DNA from: Polaribacter sp. HaHaR_3_91
GTDB lineage: Bacteria > Bacteroidota > Bacteroidia > Flavobacteriales > Flavobacteriaceae
NCBI RefSeq assembly: GCF_019278525.1
Contig: NZ_CP058986.1
Coordinates: 2,867,001-2,931,000, forward strand
Length of the DNA stretch: 64,000 bases
Reading direction: 5' to 3'
The notes under the pieces were generated by a model. That model was not told where the DNA came from. It saw nothing but the letters and a program-made list of their open reading frames with translations, and made no database searches. Below are positions 1 through 64,000 of this stretch, piece after piece; the stretch's first letter is position 1; each line of letters opens with the position of its first letter. Position numbers and translations under genes: made by a program.

Positions 1-148
1 CTTCTTTTTGCGAACGAGGATATTTTGCTATAAAACTATTATCAATTGGTGATGTATTATCAAAATACTGACCTCCAATTGGAGCTACAAATTTCCCATT
101 GATAAAATTGTGATACTTGTCTTTAAATTTCGGTTTTGAATAACTCAT
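1..148 (-). CDS. Aldehyde dehydrogenase, N-terminal fragment
   Basis: The first 49 residues of a protein that runs off the left edge of the window. The peptide begins MSYSKPKFKDKYHNFINGKF and continues with APIGGQYFDN and SPIDNS, the usual opening of AldB/ExaC-type NAD(P)+ aldehyde dehydrogenases, which oxidise small aldehydes to acids. The catalytic Cys and Glu lie outside the window. It is transcribed divergently from the AraC-type regulator at 355, a common arrangement for this enzyme, so that regulator probably controls it. Family assignment rests on the N-terminus only. Confidence 0.8.
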   Translation of the reverse strand, partial: MSYSKPKFKDKYHNFINGKFVAPIGGQYFDNTSPIDNSFIAKYPRSQKE

Positions 149-354
149 AATTTAGTGTTTTTTTATATGATTAAGCCTGCTATAGCAGTAGGCTGTTATT
201 AATATAATGACAATAATATTGGTTAAAATATAATGTATTATCATTTTAGGTAAAGTTATTTTATAATATTCACTATAAATAGAACATATTTATTATATTG
301 TTGAACAATTCTATTATTATATAAATCGTCCTTTAAAATTTTAGAGCTATAATT

Positions 355-1269
355 ATGAGTCATTTATTACATCAACATAAAAAATATAGAAAACTAACTA
401 CACTTGTAGAAAATAGAACGACTTACAATGCAGATTATGCTGAACTAAATATTTACGAAACTCATAAATATGCAGAAAAAGTGGCTTTAAAATTCGATTT
501 TCCAATTATTGCGAGTATGCTTACCGGAAAAAAAATAATGCATATAGACGGTATTCCTTCTTTTGATTTTTATCCTGGAGAATCTGTTGTTATGCCTAGA
601 AATAAGGAAATGATTATTGATTTTCCGTTGGCAAAAAAAGACAATCCTACACAATGTTTAGCTTTAGGAATTGATGGAACTAAGATTAACGAGGTTGTAG
701 GTAGATTTAATCAACATGTTGCCATTGAAAACAAGAATAATACTTGGAGTTTAGATAAAAGCAGTAGCCATTTAACGAACAATAACGACGTTAATCAACT
801 TATAAAAAGATTAACCTACACTTTTACCAATAACAATACCTCTAAAGATGTTTTGTTAGATTTAATGATTCAAGAACTTATTGTAAGGCTTTTACAAACC
901 AAGGCAAAATCTATTTTATTAAATGATGAACCACTTTTTAACGACACCAGAATAGGCATGGTTATTAAGTATATAAAAGAAAATTTAACCAATAAAAACA
1001 TTAATGTAGATGTGTTAGCAAAAAAAGCACACATGAGTGCTTCTCATTTTCATAAAAAGTTTAAAAATACTTTAGGCATTTCTCCTATTGATTTTTTAAA
1101 CTCTGAAAAAATAAAATTTGCTAAAAAATTAATCAAAGAATCTAAAGATTTTAGAATGTCGGAAATTGCTTTTAAAGCTGGTTTTAACAATACCAGTTAT
1201 TTTAACAGACAATTTAAAAAGATGGAATTGATGACTCCCCAACAATTTAAGAAGTCTATAAATTCTTAA
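355..1269 (+). CDS. AraC family transcriptional regulator (AraC_N type)
   Basis: A 304-residue activator-type protein. Roughly residues 30-175 resemble the AraC_N cupin-like sensor domain, with a conserved stretch around FDFYPGESVVMPRNKE. The last ~100 residues form the double helix-turn-helix of AraC/XylS proteins: the first HTH is around VDVLAKKAHMSASHFHKKF, and the second around MSEIAFKAGFNNTSYFNRQF. The family binds tandem DNA half-sites and responds to a small ligand, unknown here. It is divergent from an aldehyde dehydrogenase across about 200 bp, so a local aldehyde- or alcohol-responsive role is the likely inference. Confidence 0.92.
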   Translation: MSHLLHQHKKYRKLTTLVENRTTYNADYAELNIYETHKYAEKVALKFDFPIIASMLTGKKIMHIDGIPSFDFYPGESVVMPRNKEMIIDFPLAKKDNPTQCLALGIDGTKINEVVGRFNQHVAIENKNNTWSLDKSSSHLTNNNDVNQLIKRLTYTFTNNNTSKDVLLDLMIQELIVRLLQTKAKSILLNDEPLFNDTRIGMVIKYIKENLTNKNINVDVLAKKAHMSASHFHKKFKNTLGISPIDFLNSEKIKFAKKLIKESKDFRMSEIAFKAGFNNTSYFNRQFKKMELMTPQQFKKSINS

Positions 1270-1347
1270 ATTGTCTTTAATATTTATACTACCTTTATTT
1301 AATTTTATAGTAGTAAAAAAATGCTACAAAAATATTAAATTTACAAC

Positions 1348-2118
1348 TTGCTTATAGAATCCTTTTTTACGTATTGGCACATCATATTACTATTCTTTAC
1401 AGTTGCAATTTTATATTCTTCTGTTGGTTTTGGTGGCGGCTCTAGCTATTTAGCTATTTTAGCATTAACAGGAATCGTATTTACCCAAATTAGAGCAACT
1501 GCTTTGTTGTGTAATATTGTTGTAGTCTCTGGAAACGTATTTTTCTTTTATCATCAAAAAAAGATTGATTGGAAAAAAGTAATTCCGCTTATTTTACTCA
1601 GTGTTCCTTTTGCATTTTTAGGAGGAAAATTAAAAATCAATCAAAATTTCTTTTTTATTTTATTAGGATTTACGCTTCTTTTTGCGGCAATTACTATGTG
1701 GATTTCTAAAAAAATAATTACTTCAGATGAAAAAAAAGCAACTTCAAACTCTCTTAAAAATGCAAGTTTTGGAGGTATAATTGGTTTCATCTCTGGAATG
1801 GTTGGTATTGGCGGCGGTATTTTTTTAGCACCTTTATTACATTTAACCAACTGGGACACGCCTAAAAAAATTGCAGCAACTGCAAGTATTTTTATTTTTG
1901 TAAACTCTATTGCAGGGTTGTTGGGACAATATTCTAATCCGGATTTTATAATTGATTGGCACTTAACTTCTGTTTTATTAATTACCGTTTTTATTGGCGG
2001 ACAAATTGGTAGCAGAATGAGCAATAACTACTTTACGCCTATTCAACTTAAAAAAGCAACTGCAATTTTAATTGCTTTTGTGAGTATCAGGATTTTATTA
2101 AAATATCTTCCATTTTAA
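1348..2118 (+). CDS. Sulfite exporter TauE/SafE family membrane protein
   Basis: A 256-residue hydrophobic protein with about seven to eight membrane segments in the inner membrane. The two internal halves each carry the family's glycine-rich signature: VGFGGGSSYLA near residue 26 and MVGIGGGIFLAPLL near residue 150. Members export organosulfur compounds, sulfite or other small anions; the substrate cannot be read from sequence. There is no in-frame ATG upstream of the conserved region, because an in-frame ATG at 1321 stops at 1336. The TTG at 1348 is therefore the best start. It lies 65 bp before the terC-like gene on the same strand and may be co-transcribed with it. Confidence 0.88.
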   Translation: MLIESFFTYWHIILLFFTVAILYSSVGFGGGSSYLAILALTGIVFTQIRATALLCNIVVVSGNVFFFYHQKKIDWKKVIPLILLSVPFAFLGGKLKINQNFFFILLGFTLLFAAITMWISKKIITSDEKKATSNSLKNASFGGIIGFISGMVGIGGGIFLAPLLHLTNWDTPKKIAATASIFIFVNSIAGLLGQYSNPDFIIDWHLTSVLLITVFIGGQIGSRMSNNYFTPIQLKKATAILIAFVSIRILLKYLPF

Positions 2119-2182
2119 AAATCATTTGTTCGGGTTTTTAAATATATTTGAATTCTTAAATTAACAAATCAAAAAAAATTAA

Positions 2183-2977
2183 ATGTTAGGAATTATTTTT
2201 ACCTTATTAATGCTAGTGCTTTTACAAGCCGTTTTAGGATTTGACAACCTACTTTATATTTCTTTAGAATCTAAAAAAGCGCCAGAAGCAGATCAAAAAA
2301 GAGTTCGAAAAACAGGAATCTTAATCGCCATCGTTTTAAGAATTGTGCTGCTTTTTATATTGGTTTCAATCATCGATTTTTTTCAAGAACCTTTCTCTTT
2401 TTTATCCGGAGGAATAGAAAATATTATCCATTTTGCTTTTAACGGACATAGTATTATAGTTTTATTAGGTGGTGGATTCATTATTTTTACCGCTATAAAA
2501 GAGATTTGGCATATGATTTCTACTAAAGGAATGGAAGTCTCAGAAATGATGGCTAATAAAAGTACAAAATCGTCTAACGCAGTAATTACAAGTATTGTTA
2601 TTATGAACTTGGTTTTTTCTTTTGATTCTATTTTAGCTGCAATTGGACTTACAAGTGAAATAGAGAATGAAACAACTGCTTTTATTGTAATGGCAATTGC
2701 AATTGTAATTAGTGGTTTAATTATGCTAGTTATGGCTGATAAAATTTCTACTTTTTTATCTAAAAACAGAATGTACGAAGTACTTGGCTTGTTTATCCTT
2801 TTTATAGTTGGAATTATGCTAGTTACAGAAGGCGGACATTTAGCACACATTAAACTTTTTGGAGAAGAAATTGTACCAATGAGTAAAACAACCTTCTATT
2901 TTGTATTGGCAATTTTAATTATTGTTGATGTTGTACAAGGAAAATATCAAAAGAACTTAGCGAAAGCTAAGAAATAA
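2183..2977 (+). CDS. TerC family integral membrane protein
   Basis: A 264-residue inner-membrane protein with about seven hydrophobic segments. It has the two TerC landmarks with acidic residues inside membrane helices: QAVLGFDNLLYI near residue 15 and FSFDSILAAIGL near residue 147. TerC/Alx-type proteins are linked to manganese or other metal ion export and to tellurite tolerance. No TerD or TerZ partners are nearby, so a general metal-homeostasis role is more likely than a tellurite operon. A strong hairpin terminator follows. Confidence 0.9.
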   Translation: MLGIIFTLLMLVLLQAVLGFDNLLYISLESKKAPEADQKRVRKTGILIAIVLRIVLLFILVSIIDFFQEPFSFLSGGIENIIHFAFNGHSIIVLLGGGFIIFTAIKEIWHMISTKGMEVSEMMANKSTKSSNAVITSIVIMNLVFSFDSILAAIGLTSEIENETTAFIVMAIAIVISGLIMLVMADKISTFLSKNRMYEVLGLFILFIVGIMLVTEGGHLAHIKLFGEEIVPMSKTTFYFVLAILIIVDVVQGKYQKNLAKAKK

Positions 2978-2994
2978 GTCTTAATTATAGAGTT

Positions 2995-3036
2995 AAAAAA
3001 AAGGTCGTTGTATGTATTTACAACGACTTTTTTTTA
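2995..3036. terminator. Bidirectional intrinsic terminator
   Basis: An 8-bp perfect stem, GTCGTTGT (3004-3011) with ACAACGAC (3020-3027), is flanked by an A-run on the left and nine Ts on the right. It lies between the convergent terC-like gene and the minus-strand scramblase-like gene, and can serve both. Confidence 0.85.
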
Positions 3037-3062
3037 TGTCTTTATTTAATTTCTGTACTAAA

Positions 3063-3653
3063 TTATCTACTTTCTCTCCAAACGATATCTATAGTTATTG
3101 CACTAGACAGAATTACTATTTTATTGGCTTCATCAGTAAAACCTGCATTTAAATCTACTTTATACTTGTCTGCTGTGGTAAAAACTTCTTTTAAAGCTCC
3201 ATTCCATTTTTTAGTTATGGTTCCTATTTCTTTATCAGAAGCATCATTTATTTGAAAGTTCCAAGCTTTCATGTCTCCAGTAATTACAGCAACAAGTTCT
3301 TCGGATTTGTTATAAATTTTAAAAGTTGGTTTTAATAATTTAAATTTTTGTTTTATGCTACCAATAGTATTGCCTTTTGCATCATCAATACGAATTGTAG
3401 ACATAAAGAAAGTCCAACCTCTAAATATAGATGCTTGTAAATTTCCTGACGCATCATTTATTTCTAGCTGAAAAGGCAGCATCGTTTTGTTTAATAATAA
3501 TCTAATCGCTTTTTGTCCTGAAGTAAGTTTTTGATTTACAGAACCAACCTCATTTCCTTTATCGTTAAATACTTTATAACAATTTTTAAACTTAAAAATA
3601 TTGACTTTTTCGTCAATAAAATAAGTCTTTAAATCAAAAAAATTTGAATTCAT
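3063..3653 (-). CDS. Scramblase / LURP-one-like (Tubby-fold) protein
   Basis: A 196-residue protein without signal peptide or clear membrane helix. It consists of repeated short beta-strand units of the type 'x-V-x-D-x-x-G-x-x-I-G-S-I-x-Q-K' (for instance around KVFNDKGNEVGSV, RIDDAKGNTIGSI and QINDASDKEIGTI). This is the pattern of the LURP-one-related / phospholipid scramblase superfamily, whose fold resembles the Tubby C-terminal domain. The bacterial members have no established function; a role in lipid or membrane sensing is a guess. It stands alone, convergent with the terC-like gene. Confidence 0.65.
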   Translation of the reverse strand: MNSNFFDLKTYFIDEKVNIFKFKNCYKVFNDKGNEVGSVNQKLTSGQKAIRLLLNKTMLPFQLEINDASGNLQASIFRGWTFFMSTIRIDDAKGNTIGSIKQKFKLLKPTFKIYNKSEELVAVITGDMKAWNFQINDASDKEIGTITKKWNGALKEVFTTADKYKVDLNAGFTDEANKIVILSSAITIDIVWRESR

Positions 3654-3706
3654 TTATTATCTAATTTTTATTAATTGATATAATACTCTTTTTCCCTTTT
3701 GATATA

Positions 3707-4531
3707 TTACCCAATGTTTATTTTTAATCGTTTAATCGTTTTTTCTTTAAACTCCTTTTGCCATTCTTCAAGTTTAAAATTATTTCTCTCTTGAAAAGAG
3801 GATGTTTCCCAATACATTTTTAAGCCATAATTTTGTTCCATTATTAATGCTTTGTTAATGTCTCCATTTAGGTTTAGTTCTTCTATAATTTCTCTAATTA
3901 CTAAATAGTCTTTATTCTCTTTTTGTCCTCCAAAGTTAAACTCAAGATTCTTTCTATTTTTAATTAATGGATGCTTTTTTAATTCCTCAATTGCGTTTAA
4001 ATTCTTAAACATTCTTATTGCATTTTGAGAAGGAAAATCAATTGCCCAATTGGAAATAATTGAATTAATTATACTTTTTTGAAACTCTAATTCATTTCCA
4101 ATTCTTTTATATTGAGAAGCCAATTTAAACCAGTTTTCACTAAGCTCTCCAAAACTTTCGGTACTTTCTTTATAAAATTCAATTGCTTTTTTAGGATCAT
4201 TTTGTTTTAAATATTCATTTCCTTTATGTAATAAACTAAAAACAAATTTCTCATCCTCAATCTCTTCTTCTCCCCAATCATAATCATTTAGCTTATACCA
4301 ATCCAAGAATTTATTAAGATTAGAAAACCTCGGAACAATAGCTCCCTCATCATGAATCATTTCACAAATTACAGGTTCTTTATCTTCTTTTCCAAACTCC
4401 CAATAGAATCCAAAATTATCTCCATTTCCTAAACTTGCTTCTGTAAATTGAAGAAATCCATTTGGAGGATATCCCCCAATCTCTATTTCTGAATAGATTG
4501 ATACTTCTTTTATTTTTTCTGGTAATGTCAT
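3707..4531 (-). CDS. SUKH (SMI1/KNR4)-like domain plus TPR protein
   Basis: A 274-residue soluble protein. The first ~80 residues have the feel of an SMI1/KNR4 (SUKH) domain: IGGYPPNGFLQFTEASLG, then GFYWEFGKE, an acidic patch, and FSNLNKFLDWY. From about residue 98 a tetratricopeptide-like segment follows (LLHKGNEYLKQNDPKKAIEFYKES, then NWFKLASQYKRIGNELEFQ). SUKH proteins often serve as immunity proteins against toxins delivered between cells, but many are of unknown role. No toxin gene is adjacent, so no immunity function is claimed. The two-domain reading is by eye. Confidence 0.6.
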   Translation of the reverse strand: MTLPEKIKEVSIYSEIEIGGYPPNGFLQFTEASLGNGDNFGFYWEFGKEDKEPVICEMIHDEGAIVPRFSNLNKFLDWYKLNDYDWGEEEIEDEKFVFSLLHKGNEYLKQNDPKKAIEFYKESTESFGELSENWFKLASQYKRIGNELEFQKSIINSIISNWAIDFPSQNAIRMFKNLNAIEELKKHPLIKNRKNLEFNFGGQKENKDYLVIREIIEELNLNGDINKALIMEQNYGLKMYWETSSFQERNNFKLEEWQKEFKEKTIKRLKINIG

Positions 4532-4590
4532 TCTTTAGAGCATTAAGTAATATTTAATATAAAAAAAGGTATAACGTGCTTTCAATTAAA

Positions 4591-5574
4591 TTAATCCGTT
4601 ATTTTTTGGATGTTATTATATTCAATCCAAGATTTTAATCTTGCTATATAGAACATTTTAAGATAATTCTCGGACAAGAAGATATTAGACCAATCAAACC
4701 TTTTTGCTTGTACACCTAGATAAAAAACAAAAACAGCTAAACCCGCTTTAGGAATCATTTTCAATTCTTTTTCAGATAATTGTCTAATACTTTGGTAGCC
4801 ATCTAAAAAATATTTCTTTTTTACTTCGTACTCTTTCTTATCGGTTTCAATATGAAATAACTGGTTACAAAAATAGCCAACATCTAAAACCGGCTCTCCA
4901 TTTCCACAAAAATCAAAATCGTATATAGTAATTTCTTTTTCATCAGACACTGCCATATTATCATACCAAATATCTAAATGAACAATCCCTTTTTGGCAGT
5001 TTTCAAAATCCATTTTATCAAAGAATGCATCAATTCCTTTTATAAATTCCATTTCTGGTAATTTCTCTGAAAAAAATTGATTTAAATATGTATAAGGTAA
5101 TTCTAACAGTGATTTTTTATCATAAGAAATTCGATCTATAATTTTGTTAACTGTAAGATTATGAATTTTTGCCATTAATTCTCCAATTAATGAACATGTT
5201 TCAGTATCCAAAAATCTAATCTTATTACCTTTTGCAAACGAAAAAAGAACTACATATCTAATTCCTTCTGGTGCTTTTATTTCTTGAATAAATTCTCCAT
5301 TCTTATCTTTAATAGGAAAAGAAACCCCTAAATCATTTTCACTTAATAGGTTTAAAAGTTCAATTTCTTCATTTATTTCAGATTTTGATCTCCAATTATG
5401 ACTATAAACTCTTAACGCATATTTTGTTTCGCTATCAGAAAGAAAATAAGTGTGGTTCATTCCTGTTCTAAATAATTTACAATCGAAATTTTTATGGAGT
5501 CCGTATTTTTCTTTTGCAAACTCTCCCAATGCTTTTGCTGAAATTGTAGAGGCTATAACTGGAAATTCTGTCAT
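4591..5574 (-). CDS. APH-type phosphotransferase (aminoglycoside/choline kinase fold)
   Basis: A 327-residue kinase-like protein. The catalytic loop is VHLDIWYDNM with Asp201 and Asn206, and the metal-binding YDFDFCG has Asp219, matching the HxDxxxxN...DxD layout of the APH family (aminoglycoside, choline and homoserine kinases, and the RdoA-type protein kinase). An N-terminal lobe contains ALRVY with the probable ATP-contact region. The real substrate cannot be told; the length and the C-terminal helical region fit the RdoA/homoserine-kinase-II-like group. Resistance should not be assumed from this family alone. Confidence 0.8.
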   Translation of the reverse strand: MTEFPVIASTISAKALGEFAKEKYGLHKNFDCKLFRTGMNHTYFLSDSETKYALRVYSHNWRSKSEINEEIELLNLLSENDLGVSFPIKDKNGEFIQEIKAPEGIRYVVLFSFAKGNKIRFLDTETCSLIGELMAKIHNLTVNKIIDRISYDKKSLLELPYTYLNQFFSEKLPEMEFIKGIDAFFDKMDFENCQKGIVHLDIWYDNMAVSDEKEITIYDFDFCGNGEPVLDVGYFCNQLFHIETDKKEYEVKKKYFLDGYQSIRQLSEKELKMIPKAGLAVFVFYLGVQAKRFDWSNIFLSENYLKMFYIARLKSWIEYNNIQKITD

Positions 5575-5733
5575 TTTTATTTAGTTGTGGTTGAGATCCT
5601 TTGTGTTCAAATAAATTGCGTTGAAATATAATAACCTATCCTCTCAATACTATTTGGTTGGATTATAAACCTCATTAGACTCAAAAGAATCGTTAAAACA
5701 ATTATTAATGTTGATAAATGATATCATAACTCA

Positions 5734-6234
5734 CTATAATAATGTAAATTTCATTCTCTTCATAAATCGCCAAGTACCATGTATTTTATAGGTTTTTCTT
5801 ATTACTATTAGAAATTTTTTATCATTGCTTTTGCAAACCAAAGTAATATTACCTCTCTCTATTTGTATGCTTGGGTCTGGATTGGCTTCAAATCGCACTT
5901 TCTGTAAAATAATATCTTTCCATTCAATTCCAAAAGCATTTCCTTTTTTAATTATTTGCCCAAAATTTTCAGCGGCATCTTTTTTATATCTTGAAAATAT
6001 AGCATCTACACTAGGAATGTCTTTGTTTGGTTGCGCAGCCTGTTCTATCGGAATGAGATAAGTAATATCATCTTTAGTAGGTAAACTCTTAAAAATAATT
6101 TTTACTTTCTGTTTTTTTAATGCTTTAAAGACATTGGTAACAATCTTTGTTTTTTCGAAGTTCTCTTGCGTAAAAGAAGTTTGACATACTAAAAAGGAAG
6201 TTATTAGAAATAAGAAGTATAAAGGACTTTTCAT
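5734..6234 (-). CDS. Secreted hypothetical protein
   Basis: A 166-residue protein when started at the Met at 6234, which opens a clean signal peptide (MKSPLYFLFLITSFLVCQTSFTQ); a longer in-frame start at 6333 would place 33 unlikely residues ahead of it. The mature part is lysine-rich and ends in an RKTYKIHGTWRFMKRMKF-like beta segment. I do not recognise the family. It sits between the APH-type kinase and a lipoprotein, all on the minus strand, with gaps above 100 bp, so co-transcription is uncertain. Confidence 0.65.
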   Translation of the reverse strand: MKSPLYFLFLITSFLVCQTSFTQENFEKTKIVTNVFKALKKQKVKIIFKSLPTKDDITYLIPIEQAAQPNKDIPSVDAIFSRYKKDAAENFGQIIKKGNAFGIEWKDIILQKVRFEANPDPSIQIERGNITLVCKSNDKKFLIVIRKTYKIHGTWRFMKRMKFTLL

Positions 6235-6359
6235 TGATGAAGTGTTTCGTTTTTTTTTAATTGCCACTCTATTCGTTTTCAAATTTACATTTTCAAAGAA
6301 TGGATAAATTGCTGCGTGAATAAAAACCAGCAATAAGATTTAAACAGTGTTGGTAATTG

Positions 6360-7316
6360 TTATTTTTTTAATGTTATATGATACAATTTATCAAAATCTT
6401 TTAAGATAATTGTGTCCTTGCTTTCATATAAAATATTTACACCATTTCCATTGTTTGAGTTTTTTGCTTTAAACTTTGTTGTTTCGTTAAGTAATGAAAG
6501 TTCTACATAATTGTAGCCATAAGAAGTGTAACCACCAACGTAATGATTTCCTGAAAATGAATTCCCTAAAACAACCTTATCAAATGATTTTGGACTTTTT
6601 TCTAAATCCCATATAGGTTCTAATCCATTAAGGCGTGTTTTTTCTAACTCGTCTTTAAACTCACTTGTATGGTCATATCTCGTATACAATGCAAATTCTT
6701 TGTCCTTGAATCTTAAAACACTTACTGAATTTGATAATGGATAAATTGAAATTAGATTTGGTTTTAATTTTTTTATTTTATCAGAAGTTAAATTATTTTC
6801 TTTTTGATAAACAACATGAACTAAACTATCTATATGACTCTTAATTTTAAGATTGTCTTTATCTTTTATTTTACGCTTATAAACTATATTTAAAGAATCT
6901 CTTATTGTAAACGGTTCTCTAGAATTGATGATAAAATTCTTTAATTTTTCTTTTTTGAAATTATTCTCAATAGATATTTTATAAACCTCAATTAATTCCG
7001 GTTTTTCATTAGGTTGCATAAAATAAATAGTTCCGTCCTTACTAATGTAATTATTAGGCAGCTTTAATTCTTTTATTTTATTAAATTTTCTATCTAAAAT
7101 AATCAAATCACCTTTTTCATTATTAGCAAATAAGTTTTTCTCATTATACTTAATGTCTATTAAATTAGTAGTGAATTGTTTTATAGATATCTTATTGTTG
7201 GTATGCTCTGGAAAAACTGGAATTTCAGGATGTTTATCTTCCTCCGTTTTTTGATATCCACAAGAAATAAATATCAGAATAAATAGTAGAGATGTTATTT
7301 TTAAGGCGTGCTTCAT
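6360..7316 (-). CDS. Hypothetical lipoprotein
   Basis: A 318-residue protein with a lipoprotein signal peptide (lipobox FISC, lipidated Cys19). The mature region has many short beta-strand segments and lysine-rich loops (DKDNLKIKSHID, YNEKNLFANNEKGDLIILDRKF), suggestive of a propeller-like exported protein, but no family is recognised. No catalytic motif is visible. It lies just downstream of a DUF5684-like membrane protein on the same strand (74-bp gap). Confidence 0.65.
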   Translation of the reverse strand: MKHALKITSLLFILIFISCGYQKTEEDKHPEIPVFPEHTNNKISIKQFTTNLIDIKYNEKNLFANNEKGDLIILDRKFNKIKELKLPNNYISKDGTIYFMQPNEKPELIEVYKISIENNFKKEKLKNFIINSREPFTIRDSLNIVYKRKIKDKDNLKIKSHIDSLVHVVYQKENNLTSDKIKKLKPNLISIYPLSNSVSVLRFKDKEFALYTRYDHTSEFKDELEKTRLNGLEPIWDLEKSPKSFDKVVLGNSFSGNHYVGGYTSYGYNYVELSLLNETTKFKAKNSNNGNGVNILYESKDTIILKDFDKLYHITLKK

Positions 7317-7390
7317 TTGGTAATTACTGTTAACGTATTTATGTTTTAAGAAAGTTGCGATTTTTGTAATCCGAGTTAGATCTAATTATT

Positions 7391-8287
7391 TTACGTTTTG
7401 TTCAAAGTTAATTTTCCATAAAAAAACCAAGGTATTAATGTCATACCGAATGCATAACCTTTTTTTTTGTGATAGACTTTTGCTAATTCCACATTTATTA
7501 AATATTTTGGAATTAATCTAATGAAAGGAATTAATAAGAAAATAATCCACCAAGTAGGTTTTTTAGAAATTTCTAAAAAGATTAAATCTTTTTTAATTGG
7601 TATTATAGAATAAATACCTTTTTTCTTATAATTTACGAATAGCACATACGAACTATAGTAAAACACTACAAATAGTAATAGTATTGTTGGAGATTCAATT
7701 ATACCTGTAAAAAGAGTTCTAAAACTAAAGTTTGATATAGAAAACGATGGAATTGAAAACGATGGAAATGAAGGGATAACATTACTTATGCTTATATCTG
7801 ATTTTAAGTAAGAGTCAATTAGATGCCAGCAGTACAAAAAAATATCACTTACTATAAGAAAAGATAGTAAACTAATCAATAATTCATTAAACGAATATTT
7901 TGTCTTTTTAATTTTAGAAATTATGATAACTGCCCAAAACACAAATAAAACACTATTAATTACTTTGTAAATAAAATACGGAGATGTTACTATGCTAAAA
8001 ATTTGTTTTTGATAAATAAAGAACCAAATATTAGAAATCACTTCAGATGATAGCATAAAAAAAAAGCCATATTTTATAACTTTTTTAAGTGTTATATTAA
8101 ACGAATCTTTAGCCTTAATTATAAAGTAAATCAAACATAGTATTAAGATAATGTCAAAAATTACAACATGAAAGTAGAATCCCACTCTATTAATAAAATT
8201 ATAATAATAGGTTGGAAAAACCTTATAAAATAAAGCAATTAACATTGTGCAGATAACAATATATTTTGGGATGTTTTTAGAATTCAT
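7391..8287 (-). CDS. Multi-pass membrane protein with DUF5684-like C-terminus
   Basis: A 298-residue protein with about seven hydrophobic helices. The last ~65 residues (from IPIKKDLIF) read like the DUF5684 pattern: a KPTWWIIFLLIPFIRLIPKY segment, then VELAKVYHKKKGYAFGMTLIPWFFYG. In relatives this is 'GRPGWW..LIPxxN....ALDLAKAFGKSxGFGLG'. Function unknown; DUF5684 domains occur in signal-peptidase-like and exported-protein contexts. The central loop (residues ~165-190) is unusually Ser/Pro/Phe-rich with three near-repeats of the type PSFSI. Confidence 0.6.
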   Translation of the reverse strand: MNSKNIPKYIVICTMLIALFYKVFPTYYYNFINRVGFYFHVVIFDIILILCLIYFIIKAKDSFNITLKKVIKYGFFFMLSSEVISNIWFFIYQKQIFSIVTSPYFIYKVINSVLFVFWAVIIISKIKKTKYSFNELLISLLSFLIVSDIFLYCWHLIDSYLKSDISISNVIPSFPSFSIPSFSISNFSFRTLFTGIIESPTILLLFVVFYYSSYVLFVNYKKKGIYSIIPIKKDLIFLEISKKPTWWIIFLLIPFIRLIPKYLINVELAKVYHKKKGYAFGMTLIPWFFYGKLTLNKT

Positions 8288-8602
8288 TTTTTGTTTTTAT
8301 CAAATTTTTGCCAACCTGTTTTTTGTATGGTTTGTTCCGTTTTAAGCGACTAATTTAAAAAATAATAATAAAATAAAACCTGAGAGAGTTTTCGTAAGTG
8401 ATTAAAAAAAAGCAATACTTAATATTAGCTGAAGTGTATAGTTTTTCCTTTTGTATTACTAAGATTTAGAATTATTATTTTTTTAAATAATTTTGATTTT
8501 GGAATTTCTTTTTTTAATATTTCTAACTCTTGATTTCGTATATCTGAAGAAATATGATTAATTAATATTATGACAAAAAATTAATTAGTCACTTTATTAT
8601 TT
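8288..8602. other. Gene-free AT-rich stretch
   Basis: 315 bp between two minus-strand genes. I see no ORF with coding character and no strong hairpin with a T-run. The right part is very AT-rich, with A and T tracts. It presumably holds the 3' end of the 8603 transcript and the promoter of the 7391 gene. Confidence 0.5.
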
Positions 8603-8974
8603 TTACACAACTTCCAAAATACTATCCTTAATTCTTTGCGCTGTAATTTGTAAAACCCTTCTATTAATTTCTGATGCATTATCAGCATAAAAAGTAAATT
8701 CATCCGAAGAAAAATGACCAATAATTATCCCTAAAGTAAAGTTCTTATAATTATTATCCGTTTTAAAAACAGAAGTAATTTTACTTCTTCTTTTCTTATC
8801 CGTTAAATCAGTAAAATCTACTTTTCTTTTTATAAGATGGTGCTTAAATGAACTAATCAACAAACTGTGCTGCATTTTTATTACCGGTCTTAATACTTCA
8901 TTCTGAAATTTTTCCATTTCAGAAGTTCCTTCATTCACTAAATCCGTTAATACTGATCTCTCTTTTTTATTCAT
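8603..8974 (-). CDS. Small conserved hypothetical protein
   Basis: A 123-residue basic soluble protein with no signal peptide. N-terminal helical part (KERSVLTDLVNEGTSEMEKFQNEVLRPVIKMQHSLL), then a basic stretch with KKRRSKITSVFK, then a mixed alpha/beta C-terminus. I do not recognise a named family, although the sequence has the look of a Flavobacteriaceae core small protein. Its first codons overlap the last codons of the gene at 8967 by 8 nt, so the two are translationally coupled and likely act together. Confidence 0.65.
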   Translation of the reverse strand: MNKKERSVLTDLVNEGTSEMEKFQNEVLRPVIKMQHSLLISSFKHHLIKRKVDFTDLTDKKRRSKITSVFKTDNNYKNFTLGIIIGHFSSDEFTFYADNASEINRRVLQITAQRIKDSILEVV

Positions 8975-9446
8975 CTAATAATTCGTCTAATTCTAGTTGA
9001 TAATCGTATTGTAAATCTTCGTGTAACGTAGCAATTGCTTTTTTAATTAAAACCACTTGCCTGTCAAAAGTTGCAACTAATCTTACACTCCCTTTCATAG
9101 ACGGTTTAAACTCTTTTAAACAACGACAAAAATGGAGCAATAATGCTACTTCTGTTTCTTTCTTTTTAGAATACCGAATAAATTTTTTATTGAGTGTTAA
9201 AATCTTTCGAACGCTTTTTCTAATATAGAAATAACTCTTTGTGTTAATCTCAGAAAACAATACTTCGTTTTGATCTTTTACACTCTGTATGTATTGTTCT
9301 TCGTCATGAGACTCGAACAACAAATACGTTAGTAATTCTTTATTCTCTTTTTTAAATTTTGATAAATGCAAACACAACTCTTTCAACTCATTGGCAGATT
9401 TATGAGAGAGTTCGTCTTTTAATTGTTTTACAGTTACTGCTTTCAT
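8967..9446 (-). CDS. Small conserved hypothetical helical protein
   Basis: A 159-residue protein when started at the ATG at 9446 (MKAVTVKQLKDELSHKSANELKELCLHL). The frame stays open to an ATG at 9494, but the extra 16 residues look like non-coding translation and would lie inside the fabV terminator. The N-terminus resembles a SAP-like or helical-hairpin segment (VKQLKDELSHKSANELKELCLHLSKFKKENKELLTYLLF). The rest is helical and rich in Lys and Arg, ending in an acidic tail (YQLELDELLDE). Function unknown. Overlaps the next gene by 8 nt. Confidence 0.65.
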   Translation of the reverse strand: MKAVTVKQLKDELSHKSANELKELCLHLSKFKKENKELLTYLLFESHDEEQYIQSVKDQNEVLFSEINTKSYFYIRKSVRKILTLNKKFIRYSKKKETEVALLLHFCRCLKEFKPSMKGSVRLVATFDRQVVLIKKAIATLHEDLQYDYQLELDELLDE

Positions 9447-9468
9447 CAACTTTAATTTTGTACAAGAT

Positions 9469-9521
9469 AAAAAAAACCTCACAATAGTTGCCAAATAAAT
9501 GCAGCATTAACTGTGAGGTTT
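9469..9521 (-). terminator. Intrinsic terminator downstream of fabV
   Basis: On the minus strand a 9-bp stem, AACCTCACA (complement of 9512-9520) with TGTGAGGTT (complement of 9475-9483), is followed by a run of Ts. It separates fabV from the downstream small-gene pair. A second mini-hairpin, CCGC-TATC-GCGG, lies at 9533-9544. Confidence 0.75.
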
Positions 9522-9555
9522 ATATTTATGTTTCCGCTATCGCGGGATAAGAATC

Positions 9556-10743
9556 TTACTGAATACTTGGTACGTTTACAACTTCATTTACATCAGCATC
9601 ATAATCTACACCACCAACTTTAAAACCAAAAAGGTTGTAAAAATCGTTGCTATAACCTTCTAAATCTCCAATTTCTGATAAGTTTTCTGTAGTTGCAGTT
9701 TCCCAAAGCTTGTTAACTTCTGCTTGTACATCTTCTCTCATTTCCCAATCGTCAACTCTAATTCTTCCTTTTTCATCCAAAGCTAAATCGCCTCCAAATA
9801 AACGTTCACTATACAAACGCTGAATTTGCTCAATACAACCTTCATGAATTCCTTTTGCTTTCATCACTTTATATAATAATGAAATATATAAAGGAATTAC
9901 AGGAATTGCAGAACTTGCTTGTGTAACTAATGCTTTATTTACAGAAACATATGCTTTACCACCAATCGATTTTAAATCGTCTGTAATTGTAAAAGCTGTT
10001 GCTTCTAAATGATCTTTTGCAGCTCCAATAGTTCCGTTTCTATATACTGGTTTTGTTACTTCTGGGCCAATATAAGAATAAGCAACTGTGTTAGCTCCTT
10101 CTGATAATAAGTTTTCAGATTGTAATGCGTCCATCCACATTTTCCAATCTTCACCCCCCATTACGTTTATTGTGTTTTCTACATCTTCTCCTTCTGCAGG
10201 ATTGATAGAAATTTCTGATACTTTACCTGTATGAAAATCTACTGTTTTATTAGAAAAAACATCTCCTATTGGTTTTAAAACAGATTTATATCTTTTTCCT
10301 GTTGTTGGATGTGTTCTTACTGGTGATGCTAAACTGTAAATCACCAAATCAATCTGACCTAAGTCTTCTTTAATTAAGTTTACAACTTGTTCTTTTATCT
10401 CGTTAGAAAAAGCGTCTCCATTAATACTTTTTGCATATAAACCTGCAGCAGTTGCGTGTTTTTCAAAAGCAGCTGTATTATAAAAACCTGGTGAACCTGG
10501 TCTTCCTTCTGTTGCTTGTTTGTCAAAGAAAACTCCAATTGTAGCAGCATCAGAACCAAATGCACTAGATATTCTTGAAGCCAATCCGAATCCTGTAGAA
10601 GCACCAATTACTAGTACTTTTTTTGCGCCTTCAATTTTTCCTTTCGATTTTACATATTCTATTTGATTGATCACGTTTTGCTCACAACCCGTTGGGTGCG
10701 ATGTTAAACAGATAAATCCTCTTGTTCTTGGTTCTATAATCAT
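9556..10743 (-). CDS. fabV: Enoyl-ACP reductase FabV (trans-2-enoyl-CoA/ACP reductase)
   Basis: A 395-residue NADH-dependent reductase that completes the fatty-acid elongation cycle by reducing the enoyl-ACP double bond. Landmarks: N-terminal MIIEPRTRGF, the dinucleotide-binding GASTGFG at residues 47-53, and the FabV-type catalytic pair Tyr234-x8-Lys243 (in PVYRNGTIGAAK), longer than the spacing in FabI. The start at 10743 gives the canonical N-terminus; an ATG nine codons upstream is less likely. FabV enzymes are typically insensitive to triclosan. A 9469-9521 terminator follows, and an 86-bp inverted-repeat element lies upstream. Confidence 0.97.
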   Translation of the reverse strand: MIIEPRTRGFICLTSHPTGCEQNVINQIEYVKSKGKIEGAKKVLVIGASTGFGLASRISSAFGSDAATIGVFFDKQATEGRPGSPGFYNTAAFEKHATAAGLYAKSINGDAFSNEIKEQVVNLIKEDLGQIDLVIYSLASPVRTHPTTGKRYKSVLKPIGDVFSNKTVDFHTGKVSEISINPAEGEDVENTINVMGGEDWKMWMDALQSENLLSEGANTVAYSYIGPEVTKPVYRNGTIGAAKDHLEATAFTITDDLKSIGGKAYVSVNKALVTQASSAIPVIPLYISLLYKVMKAKGIHEGCIEQIQRLYSERLFGGDLALDEKGRIRVDDWEMREDVQAEVNKLWETATTENLSEIGDLEGYSNDFYNLFGFKVGGVDYDADVNEVVNVPSIQ

Positions 10744-10764
10744 GGTTGTTGGTTTTAAAAAATT

Positions 10765-10850
10765 CGTCATTACGAGGAAGCATGACGAAGTAATCTTTTA
10801 TTTATAATTAAAATAATCAGATTGCCACGTCGTTCCTCCTCGCAATGACG
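10765..10850. repeat. 86-bp imperfect inverted repeat (MITE/REP-like)
   Basis: The left arm begins CGTCATTACGAGGAAG and the right arm ends with CTCGCAATGACG. The right arm's reverse complement, CGTCATTGCGAGGAGG, matches the left nearly throughout, so the whole element can fold into one long hairpin around an AT-rich loop at about 10800-10817. It fills the fabV-purC intergenic region. Elements with these CGTCATTGCGAGG ends are scattered through many bacterial genomes. No transposase is present. Confidence 0.75.
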
Positions 10851-10862
10851 TAAATTTATGTG

Positions 10863-11807
10863 TTATTTTAAAAATTGAAGTACATTCTCCTCAATTCTAT
10901 TTAATACATTCTCTGTGGAAGCCTTTACAAAAGTTTCTCCAGTAATTTGTTCGTATAATTCTATATATCTGTTAGAGATTTCGATGACTTTATCATCTGT
11001 CATTGCCGGAATTTGTTGTCCATCTTTTCCTTGAAAACCGTTTTCAATTAACCACTGACGTACAAACTCTTTAGACAATTGTTTTTGCGCTTCTCCGCTA
11101 TCTTGTCTTTCTTGATACCCATCAGCATAAAAATAACGAGAAGAATCTGGTGTATGAATTTCATCAATCAATACAATTTTACCTTCTTTCGTTTTCCCGA
11201 ATTCATATTTAGTATCTACTAATATCAACCCTCTTTTTGCAGCAATTTCTGTCCCTCTTGCAAATAAAGCTCTTGTATAGTTTTCTAATACAATGTAATC
11301 TTCTTCAGAAACAATTCCTTTTGATAAAATATCTTCTCTAGAAATATCTTCATCATGCTCTCCGTTATCTGCTTTTGTTGATGGCGTAATTAAAGCTTCC
11401 GGAAATTTATCGTTTTCCTTTAAACCTTCTGACATGGCAACACCACACAAAGTCCTTTTACCTAATTTGTATTCACGCGCTGCGTGACCAGACATATAAC
11501 CACGAATTACCATTTCTACTTTAAAAGGCTCACATAAATGACCTACGGCAACATTTTCATCTGGATTTGCAATTAACCAATTCGGAACAATATCTGCGGT
11601 ATCATTCATCATTTTTGTTGCAATCTGATTTAAAATCTGACCTTTAAACGGAATTTGACGTGGTAAAACAACGTCGAAAGCAGACAATCTATCTGTTGCA
11701 ATCATTACCAAAAGATCGTCATTTATATTATAAACTTCTCTTACTTTCCCTATATAAACAGACTTCTGCTTAGGAAATTGAAAATTAGTATTGTTAATTG
11801 TATTCAT
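10863..11807 (-). CDS. purC: Phosphoribosylaminoimidazole-succinocarboxamide synthase
   Basis: A 314-residue SAICAR synthetase, the ATP-dependent step that couples aspartate to CAIR in purine biosynthesis. Landmarks: [26 protein letters not shown] at the N-terminus, the PNWLI and [14 protein letters not shown] regions, [12 protein letters not shown] and [10 protein letters not shown]. Length is typical of the longer eukaryote-like/Bacteroidota form. A -7 promoter element lies at 11831-11838. Monocistronic by appearance, as it is bounded by the inverted repeat downstream. Confidence 0.97.
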
Positions 11808-11830
11808 TATATGTTATGTTGTTGTGGCCG

Positions 11831-11838
11831 CAAAAATA
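11831..11838 (-). promoter_or_regulatory. purC -7 promoter element
   Basis: On the minus strand the sequence TATTTTTG matches the Bacteroidota -7 consensus TAnnTTTG, 23 bp ahead of the purC start codon. No clear -33 TTG is seen. Confidence 0.5.
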
Positions 11839-11839
11839 A

Positions 11840-11867
11840 ACTAAAGACTAGTTACTAACAACTAAAA
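11840..11867. repeat. Degenerate 7-bp repeat, ACTANNN x4
   Basis: ACTA occurs at 11840, 11847, 11854 and 11861, exactly seven bases apart, with variable triplets between. It sits between the phoH stop codon and the purC promoter. Confidence 0.7.
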
Positions 11868-11870
11868 TTT

Positions 11871-12863
11871 TTATTCTGTTTCTATACTCTTATATGCACT
11901 AATTATTTTCCTCACCAATCGGTGTCTTACCACATCTTTATCGTCTAAGTATACCTGAGCAATTCCTTCAATATCTTTTAAGGCTAATAAAGATTCTTTT
12001 AAACCAGAAACTTGCTTTCTAGGTAAATCTATCTGACCAGGATCTCCCGTAATAATAAACTTTGCACTTTTACCCATTCTTGTTAAAAACATCTTCATTT
12101 GATTATGGGTTGTATTTTGCGCTTCATCTAAAATTACAAATGCATTGTCTAAAGTTCTACCACGCATAAAAGCCAAAGGTGCAATTTGAATCACTCCTTT
12201 TTCTATATAAGATTCTAATCGCTCATGCGGAATCATATCTCTTAAAGCATCATACAAAGGCTGCATGTACGGATCTAATTTCTCCTTTAAATCTCCAGGA
12301 AGAAATCCTAAATTTTCACCAGATTCTACCGCAGGTCTTGTTAAAATTATTCTTCTAACTTCTTTTTCTTTTAAAGCTTTTACCGCCAAAGCAACTGCTG
12401 TGTATGTTTTCCCTGTTCCTGCAGGTCCAACAGCAAACAACATATCGTTTTTACCCATAAGAGTAACCATTTTACGTTGGTTTTCGGTTTGTGGCTTTAT
12501 CAACCTTCCGCTAACTCCATGTACCAAAACTTCTTTAGCGTTTTTAGCCGCAGTTGTTTTTTCTTCATTTCCGTTAGACGTTAGAATTTGTTCAATACTA
12601 TTTTCATCTAACTTATTGTATTTATTATAATACTTTATCAAACGTTCTATTCGAATTTCAAACTCATCTAAAATTTCTGGTTCTCCATAAATTTTTAATT
12701 TAGATCCCCTAGCAACGATTTTAATTTTTGGAAAGTATCTCTTTAATTGTTCAATAGTACTGTTTTGTGCTCCGAAAAAATCTTTAGGACTAATTTCTGT
12801 AAGCTCTATAGTGCGTTCGTTCAAATGGTTAATTTTTATTAATAAATTACATTTATATTTCAA
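11871..12863 (-). CDS. PhoH family ATPase
   Basis: A 330-residue PhoH/PhoL (YbeZ-like) protein. Walker A GPAGTGKT at residues 146-153, the FVILDEAQNT Walker B, and the downstream FIITGDPGQID motif are all present. The family are RNA-associated ATPases linked to ribosome maturation together with YbeY; some act as helicases with toxins. The 13 residues before NERTIEL are atypical: a TTG at 12824 would give the usual N-terminus and ~317 residues, so the true start may be there. Divergent from the SAM hydroxide adenosyltransferase. Confidence 0.94.
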   Translation of the reverse strand: MKYKCNLLIKINHLNERTIELTEISPKDFFGAQNSTIEQLKRYFPKIKIVARGSKLKIYGEPEILDEFEIRIERLIKYYNKYNKLDENSIEQILTSNGNEEKTTAAKNAKEVLVHGVSGRLIKPQTENQRKMVTLMGKNDMLFAVGPAGTGKTYTAVALAVKALKEKEVRRIILTRPAVESGENLGFLPGDLKEKLDPYMQPLYDALRDMIPHERLESYIEKGVIQIAPLAFMRGRTLDNAFVILDEAQNTTHNQMKMFLTRMGKSAKFIITGDPGQIDLPRKQVSGLKESLLALKDIEGIAQVYLDDKDVVRHRLVRKIISAYKSIETE

Positions 12864-12895
12864 CTAAAAATAACCAATAAATTTTTTAAAATGAT

Positions 12896-12903
12896 TAGAT
12901 TTG
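12896..12903 (+). promoter_or_regulatory. -7 promoter element for the SAM hydroxide adenosyltransferase
   Basis: TAGATTTG matches TAnnTTTG exactly, 50 bp before the ATG at 12954. No convincing -33 element. Confidence 0.5.
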
Positions 12904-12953
12904 CGTAAAATAATTAACAACTTTTACACAATTAATTAACAGCCCATTTTTTA

Positions 12954-13814
12954 ATGTCTATAATCACTTTAACAACAGACTTTGGCACAAAAGACCACTT
13001 TGTTGGCGCTGTAAAAGGAGCTATTTATTCTGAATTACCAGATGCTAAAATTGTAGATATTACACATGAAGTATCTCCTTTCAGTATTACTGAAACTGCT
13101 TATATTTTAAAAAACTCTTACAAAAGTTTCCCTAAAGGTACCATACACATTGTTGGTGTAGACTCAGAATTAAGTGATAACAACAAACACATTGCCATAG
13201 AATTAGATGGTCATTTTTTTGTATGTCCAGATAACGGGTTAATCTCTATGATTGCTTCGGAAATTCAACCAAGTAAAATTGTAGAAATCAATATTCATGA
13301 TAGAATAGAAAGTAGTTTTCCTGTTTTAGATGTATTTGTACAAGTAGCCTGTTTTATTGCTAGAGGAGGAAATTTAACGGTTATTGGTAAAGAAATTCCT
13401 GAATTTAAAAAGATTGTAGAAATTCAGCCAAAGACAAATCAGCAGAAAAATCAAATTTCTGGAGGCATTATTTATATTGATAATTACGGAAATGTAATTA
13501 CCAATATCAGTAAAAAAATGTTCAAAGAAATAGGCAAAGGAAGAAATTATATTGTGCATGCAAGAAAACATTCTTTTACAAAAATATTCACTAAATATAA
13601 TGAAGTAGTAAGCAATGAATCTTACACCAACCAGCAATATGAAGGTCATAAATTGGCTATTTTTAATTCTGCCGGTTATTTAGAAATTGCAATTTACCGA
13701 AGTAATTTAGACACAGTTGGAGGTGCATCTACCCTGCTAGGTTTAGGCTATAGAGATGCTATAATTATCGATTTTATCGATGACATAAAACCAGATTTCA
13801 CTCACTTAACCTAA
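12954..13814 (+). CDS. SAM hydroxide adenosyltransferase (SAM hydrolase) family protein
   Basis: A 286-residue member of the DUF62/SAM_adeno_trans family, related to fluorinase and chlorinase, which uses water (hydroxide) to split S-adenosylmethionine into adenosine and methionine. Landmarks: N-terminal ITLTTDFGTKDHFVGAVKGAI, then DITHEVSPFSI, the VDSELSDNNKHIAIELDGHFFVCPDNGL region, and GGIIYIDNYGNVITNI with the conserved aspartate and asparagines. The halide-specific residues cannot be judged by eye, but the host and length favour the hydroxide-using group. Four bases separate it from the next gene, so they share an mRNA. Confidence 0.9.
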   Translation: MSIITLTTDFGTKDHFVGAVKGAIYSELPDAKIVDITHEVSPFSITETAYILKNSYKSFPKGTIHIVGVDSELSDNNKHIAIELDGHFFVCPDNGLISMIASEIQPSKIVEINIHDRIESSFPVLDVFVQVACFIARGGNLTVIGKEIPEFKKIVEIQPKTNQQKNQISGGIIYIDNYGNVITNISKKMFKEIGKGRNYIVHARKHSFTKIFTKYNEVVSNESYTNQQYEGHKLAIFNSAGYLEIAIYRSNLDTVGGASTLLGLGYRDAIIIDFIDDIKPDFTHLT

Positions 13815-13818
13815 AAAC

Positions 13819-14115
13819 ATGTTTGTTAGAATTGTAAAATTAAGTTTTCATACCAAACACATCGTAGAGTTTTTATTAATGTTTGAAGAAAAAAAAGCAT
13901 TAATTAGAGCTTCTAAAGGTTGTAACTTATTAGAATTATATCAAGACAAAACAAATCCTGAAATCTTTTTCACTTACTCTTATTGGGAACAAGAAGAAGA
14001 TTTAGAAAATTACAGAAACTCAGCTCTTTTTAAAGATGTTTGGGCAAAAACAAAAGTGTTTTTTAACGATAAACCACTAGCATGGAGCGTTGATAAAAAA
14101 GTGAGCTTACAATAA
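13819..14115 (+). CDS. Antibiotic biosynthesis monooxygenase-fold (ABM) protein
   Basis: A 98-residue dimeric alpha/beta-barrel (ferredoxin-like) protein. The features are MFVRIVKLSFHTKHIVEF, a KGCNLLELYQDKTNPEIFFTYSYW strand pair, and the WxxxEDLxxYRxSxLF helix seen in YgiN/ABM proteins. Family members are quinol monooxygenases or heme-degrading enzymes, but many have no shown activity. Only four bases after the SAM-cleaving enzyme; the next gene follows after 26 bp, so the three probably form one transcript. Confidence 0.82.
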   Translation: MFVRIVKLSFHTKHIVEFLLMFEEKKALIRASKGCNLLELYQDKTNPEIFFTYSYWEQEEDLENYRNSALFKDVWAKTKVFFNDKPLAWSVDKKVSLQ

Positions 14116-14141
14116 AAAATTAAGACAAATATAAATAAATA

Positions 14142-14669
14142 ATGGATTTCGATTTTACTACTTTTCCTGTTTTAGAAACAGACAGATTAACATTAAGAGC
14201 AATAAATTTAGAAGATGCAAAAGCAGTTTTTGGTTTAAGAGCAAACAAAGAAGTTAATAAATACATACAACGTGAGTCTCTTAAAAATCTTTCTGAAGCT
14301 AGAGCTTTTATAGACCAAGCCACTAATTTAGTAGCGGACAACAAAGGGATTTTTTGGGTTATTGAATCTAAAAACAGTGCAGAATTACTAGGTACAATTG
14401 GTTTACGTAATTTTGATGTTGCAGAAAATTATGCAGAAATCGGGTATGAAATTCACCCAGACTACCAAGAAAGAGGTTATATGACTGAAGCTTTTGAAGA
14501 AGTATTAGAGTATGCTTTTGAAAAAATGGAATTAAAAACCATAGAAGCTTTTACACACAAAAATAATCTTGCTTCTATTACGTTGTTACATAAACTAGAT
14601 TTTGATTTGCAAACAGACAGAACAGATGAAGGTTTTGAAGACAATAGAATTTATAAGTTAGAAAAATAG
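14142..14669 (+). CDS. GNAT family N-acetyltransferase (RimJ/RimL-like)
   Basis: A 175-residue acetyltransferase starting with LETDRLTLRAINLEDAKAVFGLR, the typical RimJ/RimL opening. The acetyl-CoA-binding motif A is YAEIGYEIHPDYQERGYMTEAF around residues 103-125, followed by IEAFTHKNNLASITLLHKLDF. Such proteins acetylate ribosomal protein N-termini or small amines. The substrate is unknown. Same strand and close behind the ABM-fold gene. Confidence 0.9.
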   Translation: MDFDFTTFPVLETDRLTLRAINLEDAKAVFGLRANKEVNKYIQRESLKNLSEARAFIDQATNLVADNKGIFWVIESKNSAELLGTIGLRNFDVAENYAEIGYEIHPDYQERGYMTEAFEEVLEYAFEKMELKTIEAFTHKNNLASITLLHKLDFDLQTDRTDEGFEDNRIYKLEK

Positions 14670-14693
14670 AAACTAGAGATCAAAATAAAGAGT

Positions 14694-14809
14694 CTTCGAC
14701 AAGCTCAGGCAGACATCAGAAATATTAATTGGTTATTGAATTTAATTTAGTAACATCTTAAAAACTAAGAACAATTAAAAAACAATGTCACACTGTGCTT
14801 GTCGAGATA
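14694..14809. repeat. Inverted-repeat element (TTCGACAAGCTCAG type)
   Basis: The left arm, CTTCGACAAGCTCAGGCAGA (14694-14713), and the right arm, ATGTCACACTGTGCTTGTCG (14785-14804), are imperfect reverse complements (~23 bp) around an AT-rich interior. A solitary related arm occurs at 43647-43670. Such arms are widely scattered in flavobacterial intergenic DNA; no coding capacity. Confidence 0.65.
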
Positions 14810-14867
14810 CTTTTGACAAATAAAATTAGAAATACAAAGAACCAAGTAAACGCATAAACATTTTACA

Positions 14868-15584
14868 TTGATAGCGATCTTAAAGAAGGAATTCAACTCA
14901 TTTTTTGCAAGCCCAATTGCCTATTTAGTTATTGGTGTTTTCTTATTGTTAAACGGTTTGTTTCTGTGGGTTTTTAAAGGCGATTTTAATATTTTAAACG
15001 CAGGTTTTGCAGATTTAACCTCGTTTTTCTTCTTAGCTCCTTGGGTCTTTTTATTTTTGATTCCGGCAATTACCATGAAAAGTTTTGCTGATGAATTTAA
15101 CAACGGAACCATAGAACTCTTAAAAACAAAACCAATTTCCGATTGGCAAATTGTACTCGGTAAATTCTCGGCTTCCCTCCTATTAGTTTTTGTTGCTTTA
15201 ATACCTACGCTAACCTATATTTATACGATTTATCAATTAGGAAACCCTGCCGGAAACATCGATTTTGGTAGTACAATTGGTTCTTATCTTGGCTTATTAT
15301 TCTTAGCCGCAACCTATACTGCTATTGGTTTATTTACATCTACACTTTCTAAAAACCAAATAGTAGCCTTTATATTAGGTGTTTTTATCACCTTCTTTTT
15401 ATTTTATGGTTTTGATGTAATTTCCGATTCTATCGGTAATAATTTAACCCTAAAAAAAATGGGATTAAACGAACATTTTAAAAGTATTTCTAGAGGTGTA
15501 ATTGACACACGAGATATTGTATACTTTTTAAGTGTTACTGTTTTCTTTTTATTCATCACTAAAACACGTTTAGATAATGAATAA
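14868..15584 (+). CDS. gldF: Gliding motility ABC transporter permease GldF
   Basis: A 238-residue inner-membrane permease with six hydrophobic segments, the membrane partner of the GldA ATPase and GldG. The N-terminus AILKKEFNSFFASPIAYLVIGVFLLLNGLFLWVF, the SFADEFNNGTIELLKTKPI loop and the C-terminal SRGVIDTRDIVYFLSV are characteristic of GldF (ABC-2 type). The transporter is required for gliding in Flavobacterium johnsoniae. The best start is a TTG at 14868, as no ATG precedes the conserved N-terminus. gldF overlaps gldG by 8 nt; gldA is not adjacent, as is usual. Confidence 0.93.
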   Translation: MIAILKKEFNSFFASPIAYLVIGVFLLLNGLFLWVFKGDFNILNAGFADLTSFFFLAPWVFLFLIPAITMKSFADEFNNGTIELLKTKPISDWQIVLGKFSASLLLVFVALIPTLTYIYTIYQLGNPAGNIDFGSTIGSYLGLLFLAATYTAIGLFTSTLSKNQIVAFILGVFITFFLFYGFDVISDSIGNNLTLKKMGLNEHFKSISRGVIDTRDIVYFLSVTVFFLFITKTRLDNE

Positions 15585-17223
15585 AAATATAAAAAATAGC
15601 ATCCTTATAATTGTTGGATTGATTCTCTTAAATGTGATCAACCAATCATTTTACAAACGTTTCGATTTAACAGCAGATAATCGTTACACGCTTTCTGAAA
15701 CTACAAAAAACATCCTTTCTAAAGTAAACAATCCTCTATTTGTTACCGTTTATTTAGAAGGAGATTTTCCATCAGAATTTAAAAGATTACAAGCAGAAAC
15801 AAGACAGTATTTAGAAGAGCTAGCCACTACTAATTCTAACATCAGAATTAATTTTGAAAACCCAGATAATCAGCGAGAAGAGTTGATTAAAAGAGGCATG
15901 TTACCTAGCCAGTTAACCGTTGAAGAAGATGGTAAATTATCTGAAGCTATTATTTTTCCGTTTGCAGAAGTAGTGTACGGTAAAAAATCTACCGTTGTTT
16001 CATTATTGCCAAATGCCATTGTAGCATCGCAAGACGAACAACTGCAAAAAGCCATTGAAAACTTAGAGTATAGTTTTTCTAACGCCATTAATTCTGTTAC
16101 TCAAAAAAAACAAAAAAGTGTGGCTGTAATTACTGGAAACGGAGAATTACAAGACATTTATCAATATAGTTTTTTAAGTGAAGTTGCTAAGAAATATAAA
16201 TTAGCAAAATTTACATTGGACTCTGTAGAGATCAATCCACAGCAAACTCTAAAAGATTTAACGTCTTTAGATTTGGCTATTATTGCAAAGCCAACCGAAA
16301 AGTTTACAGAGAAAGAAAAACTGACTTTAGATCAATTTATCGCCAATGGCGGAAAAACATTGTGGATGTTAGACAATGTGCAAGCAGATCAAGATAGTTT
16401 ATTCAATTCTGGAAAGATGTTGGCGTATCCAAGAGATTTAAACTTAACAGACCTATTATTTTCTTACGGAATAAGAATTAATACCTCTCTGATTAAAGAT
16501 TTATTTGCTGCTCAAATCCCTTTAGCTACTGGTAAAGTTGGAAATCAAACGCAGTTTAAAAATTTAGATTGGTTTTTCCATCCTTTGGTTGGTGGAAATC
16601 CAAATCATCCAATTACAAAAAATGTTTCTCCTGTTAGATTGCAATTTTCAAATCAGATAGATACTTTAAAAAACAACATAAAAAAAACACCTTTATTATT
16701 AAGTTCTACTTTAACGAAAAGAATTGGAACTCCTAGCTTTATTGAACTACAATCTATTGCTGATGAAGTCATTGAAGATGAGTACAGAGGCGGAAATCAA
16801 TTAGTTGCAGTTTTACTTGAAGGTAATTTTAAATCGGCCTATAAAGACAGGGTAAAACCTTTTGAAACCAATCTTTTTAAAGAGCATTCGATCAACAATA
16901 AAATGGTTGTAATTTCTGATGGTGATATTGGAAAAAATCAAATTTTAAAAAAGCAACCGTTCGATTTAAATAGAGATAAATGGACAAATCAACAGTTTGG
17001 TAATAAAGATTTCCTTTTAAATACTGTCGATTATTTACTAGATGATGCAGGCTTAATTCAGCTTAGAAACAAAACTTTACAAATTAGAACATTAGACAAA
17101 CAAAAAGCGTTTAAGGAACGTACTTTTTGGCAGTTTTTAAACGTGGTTCTACCATTAATCCTTTTATTTACCTTCGGATTTGTTTTTAATTATTTGAGAA
17201 ACAGGAAGTATAGTCGACTATAG
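15577..17223 (+). CDS. gldG: Gliding motility ABC transporter substrate-binding protein GldG
   Basis: A 548-residue protein with one membrane helix near residues 7-24, a large periplasmic region and a second helix at about 518-538. It opens with the family motif NQSFYKRFDLTADNRYTLSETTKNILSKV and contains the DLAIIAKPTEKFTEKEKLTLDQFIANGGKTLWMLD region of ABC-type auxiliary (GldG/IFT-like) proteins. It pairs with GldF, translationally coupled by the 8-nt overlap. In gliding flavobacteria, loss of GldF or GldG abolishes motility. A 7-bp-periodic stretch follows its stop (17222-17266). Confidence 0.94.
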   Translation: MNKNIKNSILIIVGLILLNVINQSFYKRFDLTADNRYTLSETTKNILSKVNNPLFVTVYLEGDFPSEFKRLQAETRQYLEELATTNSNIRINFENPDNQREELIKRGMLPSQLTVEEDGKLSEAIIFPFAEVVYGKKSTVVSLLPNAIVASQDEQLQKAIENLEYSFSNAINSVTQKKQKSVAVITGNGELQDIYQYSFLSEVAKKYKLAKFTLDSVEINPQQTLKDLTSLDLAIIAKPTEKFTEKEKLTLDQFIANGGKTLWMLDNVQADQDSLFNSGKMLAYPRDLNLTDLLFSYGIRINTSLIKDLFAAQIPLATGKVGNQTQFKNLDWFFHPLVGGNPNHPITKNVSPVRLQFSNQIDTLKNNIKKTPLLLSSTLTKRIGTPSFIELQSIADEVIEDEYRGGNQLVAVLLEGNFKSAYKDRVKPFETNLFKEHSINNKMVVISDGDIGKNQILKKQPFDLNRDKWTNQQFGNKDFLLNTVDYLLDDAGLIQLRNKTLQIRTLDKQKAFKERTFWQFLNVVLPLILLFTFGFVFNYLRNRKYSRL

Positions 17224-17266
17224 TACAGAGATTTACGAAGGAAAAACGCAAAGATACGCTGAGATT
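17222..17266. repeat. 7-bp-periodic degenerate stretch after gldG
   Basis: It reads as successive heptamers ACAGAGA, TTTACGA, AGGAAAA, ACGCAAA, GATACGC, TGAGATT. A similar ACAGAG-based tract occurs at 50626-50657. Interpreted as a decayed tandem repeat; the phasing is partly subjective. Confidence 0.4.
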
Positions 17267-17325
17267 TTTTTTGATAACGCAATACTTACTTGTATAACGA
17301 CTATCACTTCGAAATGTTATACCCC

Positions 17326-18087
17326 CTATAAATCTAACAAGTCATCATGAATAAAAGTATAACCTAAAACTTCTTGGACTTTTTTAGAACTGATAATTTT
17401 CCATTCATAGACTTCATTATCTTCAAATTCTGGCATTTCAAAATCGTTGCTTAATTTTGCTATGGTATAAAATTCTCTCCTAGTTGGATGATGATTAGAA
17501 CACGCATTAAAAGTTTCGTTCCAACAATCTTGTGCTATAATTTCATGAATAATTTCTATACAATCTTCTTTATGAATCATATTTACAAACCCCTTTGGTT
17601 GCGGAATTTTTCGTCCATTTTTAAACCAATTATAAGGTTGTCTAACATCACCAAATAAACCAGCAAAACGAATTATTGTGGTTTCAAAAAAAGTATTATC
17701 TCTAAATAAATTTTCAATTTCTGTTAGCGGTGTATTTAAAACAGCATCCTCTTCCGTCATTACTTTATTTATTCTACCATAAACAGAAGTAGAACTAATA
17801 AAGATCACTTTTTGAATCGGAGAGTTTTCAATTTGAGATATTAAATTTTCAAAACCATCCACATCTTTAGAAGTTATAGCAATGATTAAAATATCTGTAT
17901 GTAAGAAATCATCATACTCTTCAAATTCAGAAATATTTACAATATAAGGTTCTATATGATTCATTTCTATAAGTTCTAGCTTCTCTTCGCTCGTAGTAGA
18001 ACCTTTTACAGCATACCCTTCATCCAACAAAGAAATCGCTAAAGATTTCCCTAACCAACCACAACCTAAAACACTTACATTCCTCAT
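17326..18087 (-). CDS. NAD(P)-binding SDR/epimerase-like protein
   Basis: A 253-residue Rossmann-fold protein. The nucleotide-binding loop is GCGWLG at residues 8-13, a variant of GxxGxxG found in the YeeZ-like branch of extended SDRs. SSTSVYG near residue 100 carries the Ser and Tyr of the epimerase active site. Later motifs FAGLFGDVRQPYNWF and NMIHKEDCIEII fit the same group. The substrate is unknown. The gene stands alone; its promoter region is shared with the divergent DUF2911 gene. Confidence 0.85.
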   Translation of the reverse strand: MRNVSVLGCGWLGKSLAISLLDEGYAVKGSTTSEEKLELIEMNHIEPYIVNISEFEEYDDFLHTDILIIAITSKDVDGFENLISQIENSPIQKVIFISSTSVYGRINKVMTEEDAVLNTPLTEIENLFRDNTFFETTIIRFAGLFGDVRQPYNWFKNGRKIPQPKGFVNMIHKEDCIEIIHEIIAQDCWNETFNACSNHHPTRREFYTIAKLSNDFEMPEFEDNEVYEWKIISSKKVQEVLGYTFIHDDLLDL

Positions 18088-18119
18088 AAAAAACCACTTT
18101 TTAACGCTATAAATAATAA

Positions 18120-18127
18120 CAAATATA
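18120..18127 (-). promoter_or_regulatory. -7 promoter element of the SDR gene
   Basis: TATATTTG on the minus strand, an exact TAnnTTTG match, 32 bp before the start codon at 18087. Confidence 0.5.
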
Positions 18128-18174
18128 CAATCCCTTTTTAAGGTTTTGTTAACAATTCTATTTATTTGAAGTTG

Positions 18175-18182
18175 TAATTTTG
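18175..18182 (+). promoter_or_regulatory. -7 promoter element of the DUF2911 gene
   Basis: TAATTTTG, an exact TAnnTTTG match, 34 bp before the ATG at 18217. The nearest TTTG boxes upstream are badly spaced for a -33. Confidence 0.5.
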
Positions 18183-18216
18183 AGTATCAATAAAATCACA
18201 AAAAAAATCACTAATT

Positions 18217-19062
18217 ATGAATAGAATTATTTTATCTTTATTTATCGCAGTATTTACATTAACTGTAAACGCACAAATTACTACACCCCAACCAAGTCCA
18301 TTACAAAAAATTGAACAAATTGTTGGCTTAACAGATATTACTGTAGAATACTCTAGACCAGGAGTAAAAGGAAGAACAATTTTTGGAGATTTAGTTCCAT
18401 TTAATGAAGCTTGGAGAACTGGAGCAAATGCCAATACAAAAATTACATTTTCTACTGATGTTACTATTGATGGTAATAAAGTAGAAAAAGGAAGCTATAC
18501 TATTTTTTCTATACCTACAGAGAAATCTTGGGATATTGTAATATATGAAGAAACAAAAAGTGGAACTCCAAAAAAATTAGATGAAACTAAAATTGTTGCA
18601 AAAATGAATGTTGCAACACAAAATATACCAATGGTAATTGAAACTTTTACCATTAGTTTTGATGATATGACCACTAATACTGCTGTTTTAGGAATTATGT
18701 GGGAAAACACCTATGTAGGTTTTAAAATTGAAACACCAGTAGAAGAAATGGTTTCTAACCAAATTACAACTGTTATGAACGGACCTTCTGCTGCTGATTA
18801 TTATGCAGCTGCATCTTATTATTTAGAAGCAGATAAAGATATTAAAGAAGCACAAATTTGGATTGACAAAGCTATTGAAATGACTGCTGAATCACCAAAA
18901 TTCTTTTATGTTCGTAAACAAGCATTAATTCATGCAAAAGCAGGAGACAAAAAAGGAGCAATTAAAGCTGCAAAAGAATCTCTAAGACTTGCTAAAGAAG
19001 CAGGAAATGCAGGTTATATTAAAATGAATACAGCATCTTTAAAAGAATGGGGAGCAATGTAA
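18217..19062 (+). CDS. DUF2911 domain secreted protein
   Basis: A 281-residue exported protein: signal peptide MNRIILSLFIAVFTLTVNAQ, then a DUF2911 domain (VEYSRPGVKGRTIFGDLVPFNEAWRTGANANTKITFS, KGSYTIFSIP, WDIVIY) up to about residue 170. A C-terminal helical segment of TPR type follows (DYYAAASYYLEADKDIKEAQIWIDKAIEM, then AGDKKGAIKAAKESLRLA). DUF2911 proteins are abundant in Bacteroidota and uncharacterised. Followed by a clean terminator. Confidence 0.9.
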   Translation: MNRIILSLFIAVFTLTVNAQITTPQPSPLQKIEQIVGLTDITVEYSRPGVKGRTIFGDLVPFNEAWRTGANANTKITFSTDVTIDGNKVEKGSYTIFSIPTEKSWDIVIYEETKSGTPKKLDETKIVAKMNVATQNIPMVIETFTISFDDMTTNTAVLGIMWENTYVGFKIETPVEEMVSNQITTVMNGPSAADYYAAASYYLEADKDIKEAQIWIDKAIEMTAESPKFFYVRKQALIHAKAGDKKGAIKAAKESLRLAKEAGNAGYIKMNTASLKEWGAM

Positions 19063-19087
19063 ATTGTTTTTCTCTTTAATAAAACTT

Positions 19088-19117
19088 AAAATCTCAAGCT
19101 TTCACTTGAGATTTTTT
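19088..19117 (+). terminator. Intrinsic terminator after the DUF2911 gene
   Basis: A 10-bp perfect stem, AAATCTCAAG (19089-19098) with CTTGAGATTT (19105-19114), 6-base loop, ending in a T-run. Confidence 0.88.
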
Positions 19118-19179
19118 GTTTCCATACTATTTTCATCTAATTTCGCCACCTATTTTATACCTACAAATCGATACTCAAA

Positions 19180-20445
19180 ATGAAAATTAAGAGAAAATTA
19201 ATTTCATATTCTAACCTACTAGACCAACCCATAAAATTTAATCCATTTGTTTTTAATCGTACCTTTTTACTTTGGGCGCTCGTAGGATTAATTGGTGGTG
19301 TAATTGCAGGAACCTATTGGGTTGTTTTAGAGTTTTTAATTCATAAAATAGCTTTTTTTGATGGTTGGTTGGTAATTCCTACCATGGCTATTTGTGGTTT
19401 GTTAGCAGGGTTAATCATACATTTTATTGGAGACCCAGGAGAGATTGATTTAATTGTAGATAATATTCGTTTTAACAAAGGAAAATTAACTCCTAAAAAC
19501 AACCCTTCAATGGTACTTTCCTCTCTACTTTGTGTAGCTTCTGGCGGAAGTCTTGGTCCGGAAGCACCTTTAGTACAGGTAACAGGTTCTACAGGTACAT
19601 GGTTAGGAAAAATATTTAGATTAAAAGGAGAAGAACTACGCTCACTAAGTATTGCTGGTATGGCTTCTGGTTTTACAGCTTTGTTTGGAGCACCTTTAGG
19701 AGGAAGTTTATTTTCTTTAGAAATATTACATCACAAACACGCAGTAGAATACTACAAAGCAATTATGCCTGCTTTGGTTGCTAGTTGTTTTAGTTATATT
19801 GTTTTTTCATTAATTATACATTTAGGCTTAGGTGCTACTTGGACTTTGCCTACTTATCAATTTTCTGGAACCTTTGATTTTGGTATTGCCGTTTTATTAG
19901 CAATAGCTGCCACATTAGTGGGATGGATATTTATATATTGTACAAAGTTTTTAAAATCTGTTTTTAAAAAGATCAAAGTAGCTATTTATATTAAAACCTT
20001 AATTGGTGGGATACTACTTGGTATCATTTCTTATTATTTTCCTTTAACAAGATATTTTGGACATGAAGAAATTAACTCTTTGTTAAACAATGATTTCTCT
20101 ATTAATGCTTTATTTTTAATACTAATTTTTAAAATCTTAGCTATTTCTGTAACCGTTACTTCTGGTTGGCGAGGTGGTTTTATAATACCATTGTTTTTTG
20201 TAGGCACAACATTAGGTTTGATAATTCACCATTTTTTTCCATCTATAAATGTTTCCTTAGCAATTATTTGTTGCATGGCAGGTATAAATGCTTGCGTAAC
20301 AAGAACACCAATGAGTACCACAATATTACTAGCTACATTAACAGGTTTTTCTTATTTCATACCCATTCTATTTGCTAGTTTAACAGGTTATTTTTTAGCA
20401 CCAAAAACTGCATTTATTGGTTCTCAAATGGATAAAAAAGAATAG
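19180..20445 (+). CDS. ClC family voltage-gated chloride channel / H+-Cl- antiporter
   Basis: A 421-residue integral membrane protein with about ten helices. The selectivity and gating motifs are recognisable: SGGSLGPEAPLV (residues 121-132, with Glu128 in the position of the gating glutamate) and SGWRGGFIIPLFF, the GxFxP equivalent. The canonical GSGIP loop is replaced by GDPGEID near residues 84-90, a variant of the prokaryotic branch without CBS domains. Members move chloride or fluoride across the inner membrane; the ion is not decidable here. HPP-family gene follows after 200 bp. Confidence 0.92.
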   Translation: MKIKRKLISYSNLLDQPIKFNPFVFNRTFLLWALVGLIGGVIAGTYWVVLEFLIHKIAFFDGWLVIPTMAICGLLAGLIIHFIGDPGEIDLIVDNIRFNKGKLTPKNNPSMVLSSLLCVASGGSLGPEAPLVQVTGSTGTWLGKIFRLKGEELRSLSIAGMASGFTALFGAPLGGSLFSLEILHHKHAVEYYKAIMPALVASCFSYIVFSLIIHLGLGATWTLPTYQFSGTFDFGIAVLLAIAATLVGWIFIYCTKFLKSVFKKIKVAIYIKTLIGGILLGIISYYFPLTRYFGHEEINSLLNNDFSINALFLILIFKILAISVTVTSGWRGGFIIPLFFVGTTLGLIIHHFFPSINVSLAIICCMAGINACVTRTPMSTTILLATLTGFSYFIPILFASLTGYFLAPKTAFIGSQMDKKE

Positions 20446-20646
20446 TATTTAAAGATTAGTAATAAACTGACGAGAACGTTTTATTTTTTTCAAGAAATAA
20501 ACGTGTTACCTATAAATTGACAATTAAAATCTATTTAAGCAACATTCTTTTTGGTTATTCGTAAATATTTTAATCAACTTTATTATCCACTCTTTTTGCC
20601 ATAACTTCGTCCGCTGTTTATCTACAAAACTGAAAAGAAAAAATAG

Positions 20647-21264
20647 ATGGTACAAAAAAAAATAAAAAGAACGTACAGGCTAACTAAATATATAATCTAC
20701 AAAGAAACTTTGATAGATTATAAAGAGAAATTTTGGTCGTTTATTGGTGCCTTTATTGGTATCGGAATAATTGCTTTTATACAATCTCTATCATTCACTA
20801 AAGTAGAAAACATTTTTTTAATTGGTTCTTTTGGTGCTTCAAGTGTATTAATTTATGGGGCAATACAGAGCCCTTATTCACAACCAAGAAACCTTATTGG
20901 TGGACATTTATTATCTGCTTTTGTTGGAATTAGCGTTTTAAAAATTTGTCCAGATATTATTTGGATCTCAGCTCCTTTGGCTGTTTCAGCTTCTATTATA
21001 CTAATGCAGTACACTAAAACATTACATCCTCCAGGAGGAGCAACTGCCTTAATACCAATTATAGGAACAGAAAAAATTACTTCTTTAGGGTATTTTTATA
21101 TGCTATCACCTGTTTTAAGCGGTGTTTTAATACTATTGATTACAGCTTTAATTTTTAGCAACATGACCAAAAACAGAAGCTACCCAACAAATAAAATGTC
21201 TACACGAATATTTAAAACAAAAAAACGTTTGGCAAAAATACTTCCCAAGTTTGGGGGAAAGTAA
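20647..21264 (+). CDS. HPP family membrane protein
   Basis: A 205-residue protein with four to five hydrophobic helices. The defining HPPGGATAL motif is at residues 127-135, preceded by GSFGASSVLIY and SQPRNLIGGHLLSA. HPP proteins in cyanobacteria and plants transport nitrite; in other bacteria the substrate is unknown. A basic cytoplasmic tail (KTKKRLAKILPKFGGK) closes the protein. Same strand as the ClC channel, convergent with the DUF2721 gene. Confidence 0.9.
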   Translation: MVQKKIKRTYRLTKYIIYKETLIDYKEKFWSFIGAFIGIGIIAFIQSLSFTKVENIFLIGSFGASSVLIYGAIQSPYSQPRNLIGGHLLSAFVGISVLKICPDIIWISAPLAVSASIILMQYTKTLHPPGGATALIPIIGTEKITSLGYFYMLSPVLSGVLILLITALIFSNMTKNRSYPTNKMSTRIFKTKKRLAKILPKFGGK

Positions 21265-21281
21265 ATTAAAGTGATCTCTTT

Positions 21282-21686
21282 TTATTTTTCTAAATGCTCT
21301 TCAATATCTTCAATATGATGTTGCAATGCCTGTATAGAAATCTGTAATTCCTTTATCAACAACCCAAGAGAAATAATTAATAAAATTAATGCAAATCCAA
21401 ATACCCAAGCTGCTACTATATTTAAACCTATGTATATTAAAAACATAGTTACCACACAAAATAACAAACTAGAAATTCCAAATATTTGCATCCATCTTGT
21501 TAAGTTTAAACGTAATTTTAAGTTCTTAATTTGTCTTAATAATGAAGTATCTTTCTTCTCTAAATAAATATCATGTAAATTTCTTATCACCGCCGCATAT
21601 GCCAAAAATCGATTGGTATACGCAAGCATAATTAAAGATATTGCAGAAAATAAAAGCGCCGGTGTTGTTAAAGTTAGTTCTTCCAT
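21282..21686 (-). CDS. DUF2721 membrane protein
   Basis: A 134-residue protein with three hydrophobic helices (near residues 8-30, 65-88 and 92-112) and an amphipathic C-terminal helix. The sequence LTTPALLFSAISLIMLAYTNRFLAYAAVIRNLHD and the following RRxQxLKxRLxLxRWxQ-like stretch are typical of DUF2721. Function unknown. Divergent from trmD. Confidence 0.9.
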   Translation of the reverse strand: MEELTLTTPALLFSAISLIMLAYTNRFLAYAAVIRNLHDIYLEKKDTSLLRQIKNLKLRLNLTRWMQIFGISSLLFCVVTMFLIYIGLNIVAAWVFGFALILLIISLGLLIKELQISIQALQHHIEDIEEHLEK

Positions 21687-21780
21687 ATTGCCAACAAATT
21701 TAAGAAATAATGAACATCTAATAAGAAATCAAGCACTATTTTATTACTAAAACAGGTATTAAAAAATCCAACAAAAATAG

Positions 21781-21788
21781 TACATTTG
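21781..21788 (+). promoter_or_regulatory. trmD -7 promoter element, leaderless layout
   Basis: TACATTTG matches TAnnTTTG exactly and ends four bases before the trmD ATG. Transcription would start at or next to the start codon, implying a leaderless or nearly leaderless mRNA. Confidence 0.55.
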
Positions 21789-21792
21789 CGGC

Positions 21793-22476
21793 ATGCGTAT
21801 AGATATTATTTCAGTAGCCCCAAATTTATTAGAGAGTCCGTTTAATCACTCAATTATTAAACGTGCAAAAGACAAAGGTTTGGCAGAAATTATAATTCAC
21901 GATTTACGTGAATATGGTTTGGGAAATTACAAACAAATAGACGACACCCAATTTGGAGGTGGCGCTGGTATGGTTATGATGATTGAACCGATTGCAAATT
22001 GTATTAAAAAATTGCAAGCAGAAAGATCGTACGATGAAGTTATATATATGACTCCAGACGCAAAAACATTAAATCAATCTACCGCAAATACACTTTCATT
22101 AAAAGAGAATATACTTATTTTAACAGGACATTATAAAGGTGTAGATCAAAGAATACGAGACAAATACATAACCAAAGAAATTTCTATTGGAGATTATGTA
22201 TTAACAGGAGGAGAATTAGCAGCTGCCGTACTAGTAGATGCTGTTGTTCGATTAATTCCGGGTGTTATTGGAGATGAGCAATCTGCACTTACAGACTCTT
22301 TTCAAGACAATTTATTATCGCCACCAGTATATACAAGACCTTCGGAATTTGAGGGAATGAAAGTTCCTGAAGTTTTATTGTCTGGCAATTTTCCAAAGAT
22401 TGATGACTGGAGAAGCGACCAAGCTTATAAAAGGACAGAAGAAATAAGACCAGATTTACTTGATGAAACTTCTTAA
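21793..22476 (+). CDS. trmD: tRNA (guanine-N1)-methyltransferase TrmD
   Basis: A 227-residue SPOUT-family enzyme that methylates G37 of tRNAs with SAM, preventing frameshifting. Landmarks: [48 protein letters not shown], the trefoil-knot [12 protein letters not shown] and [27 protein letters not shown], and the C-terminal [23 protein letters not shown]. All key motifs are intact. Upstream of rplS, as in many bacteria, but 230 bp and its own promoter separate the two. Confidence 0.98.
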
Positions 22477-22628
22477 AAAAGTATTATCAAAATACTGTTT
22501 AGCCATAAAAAGTACAATCTCTTATTAAAATTAATAACGAAGCGTCTATAATTTTTTAGCTTTACTATTGTGCTAATTATCAGGTTAAAAAATAATTAGT
22601 TTTTATTTTCTGAACAAAAAATAATGAC

Positions 22629-22636
22629 TACTTTTG
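22629..22636 (+). promoter_or_regulatory. rplS -7 promoter element
   Basis: TACTTTTG, an exact TAnnTTTG match, giving a leader of about 65 nt before the rplS ATG. Confidence 0.5.
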
Positions 22637-22706
22637 CAACCGCTAAATTAACCTCTGACGAAAAAATCGTGAACGTTGTTTTACAAAACCAATTAAATTA
22701 AAAGAT

Positions 22707-23060
22707 ATGGAATCTTTAGTAAAATTTGTACAAGACGAATTTGTAGCAAGAAAAGAATTTGCAGAATTTGCAGCAGGTGATACAATCACTGTTTATTACG
22801 AAATTAAAGAGGGAGAAAAAGTACGTACTCAGTTTTTTAGAGGTGTAGTTATTCAAAGAAAAGGAGTTGCAGCTTCTGAAACATTTACAATCAGAAAAAT
22901 GTCTGGTACTATTGGTGTAGAAAGAATTTTTCCTGTAAACTTACCTTCTATTCAAAAAATTGAAGTTAACAAAAGAGGTAAAGTACGTAGAGCTCGTATT
23001 TTCTACTTTAGAGGTCTTACTGGTAAAAAAGCTAGAATTACTGAAAAAAGAAGAAAATAA
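22707..23060 (+). CDS. rplS: 50S ribosomal protein L19
   Basis: A 117-residue basic ribosomal protein at the 30S-50S interface. The core GDTITVYYEIKEGEKVRTQFFRGVVIQRKG and the C-terminal VRRARIFYFRGLTGKKARITEKRRK are standard. Start and length are typical. Expressed from its own leader and closed by a strong terminator. Confidence 0.98.
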   Translation: MESLVKFVQDEFVARKEFAEFAAGDTITVYYEIKEGEKVRTQFFRGVVIQRKGVAASETFTIRKMSGTIGVERIFPVNLPSIQKIEVNKRGKVRRARIFYFRGLTGKKARITEKRRK

Positions 23061-23080
23061 TCTCTTTTTACTTAGATTTA

Positions 23081-23114
23081 AAAAAAGCGTTGTGAGAAAT
23101 CACAACGCTTTTTT
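23081..23114 (+). terminator. rplS terminator
   Basis: An 8-bp core stem GCGTTGTG (23087-23094) with CACAACGC (23101-23108), extended by A:T pairs (A-run 23081-23086 with T-run 23109-23114). Confidence 0.9.
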
Positions 23115-23387
23115 AGTACACAAATGTTAATAACTACGGTTAACAGATTGTTAACAACAAAAATGTTAAAAAAGAAATACATCTATAAAAAAACTATATA
23201 TTTATGATATAATTTACAAGTTAATTATTAAATGACATGTAAATACATAAAGTAACGTTCTTTATAAAATATTGTTAATCAGAAAAACTAAATTTAAACT
23301 TCTATTTATTTGAAAGAATAAATAGAAACGTAAACTAGATTTATTCATTGTGTAAATAGTTCTTAAATCTAAAAATATTTATTTTTG
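23115..23387. other. Gene-free AT-rich stretch after rplS
   Basis: No ORF of coding character and no strong hairpin. A TATTTTTG box at 23380-23387 closes the stretch and may drive the transcript described at 23388-23605. Confidence 0.45.
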
Positions 23388-23605
23388 ATGGTTACAATTG
23401 AAACATTAATAAAAATTTTAAAAAAGTAGAATGCTTAATTAAAATTAAGGATGTTTTAAAAACTGAAATAGCAGTAGGTAATCTCTTTTCTATAGAGATA
23501 TAAAAGGAAACTTTTATTTGATATTGTAGCAATACAAACAGTACTAAAACACTATTTCGAAGAAGCCATATCATAACAAGAAATTGTATGATATGGCTTT
23601 TATTT
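23388..23605 (+). ncRNA. Candidate small RNA or leader transcript
   Basis: A TAnnTTTG box (23380-23387) and a well-formed terminator (23565-23605) bound a ~210-nt unit with no real gene on either strand. Only a 13-codon frame, MVTIETLIKILKK, opens at 23389. No known RNA family is recognised. The unit lies 180 bp before icd and is separated from it by the terminator, so it could also be an attenuated icd leader. Not validated. Confidence 0.3.
23565..23605 (+). terminator. Intrinsic terminator without an upstream gene
   Basis: An 11-bp perfect stem, GCCATATCATA (23565-23575) with TATGATATGGC (23587-23597), followed by a T-rich tail. There is no protein gene immediately upstream, which suggests a short transcript ends here. 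Confidence 0.8.
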
Positions 23606-23711
23606 TGTTTTAAACTCACATTCTTACCAATAGACTTAATTTATTATTAAAAACGCACAAAAACAACATAATTAATAATAATTAATCAACAAAAGTATCA
23701 TTATTAATTCA

Positions 23712-23719
23712 TAAATTTG
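23712..23719 (+). promoter_or_regulatory. icd -7 promoter element
   Basis: TAAATTTG, an exact TAnnTTTG match; transcription would begin around 23725, about 60 nt ahead of the icd ATG. No clear -33. Confidence 0.5.
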
Positions 23720-23732
23720 TTCCACTTTTTTT

Positions 23733-23750
23733 TACGAAATGCATTTCGTA
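23733..23750. promoter_or_regulatory. 18-bp perfect palindrome in the icd leader
   Basis: TACGAAATGCATTTCGTA reads the same on both strands. It lies just downstream of the predicted icd start of transcription, where a dimeric repressor could block elongation, or where the RNA could form a hairpin. No regulator is assigned. Confidence 0.6.
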
Positions 23751-23763
23751 GAAAACAAAATAA

Positions 23764-26010
<2,247 letters not shown>

Positions 26011-26031
26011 ATTTCTAAATAACATATTTTT

Positions 26032-26064
26032 AATAAAAGCCGATGTTTTACATCGGCTTTTATT
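26032..26064 (+). terminator. icd terminator
   Basis: A 15-bp perfect stem (26032-26046 with 26050-26064) around a TTT loop; core AAAAGCCGATGT / ACATCGGCTTTT. Confidence 0.92.
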
Positions 26065-26111
26065 GTTTATAATTCTTATAAAAAAAATAGTTTTTACATT
26101 ATAATAAAAAT

Positions 26112-26127
26112 TAGATTTGTATTTTTG
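26112..26127 (+). promoter_or_regulatory. Two overlapping -7 elements for the TonB receptor
   Basis: TAGATTTG (26112-26119) is directly followed by TATTTTTG (26120-26127), both exact TAnnTTTG matches, 30 bp or more before the ATG. Alternative start sites are possible. Confidence 0.45.
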
Positions 26128-26157
26128 TTTATAATTTAAATTAAATCATTAAACAAA

Positions 26158-28536
26158 ATGTTTCTTTTAAAAAAAATCTTCTTTTTTGCAATCTTAGTAA
26201 GCTTTAGCGCTTTAAGTCAAGAAAGGCATACCATTAGTGGTACTATTTATGATGATAGTAATAACGAAACTTTAATAGGAGTTTCTGTATATTTTCCAGA
26301 ATTAAACTCAGGTACTACCACCAATCAATATGGATTTTACTCCATTACGCTTCCAGAAGGCAGTTACAAAATACAAGTCAGTTACTTAGGATATGCTACC
26401 ACTATTGAAAACGTTGACCTCAATGTAAAAGTGACAAAGAACTTCAAACTAAAAGAAGAATCAGAAAGTTTAGACGAAATTATTATAGAAGGAAATGTAG
26501 AAAACTTAAATGTTAAAACGCCTCAAATGAGCGTTAACAGACTTACATCTGCTACTATCAAACAAATACCTGTAGTCTTAGGAGAAGCCGATATTATAAA
26601 ATCTTTAATCTTATTACCCGGAGTAACAAGTGCTGGAGAAGGCGCATCTGGTTTTAACGTGAGAGGTGGCGCTGCTGATCAAAACTTAATTTTATTAGAC
26701 GAAGCGATCGTTTTTAATTCTTCACATTTATTCGGATTCTTTTCGGTATTTAATCCAGATGTTATAAAAGACGTAAAATTATACAAAGGAGGAATTCCTG
26801 CCAAATACGGAGGTAGATTATCGTCAGTTTTAGATATTTATCAAAAAGAAGGAAACAGTAAAGAGTTTAAAGTTACCGGAGGAATAGGTTTGGTATCCTC
26901 TAGATTATTAATAGAAGGACCTATAAAAAAAGAAAAAGTATCTTTCTTAGTTGGTGGTAGATCTTCTTATGCACATTTATTCTTACCATTATTTGATATG
27001 GATAATACCGCATATTTTTACGATTTAAACACCAAAGTAAATTATAGAATTGATGACAGAAATAACGTATTCTTTTCTGGATATTTTGGAAAAGACGTTT
27101 TTGGAATTAGCGATAGTTTTGTAAATACTTATGGAAATAAAGTTGCCAATGTACGTTGGAATCACCTTTTTTCTGATAAACTTTTCTCTAACCTATCTGT
27201 TATTTATTCTGATTACTTTTATGGATTAACCCTAGATTTTTTTGGTTTCGAATGGGATTCTGGTATAACAAACTATAACCTTAAATATGATTTTAACCAT
27301 TACATCAATAATAAATTTAAGTTGAGTTATGGAATAAACAACATTTACAACAAATTTAATCCAGGTGAAATTAAACCAAACAGAGAAGACTCAGGAATTT
27401 TAGCAGAAAAATTAATTGATAAATATGCAAACGAATTTGCCGTTTATATAGATGCTGAACATAAAGTTAGTGAGAAATTAAGACTACAATACGGACTTCG
27501 TTTTAGCAACTTTACAAGGTTAGGCCAAGATGAACTAAATGTTTACACGAATAACCAAGCTGTACTCTATAATAGTGAGTTTAAAAAATACGAATCTGCA
27601 GATGCGATTGCTACAGAATCATTTAAAAGAAGTGATGCAATTACAAGTTTCAATAACTTTGAGCCAAGGGTTTCTATGTCTTATATTTTAGACGACAACA
27701 CTTCTATAAAAGGGAGTTATAATAGAATGGCACAGTATTTACATTTACTATCTAACACCTCTTCTCCTACCCCTCTAGATGTTTGGGCACCTAGTGGAAA
27801 GTATATAAAACCTCAACTCTTAGATCAATACGCTGTTGGATATTTTAAATCTCTAAAAAACGGTGATTACTCAATAGAAACAGAAGTTTTTTATAAAGAC
27901 ATTCAAAATAGAATCGATTATATAAATGGCGCTAATTTAATTGCCAATAATGAAATTGAAACGGTAATTTTAAACGGAAAAGCTAGAGCTTATGGCTTAG
28001 AATTATTACTTAAAAAAAATGCAGGAAAATTTAAAGGTTGGTTTTCTTACACCTTATCTAAATCTGAACAACAAACCCCTGGTAGAACGGCTGCTGAACC
28101 CGGAATTAACAGCGGAGAATGGTACAATACCGCTTATGATAAAACACACGATTTTTCTATTAATGGAAGTTACGACTTTAATGAAAAATGGAAATTCAAC
28201 GCAAACTTTGTTTTTCAAACAGGGCAACCTACAAACTATCCGGTTGGGCAATACGAATACCAAGGATTAAATGTGCCTATTTATGATGATAATAGAAGAA
28301 ATGCAGACAGGTTACCTGCATATCACCGACTAGATATTTCTGCAACGCTAACTCCAGAAAAAAACAAGTTTAGAAAATGGCAAGGAGAATGGGTTTTTGG
28401 AATATACAACTTATACGGTCGTCAAAATGCAGCGTCTATTAACTTTACACAGAACAGCGAAACCTATAGAAACGAAGCCTTACAAACCTCTATTTTTGGT
28501 TTAGTTCCTTCTGTTACTTATAATTTTAAATTCTAA
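26158..28536 (+). CDS. TonB-dependent receptor with carboxypeptidase-regulatory-like domain
   Basis: A 792-residue outer-membrane importer. A signal peptide (about 20 residues) is followed by a beta-sandwich of the CarboxypepD_reg type (residues ~22-100: ISGTIYDDSNNETLIGVSVYFPEL...GSYKIQVSYLGY). The plug follows, with FNVRGGAADQNLILLDEAIVFNSSHLFGFFSVFN (~170-205) and YKGGIPAKYGGRLSSVLDI, and then a 22-strand barrel ending in a terminal Phe (YNFKF). It is paired with a DUF4249 lipoprotein 30 bp downstream, a standard Bacteroidota couple resembling SusCD in layout. The substrate is unknown. Confidence 0.95.
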   Translation: MFLLKKIFFFAILVSFSALSQERHTISGTIYDDSNNETLIGVSVYFPELNSGTTTNQYGFYSITLPEGSYKIQVSYLGYATTIENVDLNVKVTKNFKLKEESESLDEIIIEGNVENLNVKTPQMSVNRLTSATIKQIPVVLGEADIIKSLILLPGVTSAGEGASGFNVRGGAADQNLILLDEAIVFNSSHLFGFFSVFNPDVIKDVKLYKGGIPAKYGGRLSSVLDIYQKEGNSKEFKVTGGIGLVSSRLLIEGPIKKEKVSFLVGGRSSYAHLFLPLFDMDNTAYFYDLNTKVNYRIDDRNNVFFSGYFGKDVFGISDSFVNTYGNKVANVRWNHLFSDKLFSNLSVIYSDYFYGLTLDFFGFEWDSGITNYNLKYDFNHYINNKFKLSYGINNIYNKFNPGEIKPNREDSGILAEKLIDKYANEFAVYIDAEHKVSEKLRLQYGLRFSNFTRLGQDELNVYTNNQAVLYNSEFKKYESADAIATESFKRSDAITSFNNFEPRVSMSYILDDNTSIKGSYNRMAQYLHLLSNTSSPTPLDVWAPSGKYIKPQLLDQYAVGYFKSLKNGDYSIETEVFYKDIQNRIDYINGANLIANNEIETVILNGKARAYGLELLLKKNAGKFKGWFSYTLSKSEQQTPGRTAAEPGINSGEWYNTAYDKTHDFSINGSYDFNEKWKFNANFVFQTGQPTNYPVGQYEYQGLNVPIYDDNRRNADRLPAYHRLDISATLTPEKNKFRKWQGEWVFGIYNLYGRQNAASINFTQNSETYRNEALQTSIFGLVPSVTYNFKF

Positions 28537-28566
28537 ACCCTTTAGAGGTTATTAAGTATTATTCTT

Positions 28567-29397
28567 ATGAAAAATATAAAAATTATTATCGTTCTAATGA
28601 TCATCTCTTTTTCAAACTGTGAAAAAGTGGTAGATATTGATGTTCCTTCTATTGAACCAAAATTAATTATAGACGCTTCTTTTGAAGTCTTTTTTGATGA
28701 AAGTCCTGTTGTGGCAAATACCACTGTAAAACTAAGTTTATCTGCAGATTATTTTGATGATGAAATTCCGGCTGTTACAAATGCAGTTGTTACTTTAACC
28801 AACTTACTAGACAATGTTGTAATTCCTTTTGAAGATGTTAATTCCGATGGAAATTTTACACCCATAAATTCTTTTATTCCTGCGAATGATACAGAATATG
28901 AATTAACTGTAATCTATGATAATGATATTTATAAAGGGAAAGCGACTAAGGTAAAATCTACCATTATCAATAGTATTACTCAAGGTGATGAAACTCTTTT
29001 TTCGGATGATCAAATTGAGTTAAAGATTTTATTTTCGGATGATGAAAACGAAGAGAACTATTACGTTTTTAATATTGACACCTACAATTTTGTTAATATA
29101 GAAGATACTTATTTTAACGGATCTGATTATAATTTTTCCTATTTCTATGAGGATGAAAATATTGAACTTCCTAAAGAAATAACTATTAAGTTATCTGGAG
29201 TATCTAAAGATTACTACACTTATTTTACAATATTATCTAGTCAGAGTGGAGAAAGTGGTGGTGGCCCTTTTCAGTCTATTCCATCATCCTTATTAGGAAA
29301 TATTGTGAATACTACTAACGATGCTAATTTCCCTTTAGGTTATTTTCATATTTCGGAAACAGATACATACAACATAAATTTAGTAGAAAAAGAGTAA
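28567..29397 (+). CDS. DUF4249 lipoprotein, partner of the TonB receptor
   Basis: A 276-residue lipoprotein: signal with lipidated Cys18 (SFSNCEKV), then VVDIDVPSIEPKLIIDASFE, the usual DUF4249 opening. Several beta-strand repeats of 'PAVTNAVVTLTNLLDN' and 'YELTVIYDNDIYKGKATKV' type follow. DUF4249 proteins are almost always encoded next to TonB receptors like the one ending at 28536 and are probably surface-exposed substrate-capture or lid proteins; this role is inferred. It is acidic and has a GGGPFQSIPSS segment near the end. Confidence 0.9.
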   Translation: MKNIKIIIVLMIISFSNCEKVVDIDVPSIEPKLIIDASFEVFFDESPVVANTTVKLSLSADYFDDEIPAVTNAVVTLTNLLDNVVIPFEDVNSDGNFTPINSFIPANDTEYELTVIYDNDIYKGKATKVKSTIINSITQGDETLFSDDQIELKILFSDDENEENYYVFNIDTYNFVNIEDTYFNGSDYNFSYFYEDENIELPKEITIKLSGVSKDYYTYFTILSSQSGESGGGPFQSIPSSLLGNIVNTTNDANFPLGYFHISETDTYNINLVEKE

Positions 29398-29415
29398 TTT
29401 ATTAGTATTGTTCTT

Positions 29416-29576
29416 GGCGCTGCGTTAGGGATTGAAACGGCATCCTTTTTTAGATGATCGGACATCCCTATTGTACGTAAATAATACAATTGTTATTGCC
29501 CTTGCGGATATTTACTTAAAGCTGAGTCTAAAAAAGATATAGTGTAAAGCCCGTTAAAACGCCCAAAAACATTTAC
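29416..29576 (+). ncRNA. Structured intergenic element, copy 1 (Flavo-1-like)
   Basis: Shared landmarks with copies at 54459 and 46877: GCGTT near the 5' end can pair with AACGC near the 3' end; a hairpin GGAT-TGAAACGGC-ATCC follows the 5' strand; a T-run and AAAAAAGATATA follow, then AAAGCCCG. The interior (29450-29520) is variable and can form further stems. Covariation between copies (TTA/TAA versus changed bases) suggests structure. It resembles repeated RNA motifs described in Flavobacteria, such as Flavo-1; this identity is from memory and untested. Confidence 0.5.
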
Positions 29577-29594
29577 GATTCATATAGAATTCTG

Positions 29595-29602
29595 TACTTT
29601 TG
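29595..29602 (+). promoter_or_regulatory. murQ -7 promoter element, leaderless layout
   Basis: TACTTTTG, an exact TAnnTTTG match, ends four bases before the murQ ATG, the same arrangement as at trmD. Confidence 0.55.
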
Positions 29603-29606
29603 ACCG

Positions 29607-30425
29607 ATGAATTTTATAAAAACAACAGAGCAAGATTCTAACTACAATCATCTAGAAAAGATGTCTGTAAAAGAATTATTAAACAATATAAATAACGAAG
29701 ATAAAACGGTTCCTTTAGCTGTAGAAAAGGCTTTGCCACAGATTGAAAACTTAACATCACAGATTGTAACTAAATTACAAAACGGCGGTAGAATTTTCTA
29801 TTTAGGTGCAGGCACATCAGGAAGATTAGGTGTTTTAGACGCCTCTGAATGTCCACCTACTTTTGGAGTTTCGCCAGAAATAGTTGTTGGTATTATTGCC
29901 GGTGGAGATATCGCTATTAGAAACGCTGTGGAGTTTGCAGAAGATTCTAAAAACCAAGGTTGGTTAGATTTGCAAGAACACCAAATTTCAAATAAAGATG
30001 TGGTTGTTGGTATTGCTGCATCTGGCACAACACCTTATGTAATTTCTGCTCTGGAAGAGTGTAATAAAAACAATATTGTTACGGGCTGTATTGCTTGTAA
30101 TAAAAATAGTCCTTTAGGTATTGTTGCTCAATTTCCTATTGAAGTTGTTGTGGGACCCGAGTTTGTAACCGGAAGCTCTAGAATGAAAGCAGGAACTGCT
30201 CAAAAATTAGTGCTAAATATGATTTCTACTGCAGCCATGATTCAATTAGGAAAAGTTAAGGGGAATAAAATGGTTGATATGCAACTTTCTAATAAAAAAT
30301 TGGTAGAAAGAGGCCAGAAAATGTTAGTTTTAGAACTAAATATAGACCAAACCGAGGCAACGGAATTACTTCTTAAATATGGTAATGTTAGAAATGCCCT
30401 TAAAAACTATAAAAATGAGCACTAA
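29607..30425 (+). CDS. murQ: N-acetylmuramic acid 6-phosphate etherase MurQ
   Basis: A 272-residue SIS-domain enzyme that cleaves the lactyl ether of MurNAc-6-P, giving GlcNAc-6-P and lactate in peptidoglycan recycling. Landmarks: GAGTSGRLGVLDASECPPTF (residues 67-86, with the catalytic Glu81), IVGIIAGGDIAIRNAVE, and VVGPEFVTGSSRMKAGTAQKLVLNMIST. Length is slightly shorter than the 300-residue E. coli protein at the C-terminus. It overlaps the DUF6095 gene by 11 nt and heads a three-gene coupled operon. Confidence 0.97.
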   Translation: MNFIKTTEQDSNYNHLEKMSVKELLNNINNEDKTVPLAVEKALPQIENLTSQIVTKLQNGGRIFYLGAGTSGRLGVLDASECPPTFGVSPEIVVGIIAGGDIAIRNAVEFAEDSKNQGWLDLQEHQISNKDVVVGIAASGTTPYVISALEECNKNNIVTGCIACNKNSPLGIVAQFPIEVVVGPEFVTGSSRMKAGTAQKLVLNMISTAAMIQLGKVKGNKMVDMQLSNKKLVERGQKMLVLELNIDQTEATELLLKYGNVRNALKNYKNEH

Positions 30426-30657
30426 TTATAACTTATTAGGTAAAGGTTTAAGGAATTTAAGTATTCTACTTATTCTTTTTATAGCTTCACCAATATCGCT
30501 TACAATGGGCTTTAAAGCATTAAAAAAGTTTGATAACACTCCTCAAGAATATATCTCTTATCTTATTTTATTTATTGCAGCATTAATAATCATCTTCACG
30601 ATTTACTTTGCTTTTAAAACTTTTAATGTGCTGTTAAAAGCAATTTTTAATAATTAA
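30415..30657 (+). CDS. DUF6095-like small membrane protein
   Basis: An 80-residue protein from the ATG at 30415 (MSTNYNLLGKGLRNLSILLILF); a longer frame starts at 30379 but would add residues that are only a translation of murQ DNA. Two membrane helices (about residues 14-32 and 42-63) and a short tail ending FKTFNVLLKAIFNN. The layout and sequence match what I recall as DUF6095, a Bacteroidota family found downstream of murQ. It overlaps murQ by 11 nt and its stop overlaps the next start by 1 nt, so the three genes are translationally coupled. Confidence 0.75.
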   Translation: MSTNYNLLGKGLRNLSILLILFIASPISLTMGFKALKKFDNTPQEYISYLILFIAALIIIFTIYFAFKTFNVLLKAIFNN

Positions 30658-31658
30658 TGAGCATAGACAAGACTAACGGAATTATAGTAATTCTCTCTTA
30701 CCCAGAAACCATTGTAAGACCTGCCTATTGGGAACCTTCTAGTAAGGTTTGGCCTCTAATTGGTATTGGCAGTAAGCATGCAGTACAAGCGGGTCATGCT
30801 GCTTTATTATTGATAAAAAAAGACCAAACTGAGATTAATTATTTCGATTTTGGTAGGTATATTACAAGTTACAGTAATGGGCGTGTTAGGTCTAAAGAAA
30901 CAGACCCAGAACTTAAGGTTTCTATAAATGCCGAATTTGAAAACTCAAAATTAATCAACTTAAAAGAAATTTTACTTTGGATAGAAAAGCATCCTGAAAA
31001 AACACATGGAGATGGCAGATTGGTTGCAAGTATTCATAATGAAATTGATTTTGAAAAAGCGCATAATTATATTCATCAATTAATAAATCAAAAAGAAATT
31101 CCTTACGGAGCTTTTATAAAAAATGGTACCAATTGCGCCCGATTTGTAACAGATGCAATTATTGTTTCTTCCACAAATAAAAAAATTGGTAAACAATTAA
31201 AACGTTCTAACTTATTAACACCAAGTCCTATTGGGAATGTTATTAAAGGAAACACCAACAACAGTATTTATAGTGTTTACAAACAACAAATTGAGGATTA
31301 TAAGAATAGATCAATTCTTAAAGAATACAAAACTTCTTTTTTTAATAAATTTGATATTGAACCGAACTTAATTGGAACAGAGCTCCCAAATAAAAAGGTT
31401 TTTGATTTAAAAGATGGAACTTGGTTAGGCGGAATTGGAAGTGGCGCTTGGTTTAAGATTGAAAGACAAATTGATTCAATAAATTATACCATCTCAAGGT
31501 TTGATTCTAAAGGGACAAAAGATTTTTATGCTGATTTTAGCATTGATAAAAAATGTTTTAATTATTTAGAGAAACATCAATTTATATATCCTACAAATTG
31601 TAAAGAAGCAATTATTATGCAAAATAACAAGTTATACATTTTACAAAACAACTCGTAA
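30657..31658 (+). CDS. DUF6695-like protein (possible papain-fold/NlpC-like domain)
   Basis: A 333-residue soluble protein starting in a TAATG overlap with the previous gene. The N-terminal ~190 residues contain KHAVQAGHAALLLI...INYFDFGRYITSYSNGRVRSKETD and later GAFIKNGTNCARFVTDAI. The conserved His in GHAALLL and the Cys in NCARF look like the His/Cys pair of a permuted NlpC/P60-like papain fold, which would fit a cell-wall role beside murQ; this is inference. The C-terminal ~90 residues (DGTWLGGIGSGAWFKIE) form a separate beta-rich unit. I recall the family as DUF6695. Confidence 0.65.
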   Translation: MSIDKTNGIIVILSYPETIVRPAYWEPSSKVWPLIGIGSKHAVQAGHAALLLIKKDQTEINYFDFGRYITSYSNGRVRSKETDPELKVSINAEFENSKLINLKEILLWIEKHPEKTHGDGRLVASIHNEIDFEKAHNYIHQLINQKEIPYGAFIKNGTNCARFVTDAIIVSSTNKKIGKQLKRSNLLTPSPIGNVIKGNTNNSIYSVYKQQIEDYKNRSILKEYKTSFFNKFDIEPNLIGTELPNKKVFDLKDGTWLGGIGSGAWFKIERQIDSINYTISRFDSKGTKDFYADFSIDKKCFNYLEKHQFIYPTNCKEAIIMQNNKLYILQNNS

Positions 31659-31666
31659 AACACATT

Positions 31667-32164
31667 CTAACTTCTTTCTATACTTACTTTTGGCGTAGTT
31701 GGATTAAATCCAAAATCTGCGTCTGGTAATTCTATTCCTAATTGATAAATAATATAACCAATACTTGCAAAATGATGAATTGCATGACTGTGTGCTTGCA
31801 TTAATATAGCCGCCAAAGTATAGTTTACAGATTTTACTCCCAAGCCTAAATCATCTGTAACAAGCACTGTACTTTCTAAACTTAAAGTATTAATTTCTTT
31901 TAATTTTAGAATTGTTTCATTAAAATATTCAATTCCTAATTGGGTATGTAATTCTAATAATTCGTTTCTATTTCTTTTATTTAGATAAATAGATTTTGTT
32001 TCTAGCCCTTCGAAAACACAAGAAAAAACATCTAAAATATGGCGCATATGACAACCTATGCTAGAGAAATAAGGAGCTACAGAGCTGTCTGAATATTGTT
32101 CATTAGAAATTGTATTTAATAAAGAGATTCCTCTTTGTAAGTTTTTCTCAATAGCTTCAATCAT
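31667..32164 (-). CDS. DinB family protein
   Basis: A 165-residue four-helix-bundle protein. The metal-site histidines are in IGCHMRHILDV (His near residues 38 and 41) and in MQAHSHAIHHFASIGYIIYQLGIELPDADFGFNP. DinB/YfiT-like proteins are metal-dependent hydrolases or thiol transferases, and most members are uncharacterised. The gene is single, convergent with the murQ operon (8-bp gap), and its promoter lies before 32164. Confidence 0.88.
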   Translation of the reverse strand: MIEAIEKNLQRGISLLNTISNEQYSDSSVAPYFSSIGCHMRHILDVFSCVFEGLETKSIYLNKRNRNELLELHTQLGIEYFNETILKLKEINTLSLESTVLVTDDLGLGVKSVNYTLAAILMQAHSHAIHHFASIGYIIYQLGIELPDADFGFNPTTPKVSIERS

Positions 32165-32328
32165 AAAAAAAATATTTTTCCTTTTGTCGTTAAAATTTTC
32201 ATGAATTTACGAGTTCTATTCTATATTTTCAAACAAAAAACAAACATTAACCTAAGTAACTAGTAATCAGGAATATAAACCTAAACAAATTAAACCTTTA
32301 TTACCTCATTAAATATAAATTTTGTTTT

Positions 32329-32344
32329 TTGGCACGTTCTTTGA
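32329..32344 (+). promoter_or_regulatory. Sigma-54-like promoter (-24/-12)
   Basis: TTGGCACGTTCTTTGA fits the RpoN consensus TGGCACG-N4-TTGC: GG and the -12 GA are separated by exactly ten bases, with only the last C replaced by A. Transcription would start near 32355, 57 nt before the ATG at 32412. The upstream region is AT-rich. No activator binding site is identified. Confidence 0.6.
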
Positions 32345-32411
32345 AAATATAATAATCAAATACGGAAGCTGAAAAGTAAATTAGAGTAGGCAAAACCCTA
32401 AAACCATAATT

Positions 32412-33347
32412 ATGAAAAAAGGTATACTTATATTAATGGGAATGTTCTTTCTTGTTTCAACTACTAAAGCCGAAAACAATAAAGAAATCCTAAACAATTT
32501 CGGGTTTAATTACTCTTACGAAAATACAGTAAATTTTGTAGAGCGAGATATTGAGTTCTTTATTTTTACCAATGGAGAATTTGATTTTAACACTCATTAT
32601 TACGACAATAGAAATCAAAGAGGCATATATATAGCTAGAGATTATAGAGGTAGAATTGAAAGAATAGGAAACTCTTTTATAAACTATGATAGATATGGAA
32701 ATGTAACCAGAATTGGAAACGTTTTTATGAAGTACTATAGAGGACAATTAACCGATGTAGGTAATTTAAAAATTAGATATGATCATTGGGGAAATCCTAA
32801 GTTTTACGGAAATGTAAAAGACAATTATTACCATCATAATGGCTTAAGAATTAATTTAAATATTGGAAATATATTTGAATACAATAATTCTTATTTCTAT
32901 CACAGAGATTTCTCTAGACAATATAGTAAAATTAGAGAAGACCATAATTATTATTACTATAGAGCAAATCCGAATGCCAAAATTGGTAAAAAAAGTAAAA
33001 TTTTAAGAAGAAGAAAACCTGTAGCAGTTACAAGAAGGAGCAATACTACTTACAGAAGACCAGCTACAATAAATAACAATGGAAGAACAGTAATAGACAA
33101 AAGAAATAATACAACAACGAGAAGACCTACAACTGTAAACACACAAAAAAGAGGAACAATTGATCGAAGAAATAGTAGCACTACTTTTAGAAGACCTACA
33201 ACCGTAACAAGAGAAAATCCTACTTCTGTTAAAAGAAATGACAACAGTTCTAGTAGAAGACCTTCTGTGGATAGTAAAAAATCTGAAAATACAAGAAAAC
33301 AGAATTCAACAACAAAAAACGAAAATAAGAGAAAAAGAAGAAGTTAA
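32412..33347 (+). CDS. Secreted protein with RRPTT-type basic repeats
   Basis: A 311-residue exported protein of no recognised family. Signal peptide (MKKGILILMGMFFLVSTTKA), then ~170 residues rich in Tyr, Asn and Gly with repeated units of the type 'R-Y-D-x-x-G-N-x-x-x-I-G-N' (IGNSFINYDRYGNVTRIGNVFMKYY, VGNLKIRYDHWGNPKFYGNV). The last ~110 residues are very basic with repeated RRPTTV/RRPATI units alternating with NNTTTR-like spacers. It lies behind a sigma-54-like promoter and before a strong terminator, so it forms its own transcription unit. Confidence 0.7.
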   Translation: MKKGILILMGMFFLVSTTKAENNKEILNNFGFNYSYENTVNFVERDIEFFIFTNGEFDFNTHYYDNRNQRGIYIARDYRGRIERIGNSFINYDRYGNVTRIGNVFMKYYRGQLTDVGNLKIRYDHWGNPKFYGNVKDNYYHHNGLRINLNIGNIFEYNNSYFYHRDFSRQYSKIREDHNYYYYRANPNAKIGKKSKILRRRKPVAVTRRSNTTYRRPATINNNGRTVIDKRNNTTTRRPTTVNTQKRGTIDRRNSSTTFRRPTTVTRENPTSVKRNDNSSSRRPSVDSKKSENTRKQNSTTKNENKRKRRS

Positions 33348-33466
33348 AAACAGGTATTTATACGTAATTTTTAATTAACCTATTTTTATAAATTTACAAA
33401 GTAATTATTTGAATACCAAATCAGTTAACTAATTTTCAATTAGTTCTGATAGGAAAATTAAAAGTT

Positions 33467-33501
33467 AAAAGCCTCATTTCCTAAAAGAAATGAGGCTTTT
33501 A
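33467..33501. terminator. Bidirectional terminator
   Basis: A 14-bp perfect stem (33467-33480 with 33487-33500; core GCCTCATTTC / GAAATGAGGC) between the convergent secreted-protein gene and the response regulator gene; A- and T-runs on either side. Confidence 0.9.
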
Positions 33502-33547
33502 TAATTAAATGTTTGTTTTATCTACAGTCCTTAGTTTGCAAGTAGTT

Positions 33548-34216
33548 CTAAATAAGTCCAAAATCTTTAGTAATAGCAACTAAATGTGCTGGATTATTAG
33601 CGTTAAAATGTTCTTTTAAAAATTTCAATCTTTTTTCAATAGCACTAATACTAGACGGTGATATTCCTTTTTCTTTTAACTTTTTACTGATAGCCTCTTG
33701 CAACAGCCCTTTAGATAAATATTCTATTAGAAGAATATCTGAATCTGTAATTTCAATAGTTTTTTTGGGGTGAATTACACTATTTAAATCCGGAGAAATA
33801 TAAAATTGATCTGAAGTAAAAACGGAATCTATTGCTTTTTTTAATTCTTTTAACCCATTTCTACTTTTCCAAATATATGCTTGAATTTTTAGATTGTTGT
33901 ATAAGTTCTGAATTCGATATGATTTATCTTCTACAGAAAAAACAATGATTTTTAAATTAGGAAATTCTTGTCGTATTTTTTCGATGAGTTCTTCACCAGA
34001 TTTTAATTTCTGTGGAGTTCCATCGTTTTCAAACGATAAATCAGATATAATTAATTGATAAGGCTCACCCTTTAAAAAAGCATTTTTAATTTTGAGAAAA
34101 GCTTCGTCACAATAAGAAATAAAATCTACTTCCTTTATCTTCAGTTCATCTAAAGCTATTTTAATTCCGCTATTAATAACATCAAAATCTTCTACAACTA
34201 AAATTTTTTTAAACAT
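33548..34216 (-). CDS. Two-component response regulator
   Basis: A 222-residue protein. The receiver domain (residues 1-125) carries the acidic pair Glu9/Asp10 in VVEDFD, the phosphoacceptor Asp59 in LIISDLSF, and a Lys in AYIWKSRNG near residue 118. The C-terminal ~60 residues resemble a LuxR/NarL-type helix-turn-helix (ITDSDILLIEYLSKGLLQEAISKKLKEKG, then SISAIEKRLKFLKEHF). Start 2 bases after the stop of the kinase gene at 34219, so the two are co-transcribed and very likely cognate partners. Confidence 0.9.
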   Translation of the reverse strand: MFKKILVVEDFDVINSGIKIALDELKIKEVDFISYCDEAFLKIKNAFLKGEPYQLIISDLSFENDGTPQKLKSGEELIEKIRQEFPNLKIIVFSVEDKSYRIQNLYNNLKIQAYIWKSRNGLKELKKAIDSVFTSDQFYISPDLNSVIHPKKTIEITDSDILLIEYLSKGLLQEAISKKLKEKGISPSSISAIEKRLKFLKEHFNANNPAHLVAITKDFGLI

Positions 34217-34218
34217 TC

Positions 34219-36138
34219 TTAATTTTTAAAATGAATTTTTACTTTTAACCCTTTGTTCGGCTTATTTTCAAAGTTAATGGTTCCTTTAATCGTTTTTATA
34301 CGGGTTTCCATATTTTTAAGTCCATTTTTAAAAATAATAGTATTCTCTTTAAATCCTATTCCATTATCTGCATAACTTATTTCTAAATTATGATTTGTTT
34401 TCTTACATGCTAAAACGACTAAACTCGCTTTACTATGCTTTTTCATATTTACAAATAACTCATTAAAAACTCTATAAATTACAATCTGTTTTTCTTTCTT
34501 TAAATTATTAAGATCTAAAGTAGATAAATCTTTTAAGATAATTTTACATGTATTAGAATTATACCCAGCCACTAATTCTCTAAAATAATTTTCAAAATCG
34601 GCACCCGTTTCAATAGAATCATTTTCATGAGAAATTGCCCGAGTTTGTAGATATATTTTATCTAAATCATTTATAATTTCTTCTGTATTAATTTTAGGAT
34701 TTTGAACTTTTGTAAGTGTATTAAAAATATCATTCCCCAATTCATCATGTAATTTTTTTGCAATCCTTGTTTCAGTATTATAATTCTCTTGTAAGATTCT
34801 TTTTTTGTATTGATATTTTCTTCTATAAATTAAAATTAACAACCCAGATGTTAATAGAATACCAAGAATAAAAATATTTTTCTTATCACTATATTCTTGT
34901 TCTGCAACTAACTTGTTTTCGGTAGCTAGTGTTTTAAATTTCTGTTTTTGTTTTTCTTCTTCTTCATAATTGTATTTAATCTTAGCAAATTTATATTGAC
35001 GTTTTATTTCTGCTTCTTGTAAACTATCTCTTAATCTAATACTTTCTTTATAATACTTAATAGATTTTTGAGGTGATTGAAAGTTGACAATTTTATCTAT
35101 CGCTTCTAATAAGTCTTGTGGACTTTTTTCTCGCTTAGCTATTTTATACATTTCACTCGCATAAAACAATGATTTAGTATTGTCTTTTTTATTGAAGAAC
35201 TCTGATAAATGGCTATAACTAGCAATTAAGCCATAATTATCTTTTTCTGTATTTCTGATTGATTTTGCTAATAACAACTCTTTTAAGACAGCACTACTCG
35301 CATCATTTAACCACTTAGTATGTGCTAAATTATCAATAATTCTGGCTTTAGTTTTTTGATGAGTAATGGTATCTTTTAATAAGTCTTCTAGAATTAAAAT
35401 TGACTTAGAATATTCCTTTTGCTCCTTAAAAACATTAGCAACGTTGTTTTTATAAATAATTTTAGAACTTTTACTCTTCGAAATAAGAATACTTTTATTG
35501 TAATAAGAAATTGCTTCTTTATATAAAGACTGTTTCTTAGAGTTTATAGCCATGCAATTAAATACTTTTGCTTTAAGGCTTCCGTTATTACTTTTTAAAA
35601 ATTTTAAAGCTTGCACAGCTGTAGAATCGCTACTAGAATAACTACCAAAATCTGACTCTAAAATAGCTAAATTGATTAAAGCATTACTTATATAAACACT
35701 ATCCTGAGTTTTTAAAAAATATTCTTTAGAATTAGAATAATAAAAATAGGCACTATCCTTTAAATTAATTCTATTAAAATAATTACCCAGTTTAAAAAAA
35801 ACTTTCCCCTGTAATTTATCACTTTCTATAACATTAGATAGGTTTAACATTTTTTTTGTGAAAACAATTGCACTATCAAGTTTAGGTAACTTACCATATA
35901 AATAGCTGATATTGTTATATATTAAATATTTATCTGAAACCTCTAATTTCATTTCTTTAGCTATCTTTTTTGAAAACTTAAGTTTCTCTACATCATCTAA
36001 TTTTTTATATTTAGGGGTTTTTAATAAGACCTTTATTTCAGGTTCCTTATTTAAATTCTTTTCTTTTTCAACTTCTTTTCCACAGGATAAAAAAGCTAAT
36101 AAAAGAAAAAGGAGGAATGTAACTTTTACATGTTTCAT
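34219..36138 (-). CDS. TPR-containing lipoprotein-type sensor histidine kinase
   Basis: A 639-residue protein with an unusual layout. It has a lipoprotein signal with Cys19 (AFLSCGKE), a long array of TPR-like repeats (~70-375), one membrane helix at ~421-438 and a kinase region. The H-box IAKKLHDELGNDI (phospho-His464) is of the NarX/HisKA_3-like type, and the ATPase N-box is near NELFVNMKKHSKA with DNGIGF downstream. The sensor TPR domain would thus face the periplasm or be anchored outside, with the kinase in the cytoplasm. It likely pairs with the response regulator. Signal unknown. Confidence 0.88.
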   Translation of the reverse strand: MKHVKVTFLLFLLLAFLSCGKEVEKEKNLNKEPEIKVLLKTPKYKKLDDVEKLKFSKKIAKEMKLEVSDKYLIYNNISYLYGKLPKLDSAIVFTKKMLNLSNVIESDKLQGKVFFKLGNYFNRINLKDSAYFYYSNSKEYFLKTQDSVYISNALINLAILESDFGSYSSSDSTAVQALKFLKSNNGSLKAKVFNCMAINSKKQSLYKEAISYYNKSILISKSKSSKIIYKNNVANVFKEQKEYSKSILILEDLLKDTITHQKTKARIIDNLAHTKWLNDASSAVLKELLLAKSIRNTEKDNYGLIASYSHLSEFFNKKDNTKSLFYASEMYKIAKREKSPQDLLEAIDKIVNFQSPQKSIKYYKESIRLRDSLQEAEIKRQYKFAKIKYNYEEEEKQKQKFKTLATENKLVAEQEYSDKKNIFILGILLTSGLLILIYRRKYQYKKRILQENYNTETRIAKKLHDELGNDIFNTLTKVQNPKINTEEIINDLDKIYLQTRAISHENDSIETGADFENYFRELVAGYNSNTCKIILKDLSTLDLNNLKKEKQIVIYRVFNELFVNMKKHSKASLVVLACKKTNHNLEISYADNGIGFKENTIIFKNGLKNMETRIKTIKGTINFENKPNKGLKVKIHFKN

Positions 36139-36315
36139 TCCTCTAAAATACTATAAATATTTAGAAATATTAATCCTAATTTGTAGGATTTACCTATATA
36201 AAAACTCTTTTTGGTAAGATATTTTTAGCTCTAAAAGAATCGCCAAATAATCTTTTTTATAAGACTATAAAAAAAGGTGTACTTACAGAAAAAGCAGATA
36301 AAACTATTGTAAACT

Positions 36316-36348
36316 AAAAAAGCAGCTAATAAAATTAGCTGCTTTTTG
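36316..36348 (-). terminator. ettA terminator
   Basis: A 14-bp perfect stem (36317-36330 with 36334-36347; core GCAGCTAAT / ATTAGCTGC) with an AAA loop. Read on the minus strand it lies just past the ettA stop and ends in Ts. Confidence 0.85.
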
Positions 36349-36369
36349 TAAAATATAATTTAGAGAAAA

Positions 36370-38061
36370 TTATCTAATTAACTTTCTATATTTAATACGT
36401 TTTGGCATTAAATCTCCACCTAAACGTTTCTTCTTATTTTCTTCATACTCAGAAAAACCTCCTTCAAAGAAATACACTTCACTATTCCCTTCAAAAGCTA
36501 AGATGTGTGTACAAACTCTATCTAAAAACCATCTATCGTGACTAATAACTACCGCACAACCAGCAAAGTTATCTAAACCTTCTTCTAATGCTCTTAATGT
36601 ATTTACATCCAAGTCATTTGTTGGCTCATCTAATAATAAAACGTTTCCTTCCTCCTTTAAAGTCATTGCTAAATGCAAACGGTTACGTTCTCCACCAGAA
36701 AGTGTATTTACTTTTTTATTTTGCTCACTACCAGAGAAATTAAAACGACTTAAATAAGCTCTAGAATTAACTTGCTTACCTCCCATCATTACTAAATCTT
36801 GTCCGTCAGAAAAGTTTTCCCAAATTGTTTTTTCTGGGTCAATATCAGAGTGTGCTTGATCTACATATGCAATTTTTGCAGTTTCACCTACAGAAAAACT
36901 TCCTCCATCAGGTTTTTCTTCTCCCATAATCATTTTAAAAATGGTAGTTTTACCAGCTCCATTGGGACCAATAATACCTACAATTCCTGCCTGCGGAAGA
37001 TTAAACTCTAAATTATCATATAATAATTTTTCTCCAAATGCTTTTGAAACACCTGTTGCTTCTATAACATTGGTACCTAAACGTGGTCCATTAGGAATGT
37101 AAATTTCTAATTTTTCATCTGTTTGTTTTTGATCTTGACTCATTAACTTGTCATAATTCTTCAAACGAGCTTTTTGCTTTGTCTGACGACCTTTTGCTCC
37201 TTGACGAACCCAATCTAATTCTCTTTCTAATGTTTTTTGATGTTTAGAAGCGGTTTTACTTTCTTGTGCCATTCTCTTAGACTTTTGGTCTAACCACTCA
37301 GCATAATTTCCTTTCCAAGGAATTCCTTCTCCTCTATCTAATTCAAGAATCCAACCAGCAACATTATCTAAGAAATATCTATCATGCGTTACAGCAATAA
37401 CAGTTCCTTTATATTGTGCTAAATGGTGCTCTAACCAATGTACAGATTCTGCATCTAAGTGGTTGGTAGGCTCATCTAATAATAAGATTTCTGGTTCTTG
37501 TAATAATAATCTACATAAGGCCACACGTCTTTTTTCACCTCCAGAAAGTACTCCAATTTTCTTATCAGAATCTGGAGTTCTTAACGCATCCATTGCAATT
37601 TCTAATTTGGTATCTAATTCCCAAGCATTAGCAGCGTCAATTTTATCTTGCAAAACAGCTTGCTGTGCCATTAGTTTATCCATCTTATCAGCATCAGAAT
37701 ACACTTCTTCCAAACCAAACATGTCGTTTATTTTATTGTACTCTTCTAAAATTGCAACTGTTTCTGCAACTCCTTCTTTTACAACTTCTAAAACTGTTTT
37801 TTCTGGATCTAATTGTGGCTCTTGTTCTAAATACCCTACCTTATAACCTGGAGCAAAAGTAACATCTCCTTGAAAATTCTTTTCTACTCCTGCAATAATT
37901 TTTAATAAAGTAGATTTTCCTGATCCGTTTAAACCAAGAATACCAATTTTTGCTCCATAAAAGAAACTTAAATAAATATCTTTTAAAACTTGTTTACCTG
38001 TTGATTTATAAGTTTTAGACAACTTATTCATCGAAAAGATTACTTTCTTATCGTCGCTCAT
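36370..38061 (-). CDS. ettA: Energy-dependent translational throttle protein EttA (ABC-F)
   Basis: A 563-residue ABC-F ATPase with two nucleotide-binding domains in one chain and no membrane part. First Walker A is GLNGSGKS (43-50), with signature LSGGEKRR and LLLDEPTNHLD. The linker contains ASKHQKTLERELDWVRQGAKGRQTKQKARL, and the second half has GPNGAGKT, LSGGERNR and LLLDEPTNDLD. EttA binds the ribosomal E site and couples translation initiation to the ATP/ADP ratio. All motifs are intact. A strong terminator lies immediately downstream. Confidence 0.96.
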   Translation of the reverse strand: MSDDKKVIFSMNKLSKTYKSTGKQVLKDIYLSFFYGAKIGILGLNGSGKSTLLKIIAGVEKNFQGDVTFAPGYKVGYLEQEPQLDPEKTVLEVVKEGVAETVAILEEYNKINDMFGLEEVYSDADKMDKLMAQQAVLQDKIDAANAWELDTKLEIAMDALRTPDSDKKIGVLSGGEKRRVALCRLLLQEPEILLLDEPTNHLDAESVHWLEHHLAQYKGTVIAVTHDRYFLDNVAGWILELDRGEGIPWKGNYAEWLDQKSKRMAQESKTASKHQKTLERELDWVRQGAKGRQTKQKARLKNYDKLMSQDQKQTDEKLEIYIPNGPRLGTNVIEATGVSKAFGEKLLYDNLEFNLPQAGIVGIIGPNGAGKTTIFKMIMGEEKPDGGSFSVGETAKIAYVDQAHSDIDPEKTIWENFSDGQDLVMMGGKQVNSRAYLSRFNFSGSEQNKKVNTLSGGERNRLHLAMTLKEEGNVLLLDEPTNDLDVNTLRALEEGLDNFAGCAVVISHDRWFLDRVCTHILAFEGNSEVYFFEGGFSEYEENKKKRLGGDLMPKRIKYRKLIR

Positions 38062-38117
38062 TTGTTTGTTTTTTTTTTAATTTAATTTGAAAACTGCTAC
38101 TGAAAACTGTAGACTTT

Positions 38118-38300
38118 TTATACTCTTCCTTTTAATGCATTAAAAACCCATGCAATACAAAAGAAACCAAAACCAACTGCCGCAAATCCCCATCCGGCAA
38201 CTTCATTATATCTAAAAGCTCCTAAAGCTATTAAACCTAAGCCAACAAGTATCATAATAAGCGTAGCAAAGCCTAATACTGTATTTTTATTCATTCCCAT
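38118..38300 (-). CDS. CAL67264 family small membrane protein
   Basis: A 60-residue peptide with two hydrophobic helices (about 8-27 and 34-53) around a GAFRYNEVAGWGFAAVGFGFFC segment. The sequence matches the Flavobacteriaceae-specific family known as CAL67264. Function unknown. It lies 56 bp from ettA on the same strand, with a 7-bp-like ACTG tract in between (38093-38117). Confidence 0.85.
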   Translation of the reverse strand: MGMNKNTVLGFATLIMILVGLGLIALGAFRYNEVAGWGFAAVGFGFFCIAWVFNALKGRV

Positions 38301-38418
38301 AATTCGTAATTAGTTCGTTTGATTGGCAAATATCGGTAATTATTTGGTATTGCCCAATAATAGGCTTCAGTAAAAGCCTTTAAAAATAGAGTTTCAGTAA
38401 GTAATAATTAATAAAAAC

Positions 38419-39411
38419 CTAGCTTCTACCAAGTTTGCGCAAAGCTACCCATTGTTTCATTTTTTCTCTAGAATCACATGCTGGATAACCAACTACAGAT
38501 TTACCTGCTTCGATATCTGCAATAACACCAGAACCTGCACCTACTTTTGCTCCTGAATGTATGGTAACATGGTCTTTTATAGAGGCACTTCCTCCGATAA
38601 TTACACCATCCCCTAAAGTTACAGAACCTGCTAAACCACTGTGTCCTGCCATAATACAACATCTTCCTAAAACAGAATTATGCCCTATTTGCACCAAATT
38701 ATCAATCTTACAACCATCACCTAAAATAGTAGAACTAAATTTACCACGATCAACGCAAGAGTTTGCACCAATTTCAACAGCATTTCCAATTACCACATTC
38801 CCAATATGAATAATTTTCACTAATCCTCTTCCATCAGGGCTTGGTCTGTATCCAAAGCCATCAGCTCCAATACTCACATTTACATGAAAAATACAATGAC
38901 TACCTATTTTAGTACGTTCTCTAATTACAGTTCCAGACCAAATTACAGTCTCGTTCCCAATGGAGGAATCATCAAAAATGGATACATTAGGGTAAATGGT
39001 TACATTATCTCCTAAAACTACATTTTTACCTACATAAGAATTTGCACCTACTTTACATCCTTTTCCTAATTTTACTGTTTTATCTATTACTGCCGTAGGA
39101 TGAATATCCGTTTCAAAATAAGGAGATTCTGGCTCAAAAGCTTCTAATAAAACTGCCATTGCCAAATCTGGATTCTTTACTTTAATAAAAGCTTTTCCTT
39201 CTTCTGGCTCAATTTTTATTCCATCATAAACAATAGCAATACTTGCATTTGAGTTTTCCCACAAGCGTGCATATTTAGAGTTTCCTATAAAAGTTACATT
39301 TCCCTTTATTGCGTTTTCTATTTGCTCTGGAGCATGAATTTTGTCGTTACAAACTCCTATTTGTTCACCTTTTACAAGTGATGTTATTTCTTCTACAGAA
39401 AATGATTTCAT
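38419..39411 (-). CDS. lpxD: UDP-3-O-acylglucosamine N-acyltransferase LpxD
   Basis: A 330-residue left-handed beta-helix acyltransferase of lipid A synthesis. It has an N-terminal uridine-binding domain (~1-100, GNVTFIGNSKYA) and hexapeptide repeats (IHPTAVIDKTVKLGKGCKVGANSYVGKNVVLG...). The catalytic His region follows (VQIGHNSVLGRCCIMAGHSGLAGSVTLGDGVIIGG) and then a C-terminal helix (SREKMKQWVALRKLGRS). It stands alone, away from lpxA/lpxC/fabZ. Flavobacteria often keep LpxD in that cluster as well, so a second paralogue may exist. Confidence 0.9.
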   Translation of the reverse strand: MKSFSVEEITSLVKGEQIGVCNDKIHAPEQIENAIKGNVTFIGNSKYARLWENSNASIAIVYDGIKIEPEEGKAFIKVKNPDLAMAVLLEAFEPESPYFETDIHPTAVIDKTVKLGKGCKVGANSYVGKNVVLGDNVTIYPNVSIFDDSSIGNETVIWSGTVIRERTKIGSHCIFHVNVSIGADGFGYRPSPDGRGLVKIIHIGNVVIGNAVEIGANSCVDRGKFSSTILGDGCKIDNLVQIGHNSVLGRCCIMAGHSGLAGSVTLGDGVIIGGSASIKDHVTIHSGAKVGAGSGVIADIEAGKSVVGYPACDSREKMKQWVALRKLGRS

Positions 39412-39494
39412 AGATTATTTTTAATTTTTTCTAAATGTACTATAATATTTATTAACACAAAAAAATCCTATGATAACATAGAATTTTTTAAAAC

Positions 39495-40070
39495 TTATTG
39501 TCTACTCATTCCGCCACCTCTGCTTGGTCTAGAACTTTCATTAGTATTCTGTGGCTTTTTTGGTTGTAGGCTTTCAACTTTTTTCTTTTGATATTTTAAC
39601 CACTTCTTTTGCTGCTTTTCTGATAAAATTCCTACTAAAATTTCATTAAGTTCTTTTTCATATTCATGAACACTATCTCTAACAGGACGAATAATTTCTT
39701 CAACTTTTTTTCTCATTTCCTGACTAGCATCATTATCCTTCTCTTTAGTCATGGAATTCATAAAAATATCTAAATCAGAAAATTTAGCAGAATTTAAAAA
39801 CTTAATTTCTTTAATTCTAAAGTTATAATTTTTAAGTGCTTTTTTTACTGAATATTGTTTTTCCTCATCTTTTACTTTTATTTTTTTAATTACTTCATCA
39901 ATATCATAATAAAAGAGACCTGCAACATCGTTCGCACTAAATTTCTTCACTTCTGTTACCTCATTAGATTGTGGTCTTTGCCCTTGTGATCTTCCACCTC
40001 CTCCTCCTGGTGGTTGTGCAAAAAGATTAAATGTTAAAAAAGTTACTAGGATTAGAAGAAATTTATTCAT
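39495..40070 (-). CDS. Secreted Spy/CpxP-like helical protein
   Basis: A 191-residue exported protein: signal MNKFLLILVTFLTFNLFAQ, a PPGGGGGRSQGQRPQ linker, a helical core with DIDEVIKKIKVKDEEKQYSVKKALKNYNFRIKEIKFLNSAK, and an ILSEKQQKKWLKYQKKK motif near the end. The LTxxQ-like end and arrangement of charged helices recall the Spy/CpxP family of periplasmic stress chaperones, but the match is weak. The C-terminal tail is Ser/Pro/Gly-rich. Likely a periplasmic helical protein. Confidence 0.6.
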   Translation of the reverse strand: MNKFLLILVTFLTFNLFAQPPGGGGGRSQGQRPQSNEVTEVKKFSANDVAGLFYYDIDEVIKKIKVKDEEKQYSVKKALKNYNFRIKEIKFLNSAKFSDLDIFMNSMTKEKDNDASQEMRKKVEEIIRPVRDSVHEYEKELNEILVGILSEKQQKKWLKYQKKKVESLQPKKPQNTNESSRPSRGGGMSRQ

Positions 40071-40162
40071 TATGGATTTTATTTTTTGAGTTTTACTTCT
40101 TATTTAGATGCAATTACTCTAAAAAACTTGCTCAATTATGTGTTTTTTTTAAATAAAGCAGA

Positions 40163-42292
<2,130 letters not shown>

Positions 42293-42308
42293 TTATAACG
42301 AATTTAAC

Positions 42309-43022
42309 TTACATCGGTACTTCTATCAATAATAATTCAGAATTAGATAAACTTTTAATCATAAAGCTATCAGTTTCATAAATTCCTATTGCATCTCGAC
42401 TACCTAGTTTTGTTGAATCAATCTCAAAATCACCAGAAATACTCATAATATATACTCCACGGTTCTTACTTTTTAACTGATAGTTAAAACCTTGATTTTT
42501 ATCTAAATCAATTCTAAAAATTTGTGCATCTTGGTGTATTTTTAAACTATCATCATCAGAATTAAAAGAATTCACCAATAATTGCAATTTATTTTTTCTA
42601 TCTTTTATATCAAATTCCTTTTGGTCATATCTTGGAGTAACTTCATTTTTTTCCGGCATTATCCAGATTTGGAATAAACCTAAATGTTCATTTGCAGAAC
42701 CATTTATTTCTGAATGATACACTCCTTTTCCTGCAGACATTACTTGTACTTCACCTGGCAAAACAGGAATCCAATCATTTGCCATGTTATCTTTATGTTT
42801 TAAAACACCTTTTAATGGAATTGTAATAATTTCCATGTTCTTATGAGGATGTGTACCAAATCCCATGCTTGGTGCAATTAAATCGTCATTTAAAACTCTC
42901 AATGCTCCAAATTGTATTCTCTTTGGATCATAAAAATTAGCAAAACTAAACGAATGATTTGCTTCTAACCATCCATGATTTGCGTGCCCTCTTGTGGATG
43001 CAGTATGAATTATTTTTTTCAT
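42309..43022 (-). CDS. Pirin family protein
   Basis: A 237-residue bicupin protein. The metal-binding set is His58, His60 (GTHPHKNMEI), His103 and Glu105 (GVYHSEING), matching the Fe site of pirins. The N-terminus HTASTRGHANHGWLEANHSFSFANFYDPKRIQFGALRVLNDD is typical. Pirins dioxygenate quercetin-type substrates or regulate other proteins. Two bases separate it from the upstream MarR regulator, so they form one unit, consistent with an electrophile- or quinone-stress role. Confidence 0.92.
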   Translation of the reverse strand: MKKIIHTASTRGHANHGWLEANHSFSFANFYDPKRIQFGALRVLNDDLIAPSMGFGTHPHKNMEIITIPLKGVLKHKDNMANDWIPVLPGEVQVMSAGKGVYHSEINGSANEHLGLFQIWIMPEKNEVTPRYDQKEFDIKDRKNKLQLLVNSFNSDDDSLKIHQDAQIFRIDLDKNQGFNYQLKSKNRGVYIMSISGDFEIDSTKLGSRDAIGIYETDSFMIKSLSNSELLLIEVPM

Positions 43023-43024
43023 AA

Positions 43025-43462
43025 TTATCTCATTTTATCTAACAAATCACTTAAAACAATTGCCTCTTCTTCCGTTAACTTTTCTAAAAACGAAAGATTG
43101 TTATTATCGTCTATGTTAGATAATAATTCTAAACCTTTTTCATTAATTTTCACAAATACAACCCTTCTATCATGCTCACAACGCTCTCTTTCAATTAAGT
43201 GTTTTTCACATAACTTATCCATTAAGCGGGTTGCATTAGGTGCTCTTTCAATCATTCTATCTTTTACAATTTGCACCTTAATTTGATCTTTAGCTCCTCG
43301 TAAAATTCTTAAAATATTATACTGTTGTGGCGAAATTCCGTAAGGTTTAAAAAACTCATTTTCTTTACTACTTAACCAATTTGCAGTGTATTTTATATTG
43401 ATTAAAGCCTTTAATTTATTGCTAACAAAATTCGATTTTATGTCTTTAGAAATGTCTCCCAT
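43025..43462 (-). CDS. MarR family transcriptional regulator
   Basis: A 145-residue winged-helix protein: GISPQQYNILRILRGAKDQIKVQIVKDRMIERAPNATRLMDKLCEKHLIERERCEHDRRVVFVKINEKGLELL contains the DNA-binding helix-turn-helix, and the Asp-Arg-Arg wing is intact. Members sense small phenolics, quinones or oxidants. Its ATG (43460-43462) is directly preceded, with no spacer, by a 7-bp tandem array, so the leader and promoter spacing depend on repeat number. It is upstream of pirin and 500 bp from an FMN reductase/OsmC/DoxX group. Confidence 0.92.
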   Translation of the reverse strand: MGDISKDIKSNFVSNKLKALINIKYTANWLSSKENEFFKPYGISPQQYNILRILRGAKDQIKVQIVKDRMIERAPNATRLMDKLCEKHLIERERCEHDRRVVFVKINEKGLELLSNIDDNNNLSFLEKLTEEEAIVLSDLLDKMR

Positions 43463-43559
43463 GTATTCAGTATTCAGTATTCAGTATTCAGTATTCAGTA
43501 TTCAGTATTCAGTATTCAGTATTCAGTATTCAGTATTCAGTATTCAGTATTCAGTATTC
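43463..43559. repeat. Perfect heptanucleotide tandem array GTATTCA x13.9
   Basis: Thirteen full GTATTCA units plus six bases, without a single mismatch. It abuts the MarR start codon; on the coding strand it reads (TGAATAC)n-ATG. Because 7 is not a multiple of 3, and the unit contains TGA, no frame runs through it. A change in copy number moves the promoter by 7 bp per unit. Confidence 0.95.
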
Positions 43560-43646
43560 GAAAATTAAAAATTTCAGTTGATAGACTTACTTTAAAACTT
43601 ATAACTTTTGAAAAGATTAAATATTTCTGTTAATTCATTAATTGGA

Positions 43647-43670
43647 CTTCGACTAGCTCAGTCAGACATT
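43647..43670. repeat. Solitary arm of the TTCGACAAGCTCAG element
   Basis: CTTCGACTAGCTCAGTCAG with flanking bases matches the left arm at 14694-14716 at most positions. The other arm is not present here, so this looks like a decayed or half element. Confidence 0.6.
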
Positions 43671-43788
43671 GTTAAGCTTCATTGAATTATTGAAATCAAT
43701 AATATGTTCCTAAAACATAAAAAAACGACCACAAAACAACATAGAAAATATAGATTTTGTTACCCCTAAATAACCTTCTATCTCTTTG

Positions 43789-43856
43789 TTTCTTGATTCT
43801 TGTTTCTTGGTTCTTGGTTCTTGGTTCTTGGTTCTTGGTTCTTGGTTCTTGGTTCT
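43789..43856. repeat. Heptanucleotide tandem array GTTCTTG
   Basis: Six perfect GTTCTTG units (43810-43851) plus a partial unit, preceded by three variant units TTTCTTG, ATTCTTG, TTTCTTG. The gradient from variant to perfect copies points to expansion from one end. Confidence 0.92.
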
Positions 43857-43930
43857 AAAACTTTGAAAAAATCAACCAATACCAACATAGATTTAGTCTT
43901 ATGTCCTAAGTCATTTTTTAGTCCTCAGCC

Positions 43931-43958
43931 TTGTCTCTTGTCTCTTGTCTCTTGTCTC
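43931..43958. repeat. Heptanucleotide tandem array TTGTCTC x4
   Basis: Four perfect TTGTCTC units, ending 12 bp before the stop codon of the glutaredoxin-like gene. Upstream bases show a decayed 7-bp rhythm based on GTC (43896-43930). Confidence 0.9.
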
Positions 43959-43970
43959 TAAAATAAAAAA

Positions 43971-44219
43971 CTACGCTCTTAAATTTAAATCTTGCATTAT
44001 CTTATTAAATTCTTCAGTAGTCGGAGTTAAATACACTTTATCATCTACAAACAATGTTGGATATTTTGCTACACCATCATACAATTCTTTACTATGTTCT
44101 CTTGCTTCTACATCTTTAGAAATATCCTTATAGACATAAGGAACATCAGTTGAATTTAGAAAGTTTTTAAACGCTACTGTATATGCGTGTCCTGCTCTTC
44201 CGTATAAAACTATTTTCAT
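43971..44219 (-). CDS. Glutaredoxin-fold protein lacking active-site cysteines
   Basis: An 82-residue thioredoxin-fold protein: MKIVLYGRAGHAYTVAFKNFL where family members have the CPYC-type motif, then DVPYVYKDISKDVEAREHSKELYDGVAKYPTLFVDDKVYLTPTTEEF. The cis-Pro loop (KYPTLFVDD) is intact, but there is no cysteine in the protein at all, so it cannot carry out ordinary dithiol or monothiol glutaredoxin chemistry. Three bases from the FMN reductase gene and therefore part of the same transcript. It may be a binding or regulatory paralogue. Confidence 0.75.
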   Translation of the reverse strand: MKIVLYGRAGHAYTVAFKNFLNSTDVPYVYKDISKDVEAREHSKELYDGVAKYPTLFVDDKVYLTPTTEEFNKIMQDLNLRA

Positions 44220-44222
44220 TTT

Positions 44223-44756
44223 TTATTGATTTATTAAAGCTTCAAATTTATTTACTTGTACTTTTAATAGTGTCCCAAATTTTGCTTCAACAATTTTATT
44301 TTCTTTAAAATTATCATAGAAATTTGGTAGAGAAAATGTTAATAATTCTTTTGCTCCTTGTATAGGAAAACGTTGTTCTCCTGCCGCTAAAACAAACTGA
44401 CCTCCCATTTTACCTGGAGAAGTAGCCATTAACAATAAGGGTTTATCTCTAAAAACTTTTACCTCTAATCTAGACGCCCAATCAAAAATATTTTTAAAAG
44501 CAGCTGTATAAGATCCATTATGTTCTGCTAAAGACAATATAAAGCCATCGTAATTATCTAATAATGCAGAAAACTTTTTTGCGTCTTCTGGAAAACCATT
44601 TTTTTCTTCATCTTCACTAAAAACAGGTAATTTAAAATCTCTTAAATCTACAACGTCAAAAGAAGTGTTTTCTAAATTTTCGGCTGCAAATGTTGCTAAT
44701 TGTTTGTTGATAGAGGTAGAACTTGTACTACCTGCAAATGCTAATATTTTTTTCAT
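44223..44756 (-). CDS. NAD(P)H-dependent FMN reductase / quinone reductase
   Basis: A 177-residue flavodoxin-like oxidoreductase. GSTSSTSINKQLATFAAENL (residues 9-28) forms the phosphate-binding loop, and AEHNGSYTAAFKNIFDWASR and MATSPGKMGGQFVLAAGEQRFP the flavin site. Family members reduce quinones, azo compounds or chromate with FMN. In this setting with OsmC, DoxX, MarR and pirin, quinone/electrophile detoxification is the likely job. Confidence 0.9.
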   Translation of the reverse strand: MKKILAFAGSTSSTSINKQLATFAAENLENTSFDVVDLRDFKLPVFSEDEEKNGFPEDAKKFSALLDNYDGFILSLAEHNGSYTAAFKNIFDWASRLEVKVFRDKPLLLMATSPGKMGGQFVLAAGEQRFPIQGAKELLTFSLPNFYDNFKENKIVEAKFGTLLKVQVNKFEALINQ

Positions 44757-44807
44757 CTTTTAAAAATGTTTATTTGTGTAATTTCCTAACTGTCTATCTA
44801 ATCCTTA

Positions 44808-44835
44808 CAGTAAACTGTTATACTACTAACTGCAA
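44808..44835. repeat. Degenerate 7-bp tract
   Basis: Consecutive heptamers AAACTGT, TATACTA, CTAACTG, CAAACGG, with an ACTG/ACTA word recurring about every seven bases. It lies in the 85-bp gap between OsmC and the FMN reductase gene. Confidence 0.4.
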
Positions 44836-44841
44836 ACGGAA

Positions 44842-45237
44842 CTAAAGAATACTACTAAATATTCTTGTTTCTCCTTTTATCATTTTAGCTACCGGACATT
44901 TACCTGCAAATACTAACAATTTCTTTCTTTGCTCTTCCGTTATCTCTTTTTCAAAGGATATTTTTTCTGTTAAATAACTTCCTTTTTCATCTTTAAGTTG
45001 AGTAACATTTACTGTTATTTCTCCAAGATCCCAACCTCTTCTTTCTGCATACGTTCTTAACGTCATAGAAACACAACCTCCAATTGCGGTTAATAAAAAT
45101 TCTACCGGAGTTGCTCCGCTATCATCACCTCCAGAAGCAACCGATTGATCCATTGTTAAAAAATGGTTTCTTGTTTTAGCTTCTGCTAAATAGTTTCTGT
45201 TTGTTAAAACGACTTCTGCTTTCTTATGCTCTTCCAT
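44842..45237 (-). CDS. OsmC family peroxiredoxin-like protein
   Basis: A 131-residue OsmC/Ohr-fold protein with the two family cysteines Cys55 (TAIGGCVSMTLRTYAERRGW) and Cys114 (FAGKCPVAKMI). OsmC proteins reduce organic hydroperoxides. N-terminal DQSVASGGDDSGATPVEFLL is typical. Its start overlaps the DoxX gene by 14 nt, so the two are translationally coupled. Confidence 0.92.
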   Translation of the reverse strand: MEEHKKAEVVLTNRNYLAEAKTRNHFLTMDQSVASGGDDSGATPVEFLLTAIGGCVSMTLRTYAERRGWDLGEITVNVTQLKDEKGSYLTEKISFEKEITEEQRKKLLVFAGKCPVAKMIKGETRIFSSIL

Positions 45238-45592
45238 TTGTAATTTTCTTGCTAGATATATAAGAGATTATTAAAACAATAAAAGCAATTAACGCTGTCA
45301 TATGCCCACCATCTTTAACCATTACGTGTGCCGTAAAAGCTAACACAAAATCGAAGAAAAAACCTGCATAAGCCCACTCTTTTAAAGATTTACTTTTGAT
45401 AAACCAAAGTGAAATTAAACCTAAAATTTTTAAAATTGCTAAAGGATAAATTATATATGTTGGATAGCCTAAATGTGTAAAAAAACCTGCTATTGCTTCA
45501 TGATTAAAAATATACATTCCTGCAGAAAAAAGCATGATTACAGTTAATAATGCAGTAGAAATATAATAGATAATTTTAGTTGTTTTCATCAT
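45224..45592 (-). CDS. DoxX-like membrane protein
   Basis: A 122-residue protein with four hydrophobic helices (7-27, 45-65, 70-90, 95-115): TTKIIYYISTALLTVIMLFSAGMYIFNH, FTHLGYPTYIIYPLAILKILGLI, and KSLKEWAYAGFFFDFVLAFTAHVMV. This is the DoxX/DoxX-like family, often next to redox stress genes. First gene of the DoxX-OsmC-FMN reductase-glutaredoxin-like unit. A -7 element lies at 45614-45621. Confidence 0.88.
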   Translation of the reverse strand: MMKTTKIIYYISTALLTVIMLFSAGMYIFNHEAIAGFFTHLGYPTYIIYPLAILKILGLISLWFIKSKSLKEWAYAGFFFDFVLAFTAHVMVKDGGHMTALIAFIVLIISYISSKKITNGRA

Positions 45593-45613
45593 GAATGGTT
45601 TTTAAATTCTTGA

Positions 45614-45621
45614 CAAAATTA
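45614..45621 (-). promoter_or_regulatory. -7 promoter element of the DoxX operon
   Basis: TAATTTTG on the minus strand, an exact TAnnTTTG match, 21 bp ahead of the DoxX start. Confidence 0.5.
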
Positions 45622-45712
45622 CAAAATAAATTTTTACTTACCAAGGAAAATAAATCCAAGGAAGTATTTTACATAAAACAATATAACATACAGCTCAGAT
45701 AATTTAAAAAAA

Positions 45713-46711
45713 TTAATCATTACCGTAGACAAGATCAATAAACTCTGAATTTTCTAATTTCCCAAAATAATCGGCAATAGTTATATGATGTAACTTCTTA
45801 GTGATTTCATTTTTATCATAAGGAACACCAATTAATAGCTCTTCAAGATCTGCAACGGGTTGTCTACCAAAGAAATCTCCAAAAATTTTAAAGTCAGAAA
45901 TATGTCCTTTTTCTACAAAAATACGCAGATCTATCTCTCCTATTGGAAATCGTTTATTGCGTTGTATGTTAAACTTTGGCGAGTTTCCAAAATTCCAATC
46001 CCACAAATCATATTTTGCTGCTTTTAATTCTTTAACAGCTTTCCACTCTACTTCGGTTAATTTATGAATTTCAAATGCTTCCTTGGCTTCAAACAAACCA
46101 GTAAGTAATTGTTTTTTAAACAGATCCATTGTAATTGGTTCTTTTAAAAACTCACTAATATTTGCAACACGGCTCCTAACCGATTTATGTCCTTTAGATT
46201 GAATTTTACTCATTTTTACTTGAAGTGCTTTCCCAACCTCACTCATATCTGTATCGAATAATAAAGTACCATGACTGATCATTCGTTTTCCTGTAGAAAA
46301 TTGAGCTGTTCCAGAGATTTTCTTTTCATCAACTAGGATATCATTTCTCCCCTTTAACTCGGCGTTTACCCCCAATTCATTTAAAACACGAATTACAGGT
46401 TCTGTAAACTTTTTAAAATTACTAATACTTTTTCCGTCGTGATTGGTTATAAAACTGAAGTTTAAATTTCCTAAATCATGATAAACCGCTCCTCCACCAG
46501 AAATACGTCTAACTACTTTTATATCATTTTTGTCGATATATTCTTGGTTAATTTCTTCTAAAGTATTTTGATTACGGCCAATAATTATAGATGGCGCATT
46601 AATATAAAATAATAAATAATCTGTTGAAGCGTCAAAGTTTCTTAACGCATATTCTTCTAATGCTAAATTAAGCTTAGGATCTGTACATCCTTCATTATCA
46701 ATAAAAATCAT
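45713..46711 (-). CDS. lplA: Lipoate--protein ligase A
   Basis: A 332-residue enzyme that activates lipoate with ATP and attaches it to E2 and H-protein lysines. Landmarks: RRISGGGAVYHD (68-79), NLNFSFI, then GRNDILVDEKKISGTAQF with the lysine that contacts lipoyl-AMP, and a C-terminal accessory domain (RFPIGEIDLRIFVEKGHISDFKIFGDFFG). Length fits two-domain LplA. It has its own -7 element, separated from the 47-56 kb cluster by a terminator. Confidence 0.95.
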   Translation of the reverse strand: MIFIDNEGCTDPKLNLALEEYALRNFDASTDYLLFYINAPSIIIGRNQNTLEEINQEYIDKNDIKVVRRISGGGAVYHDLGNLNFSFITNHDGKSISNFKKFTEPVIRVLNELGVNAELKGRNDILVDEKKISGTAQFSTGKRMISHGTLLFDTDMSEVGKALQVKMSKIQSKGHKSVRSRVANISEFLKEPITMDLFKKQLLTGLFEAKEAFEIHKLTEVEWKAVKELKAAKYDLWDWNFGNSPKFNIQRNKRFPIGEIDLRIFVEKGHISDFKIFGDFFGRQPVADLEELLIGVPYDKNEITKKLHHITIADYFGKLENSEFIDLVYGND

Positions 46712-46737
46712 AGGTTTTATCTATTAATTGTAGCTAA

Positions 46738-46745
46738 CAAATATA
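46738..46745 (-). promoter_or_regulatory. lplA -7 promoter element
   Basis: TATATTTG on the minus strand, an exact TAnnTTTG match, 26 bp before the lplA start. Confidence 0.5.
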
Positions 46746-46814
46746 ACGATTTTCTAAAGTTTTTTTTAAGTATAATAAGACTAAAATAACACAGATGCAA
46801 GGGAATTTCAAAAC

Positions 46815-46869
46815 AAAAAAAAAAGCCAACTTTAAAAAACAGCATTTTCTGTTTTTTATATAAGTTGGC
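46815..46869 (-). terminator. Terminator of the 47-56 kb gene cluster
   Basis: Outer stem GCCAACTT (46825-46832) with AAGTTGGC (46862-46869), inner stem AAAAAACAG (46834-46842) with CTGTTTTTT (46849-46857). On the minus strand it ends in a run of about ten Ts, downstream of the last cluster gene and before the lplA promoter. Confidence 0.88.
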
Positions 46870-46876
46870 AAATATG

Positions 46877-46958
46877 TTTAGCCCTGATTGAATGGTCTGT
46901 TTGAGCTCTTTTTTGTTTTTTCAACAAAAAAAGCGAGTAATGAAAGCGGGAAATAGCT
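46877..46958 (+). ncRNA. Structured intergenic element, divergent copy 3
   Basis: TAGCCCTGATTGAATGG, then GAGCTCTTTTTTG, a loop, AAAAAAAGCGAGTAATG, and GAAAGCGGGAAATAGCT. It shares the GATTGAA-GG word, a T-run/A-run stem and an AAAGC-GGG end with copies at 29416 and 54459, but the closing stem is different (TAGCCC with GGG..AGCT). Orientation relative to a promoter is unknown; here it lies in the 3' region of a minus-strand cluster, in the opposite sense. Confidence 0.4.
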
Positions 46959-46965
46959 ACAAAAA

Positions 46966-48705
46966 CTACTGATTCTCTTTAATAGAATCTATTTTTCTCT
47001 GAAGCTTTTCTATTTCTGTAAGTTTTTTATCTTGTGCAGAAAGTAGCTTAATAGAATCTAATATTTGCTGATTTTTATCTAGGTTAGAAATTAATTTTAT
47101 AGAATCTAAAACTTGTTTGTTCTGTTCTAAAATTGTTTTTTGCTTTTCGAAATACAAATTACTTCCTTCACTAGTTTTCCAAGCTTCATTTAATTGGTTG
47201 TAAACCTCCTCGTTCCAAGTACTTGGTTTTTTAGCATTTATCCAAACTACATCTCTATATTCACTATCTATTAAGGCTAAATCTGGCGTTGCAGAGCCAT
47301 CAAATTGTTCTGGATTATCTGAACTAATTGTAGAAACTGTTCCTAGAAAAAACATTCTTTTTCTACCTGCAATATTCTTAATATAAGGTCTAAATTCTAC
47401 GGGGGTATTTGAGTTCCAATCATACTCTTTTTTAGATTCTTTTACTTTTAAAGGCATCGCAGAAACTCCTGCATATCCTTGTTTTTTTGATGCATGATCG
47501 TAAAAATAAAACTTATCTGTACCGTCTGCTGGGATAAATACACTGTAACTTAAACTGGTTCTTTCATTACCTACTGGCTCTAAACCAAACCAATGATATA
47601 AGCCGCTAAAAGCATCTGTTTTACTGTCTGAAAAATCGAAATCGGTTACATAAGGTTGTGCATTTTGATCTTTTGGTACCGTAGGAATTTTTACTGCACT
47701 TTCCATGTTCCAAGGTAATGGATCTGAAAATCCTGCTAAAAACTTTAAACTTTCTGCTTGCAAACGAGATACGAGCTCTGATAATGTGTTCTGTTTGGTT
47801 AAATAAGCATGATTTTTCATTTCATCTGGAGCAATATAAGTTCCTTTACCAATGGTAATTCTTTCTAAATAATCTATAATATCATGTTCTCCGTTTTCAA
47901 TGACCATGACACCTCCAAAACTTGGATATGGAAAAAAGAAGCCTTTCCACTTTATTAAACTCACAACCTCTACCCAAGCTCCTTTATCATTTTTCATGTA
48001 ATACGTGTCGCTTGGTTCGTAATTAAAAAGCATCCAAGGATTTAAACGTTGTACTACCGCATTGTAGGTATTTCTACTAAATTTTAAAGATTCTCCAATA
48101 GAAAATGTCACCGAGATTCTATTTTCTGATGAAAAACGAGGAAAAGGAGTTGTACTTGACACAGAAAACACCTCTTCTGTATTGTCTTTTAATCCTTGCC
48201 AATAGTATTTTTCTGTAGGCTGGATTGCCATAGTCCATTGATTGTTTCCATCCACTCTTACCAAATGTGGCAACGAAACATCTTTGGTTTCTCCTACAGA
48301 TTCGTTTGCCATAGAAAAAATGTTTCTTAATGGCTGAATTCTTTCATTTTGAGTTAATGGCAACTCATGAATTTCTATCTTATTTAAATCGTTAAATACG
48401 TTATAGGTTTTCATATAATCGTAGAATTGTAAATTCCAACCTACATAATATAAGATTCCAAAAAATGCTGATAAGAAAAACAAAATTCCGATTCTTTTCC
48501 CAACACCTACCGCTTTTCTAAAACCTCGTAAACCTAGAAACAGCAGTGAAAAGCACAATAAAATTATGAAAATAAATTTTCTAAAAAATATTAATGCTGG
48601 CTGATAATCATCTCTAAAAAAGAATAATAATGCCAATAATATTATTAAAAATAGTATGACTCTTTTCTTTTGCTTTGCTCCTTTACTCCAATAATTCTTA
48701 ATCAT
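46966..48705 (-). CDS. Large membrane protein of the AAA+/coiled-coil cluster
   Basis: A 579-residue inner-membrane protein of no recognised family. Three hydrophobic helices at roughly 17-32, 36-58 and 70-90, then a ~400-residue extracytoplasmic region. The periplasmic part is rich in Trp, Tyr and Phe (YPSFGGVMVIENGEHDIIDYLERITIGKGTYIAPDE, FDFSDSKTDAFSGLYHWFGLEP). The last ~75 residues form a coiled coil with the repeat 'LEQNKQVLDSIKLISNLDKNQQILDSIKLLSAQD'. It is the last gene of a seven-gene minus-strand run and could be the membrane-side target or anchor of that system. Confidence 0.7.
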   Translation of the reverse strand: MIKNYWSKGAKQKKRVILFLIILLALLFFFRDDYQPALIFFRKFIFIILLCFSLLFLGLRGFRKAVGVGKRIGILFFLSAFFGILYYVGWNLQFYDYMKTYNVFNDLNKIEIHELPLTQNERIQPLRNIFSMANESVGETKDVSLPHLVRVDGNNQWTMAIQPTEKYYWQGLKDNTEEVFSVSSTTPFPRFSSENRISVTFSIGESLKFSRNTYNAVVQRLNPWMLFNYEPSDTYYMKNDKGAWVEVVSLIKWKGFFFPYPSFGGVMVIENGEHDIIDYLERITIGKGTYIAPDEMKNHAYLTKQNTLSELVSRLQAESLKFLAGFSDPLPWNMESAVKIPTVPKDQNAQPYVTDFDFSDSKTDAFSGLYHWFGLEPVGNERTSLSYSVFIPADGTDKFYFYDHASKKQGYAGVSAMPLKVKESKKEYDWNSNTPVEFRPYIKNIAGRKRMFFLGTVSTISSDNPEQFDGSATPDLALIDSEYRDVVWINAKKPSTWNEEVYNQLNEAWKTSEGSNLYFEKQKTILEQNKQVLDSIKLISNLDKNQQILDSIKLLSAQDKKLTEIEKLQRKIDSIKENQ

Positions 48706-48710
48706 AACTA

Positions 48711-48745
48711 CAAGTTTGAAGTATGAAGTTTGAAACTAGAAGTTT
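48711..48745. repeat. Degenerate 7-bp array AAGTTTG x5
   Basis: Five consecutive heptamers: AAGTTTG, AAGTATG, AAGTTTG, AAACTAG, AAGTTTC. It begins six bases from the start codon of the 46966-48705 gene, directly upstream of it on the minus strand. Confidence 0.7.
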
Positions 48746-48813
48746 CTTACCCATACTTACTATTTTATTCTAATTAATTTTATACTATTTTTTTGATTAG
48801 TGCCACCAAATAC

Positions 48814-49326
48814 TTATAAAAGTCCTTTATCTTTTAATCGTTCTCTTGCACTTTTGTCTGCTACTTTAGGTACTTCTTTTGTTACGTCAACTTCCTTATT
48901 ATCTTTTTCTTTAAAATCTTCTACAAAATCTTTTCCTTTTTCTATAATTTCTTCTAATTTATCCTCGAAAGCCTCAGTCTGTTCTTCAATAATTTCTGAA
49001 GATTTAAAAATAGCTCCTGCAATATAAGTCCCAATCAAAGTTCCGAAAATCATGGATGCAAACAATGAAATTGTTGCATAATTTATGGGAATTAAAAATT
49101 GCACAATTAAAATTCCGATTAGAAATACAACAGCGATATAGACAAACCTTAAAACAAAATTCTGCTGAAACACAAAACCTTTTGTATCGGTATCTTTCAT
49201 CTGTAATTCTTCTGAATTCATTACTTTATTGAAGAATAGATACATTTTATTACCTCTTGATTCTCTCCAATAAATAACAATTCCGAATAAAATTGCTGCG
49301 ATAAATATGATGATTTCTATGGTCAT
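48814..49326 (-). CDS. Small membrane protein of the AAA+/coiled-coil cluster
   Basis: A 170-residue protein with an N-terminal helix (4-20), a second and third helix (about 58-80 and 86-110), and a charged C-terminal tail of ~55 residues rich in Glu, Lys and Asp, predicted to be an extended coil (IEEQTEAFEDKLEEIIEKGKDFVEDFKEKDNKEVD). It ends in RERLKDKGLL. Family unknown. It lies 45 bp from the next upstream gene and 108 bp from the downstream one, within the same minus-strand run. Confidence 0.7.
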   Translation of the reverse strand: MTIEIIIFIAAILFGIVIYWRESRGNKMYLFFNKVMNSEELQMKDTDTKGFVFQQNFVLRFVYIAVVFLIGILIVQFLIPINYATISLFASMIFGTLIGTYIAGAIFKSSEIIEEQTEAFEDKLEEIIEKGKDFVEDFKEKDNKEVDVTKEVPKVADKSARERLKDKGLL

Positions 49327-49371
49327 GGTTATAAAAAGATTGAAGTTATATATAAAATTAGTCTATTTTTT

Positions 49372-50607
49372 CTAAAAATTGTTACAAATTGTTTCTATTA
49401 CCCAATCTTGTGTTGAATCTTCTAAAGTTTTAAAAACTTCGTAAAATTGTTCTTTGTCATACCAATACAAAAATAACACATCTTTTGGTGCAATGTTTAC
49501 TAATAAACTCCAAATTAAATCTTGATGATTTGGTAATAATGAAGAGTGTGGTTTGTGCAGAGCCACATACATTTCTTCATCAATAAAATCTTTCGGATTT
49601 ATGTTTTTAGAAATTTGCTGTTTTTCTAAAAACAACTCTAAACCCATTATTTTTTTTCTTGATGAAATATCTATTTTGTTTAAATAACTCTTAAATAAAA
49701 TCCCCTCTTCTAAAATATCTTTAACAGAGTGTGTCGATTTTTTTAAATACGATGAAAACATATATTTCTGAATTCTCTTGTATCTTTTTTTAGTAGTTTC
49801 TTCTTCTAAATCTAACTCTAGAACATTATAACTGATTAATTTCTCAATCATTTCTTTATGTGAAATATGATACATTAAAACATCATACGTTGTATCTTGT
49901 ATTGCCTCTTTGTAGGTTGCTTCATTTTGAAAAACAAGAACTGGTACTACTAAATCTCTTAATAAGAAAACACCACCAAAAGCCTTTGTATAAAAAGAAT
50001 CTGTTGTAAAAATAATTTCTTCTATACTTAAATTTCTCTCTCTTAAATCTCCATATTTCTTTGCAGATGTTATCAATTTATTGTGAATCTCTTCGTTTAT
50101 AAAATTGTTATCAGCATTAAATAATTCAATTAATTGTAATTGCTCTTCTTTGGCTTTGTGTAATTTATCAATTAAATGAAACTTAATCGTAATGTCTTTG
50201 TACCTTAAAATATCTAAAGGTTCATAAAAAACATCTATTTTTTGATCAAACTCAATGCAAACAGCAGAATCTCTTGTAATATCGTTAATCGTTTTTTCAT
50301 GTTTTTTAAACACCATTTTCATCAACTCTCTATCAAAAGAATTAAACGGATTGTATACAGGTAATCCTTTTTGTCTTGGAGTAATAATTATAGCGTAGGT
50401 ATTTGCTTCACCATTATTTAAATAAAAGGGTTCCCCTTTTTCTTCTGCTATTTCCGGACTCCAACCTACTCCGTCTATTGAAAATGACGTCAATTTGGTT
50501 TTTGTAAACCCGAGTTTTACAAGACATTTATTATAACGTTCTACCAATTTTCCACTAACGTTAATGGACTCGCTTCTGTATAAATTGGCTTTTATTAGTT
50601 TTTGCAT
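49372..50607 (-). CDS. 411-residue unknown protein of the AAA+/coiled-coil cluster
   Basis: A soluble, mixed alpha/beta protein with no signal peptide or membrane segment. Early region: SFSIDGVGWSPEIAEEKGEPFYLNNGEANTYAIIITPRQKGLPVYNPFNSFDRELMKMVFKKHEKTINDITRDSAVCIEFDQKID. It also has a long helical middle and a C-terminal acidic part. I do not recognise a family with confidence; from memory, proteins of this kind in Flavobacteriaceae carry the label DUF6638, which I could not check. Positioned between the NudK-like gene and a small membrane protein. Confidence 0.7.
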   Translation of the reverse strand: MQKLIKANLYRSESINVSGKLVERYNKCLVKLGFTKTKLTSFSIDGVGWSPEIAEEKGEPFYLNNGEANTYAIIITPRQKGLPVYNPFNSFDRELMKMVFKKHEKTINDITRDSAVCIEFDQKIDVFYEPLDILRYKDITIKFHLIDKLHKAKEEQLQLIELFNADNNFINEEIHNKLITSAKKYGDLRERNLSIEEIIFTTDSFYTKAFGGVFLLRDLVVPVLVFQNEATYKEAIQDTTYDVLMYHISHKEMIEKLISYNVLELDLEEETTKKRYKRIQKYMFSSYLKKSTHSVKDILEEGILFKSYLNKIDISSRKKIMGLELFLEKQQISKNINPKDFIDEEMYVALHKPHSSLLPNHQDLIWSLLVNIAPKDVLFLYWYDKEQFYEVFKTLEDSTQDWVIETICNNF

Positions 50608-50625
50608 TTTTTAATTGTTACACAG

Positions 50626-50657
50626 AGTTTCACTGAAATAATACAGAGAAACACGGA
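50626..50657. repeat. Degenerate 7-bp tract (ACAGAG type)
   Basis: ACAGAGT, TTCACTG, AAATAAT, ACAGAGA, AACACGG, AGTATTT: ACAGAG recurs 21 bases apart. It lies just upstream of the 49372-50607 start codon and resembles the tract at 17222-17266. Confidence 0.45.
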
Positions 50658-50689
50658 GTATTTTTTTTTACTCTTAATATTACTTTTTA

Positions 50690-51274
50690 TTACTCTAATA
50701 ATTTATGAATGATAGCATATTGCAAAAGTACAATAGTTCTTGTATCTACAATTTCTCCTTCATTTAACATTCTTACAGCTTCTGTAAACGGAATTTCTAA
50801 AACTTCTATATCTTCTGTTTCACTTTCTAAACCTCCACCTTCACTCACTTTCATATCGTCTGTATATTCACCCACAAAAAAGTGCATTTTCTCTGTTAAA
50901 ACTCCGGGTGATGAATAACCTTCATATACTTTTTTAACAGACTTTAAACGAATCCCTACTTCTTCTTCGGTTTCTCTAATGATACATTGTTCTGGATTGT
51001 CTAAATCCAATAATCCGGCAGGAATTTCAATTAAAAATCCGTCTTTGTTATCATGTAAAAAAGTAGGTAATCTAAATTGTTTGATTAAAACCACTGTTTT
51101 TTTGGTGGTATTGTACAACAAAATCCCAGCTCCATGACCACGTTCATAGACTTCTCTCATTTGTTGTACCCAACTTCCGTCGGACATTTGATAATCGAAA
51201 TTGAATTTATTTAACGTGTAATAATTATCTGATAATAATGTCTTTTTACTATTTTTTATTCTGATGTTACTCAT
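50690..51274 (-). CDS. NudK-like NUDIX hydrolase
   Basis: A 194-residue NUDIX protein (start 51274, overlapping the AAA+ gene's stop by 8 nt; an ATG at 51304 lies inside that gene). The Nudix box is at residues 87-108, with AGLLD, REtEEEVG; GGGLESETEDIEVLEIPFTEA and SSPGVLTEKMHFFVGEY later match the GDP-mannose pyrophosphatase NudK/YffH. The catalytic REx2EE core is intact, but one Glu upstream is an Asn. It may hydrolyse a sugar nucleotide; in this operon a different nucleotide is possible. Confidence 0.85.
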   Translation of the reverse strand: MSNIRIKNSKKTLLSDNYYTLNKFNFDYQMSDGSWVQQMREVYERGHGAGILLYNTTKKTVVLIKQFRLPTFLHDNKDGFLIEIPAGLLDLDNPEQCIIRETEEEVGIRLKSVKKVYEGYSSPGVLTEKMHFFVGEYTDDMKVSEGGGLESETEDIEVLEIPFTEAVRMLNEGEIVDTRTIVLLQYAIIHKLLE

Positions 51275-53225
51275 TCTCAAAAGTTTTTCTTGCTTGTAAA
51301 TCAATATTCATTTGGTTGACTCTCGCGTCTACTTTTCTCTTAAAATCTGTATCTGCAATCGTGGCAACATTATCTAAATAACGTACCACTTCTTGTCTTC
51401 TAATTTCAGAAAAATTAAGTCCTTTCATATTGCTTTTCATTAACTCTTGCAACATGTTAAATTTGGTTTCATATTTCTGTTTGAAATAAATTTCAGGATT
51501 TTCAAACCAATCTTGTTCTAAATCGAAATCTGTTAATCGCAATGAAATTGCAGACTGAATATTACGCACATCTCTCGATGAAAAGAATGGAAATATTTTC
51601 TGAATTTCTTTGTATAAAATGGCAAAGAACAAATGCTCATTTGATCTATGGTTTTTCTCTGCTCTGTCATACGCTTCTAAAACTCTTTGTTCGGATGGTT
51701 TTTCTACAGAGCCCAAAATTTCTCCCATACTTTTTGTCAATCCTTGATCTTTTAAAAACTGATAATTAGACGGATTTTGCATGTTTACAAAATCGGGCAT
51801 TGTTTTTTCAAACTTTTTCCACCAAATATAATCCTGATCTAAAAAATCGTGTTCTGTTCTTGCTCCATCAATTTTAAATCTACCTTGTACACGAGAAATT
51901 ACCGCTTTATCTAACATTTCTGGCAAATTGGTAAATAATCCGATAGAAGAATTTCCATAATTAACCGCATAAGCGCCTTCTGTATATCGTAAGAAAACTC
52001 CAATAACTTCTTTTACACCCGCCGAAACGCCTTGTGTAGTTCTTTCTTGTAAATTGTTTTCTGCATCATCAATAGGCGCAAAAATTAATTTTGTTGGGTC
52101 TTGCATGGGCTTCATCCATTCTACCATTTTTTCTGCAGATCCTCCTTGAAAAGTAGAGATTAACGTGTCTGGCATTGGATGAAATAAAAACGGAATCTCT
52201 AAATTGTCTGAATATTCTTTTAGTCGTGTTGCAATGGCTGCAATTAACATCGATTTTCCTGTTCCCGGAATTCCATATCCCATAAAAACAGGCATAAAAC
52301 CACCCAATTCTTGAAACGGATTCTTCTTTGCATCAAAATCGTAACTCAGCATTCTTTCTGTTAATCTACGTGCAAAATGTTTAGCATCTTTATTCCCTAC
52401 AATTTGCTCGAACTGAATTTTATTAAATTCGATACTTTTTGCGGTTCCAGAAAAAACATTGTCCCAACCAGAAATAGCAAAATCAGAATTTTCTAATTTA
52501 TAGGTCCTATCAACTATGGTTTCGGTGTATTCTAAACTGCTTTTACGCAATTGAATTTCATCAATTAGAGCTTCAAAATACACCACTGTAAAATCAATGA
52601 CATCTTTGTCTGACTTTACAATATCTGGATGTCCTAAATATTTATCAAAATAAAATAAAGAACACGCAATTCCTTTTAAAGGTGATAAAAGCGAAACTTC
52701 TGGAATACCAGCAAACTTTTGCTTCATCACCGATAAATCATCTGAAGCATGTGGTTTTAAATCGTGTAAAATTTTATAAGAAGTCGCAAATAATTGAAAA
52801 GCTGTTGCTGTTTGCATCTTACTTTCAAATTCTCTTTTTCCTTGAGAATCTAAAGCCGATTTTCGTTCGTGCAAACTTGATAAACCAGATGAATCATAAT
52901 AATTATCTTTAATCCAAATACCTAAAGTGAGTCCTTCTTGCACTGCATACAACGTCTGATTCAAATACACAGGTATTGCTATAGAATCTGGCAATAATCT
53001 CTTTTTTAAAGCTAAAATAGTTTTAGAAATTGATGTAACTTCTACATTGCTTCCTGAATTAGCTCTTGACAAATACAGCAAAATCGATTCGTCTTTTGCG
53101 TCTTTTTCTTTATTCTTTGCTCTATTACTTTGCTCCCACTGAATACTTTTTAAATAACCAGAAGCTTCATCGCGAAGCATGTTTAATTCATTTTGTTTGA
53201 TGGGAAAAGTAGAATTATGATTCAT
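51267..53225 (-). CDS. AAA+ ATPase of the coiled-coil/membrane cluster
   Basis: A 652-residue protein with a ~300-residue unique N-terminal region and one AAA+ domain: Walker A GIPGTGKS (318-325), Walker B region LIFAPIDDAE (380-389; Asp-Asp instead of the usual Asp-Glu), a putative sensor or arginine finger in NLPEMLDKAVISRVQGRF (433-450), and a C-terminal helical extension. The N-terminal part has no recognised family. Only one AAA+ domain and no protease or helicase domain, so a remodelling or motor role is likely. Overlaps the NudK-like gene. Confidence 0.85.
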   Translation of the reverse strand: MNHNSTFPIKQNELNMLRDEASGYLKSIQWEQSNRAKNKEKDAKDESILLYLSRANSGSNVEVTSISKTILALKKRLLPDSIAIPVYLNQTLYAVQEGLTLGIWIKDNYYDSSGLSSLHERKSALDSQGKREFESKMQTATAFQLFATSYKILHDLKPHASDDLSVMKQKFAGIPEVSLLSPLKGIACSLFYFDKYLGHPDIVKSDKDVIDFTVVYFEALIDEIQLRKSSLEYTETIVDRTYKLENSDFAISGWDNVFSGTAKSIEFNKIQFEQIVGNKDAKHFARRLTERMLSYDFDAKKNPFQELGGFMPVFMGYGIPGTGKSMLIAAIATRLKEYSDNLEIPFLFHPMPDTLISTFQGGSAEKMVEWMKPMQDPTKLIFAPIDDAENNLQERTTQGVSAGVKEVIGVFLRYTEGAYAVNYGNSSIGLFTNLPEMLDKAVISRVQGRFKIDGARTEHDFLDQDYIWWKKFEKTMPDFVNMQNPSNYQFLKDQGLTKSMGEILGSVEKPSEQRVLEAYDRAEKNHRSNEHLFFAILYKEIQKIFPFFSSRDVRNIQSAISLRLTDFDLEQDWFENPEIYFKQKYETKFNMLQELMKSNMKGLNFSEIRRQEVVRYLDNVATIADTDFKRKVDARVNQMNIDLQARKTFENE

Positions 53226-53229
53226 AGTT

Positions 53230-53266
53230 TTTCAGTATGCAGTTGGCAGTAGTAGTTGGCAATTTT
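53230..53266. repeat. Degenerate 7-bp tract (CAGTNNN)
   Basis: CAGTATG, CAGTTGG, CAGTAGT, AGTTGGC, AATTTTA. It begins within ten bases of the AAA+ start codon at 53225, again just upstream on the minus strand. Confidence 0.55.
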
Positions 53267-53321
53267 ACACTGCTTTTCTTATACCTGGTTATTTTTTATA
53301 TTTTTAATTTTCATTCTTCAA

Positions 53322-53350
53322 ACCTCACAAGTTTTAAAAACCTTTGAGGT
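53322..53350 (-). terminator. Weak hairpin between the 53371 gene and the AAA+ gene
   Basis: CCTCACAAGTTTT (53323-53335) pairs imperfectly with AAAACCTTTGAGG. Only a modest T-rich tail on either strand, so at most a weak terminator or pausing site, possibly allowing read-through to the AAA+ gene. Confidence 0.35.
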
Positions 53351-53370
53351 CTTGTCTTTATTCTCAAACT

Positions 53371-54411
53371 CTATTTCACATCAATTTTTAAACTCGCCAA
53401 TTCAATCGGCGGTTTTGCCAATTTATCTAAAGTTCTTGGTGTTTGGTTATATAATAATTGAATTATCCTGTGAGGCGCTAAAACATATTTTTGTTGAATA
53501 ACTTCACTCCATTTTTGCATGGTTTGTTTAGAGAAAAAACTTCCTTCTGTAAATGTATCACCAGAAAAAACCTCATCTATTTTTAATGACAAAGCATAAG
53601 ACTCTAAAGGAATTTCTTTTTTAGCAATTCCACCTAAAATAGTATGTGTTATTTCATTTTCGTCTTTTGCGAAGACATTATGAAAAGGTCCTAAATCTAT
53701 TCTTTTCAGATGTTTTGGCCTGATATCTGGTAATTTTCGATCAATATTATACGCCATTGTATCTAAAGACATTTCTCTATCTGCTGTTTCTTTTAAGACT
53801 TCATAAATTTTTTCTTTGTCTATTTTTCCGTCATAATTAAAATACATATAACAAATAAAAGGTCGGTTATGACTTACGTCATAGAAACTCCAACTTGTCA
53901 TATATTGATAATTCTGACCTTCCTTAGCGGTTAATATTTTACCTTGTACAAATCTGTTAAAAATGTATTTTTTTTCTACAGAAGTATAATAAATAAAAGA
54001 AGAAGCTTTAAATAAATCTAACCTTTTAATAGGTTGTTTTTTAACTAAAAGTGTGTTTAAAAATTCTGCTTTTAGAATTTCTACATCTTTTAATTTATCT
54101 AAATGCTGATTTCTTAACTCTAAATCGTTGTACAAAAATCGAAACTCTAAATAATTAGGAAACCCAGAGTCTGTTAAATCGACTTTCATGTTATCTTCTT
54201 CGTCATACATATATTTAATACGCATGGCTTCTATAGAATATAAAAGTAAATCTGAATATTGCTTAAAAAGTAACAATTCTTGATGTGTGCATAATTTTTC
54301 TTGTTGCACACTTACAATGAGTTCTTTTAATACAAAATCTACCATTTTATGATAAAAAACATATTGTTCTTTTGAATCTAAAAGTGCAGAATCTAAAGGT
54401 GTTGTAATCAT
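53371..54411 (-). CDS. 346-residue unknown protein of the AAA+/coiled-coil cluster
   Basis: A soluble protein of mostly helical character, without signal or membrane helix. Early part: FYHKMVDFVLKELIVSVQQEKLCTHQELLLFKQYSDLLLYSIEAMRIKYMY. Later PNYLEFRFLYNDLELRNQHLDKL and SFYDVSHNRPFICYMYFNYDGKIDKEKIYEVLKETADRE. The C-terminus contains ALSLKIDEVFSGDTFTEGSFFSKQTMQKWSEVI. No known family is recognised. Located between the coiled-coil gene and the AAA+ gene. Confidence 0.7.
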   Translation of the reverse strand: MITTPLDSALLDSKEQYVFYHKMVDFVLKELIVSVQQEKLCTHQELLLFKQYSDLLLYSIEAMRIKYMYDEEDNMKVDLTDSGFPNYLEFRFLYNDLELRNQHLDKLKDVEILKAEFLNTLLVKKQPIKRLDLFKASSFIYYTSVEKKYIFNRFVQGKILTAKEGQNYQYMTSWSFYDVSHNRPFICYMYFNYDGKIDKEKIYEVLKETADREMSLDTMAYNIDRKLPDIRPKHLKRIDLGPFHNVFAKDENEITHTILGGIAKKEIPLESYALSLKIDEVFSGDTFTEGSFFSKQTMQKWSEVIQQKYVLAPHRIIQLLYNQTPRTLDKLAKPPIELASLKIDVK

Positions 54412-54458
54412 TTTTTAGTTGATAATCTTTTACAATGAATTTATTTAGCAAGTATGCC

Positions 54459-54566
54459 AGCTGCGTTAAGGATTGAAATGGCATCCTTTTTTGAGGCACG
54501 AAAAAAAGATATAAAGAAAAGCCTGACCTTCTTTTTGATTTTCAAAAAAGAAGGTAACGCCCAAAA
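54459..54566 (+). ncRNA. Structured intergenic element, copy 2 (Flavo-1-like)
   Basis: Same landmarks as the copy at 29416: GCGTTA (5') can pair with TAACGC (3'), hairpin GGAT-TGAAATGGC-ATCC, T-run, AAAAAAAGATATAA, AAAGCCTG. The variable part is here a tight hairpin, GACCTTCTTTTTG with CAAAAAAGAAGGT. It lies in the 222-bp gap between two minus-strand cluster genes, in plus orientation. Short conserved segments with variable hairpins indicate selection on structure. Confidence 0.5.
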
Positions 54567-54596
54567 TATTTTTCTTAACAACAATTTTCAGGCACA

Positions 54597-54633
54597 AGCT
54601 AACTGCTAACTACAACTGAAAACTGAATACTTT
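54597..54633. repeat. Degenerate 7-bp tract (ACTGNNN)
   Basis: ACTG/ACTA words recur every 6-7 bases: ACTGCTA, ACTACA, ACTGAAA, ACTGAAT, AC. Located just past the stop codon of the coiled-coil gene. Confidence 0.5.
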
Positions 54634-55974
54634 TTACCCTAACAAATCGTCGTTAGAAGTATCTGTTTTTGGTTTTGCTGCAGGAGCATCCGTTCCTTTT
54701 GGAGCAGTTGCATCTGCTTTGTAATAGTCTTCAAAAATCTCTTTCATGTCTATTCCGTAACGGTCTGCAAAGTTCTTTTGAATGTCGATATCTTTCTCTC
54801 TAATTTCATGTAAAGCCTCTGCGTAAGAGCTATAAACACCGGTCATCACTTTTTCGTGAAGCGGAATATTATCCATCATTTCTTGACGTGCTCTAGCACT
54901 TGCAGAATGCATAGACGCTAAAGTTTCTCCGATATGCTCATCTGTTTTTACACCTAAATGCTCTAAAATTGCCGCAAATTCTTGGTCTGTTCTTGCTTTT
55001 AATGCAACCACATAACCATCATAATACTTTAACCTTTCTTCAGTATCCGACTTTAATTTTGCTCTATGTGTTTGTAAATTAGAACGCAAAGAAGTTAATA
55101 CTTTAATGGTTAAATTGTGTTTGTGCACAAAACTATCTTTACTGGCAGCCAAGGTTGTGTAAGCATTTTTAAGACCTTCTAACTCTTCTACTTTTTGCTC
55201 AATAGCAGTCATTTTACCAATCGCTTCTGAATAGGCAGTAGATTGTTTGTCTACAATTTCTTCTAATTCTTGTCGAGATTGTTTTAATAAAGCATACTGC
55301 TCTTCTAATTGCTCTTCTACTTCTTTCTTTTTAGCTAACGCTTTTGTATGATTTTTAGAAGCCTCTACAATAGCATCTTTTAACTTTTCTTCTACTTCTT
55401 TTATTTCTACTTCTCTATTTTTTAAACGCGTAACTGCTGCTTGAGATTTGTAAGAAAGCTCACTTAATAGCGTTTGAATATCGGCACTTTCTATACGTTG
55501 CTGAAATAATGCTTTTGCTTTATTATCTGCACCTGCACGTAGTTTTTCTGCTGCTGCAAATTCTATTTCTTCTTTTTTAATCTTCGATTTTCTACCCCAT
55601 AAATTGTTCCACCAAGTATCTGCTTTGTTTTGTGCATCTTCTAACTCTATTCTTGCTCGTTCTAATCCTTTTTGAGCATCGTCTATTACTTTTTGTTCTG
55701 ATGGGTTTAAGGCTGAAAATTTCTCGAACATAATACCAACTTCATCTTGGTAATCTGTTAAGTCTTTTATAGCATCTAAAAGCGTACTTCTGTCTTTTTC
55801 TGCCATGTGCACAACATCATCTAAGGTTGCGTTTAGAATTTTTTGGCGAGACTCTGGATCATCTTCTTGTGCCAATTTAGATTTCATGGTGTCAATCGCT
55901 TTCCCCCAATTTACATCTACTTTTTCAGTTTTTTTGTTTGCACTAGTTTCTAGTAAATCAAAATCATCAGACAT
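54634..55974 (-). CDS. Coiled-coil protein, first gene of the AAA+/membrane cluster
   Basis: A 446-residue, highly charged, largely alpha-helical protein. It opens with MSDDFDLLETSANKKTEKVDVNWGKAID. Long heptad-rich segments lie at roughly 100-160 and 185-320 (LEEQYALLKQSRQELEEIVDKQSTAYSEAIGKMTAIEQKVEELEGLK). The C-terminal tail is Ala/Pro/Lys-rich and ends in a conserved-looking NDDLLG. In flavobacterial genomes proteins of this kind are labelled 'microtubule-binding' and the layout recalls TelA (toxic anion resistance) helical proteins; neither function is shown. It leads the seven-gene run. Confidence 0.72.
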   Translation of the reverse strand: MSDDFDLLETSANKKTEKVDVNWGKAIDTMKSKLAQEDDPESRQKILNATLDDVVHMAEKDRSTLLDAIKDLTDYQDEVGIMFEKFSALNPSEQKVIDDAQKGLERARIELEDAQNKADTWWNNLWGRKSKIKKEEIEFAAAEKLRAGADNKAKALFQQRIESADIQTLLSELSYKSQAAVTRLKNREVEIKEVEEKLKDAIVEASKNHTKALAKKKEVEEQLEEQYALLKQSRQELEEIVDKQSTAYSEAIGKMTAIEQKVEELEGLKNAYTTLAASKDSFVHKHNLTIKVLTSLRSNLQTHRAKLKSDTEERLKYYDGYVVALKARTDQEFAAILEHLGVKTDEHIGETLASMHSASARARQEMMDNIPLHEKVMTGVYSSYAEALHEIREKDIDIQKNFADRYGIDMKEIFEDYYKADATAPKGTDAPAAKPKTDTSNDDLLG

Positions 55975-56273
55975 AGTTATTTTTTGTTTTTTTAAAGTTG
56001 AACAATTTTTAGAGAAGCAATTTCGTTAAAAATTTTGAAATAAAAACAATATCGCCTCTAAATATATGTAGCTCAGATTCTTTATTTGTTACAACTAATT
56101 TAATATTTTTAAAGTTTTAATGCATATAAAGCTACTTTTTGACAAGATTTCAAATAATAATACTTCCCAAAAAACATTTAATTCTATTTTTTACATGTTT
56201 CAACTATTTTTTAACACAATAAAATGATAGGACTCTATAAATAGTTTTATTTTTATTTTTTAAAACCCTCAAT

Positions 56274-59006
56274 TTGAAAATAAAACTACTTTTATTACTT
56301 ATTCTTATTAGTATCAATACTTTCTCGCAAAGAGAAACAGATCATTGGTATTTTGGAGATAAAGCAGGCATTCATTTTAATAAAGAAAATGTAGATGTTT
56401 TAGAAGACAGCCAAATGACAGTTCTTAAAGGCTCTTCAAGTATTTCGGATAACCAAGGAAACTTATTATTTTATACAGACGGACAAACCATCTGGAATAA
56501 AAATAATGAGATAATGATAAATGGTGAGGGCTTAAATGGCGAGTTAAACAACACGCAATCTTCGATAATTATACCTAAGCCAAATAGTGATTCTACTTTT
56601 TATGTTTTTACAACTAGAAAAACAGAATTAAGTTCTCCCTTAGTTTATCCTATGATTTATCATTCAGAAATAGAATTTTCAACTTCAAGACCTTTAGGCT
56701 GGGTTAAATACAAGAACATGCCACTTATACATTCCACAGCAAATAAAATTACCGCTGTACACCATAAAAACGGTAAAGATGTTTGGGTTATAACTTACGG
56801 AAGTAATGCATATGAAGCTGAAAATGATATTTTTTACGCTATTAAAGTTACAGAAGATGGTGTAGAAAGACCATTTACAACAACACAACTTGAGTATGTA
56901 AAATATGAAAATAGTTATGATGGAGAAATGACAATTTCTCCTGATGGAAGTACCATCGCTTTATATAATGATGGTCTTATCAGGTTTTTTAATTTTGATA
57001 GCAATACCGGTATTTTATCAAAATTAAAATATGTAACCATAGCAGAATTTGGTGGAGCTGGTTATGCCGCTTATGGACTTACTTTTTCTCCTGATTCTAA
57101 ATTTTTATATTATTCTGCAAGTTATAGTGGTCAAACCTATAACATAATGCAATTAGAAGTAGCCAATACAAATGAAAGTTATAGAGGAACCCCCGTATAC
57201 TCTGGTCCACTAGACATACTGCAATCTTCTATAAGCCTAGGTACAGACGGAAAAATATATATTGCACAATCAACCTATGAAAATCTATATGATATAAATG
57301 GTTATAAAATTGGTTATAACCTATTTCCTGTCCAAACTCTTAGTATTGTACATGAGCCTAATAAAATAGGTGCTTTGGCAAACTACGAACATGAAGCTCT
57401 AAATTTAAAAAGTGGTGCTTCTTATAGAGGCTTGCCTAATTTTATTCAATCTTATTTTAGAAATAGAATTGTTACTAAAAATGAATGTATTACAGATACT
57501 TTTAACTTTAGTCTAGACTCTTATAATACAATATCTAATGCCGAATGGGATTTTGGCGATGGAAATTCTGCTTCAGGTTTATCTTCAGATCATCAATACG
57601 CATCCGAAGGTAATTACCTAGTAACCTGCACCGTAACAATTAACGGAACCGATATTCCTTTTTATAAAGAAGTAACAGTTTATCCATTACCTGTTTTAAC
57701 TCCAGACCAAAAATTAATACAATGTGATGTTGATAATAATGGAATCGATTTTTTTGATTTAACTGATATTGGAGATAAAATAGTTAAAGATGCCTTTAAT
57801 AAAGCGTATCTTTTCTACAAAAACAGCATAGATGCAGAAAATGATGAAAACCGCATACCAAATCCAAAAAACTTCGAAAATGAAAGCAATCCTCAAGAAC
57901 TTTTTGTAAAAGTTATTTCGGAAAAAGGCTGTGGAAACATTACTAACTTTTTTATTGAATCTAAGTTTGTTTCTCTTGGTACCATTGACACGTATTATAC
58001 CTGTGATAGCTCAGACAATTTAAATGGAGACAGTATTGGATATTTCGATTTAAAAACAAAAAGCACTGAAATTTTAGACCAATTTAGTTTAGATTCTAAA
58101 AATACAATTCGTTTTTACCCAACATTATTAGACGCACAAACCACAGAAAATCAACTTCCTTATAAACTTAATACGCCATCTACAACTATTTATGTTCGAG
58201 TAGATAATGAGTTAGGTTGTGGCGGAATGGAGCCTATAAATTTAGTAGTAAATCCTACTCCCAAAATAGAGCTACAAGACAGTTACACTATTTGTTTTAA
58301 TCCAAATGTAAACCCAATTACCCTAACAGCAGATGCTAGCAATGATTTATATGAATGGAGAGATAGTTCAGACAATATTATAAGCACAAACAAAGACTTT
58401 AAATTAAATGCTATCGGAGATTTTTCTTTAACGGTTTACAAAACCGAAAACGGAATAACCTGTACTAGTTTTAAAGAATTCACAGTAAATAATCCGCCAG
58501 CGGCAACGATTTACTACATCAATGTAAACACAGAAGACGAAGCCAATAATATTGTTGATATTAGTCTTGATGGTAACAGTACCTATGAATTCTCATTAGA
58601 TAATAACACCTTTTTTGGTAATGGAACTTCACATACTTTTACGCATGTCACTCCAGGATCAAGAACTATTTATATAAGAGATCTTAATAATTGTGAACCT
58701 CCAGTGCAAACCGATGTTTCAGTAATTGGGTATAGAAAGTTTTTTACACCAAACAATGATAATAAAAACGACTATTGGAATGTAAAAGGAATAAACAGCA
58801 CTTTCTTTAAATCTGTTAAAATATTTATCTTTGATAGATACGGTAAAGCAGTCTACCAAATTACAGATTTCAATAATCTAGGTTGGGACGGAACCTATAA
58901 TGGTAAACCGCTGCCTTCTAACGATTATTGGTTTCAATCTGAAATTATTGACAACAACGACCAATTAATTAAAGCTTCTGGAAATTTTAGTTTAATAAGA
59001 AAGTAA
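56274..59006 (+). CDS. T9SS type-B sorted surface protein (PKD, gliding-associated C-terminal domain)
   Basis: A 910-residue exported protein. It starts at a TTG (56274), as no ATG precedes the signal peptide (KIKLLLLLILISINTFSQ). The N-terminal ~380 residues contain WD/propeller-like beta repeats (FSPDSKFLYYSASYSG, SISLGTDGKIYIAQS); a PKD domain (EWDFGDGNSASGLSSDHQYASEGNYLVTCTVTING) is at about 415-470. The C-terminal ~92 residues (from GYRKFFTPNNDNKNDYW) are the gliding-motility-associated type-B domain (TIGR04131-like), the sorting signal for the type IX secretion system. Its role is unknown; surface display or secretion is expected. Confidence 0.9.
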   Translation: MKIKLLLLLILISINTFSQRETDHWYFGDKAGIHFNKENVDVLEDSQMTVLKGSSSISDNQGNLLFYTDGQTIWNKNNEIMINGEGLNGELNNTQSSIIIPKPNSDSTFYVFTTRKTELSSPLVYPMIYHSEIEFSTSRPLGWVKYKNMPLIHSTANKITAVHHKNGKDVWVITYGSNAYEAENDIFYAIKVTEDGVERPFTTTQLEYVKYENSYDGEMTISPDGSTIALYNDGLIRFFNFDSNTGILSKLKYVTIAEFGGAGYAAYGLTFSPDSKFLYYSASYSGQTYNIMQLEVANTNESYRGTPVYSGPLDILQSSISLGTDGKIYIAQSTYENLYDINGYKIGYNLFPVQTLSIVHEPNKIGALANYEHEALNLKSGASYRGLPNFIQSYFRNRIVTKNECITDTFNFSLDSYNTISNAEWDFGDGNSASGLSSDHQYASEGNYLVTCTVTINGTDIPFYKEVTVYPLPVLTPDQKLIQCDVDNNGIDFFDLTDIGDKIVKDAFNKAYLFYKNSIDAENDENRIPNPKNFENESNPQELFVKVISEKGCGNITNFFIESKFVSLGTIDTYYTCDSSDNLNGDSIGYFDLKTKSTEILDQFSLDSKNTIRFYPTLLDAQTTENQLPYKLNTPSTTIYVRVDNELGCGGMEPINLVVNPTPKIELQDSYTICFNPNVNPITLTADASNDLYEWRDSSDNIISTNKDFKLNAIGDFSLTVYKTENGITCTSFKEFTVNNPPAATIYYINVNTEDEANNIVDISLDGNSTYEFSLDNNTFFGNGTSHTFTHVTPGSRTIYIRDLNNCEPPVQTDVSVIGYRKFFTPNNDNKNDYWNVKGINSTFFKSVKIFIFDRYGKAVYQITDFNNLGWDGTYNGKPLPSNDYWFQSEIIDNNDQLIKASGNFSLIRK

Positions 59007-59036
59007 TAATCTTTTTTCTATCCGTATTTTTACATC

Positions 59037-61025
59037 ATGGAATTTAAATTGGTATCAGAATTTTCTCCTACGGGAGATCAACCACAAGCAATAAAAGAAC
59101 TTACACAAAGTGTTAATGATGGCGAAAAATATCAAACGCTTTTAGGAGTAACAGGTTCCGGTAAAACATTTACCGTTGCTAACGTGGTAAAAAACGTAGA
59201 CAAACCTACCTTAGTTTTAGCGCACAATAAAACATTGGCTGCACAATTGTATTCTGAGTTTAAACAATTCTTTCCTGATAATGCCGTAGAATATTTTGTT
59301 TCGTACTATGATTATTATCAACCAGAAGCATATATTCCCGTTACCGGAACCTTTATTGAAAAAGATTTATCTATCAATGATGATATAGAACGTTTGCGTT
59401 TAAGCACTACTTCTTCTCTACTTTCTGGTAGACGAGATGTTATTGTAATTGCATCGGTTTCTTGTTTGTATGGTATTGGAAATCCGGTTGAATTTAAGAA
59501 AAACGTCATTCCCATTCATGTTGATCAACAAATTGCAAGAACAAAATTTTTACATCAACTAGTACAAAGTTTATATTCTAGAACAGAACACGAAATAAAA
59601 AGCGGAACCTTTAAAGTAAAAGGAGATGTGGTTACCATTTATCCGTCTTACGGAGACAATGGCTATAGAGTCCATTTTTTTGGTGATGAAATTGAAGAAA
59701 TAGAATCATTCGATTTAGAAAGTAATACCGTTTTAGAAAGCTTTAGTGAACTGACCATTTACCCAGCAAACTTATTTGTAACGTCTCCAGACATTTTACA
59801 AAATGCCATTCATCAAATTCAGGAAGATATGATGAAACAGGTAGATTATTTTAAAGAAATAGGCAAGCATTTAGAAGCAAAACGTTTAAAAGAGCGAACA
59901 GAATTCGACTTAGAAATGATTCGTGAATTGGGTTATTGTTCTGGTATTGAGAACTACTCTCGTTATTTAGACGGACGAGAACCTGGTACAAGACCGTTCT
60001 GTTTGTTAGATTATTTTCCGGGTGATTATTTAATGGTTATTGATGAAAGCCACGTAACCGTTCCGCAAACACACGCTATGTATGGTGGCGATAGAAGTAG
60101 AAAAGAAAATTTGGTGGAATACGGTTTTAGATTACCTGCTGCAATGGACAATCGTCCGTTAAAATTTGAAGAGTTTGAAGAAATTCAGAATCAGGTAATT
60201 TACGTCTCTGCAACGCCTGCAGATTACGAGTTAGAAAAAACAGAAGGTGTTTTTGTAGAGCAAGTAATTAGACCTACGGGTTTGTTAGATCCGGTAATTG
60301 AAATTAGACCAAGCTTAAATCAGATTGATGATTTAATTGAAGAAATACAACAAAGAGTAGAAAAAGACGAACGTACTTTGGTTACTACACTTACCAAAAG
60401 AATGGCAGAAGAATTGACTAAATATTTAACAAGAGTAGATATTCGTTGTCGTTATATTCATTCTGATGTTGATACATTAGAGCGTGTAGAAATTATGCAA
60501 GATTTGCGTAAAGGTTTGTTTGATGTTTTAATTGGCGTCAACCTTTTGCGTGAAGGTTTAGATTTACCAGAAGTTTCTTTAGTAGCAATTTTAGATGCTG
60601 ATAAAGAAGGTTTTTTACGTTCGCACCGATCTATTACACAAACCGTTGGTAGAGCTGCAAGAAATGTAAATGGTTTGGCAATTTTATATGCTGATAAAAT
60701 GACCAACAGCATGCAAAAAACCATTGACGAAACCGAACGCAGGCGAGAAAAGCAAATTGCCTACAATACCAAACACGGCATCACTCCGACTCAGATTAAC
60801 AAAAAAATTGATGATACTTTGTCAAAATCTGCTGTTTCTAGTTATCATTACGATAATGCAAAACAGGTTGCCGCGGAACAAGATTTACAGTATTTACCAA
60901 AAGAGGAAATAGAAAAACGTATTAGAGAAAAACGCAAGCACATGGAAGCTGCCGCAAAAGAATTAGACTTTATTGTTGCTGCAAAATTACGTGATGAAAT
61001 TGCGGTTTTGAGAGAAAAATTGTAA
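59037..61025 (+). CDS. uvrB: Excinuclease ABC subunit UvrB
   Basis: A 662-residue DNA-repair helicase-like protein. Walker A GVTGSGKT (37-44), the damage-probing beta-hairpin region with YFVSYYDYYQPEAYIP, DEIEEIESFD, the DEAD-like DESHVT, the SF2 motif VI region (QTVGRAARN) and a C-terminal UVR domain (EKRIREKRKHMEAAAKELDFIVAAKLRDEIAVLREKL). It works with UvrA and UvrC in nucleotide excision repair. The start is the ATG at 59037, close behind the type-B protein gene but with its own near -7 box (TATTTTTA). Confidence 0.98.
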   Translation: MEFKLVSEFSPTGDQPQAIKELTQSVNDGEKYQTLLGVTGSGKTFTVANVVKNVDKPTLVLAHNKTLAAQLYSEFKQFFPDNAVEYFVSYYDYYQPEAYIPVTGTFIEKDLSINDDIERLRLSTTSSLLSGRRDVIVIASVSCLYGIGNPVEFKKNVIPIHVDQQIARTKFLHQLVQSLYSRTEHEIKSGTFKVKGDVVTIYPSYGDNGYRVHFFGDEIEEIESFDLESNTVLESFSELTIYPANLFVTSPDILQNAIHQIQEDMMKQVDYFKEIGKHLEAKRLKERTEFDLEMIRELGYCSGIENYSRYLDGREPGTRPFCLLDYFPGDYLMVIDESHVTVPQTHAMYGGDRSRKENLVEYGFRLPAAMDNRPLKFEEFEEIQNQVIYVSATPADYELEKTEGVFVEQVIRPTGLLDPVIEIRPSLNQIDDLIEEIQQRVEKDERTLVTTLTKRMAEELTKYLTRVDIRCRYIHSDVDTLERVEIMQDLRKGLFDVLIGVNLLREGLDLPEVSLVAILDADKEGFLRSHRSITQTVGRAARNVNGLAILYADKMTNSMQKTIDETERRREKQIAYNTKHGITPTQINKKIDDTLSKSAVSSYHYDNAKQVAAEQDLQYLPKEEIEKRIREKRKHMEAAAKELDFIVAAKLRDEIAVLREKL

Positions 61026-61218
61026 TAAATAATTCCATATTTTTTTTACAAAATTATTTTTTAAAACTTCTTTTGAATAAAATTTAAGTAAAATAAACAT
61101 TAAGTTAAGTCGAATAAAAAAGCAAAAAAAAAGCAATTCTATTAATAAGTTTTAATGTAGATAATTATCAATAGTTAAGTAAGGTCTTATTTATATTTTC
61201 ACAACAATAATTAAAACA

Positions 61219-62403
61219 ATGAAAAAGATAATTACTCTTATTATCTTATTTATAGGATTAAATTCAATTGCCCAAAATAAATTTGAAAAAGGTTATTTTA
61301 CAACTATAGATGGAAACAAAACTGAATGCTTAATTAAAAATGAAGATTGGAGGCAAATTCCATCTCAATTTCAATTTAAATTAACTGATAAATCTGAAGT
61401 TAAAAAAATACAATCTAATCAGTTAAACGTATTAGAAATCTATAATAAATTCTTATTTGAAAAACATAAAGTAGACATTAACAAATATTCTAATAATTTA
61501 AATAACCTGAGTAATAAAAGGGTCTCAATATTTAAAAATAAAAACTTGTTCTTAAAAGTAATAATAAAAGGAAAAGCAAGTCTATTTAAATATTCAGATA
61601 ACGGAGTTGATTACTTTTTTTATAGTATAAATTCAAAAATTAAACCTTTAGAGTATAAAAAATATAAGAATAATAAAGGTGGTATTTCTGAAAACTTAAA
61701 TTACCAAAAAACGTTGAGGGATGAATTAAATTGTAAAAACATTAATACTAACATTAAATATAGAGAAGATAGTTTTATCAACTTTTTCTCAAAATTCAAC
61801 TCATGCTCTAATAGTTCAAATAAATTATATATAAAAAAAAACAGAAAAGGTAAATTTAATATTTATGGTAAAATAGGTTTTGGACTATCATTATTAGATT
61901 TTACTTCTACCCCAGCAATTAATTTAGGTTTAGAATTAGAATATATTTTCCCTTTCAATAATAATAAATGGTCTCTATTTACTGAGCCTACTTATCAGTC
62001 TGCTTTCAAAACAATTAATATAGATGTAGTTACAGGATATACACTTTATGCACCACCATCAAACCCAAATGCAATGGTTAACTTACCGATTTATAGTAAT
62101 GAAAAAGTAAAATACAGCTCTTTAGAAATCCCCATTGCAATAAGACATTATCTATTCCTTAATAATAAAAAAGTTTTATTTATTAATTCGGGTATTAACT
62201 TAGACTTTCCTATAAAATTTAATGAAAAGGAAACTAAAATGAATAAAAACATAAGTTTTCTTTTAGGAATTGGATACCACTTTAATAATAAACTCAGTAT
62301 AGAAGCACGTTATAATGCACCTAAAAAAATAACTTCAGAAAGTAATACTGAATATCCAAACATTCAAAGTTTCATGATTAAATTAGGATATTCTTTTAAT
62401 TAA
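61219..62403 (+). CDS. Outer-membrane beta-barrel protein (PorT-like)
   Basis: A 394-residue exported protein. Signal peptide MKKIITLIILFIGLNSIAQ; the first ~200 residues form a lysine/asparagine-rich non-barrel region (FTTIDGNKTECLIKNEDWRQIPSQFQFKL). The last ~190 residues have the alternating pattern of an outer-membrane barrel: FNIYGKIGFGLSLLDFTST, INLGLELEYIFPF, WSLFTEPTYQSAF, YHFNNKLSIEARYNAP and the final FMIKLGYSFN, ending near Phe-Asn. No specific function. Followed by two exported lipoproteins on the same strand. Confidence 0.75.
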   Translation: MKKIITLIILFIGLNSIAQNKFEKGYFTTIDGNKTECLIKNEDWRQIPSQFQFKLTDKSEVKKIQSNQLNVLEIYNKFLFEKHKVDINKYSNNLNNLSNKRVSIFKNKNLFLKVIIKGKASLFKYSDNGVDYFFYSINSKIKPLEYKKYKNNKGGISENLNYQKTLRDELNCKNINTNIKYREDSFINFFSKFNSCSNSSNKLYIKKNRKGKFNIYGKIGFGLSLLDFTSTPAINLGLELEYIFPFNNNKWSLFTEPTYQSAFKTINIDVVTGYTLYAPPSNPNAMVNLPIYSNEKVKYSSLEIPIAIRHYLFLNNKKVLFINSGINLDFPIKFNEKETKMNKNISFLLGIGYHFNNKLSIEARYNAPKKITSESNTEYPNIQSFMIKLGYSFN

Positions 62404-62432
62404 AAAATTACAAACTATACATTAAAAGAACT

Positions 62433-63794
62433 ATGAAAAAAATAATATCAATTCTATTAATACTAATATTGCTTTCATGCTCAAACGATGAGTCTCTTCC
62501 TCATCAAAATTCAAATCCTGAAGAAATAAAACTAGAAAAAATTTCTTTTGAAGGAAAAACAGTTACTATAGATTGGAATACTGTTTTAGATGCAGATGAT
62601 GATCTTATATATTATAGCTTATATATAAATTCTATTTTAGTAGAAAAAACAACTAAATCTATAAGCACATCACTCTTAGAGTATAACAATGAATATAGAG
62701 GTAGAATCATTGCCACAGATAAAAACGGAGGAGTTTCTGAATTAGAATTCACTTTTGAAAGCCCTAAAAGTAAAATCCTACTTTTTTCAGATTCTTCTCA
62801 AAACTTAATAGCATATGATTTAATTACAAATAAGACTTTGTGGGAATCTAGCACTTCGTTTATTGAAGCTCATACAACTTATAAAGACATGATTTTTTCA
62901 GGTGTAAAAGGATTAAACGGTATTAACATCCTTACAGGTGAAATTGAATGGACAAGCAGTCCGGGTACTAATTATAATGAATATAGAAACATTATTACAG
63001 ATAATACCAATGTATATGCTTTTGATGCAAGTAGTAAACTTTATTGTGTAAATATTGAATCAAAAGAAAAATTATGGGATCGTAGTTTTCTTAATTATTA
63101 CGCAACACTATCTATCGATGAAACTAGAGTCTTTGTAAGCAGTAGAAATAATGATCATTTATACGCCATAAATAAAGTATCAGGACAAACAGATTGGAGT
63201 CTAAGGTTAAACGCAAGCTATAAATTTTTAACCAATCCTTTAATTAATAACGACCAAATATATATTGGGGATTACTATGGTATATTTTATGCATTGAATA
63301 AAAATAACGGAAGTAAAATATGGACTGTCGATATGGGAAGATATAATTCCTTTTTTGCAGCACCCACAATATTCGAAAACACTATAATAACAGGAACCTA
63401 TAGCACTCTTTATGCTTTGTATGAAAACAACGGCAATATTAAATGGACTTACAAACCTGAAGGAACAATAGAAACTTCTCCTTTTATACACAACAACAAT
63501 ATTTATATTGGTTTATCTAAAAATGGAACAGCAGAATTAGTCTGTTTAAATGCAGAAGACGGCAGTTTTAAATGGAAATATGATTTAAGTTCTAAAACAA
63601 CTACTTCTCCTATTGTTTACGAAGGCATTGTCTATATCGGTGATTGGGATAATAACTTCTATGCAATTAACGCGACTAATGGTAGCTTAGAATGGAAACT
63701 ACAAACAGATAATCCTATTATAAAGTCTCCAATAATTATTATTGGAAACAGTGATACTGTAATTTATCCTAGTTCTCACGGCTTAAAAAACTAA
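62433..63794 (+). CDS. PQQ-like beta-propeller lipoprotein with FN3-like domain
   Basis: A 453-residue lipoprotein: lipidated Cys16 (LLLSCSND). An FN3-like domain follows (about 32-110: KLEKISFEGKTVTIDWNTVLDADDDLIYYSLYINSILVE). Next is a beta-propeller of PQQ/pyrrolo-quinoline repeats with the WxxxxxxG motif (YAINKVSGQTDWSLRL, YALNKNNGSKIWTVDM, YALYENNGNIKWTYKP, VCLNAEDGSFKWKYDL, YAINATNGSLEWKLQT). BamB-like propellers act as scaffolds at the outer membrane; here a surface or periplasmic protein-binding role is inferred. No PQQ-binding residues can be assigned. Confidence 0.88.
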   Translation: MKKIISILLILILLSCSNDESLPHQNSNPEEIKLEKISFEGKTVTIDWNTVLDADDDLIYYSLYINSILVEKTTKSISTSLLEYNNEYRGRIIATDKNGGVSELEFTFESPKSKILLFSDSSQNLIAYDLITNKTLWESSTSFIEAHTTYKDMIFSGVKGLNGINILTGEIEWTSSPGTNYNEYRNIITDNTNVYAFDASSKLYCVNIESKEKLWDRSFLNYYATLSIDETRVFVSSRNNDHLYAINKVSGQTDWSLRLNASYKFLTNPLINNDQIYIGDYYGIFYALNKNNGSKIWTVDMGRYNSFFAAPTIFENTIITGTYSTLYALYENNGNIKWTYKPEGTIETSPFIHNNNIYIGLSKNGTAELVCLNAEDGSFKWKYDLSSKTTTSPIVYEGIVYIGDWDNNFYAINATNGSLEWKLQTDNPIIKSPIIIIGNSDTVIYPSSHGLKN

Positions 63795-63811
63795 CAAAAA
63801 TCCCCTATAAA

Positions 63812-64000
63812 ATGATTAAAAAAATCACAATATTAGTATACATAATATTTGCTCTTATAGCATGTTCTAAAGACGATGAACCCGATTTACCAATTGTTTT
63901 AAGCAATCAGAACACCATTAACTCATTTGACCTTACTATTAACGGAGAAATTATAAACGGAACTATAAACCAAATAGACAAAACAATACTATTTAGTTTA
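63812..64000 (+). CDS. Lipoprotein, N-terminal fragment
   Basis: The first 63 residues of an exported lipoprotein that continues past the window end. Signal peptide MIKKITILVYIIFALIAC with lipidated Cys18, then SKDDEPDLPIVLSNQNTINSFDLTINGEIINGTI, which has the look of a short Ig-like or repeat domain. It lies 17 bp after the propeller lipoprotein gene, so it is part of the same operon. Confidence 0.7.
   Translation, partial: MIKKITILVYIIFALIACSKDDEPDLPIVLSNQNTINSFDLTINGEIINGTINQIDKTILFSL

Follow-up and report, generated by a model that had tools for sequence, protein, structure and literature searches.

A conserved AAA ATPase gene cluster of Flavobacteriaceae shares a four-gene core with Pseudomonadota

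Introduction

The closest described counterparts of the gene cluster presented here are Vps4 with ESCRT-III and the archaeal pair CdvB/CdvC, in which, as in this locus, a classical AAA ATPase gene stands beside that of a helical partner with a conserved C-terminal tail, and a link to the membrane is plausible. Vps4 reads the C-terminal tails of its partners. Further points of reference are the TelA/tellurite-resistance genes, IetA of the ietAS defence pair, the membrane protein family DUF2333 (PF10095), and the associations of PspA with AAA proteins in PSP-like neighbourhoods; for the last, a published account describes AAA genes beside those of coiled-coil and membrane proteins and proposes a role in the envelope (PMC11237479).

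The cluster lies in a stretch of 64,000 nucleotides of Polaribacter sp. HaHaR_3_91 (contig NZ_CP058986.1), referred to as the window, whose numbering is used throughout. Unlike in Vps4/ESCRT-III, the coiled coil of the window is not detectably an ESCRT-III or PspA protein by sequence, and the AAA protein is nearer to VCP-like and Cdc48 ATPases by profile and carries Asp in Walker B. We know of no counterpart of the 346-aa and DUF6638 partners in Vps4/ESCRT-III or CdvB/CdvC. A soluble coiled-coil protein is common to the cluster and the TelA genes, but the protein falls outside the TelA family. The similarity of the AAA core to IetA (E 3e-6) covers only residues 317-484, and the protein differs from IetA in being about twice the profile length and in having other partners. 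In Sinorhizobium and Shinella, DUF2333 fills the place of the membrane partner next to the same core; the 579-aa protein of the window is unrelated to it in sequence. With PSP-like neighbourhoods the cluster shares an AAA gene beside those of coiled-coil and membrane proteins; it differs from them in composition, its genome has no PspA match, and the word DUF6638 does not occur in the article (PMC11237479). The term "DUF6638" was not found in the open-licence papers searched, which also yielded no account of such a system, as the original prediction had supposed. The four-gene AAA core thus appears to be previously undescribed.

Organization of the gene cluster

Seven consecutive open frames of 446, 346, 652, 204, 411, 170 and 579 aa occupy the minus strand between 46966 and 55974, all with the lengths first reported.

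54634..55974, minus strand: gene 1, putative coiled-coil protein, 446 aa, 80-93% identity in 80 other loci
53371..54411, minus strand: gene 2, 346-aa protein (u346) without family, predicted model with pLDDT 86.8
51267..53225, minus strand: gene 3, classical AAA ATPase, 652 aa, PF00004 at residues 317-452
50690..51274 (from ATG), minus strand: gene 4, NudK-like Nudix hydrolase, optional member, PF00293
49372..50607, minus strand: gene 5, DUF6638 protein, 411 aa, PF20343, predicted model with pLDDT 89.7
48814..49326, minus strand: gene 6, 170-aa membrane protein, hydrophobic at about 1-23 and 51-107 (Kyte-Doolittle)
46966..48705, minus strand: gene 7, 579-aa membrane protein, hydrophobic at about 11-92, with a large remaining part
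46815..46869, minus strand: intrinsic terminator after gene 7

The listed start of the Nudix frame is TTG 51304; counted from the in-frame ATG at 51274, the gene overlaps the end of the AAA gene (51267) by the 8 nt originally given. The single terminator proposed past the last gene is accepted because a stem, GCCAACTT...AAGTTGGC, followed by a T run can be read directly near 46815-46869 and because the intergenic region gives a better fold than most shuffled versions of it (z -2.5; 3 of 200 equally good). The pattern scan downstream of the last gene, which accepts loops of at most 8 bases, reported no terminator.

The assignment of an AAA+ ATPase and a Nudix-type hydrolase was borne out by matches to Pfam PF00004 and PF00293, and that of two membrane proteins by clear Kyte-Doolittle hydrophobic segments in the 170-aa and 579-aa proteins; of the remaining proteins, only the 411-aa one shows any, a single marginal segment (208-227). 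Four of the seven proteins had been described as lacking a family, which stands except for this 411-aa protein, a member of PF20343 (DUF6638; 124.8 bits against a curated cut-off of 27). No family above its cut-off was found for the 579-aa protein of the window. Comparison of the u346 and DUF6638 models with the PDB gave no convincing match for either; residues 163-333 of u346 may share the T-fold (urate oxidase, GTP cyclohydrolase).

Conservation in Flavobacteriaceae and the exchangeable Nudix gene

From 348 loci the genome scan retained the best 80, which are the nearest, and the synteny counts therefore describe the nearest relatives. Of the 83 flavobacterial loci compared, 11 were left out as too short, and 72 of sufficient length remained (L010, which duplicates L047, is not counted); genes were called by script as longest frames. 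The genes of the coiled coil, the 346-aa protein, the AAA ATPase, the DUF6638 protein and the 170-aa and 579-aa proteins were found in one order and on one strand in 70 of the 72. In the other two (L035 and L047) the downstream half is not nearby, and DUF6638 is matched some 9 kb farther away. Identity to the window across loci is 80-93% for the coiled coil and 73-93% for the AAA protein. The flanks of the cluster differ between loci, an ABC-F-like gene, as we take it to be, recurring upstream in 28, and in some loci small genes, toxin-antitoxin-like and others, are inserted inside it. The view that the genes form one unit kept together in relatives is supported for these six, the Nudix gene being set apart.

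The AAA gene is present in 87 of 299 Flavobacteriaceae genomes and in 72 of 236 genera. In the samples of Bacteroidota, DUF6638 was found in 5 of 395 genomes and the 346-aa profile in 5 of 390, the same five; among 246 genomes of the order, exactly these five contain the full-length AAA protein.

The Nudix protein belongs to the YffH/AdpP subfamily (TIGR00052; 158.9 bits, cut-off 79.55) and falls below the cut-off of the NudK equivalog NF011585 (209.2 bits against 234). Its gene occurs in 57 of the 70 complete flavobacterial loci, its divergence does not track that of the AAA gene, and the slot is filled by different NudK-like proteins. The absence in the remaining 13 loci and a turnover independent of the AAA gene exclude it as a core member. 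Between the AAA and DUF6638 genes of five proteobacterial neighbourhoods (L112-L115, L125) there is no Nudix gene at all. The enzyme, originally regarded as an integral part of the system, is an exchangeable passenger.

Such turnover, together with the inserted small genes and the patchy presence of the system (87/299 genomes), would suit an anti-phage or conflict system, in which the AAA protein and its partners would sense infection, the membrane proteins would disrupt the membrane, and the Nudix slot and the toxin-like genes would be variable effectors. PADLOC also gave weak matches of the AAA core to IetA (see above), of the Nudix protein to PDC-S07 (E 0.002) and of a 48-residue stretch of the DUF6638 protein to DrmC (E 0.002). 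We consider this explanation unlikely: PADLOC matched none of the proteins over its full length to a defence family, the coiled coil and the AAA protein are highly conserved, the recurring ABC-F-like neighbour is of housekeeping type, and the AAA protein has no match in 50,697 phage records.

The four-gene core in Pseudomonadota

Outside Bacteroidota the sampling consisted of a plasmid collection. Vibrio (L112, L125), S. meliloti pSymB (L113), Shinella (L114) and R. leguminosarum TP16 (L115) all carry the coiled-coil, 346-aa, AAA and DUF6638 genes, and in the order seen in Flavobacteriaceae. The records of the collection with an AAA match number ten; searches with DUF6638 and with the 346-aa protein hit exactly these ten, and the coiled-coil search hits every one of them; the DUF6638 matches are mostly partial, one of the ten covering 80% and two covering 15%. 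Homologues of u346 in Pseudomonadota aligned with hhalign values of 97.9% and 97.3%. The identity of the four proteins between the phyla (two classes of Pseudomonadota versus Flavobacteriaceae) is 20-28%. A four-gene core common to Bacteroidota and Pseudomonadota, which the original prediction missed, is thus a new finding of this work.

Synteny within Flavobacteriaceae could be inherited, and it might be held that the cluster is a loose neighbourhood of unrelated genes, syntenic in one family by chance. That two classes of a different phylum have the four genes in the same order despite such low identity, and that the genes co-occur in 10 of 10 plasmid-collection records, makes this highly improbable; it is refuted for the core of four and still applies to the Nudix gene.

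The AAA ATPase

The residues of the AAA protein that are discussed here are encoded as follows.

52251..52280, minus strand: Walker A GYGIPGTGKS, AAA residues 316-325
52143..52151, minus strand: putative pore loop 1, F359-Q-G
52065..52070, minus strand: Walker B D386-D387, Asp where classical AAA proteins have Glu

The PDB profile matches of the protein include VCP-like ATPases, Cdc48, Rpt and Vps4, as well as SKD1 and CdvC, the best being VCP-like and Cdc48 rather than Vps4. Walker A G318 and P320-S325 are invariant in all 84 flavobacterial sequences (a count that still includes the duplicate L010), as are the other classical AAA residues checked (GxxxxGK[ST], the sensor Asn and Arg). The same residues are kept in all 11 sequences aligned across phyla, position 325 being Ser or Thr. 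From their positions, N433 is presumably the sensor Asn and R445 and R449 the arginine fingers, and F359-Q-G, which is Y-Q-G in Pseudomonadota, is assumed to be pore loop 1. In the register taken from the HMMER alignment to a VCP-like ATPase, the protein departs from the classical Walker B hhhhDE with its catalytic Glu, the pair being Asp-Asp in 84 of 84 flavobacterial and 11 of 11 cross-phylum sequences; judged from this substitution, hydrolysis could be weak. Pfam detected neither a MIT domain nor a protease domain in the protein.

The coiled-coil protein and the conserved tails

Gene 1 is tentatively assigned as a coiled-coil protein from weak matches to coiled-coil families. Homologues occur also in Vibrio and Rhizobiaceae. 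Three short conserved elements were recognised in this protein and in the 170-aa membrane protein.

55945..55968, minus strand: N-terminal motif DDFDLLET, residues 3-10 of the coiled-coil protein
54637..54654, minus strand: C-terminal tail NDDLLG of the coiled-coil protein, behind a variable linker
48817..48855, minus strand: C-terminal tail KSARERLKDKGLL of the 170-aa membrane protein

All 81 flavobacterial coiled coils, L010 again among them, contain FDLLET within the first 70 residues and end in DD[LM]Lx; the tail is missing in all four proteobacterial members aligned. The tail of the 170-aa protein reads SAR[EDQ]RLKDKG in 74 of 75 members and SARERLKEKG in the remaining one. Both tails sit behind less conserved linkers and look like docking peptides.

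The resemblance of the coiled coil to TelA, noted at first, was not confirmed: there was no Pfam match to PF05816 at E 1, the TelA profile gave 0 matches in the organism's own genome, and hhalign to one TelA gave probabilities of 0.1 and 0.04. The protein was likewise rejected as a member of the PspA (PF04012) or Snf7 families (no Pfam match at E 1; hhalign to one PspA 0.15 and 0.30). As no sequence relation of the coiled coil to PspA was found and a PspA search of the same genome gave no match, identity with the PSP system was rejected as well.

These values also bear on a strict Vps4/ESCRT-III machine, in which the coiled coil would have a remote ESCRT-III/PspA fold and polymerise on membranes, to be disassembled by a Vps4-like AAA protein that reads its tail. 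Vps4, SKD1 and CdvC are indeed among the PDB neighbours of the AAA protein, the C-terminal tails are placed like those that Vps4 reads, and membrane proteins are encoded in the same cluster. Against this stand the failure of Pfam and hhalign to relate the coiled coil to PspA or Snf7, the VCP-like and Cdc48 character of the top AAA matches and the absence of a Pfam match to a MIT domain, which make a strict machine of this type quite unlikely.

Membrane partners

In Sinorhizobium and Shinella the same core is adjoined by a DUF2333 membrane protein. Identity of the 579-aa protein with DUF2333 was rejected (hhalign 0.2 and 0.4); for 54 members of the 579-aa family, DUF2333 was not among the best 25 of 39 families, and a short stretch that looks alike by eye, GEHDIIDYLERIT (versus GRSDNLIEFLDRIT), was treated as chance. 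Elsewhere, three genes for DUF2333 proteins have sigma and anti-sigma factor genes in their vicinity.

On R. leguminosarum pSK03 the coiled-coil gene adjoins DUF2333 and the AAA, u346 and DUF6638 genes are all missing there, the record not being matched by any of these three queries; the missing genes could lie on another replicon. The outer genes, thymidine kinase and formate-THF ligase, are those of the rhizobial core neighbourhoods. The pSK03 coiled coil gives 0.2 against the flavobacterial profile; the S. meliloti protein (32%) is its sole link to the flavobacterial family. The pairing with DUF2333 connects the coiled coil with a membrane protein and, since the other three core genes are missing, suggests that it is more than an adaptor of the AAA protein.

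The latter point argues against a cytosolic quality-control or assembly chaperone, which would consist of an AAA unfoldase with adaptors and have the membrane proteins as accessory clients in Flavobacteriaceae. For such a chaperone speaks a classical AAA protein with a pore loop and, by Pfam, no protease domain, like the Cdc48- and TRIP13-type remodellers, and so do the Vibrio core, next to which no gene for a membrane protein could be recognised, and the TP16 record, in which no DUF2333 was found; on balance we regard it as fairly unlikely. Since the two small genes upstream of the Vibrio core (mfd lies downstream) encode no hydrophobic segment and DUF2333 was not found in TP16, a tether to the membrane may exist in some lineages only.

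Proposed role of the system

The probable task of the core AAA system is the remodelling of protein assemblies close to the cell membrane, and we infer that this role would be driven by the AAA protein and linked to the membrane. The case for such a role is strengthened by the conservation of the docking-like tails and by the pairing of the rhizobial coiled coil with a membrane protein.

In the proposed mechanism the core would be made up of the classical AAA ATPase, the coiled coil, u346 and the DUF6638 protein. The AAA protein, presumably a hexamer, would act as an ATP-driven remodeller of assemblies into which the coiled coil may polymerise, u346 and the DUF6638 protein serving it as dedicated adaptors or co-factors. 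The tether to the inner membrane would, in Flavobacteriaceae, be formed by the 170-aa and 579-aa proteins, the SARERLKDKG tail of the former and DDLL of the coiled coil being candidate docking peptides, and the large domain of the 579-aa protein may make contact with the envelope or sense it. The unrelated DUF2333 protein would replace this tether in some Rhizobiaceae. The likely purpose would be envelope upkeep or a stress response. To this membrane-tied machine as a whole we give about an even chance.

It is tempting to go further and speculate that the system represents an unrecognised class of bacterial remodellers in two phyla, in which an Asp-Asp AAA protein and two co-factors without a recognised fold would build and dismantle a coiled-coil scaffold, distinct from ESCRT-III, PspA and TelA, on the inner membrane face, held by lineage-specific membrane tethers. 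This broader proposal is possible, and we put it forward as a doubtful one.

If the remodelling role is true, a large part of one family (87 of the 299 sampled genomes), together with some vibrios and rhizobia, would carry an ATP-driven machine that, within the scope of our searches, is undescribed. DUF6638 would gain a context, as would DUF2333 in rhizobia, and a clear set of partners would be available for joint testing. The system would then be a bacterial counterpart to the archaeal and eukaryotic pairs of an AAA protein and a polymer that remodel membranes.

The cluster and its conservation in Flavobacteriaceae

All seven consecutive minus-strand frames of the original prediction are present at 46966-55974 of the window, in a genome of 4.21 Mb on a single contig: a coiled-coil protein, a 346-aa protein, an AAA ATPase, a Nudix hydrolase, a 411-aa protein and membrane proteins of 170 and 579 aa. 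The 8-nt overlap ascribed to the AAA and Nudix genes holds, given a Nudix start at the ATG (51274). The strong terminator placed after the last gene could be read in the sequence as a long stem with a T run, and this stretch folds better than most of its shuffles (z -2.5); a pattern scan for terminators, with a loop limit of 8 bases, detected none there. Comparison with Pfam assigned the AAA protein to PF00004 and the Nudix protein to NUDIX (PF00293), and neither Pfam nor further family profiles gave a family above cut-off for the coiled coil, the 346-aa protein or either membrane protein. The view that four of the genes lack a recognised family thus stands for those of 346, 170 and 579 aa, but not for the 411-aa protein, which is DUF6638 (PF20343, 125 bits against a cut-off of 27).

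An AAA profile scan of named genomes yielded 348 relatives, of which the best 80 came from Polaribacter, Tenacibaculum, Winogradskyella, Lacinutrix, Algibacter, Hyunsoonleella, Lutibacter, Bizionia and others; within these 80, the relatives nearest to the AAA of the window are from Polaribacter (89-93% identity). Adding the window and three more genomes to the best 80 of 348, and removing a duplicate, gave 83 loci, of which 72 extend far enough on both sides. The six genes other than Nudix were all present in 70 of these 72, with identical order and a single strand in every one of the 70; the two exceptions retain the coiled-coil, 346-aa and AAA genes, and DUF6638 has a match some 9 kb beyond these. 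Since the flanking genes vary from locus to locus, the cluster itself is what is held together, and the expectation that its genes stay together across many genera was borne out for these six in the nearest relatives. An even sample of Flavobacteriaceae showed the AAA in 87 of 299 genomes, representing 72 of the 236 genera; a single one of these matches is confined to residues 1-323. Among the Bacteroidota sampled, DUF6638 (5 of 395 genomes) and the 346-aa profile (5 of 390) matched the same five Flavobacteriaceae genomes, and a cross-phylum AAA profile had full-length matches in those same five among 246 genomes of the order.

Small inserted genes often occupy gaps of the cluster (loci L016, L019, L022, L023 and L025; L009, L029, L061 and others); we take their products to resemble four-helix bundles, and 31 copies of such four-helix-bundle-like proteins were counted in 26 loci over the whole fetched stretches. 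Five loci carry, between the coiled-coil and 346-aa genes, a two-gene pair that presumably resembles an antitoxin with a MazF-type toxin. Upstream of the cluster lies a divergent 910-aa frame (56274-59006), in our assumption similar to the large secreted surface proteins involved in gliding motility; nine loci, most of them from Polaribacter, have matches of 26-34% on the upstream side of the cluster, and one locus has such a match downstream.

The Nudix gene

Of the 70 complete loci based on the best 80 of 348, 57 have the Nudix gene, always between AAA and DUF6638, and in 64 of 67 copies the RExxEExG portion of the Nudix box is conserved. Across loci, identity to the window increases with AAA identity for the five other proteins (Spearman 0.42 to 0.70), and for the Nudix protein decreases slightly (Spearman -0.32); in the 14 loci where the gene is present and AAA identity reaches 89% or more, Nudix identity runs from 38% to 91%. 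The slot (50690-51274 in the window, and its equivalents) thus holds different NudK-like proteins between constant neighbours, and these comparisons suggest that one such enzyme has taken the place of another there. The gene is therefore treated as an optional passenger; core membership was rejected, as it is absent from 13 of the 70 loci and its divergence does not track that of AAA.

The four-gene core in Pseudomonadota

Searching 72,556 plasmid records by tblastn with the AAA gave 10 matching records (26-29% identity), and in nine of them 80% or more of the protein is covered; they are Vibrio chromosome-sized replicons and Rhizobiaceae megaplasmids. The same 10 records were retrieved with DUF6638 (mostly partial, one covering 80%), with the S. 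meliloti 346-aa homologue and, plus one more, with the S. meliloti coiled coil. The order coiled coil, 346-aa-like protein, AAA, DUF6638 recurs in five proteobacterial neighbourhoods.

Proteobacterial loci with the four core genes in the same order
L112, Vibrio vulnificus
L125, V. parahaemolyticus
L113, S. meliloti pSymB; an endonuclease and an IS element precede DUF6638
L114, Shinella
L115, R. leguminosarum TP16

The DUF6638 proteins of L112 and L113 score 199 and 256 bits with PF20343; their coiled coils and 346-aa-like proteins have no family match above cut-off. By hhalign, the flavobacterial profiles gave 97.9% and 97.3% (346-aa) and 85.5% and 93.4% (coiled coil) against the proteobacterial proteins; in the control comparison with DUF6638 of S. 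meliloti, the 346-aa profile gave 0.08%. The parts of the system, their conservation and their motifs are directly observed, and that the four genes form a real functional unit is very likely in our judgement. The suggested likeness of the coiled coil to TelA was not upheld (0.1 and 0.04 by hhalign of the coiled-coil profiles against one TelA), and PspA identity was rejected likewise (0.15 and 0.30 against one PspA).

Membrane partners

In S. meliloti and Shinella, the gene after DUF6638 encodes a DUF2333 protein whose N terminus has hydrophobic segments; by sequence, the membrane partners would differ between lineages, being the 170-aa and 579-aa proteins in Flavobacteriaceae and DUF2333 in these two. 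A relationship of the 579-aa protein to DUF2333 was rejected by profile comparison. A membrane gene adjacent to the core is not recognised in every case, because the two small upstream genes of V. vulnificus carry no hydrophobic segment and R. leguminosarum TP16 is absent from the nine DUF2333 records. On R. leguminosarum pSK03 the coiled coil adjoins DUF2333, and next come PAS, regulator, hypothetical and TIGR00645 genes; the same outer genes, for thymidine kinase and formate-tetrahydrofolate ligase, enclose this stretch. The 346-aa, AAA and DUF6638 genes neither lie beside this coiled coil nor match elsewhere in the pSK03 record, which shows that the coiled coil keeps its link to a membrane protein in a neighbourhood that lacks the rest of the core.

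At three further loci (L142, L143, L144), DUF2333 has genes for sigma-70-type and anti-sigma factors in its vicinity, which fits, but does not prove, an envelope-stress setting. In Skermanella, one of these loci, a YqhA-family gene directly follows DUF2333, and the TIGR00645-family gene of pSK03 (L141, 12828-13358) is a near neighbour of the coiled-coil and DUF2333 genes; we take TIGR00645 and YqhA to be two names of one family, which would link these genes.

Relation to described systems and proposed role

DUF6638 is not named in the open-licence papers searched; the system may have been described under a different name or in a closed journal. As far as titles and the beginnings of abstracts in those papers go, no AAA system has a matching make-up, in agreement with the original prediction of an undescribed system. 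Bacterial associations of PspA with AAA genes are described in the excerpts concerned (PMC11237479), as are those of Vps4-like AAA with TPR and 6TM proteins; none of the PSP-partner AAA sets there equals the gene set of the window. DUF2333 is named in one of the papers searched (PMC5256989), as a neighbour of amidase and Nudix genes in an hcp locus (type VI secretion) of Pseudomonas fluorescens.

Binding, assembly and purpose are what we infer for the system. In the most likely reading, to which we give about even confidence, the AAA machine would remodel the coiled-coil protein, assisted by two co-factors, and this remodelling would take place near the membrane.
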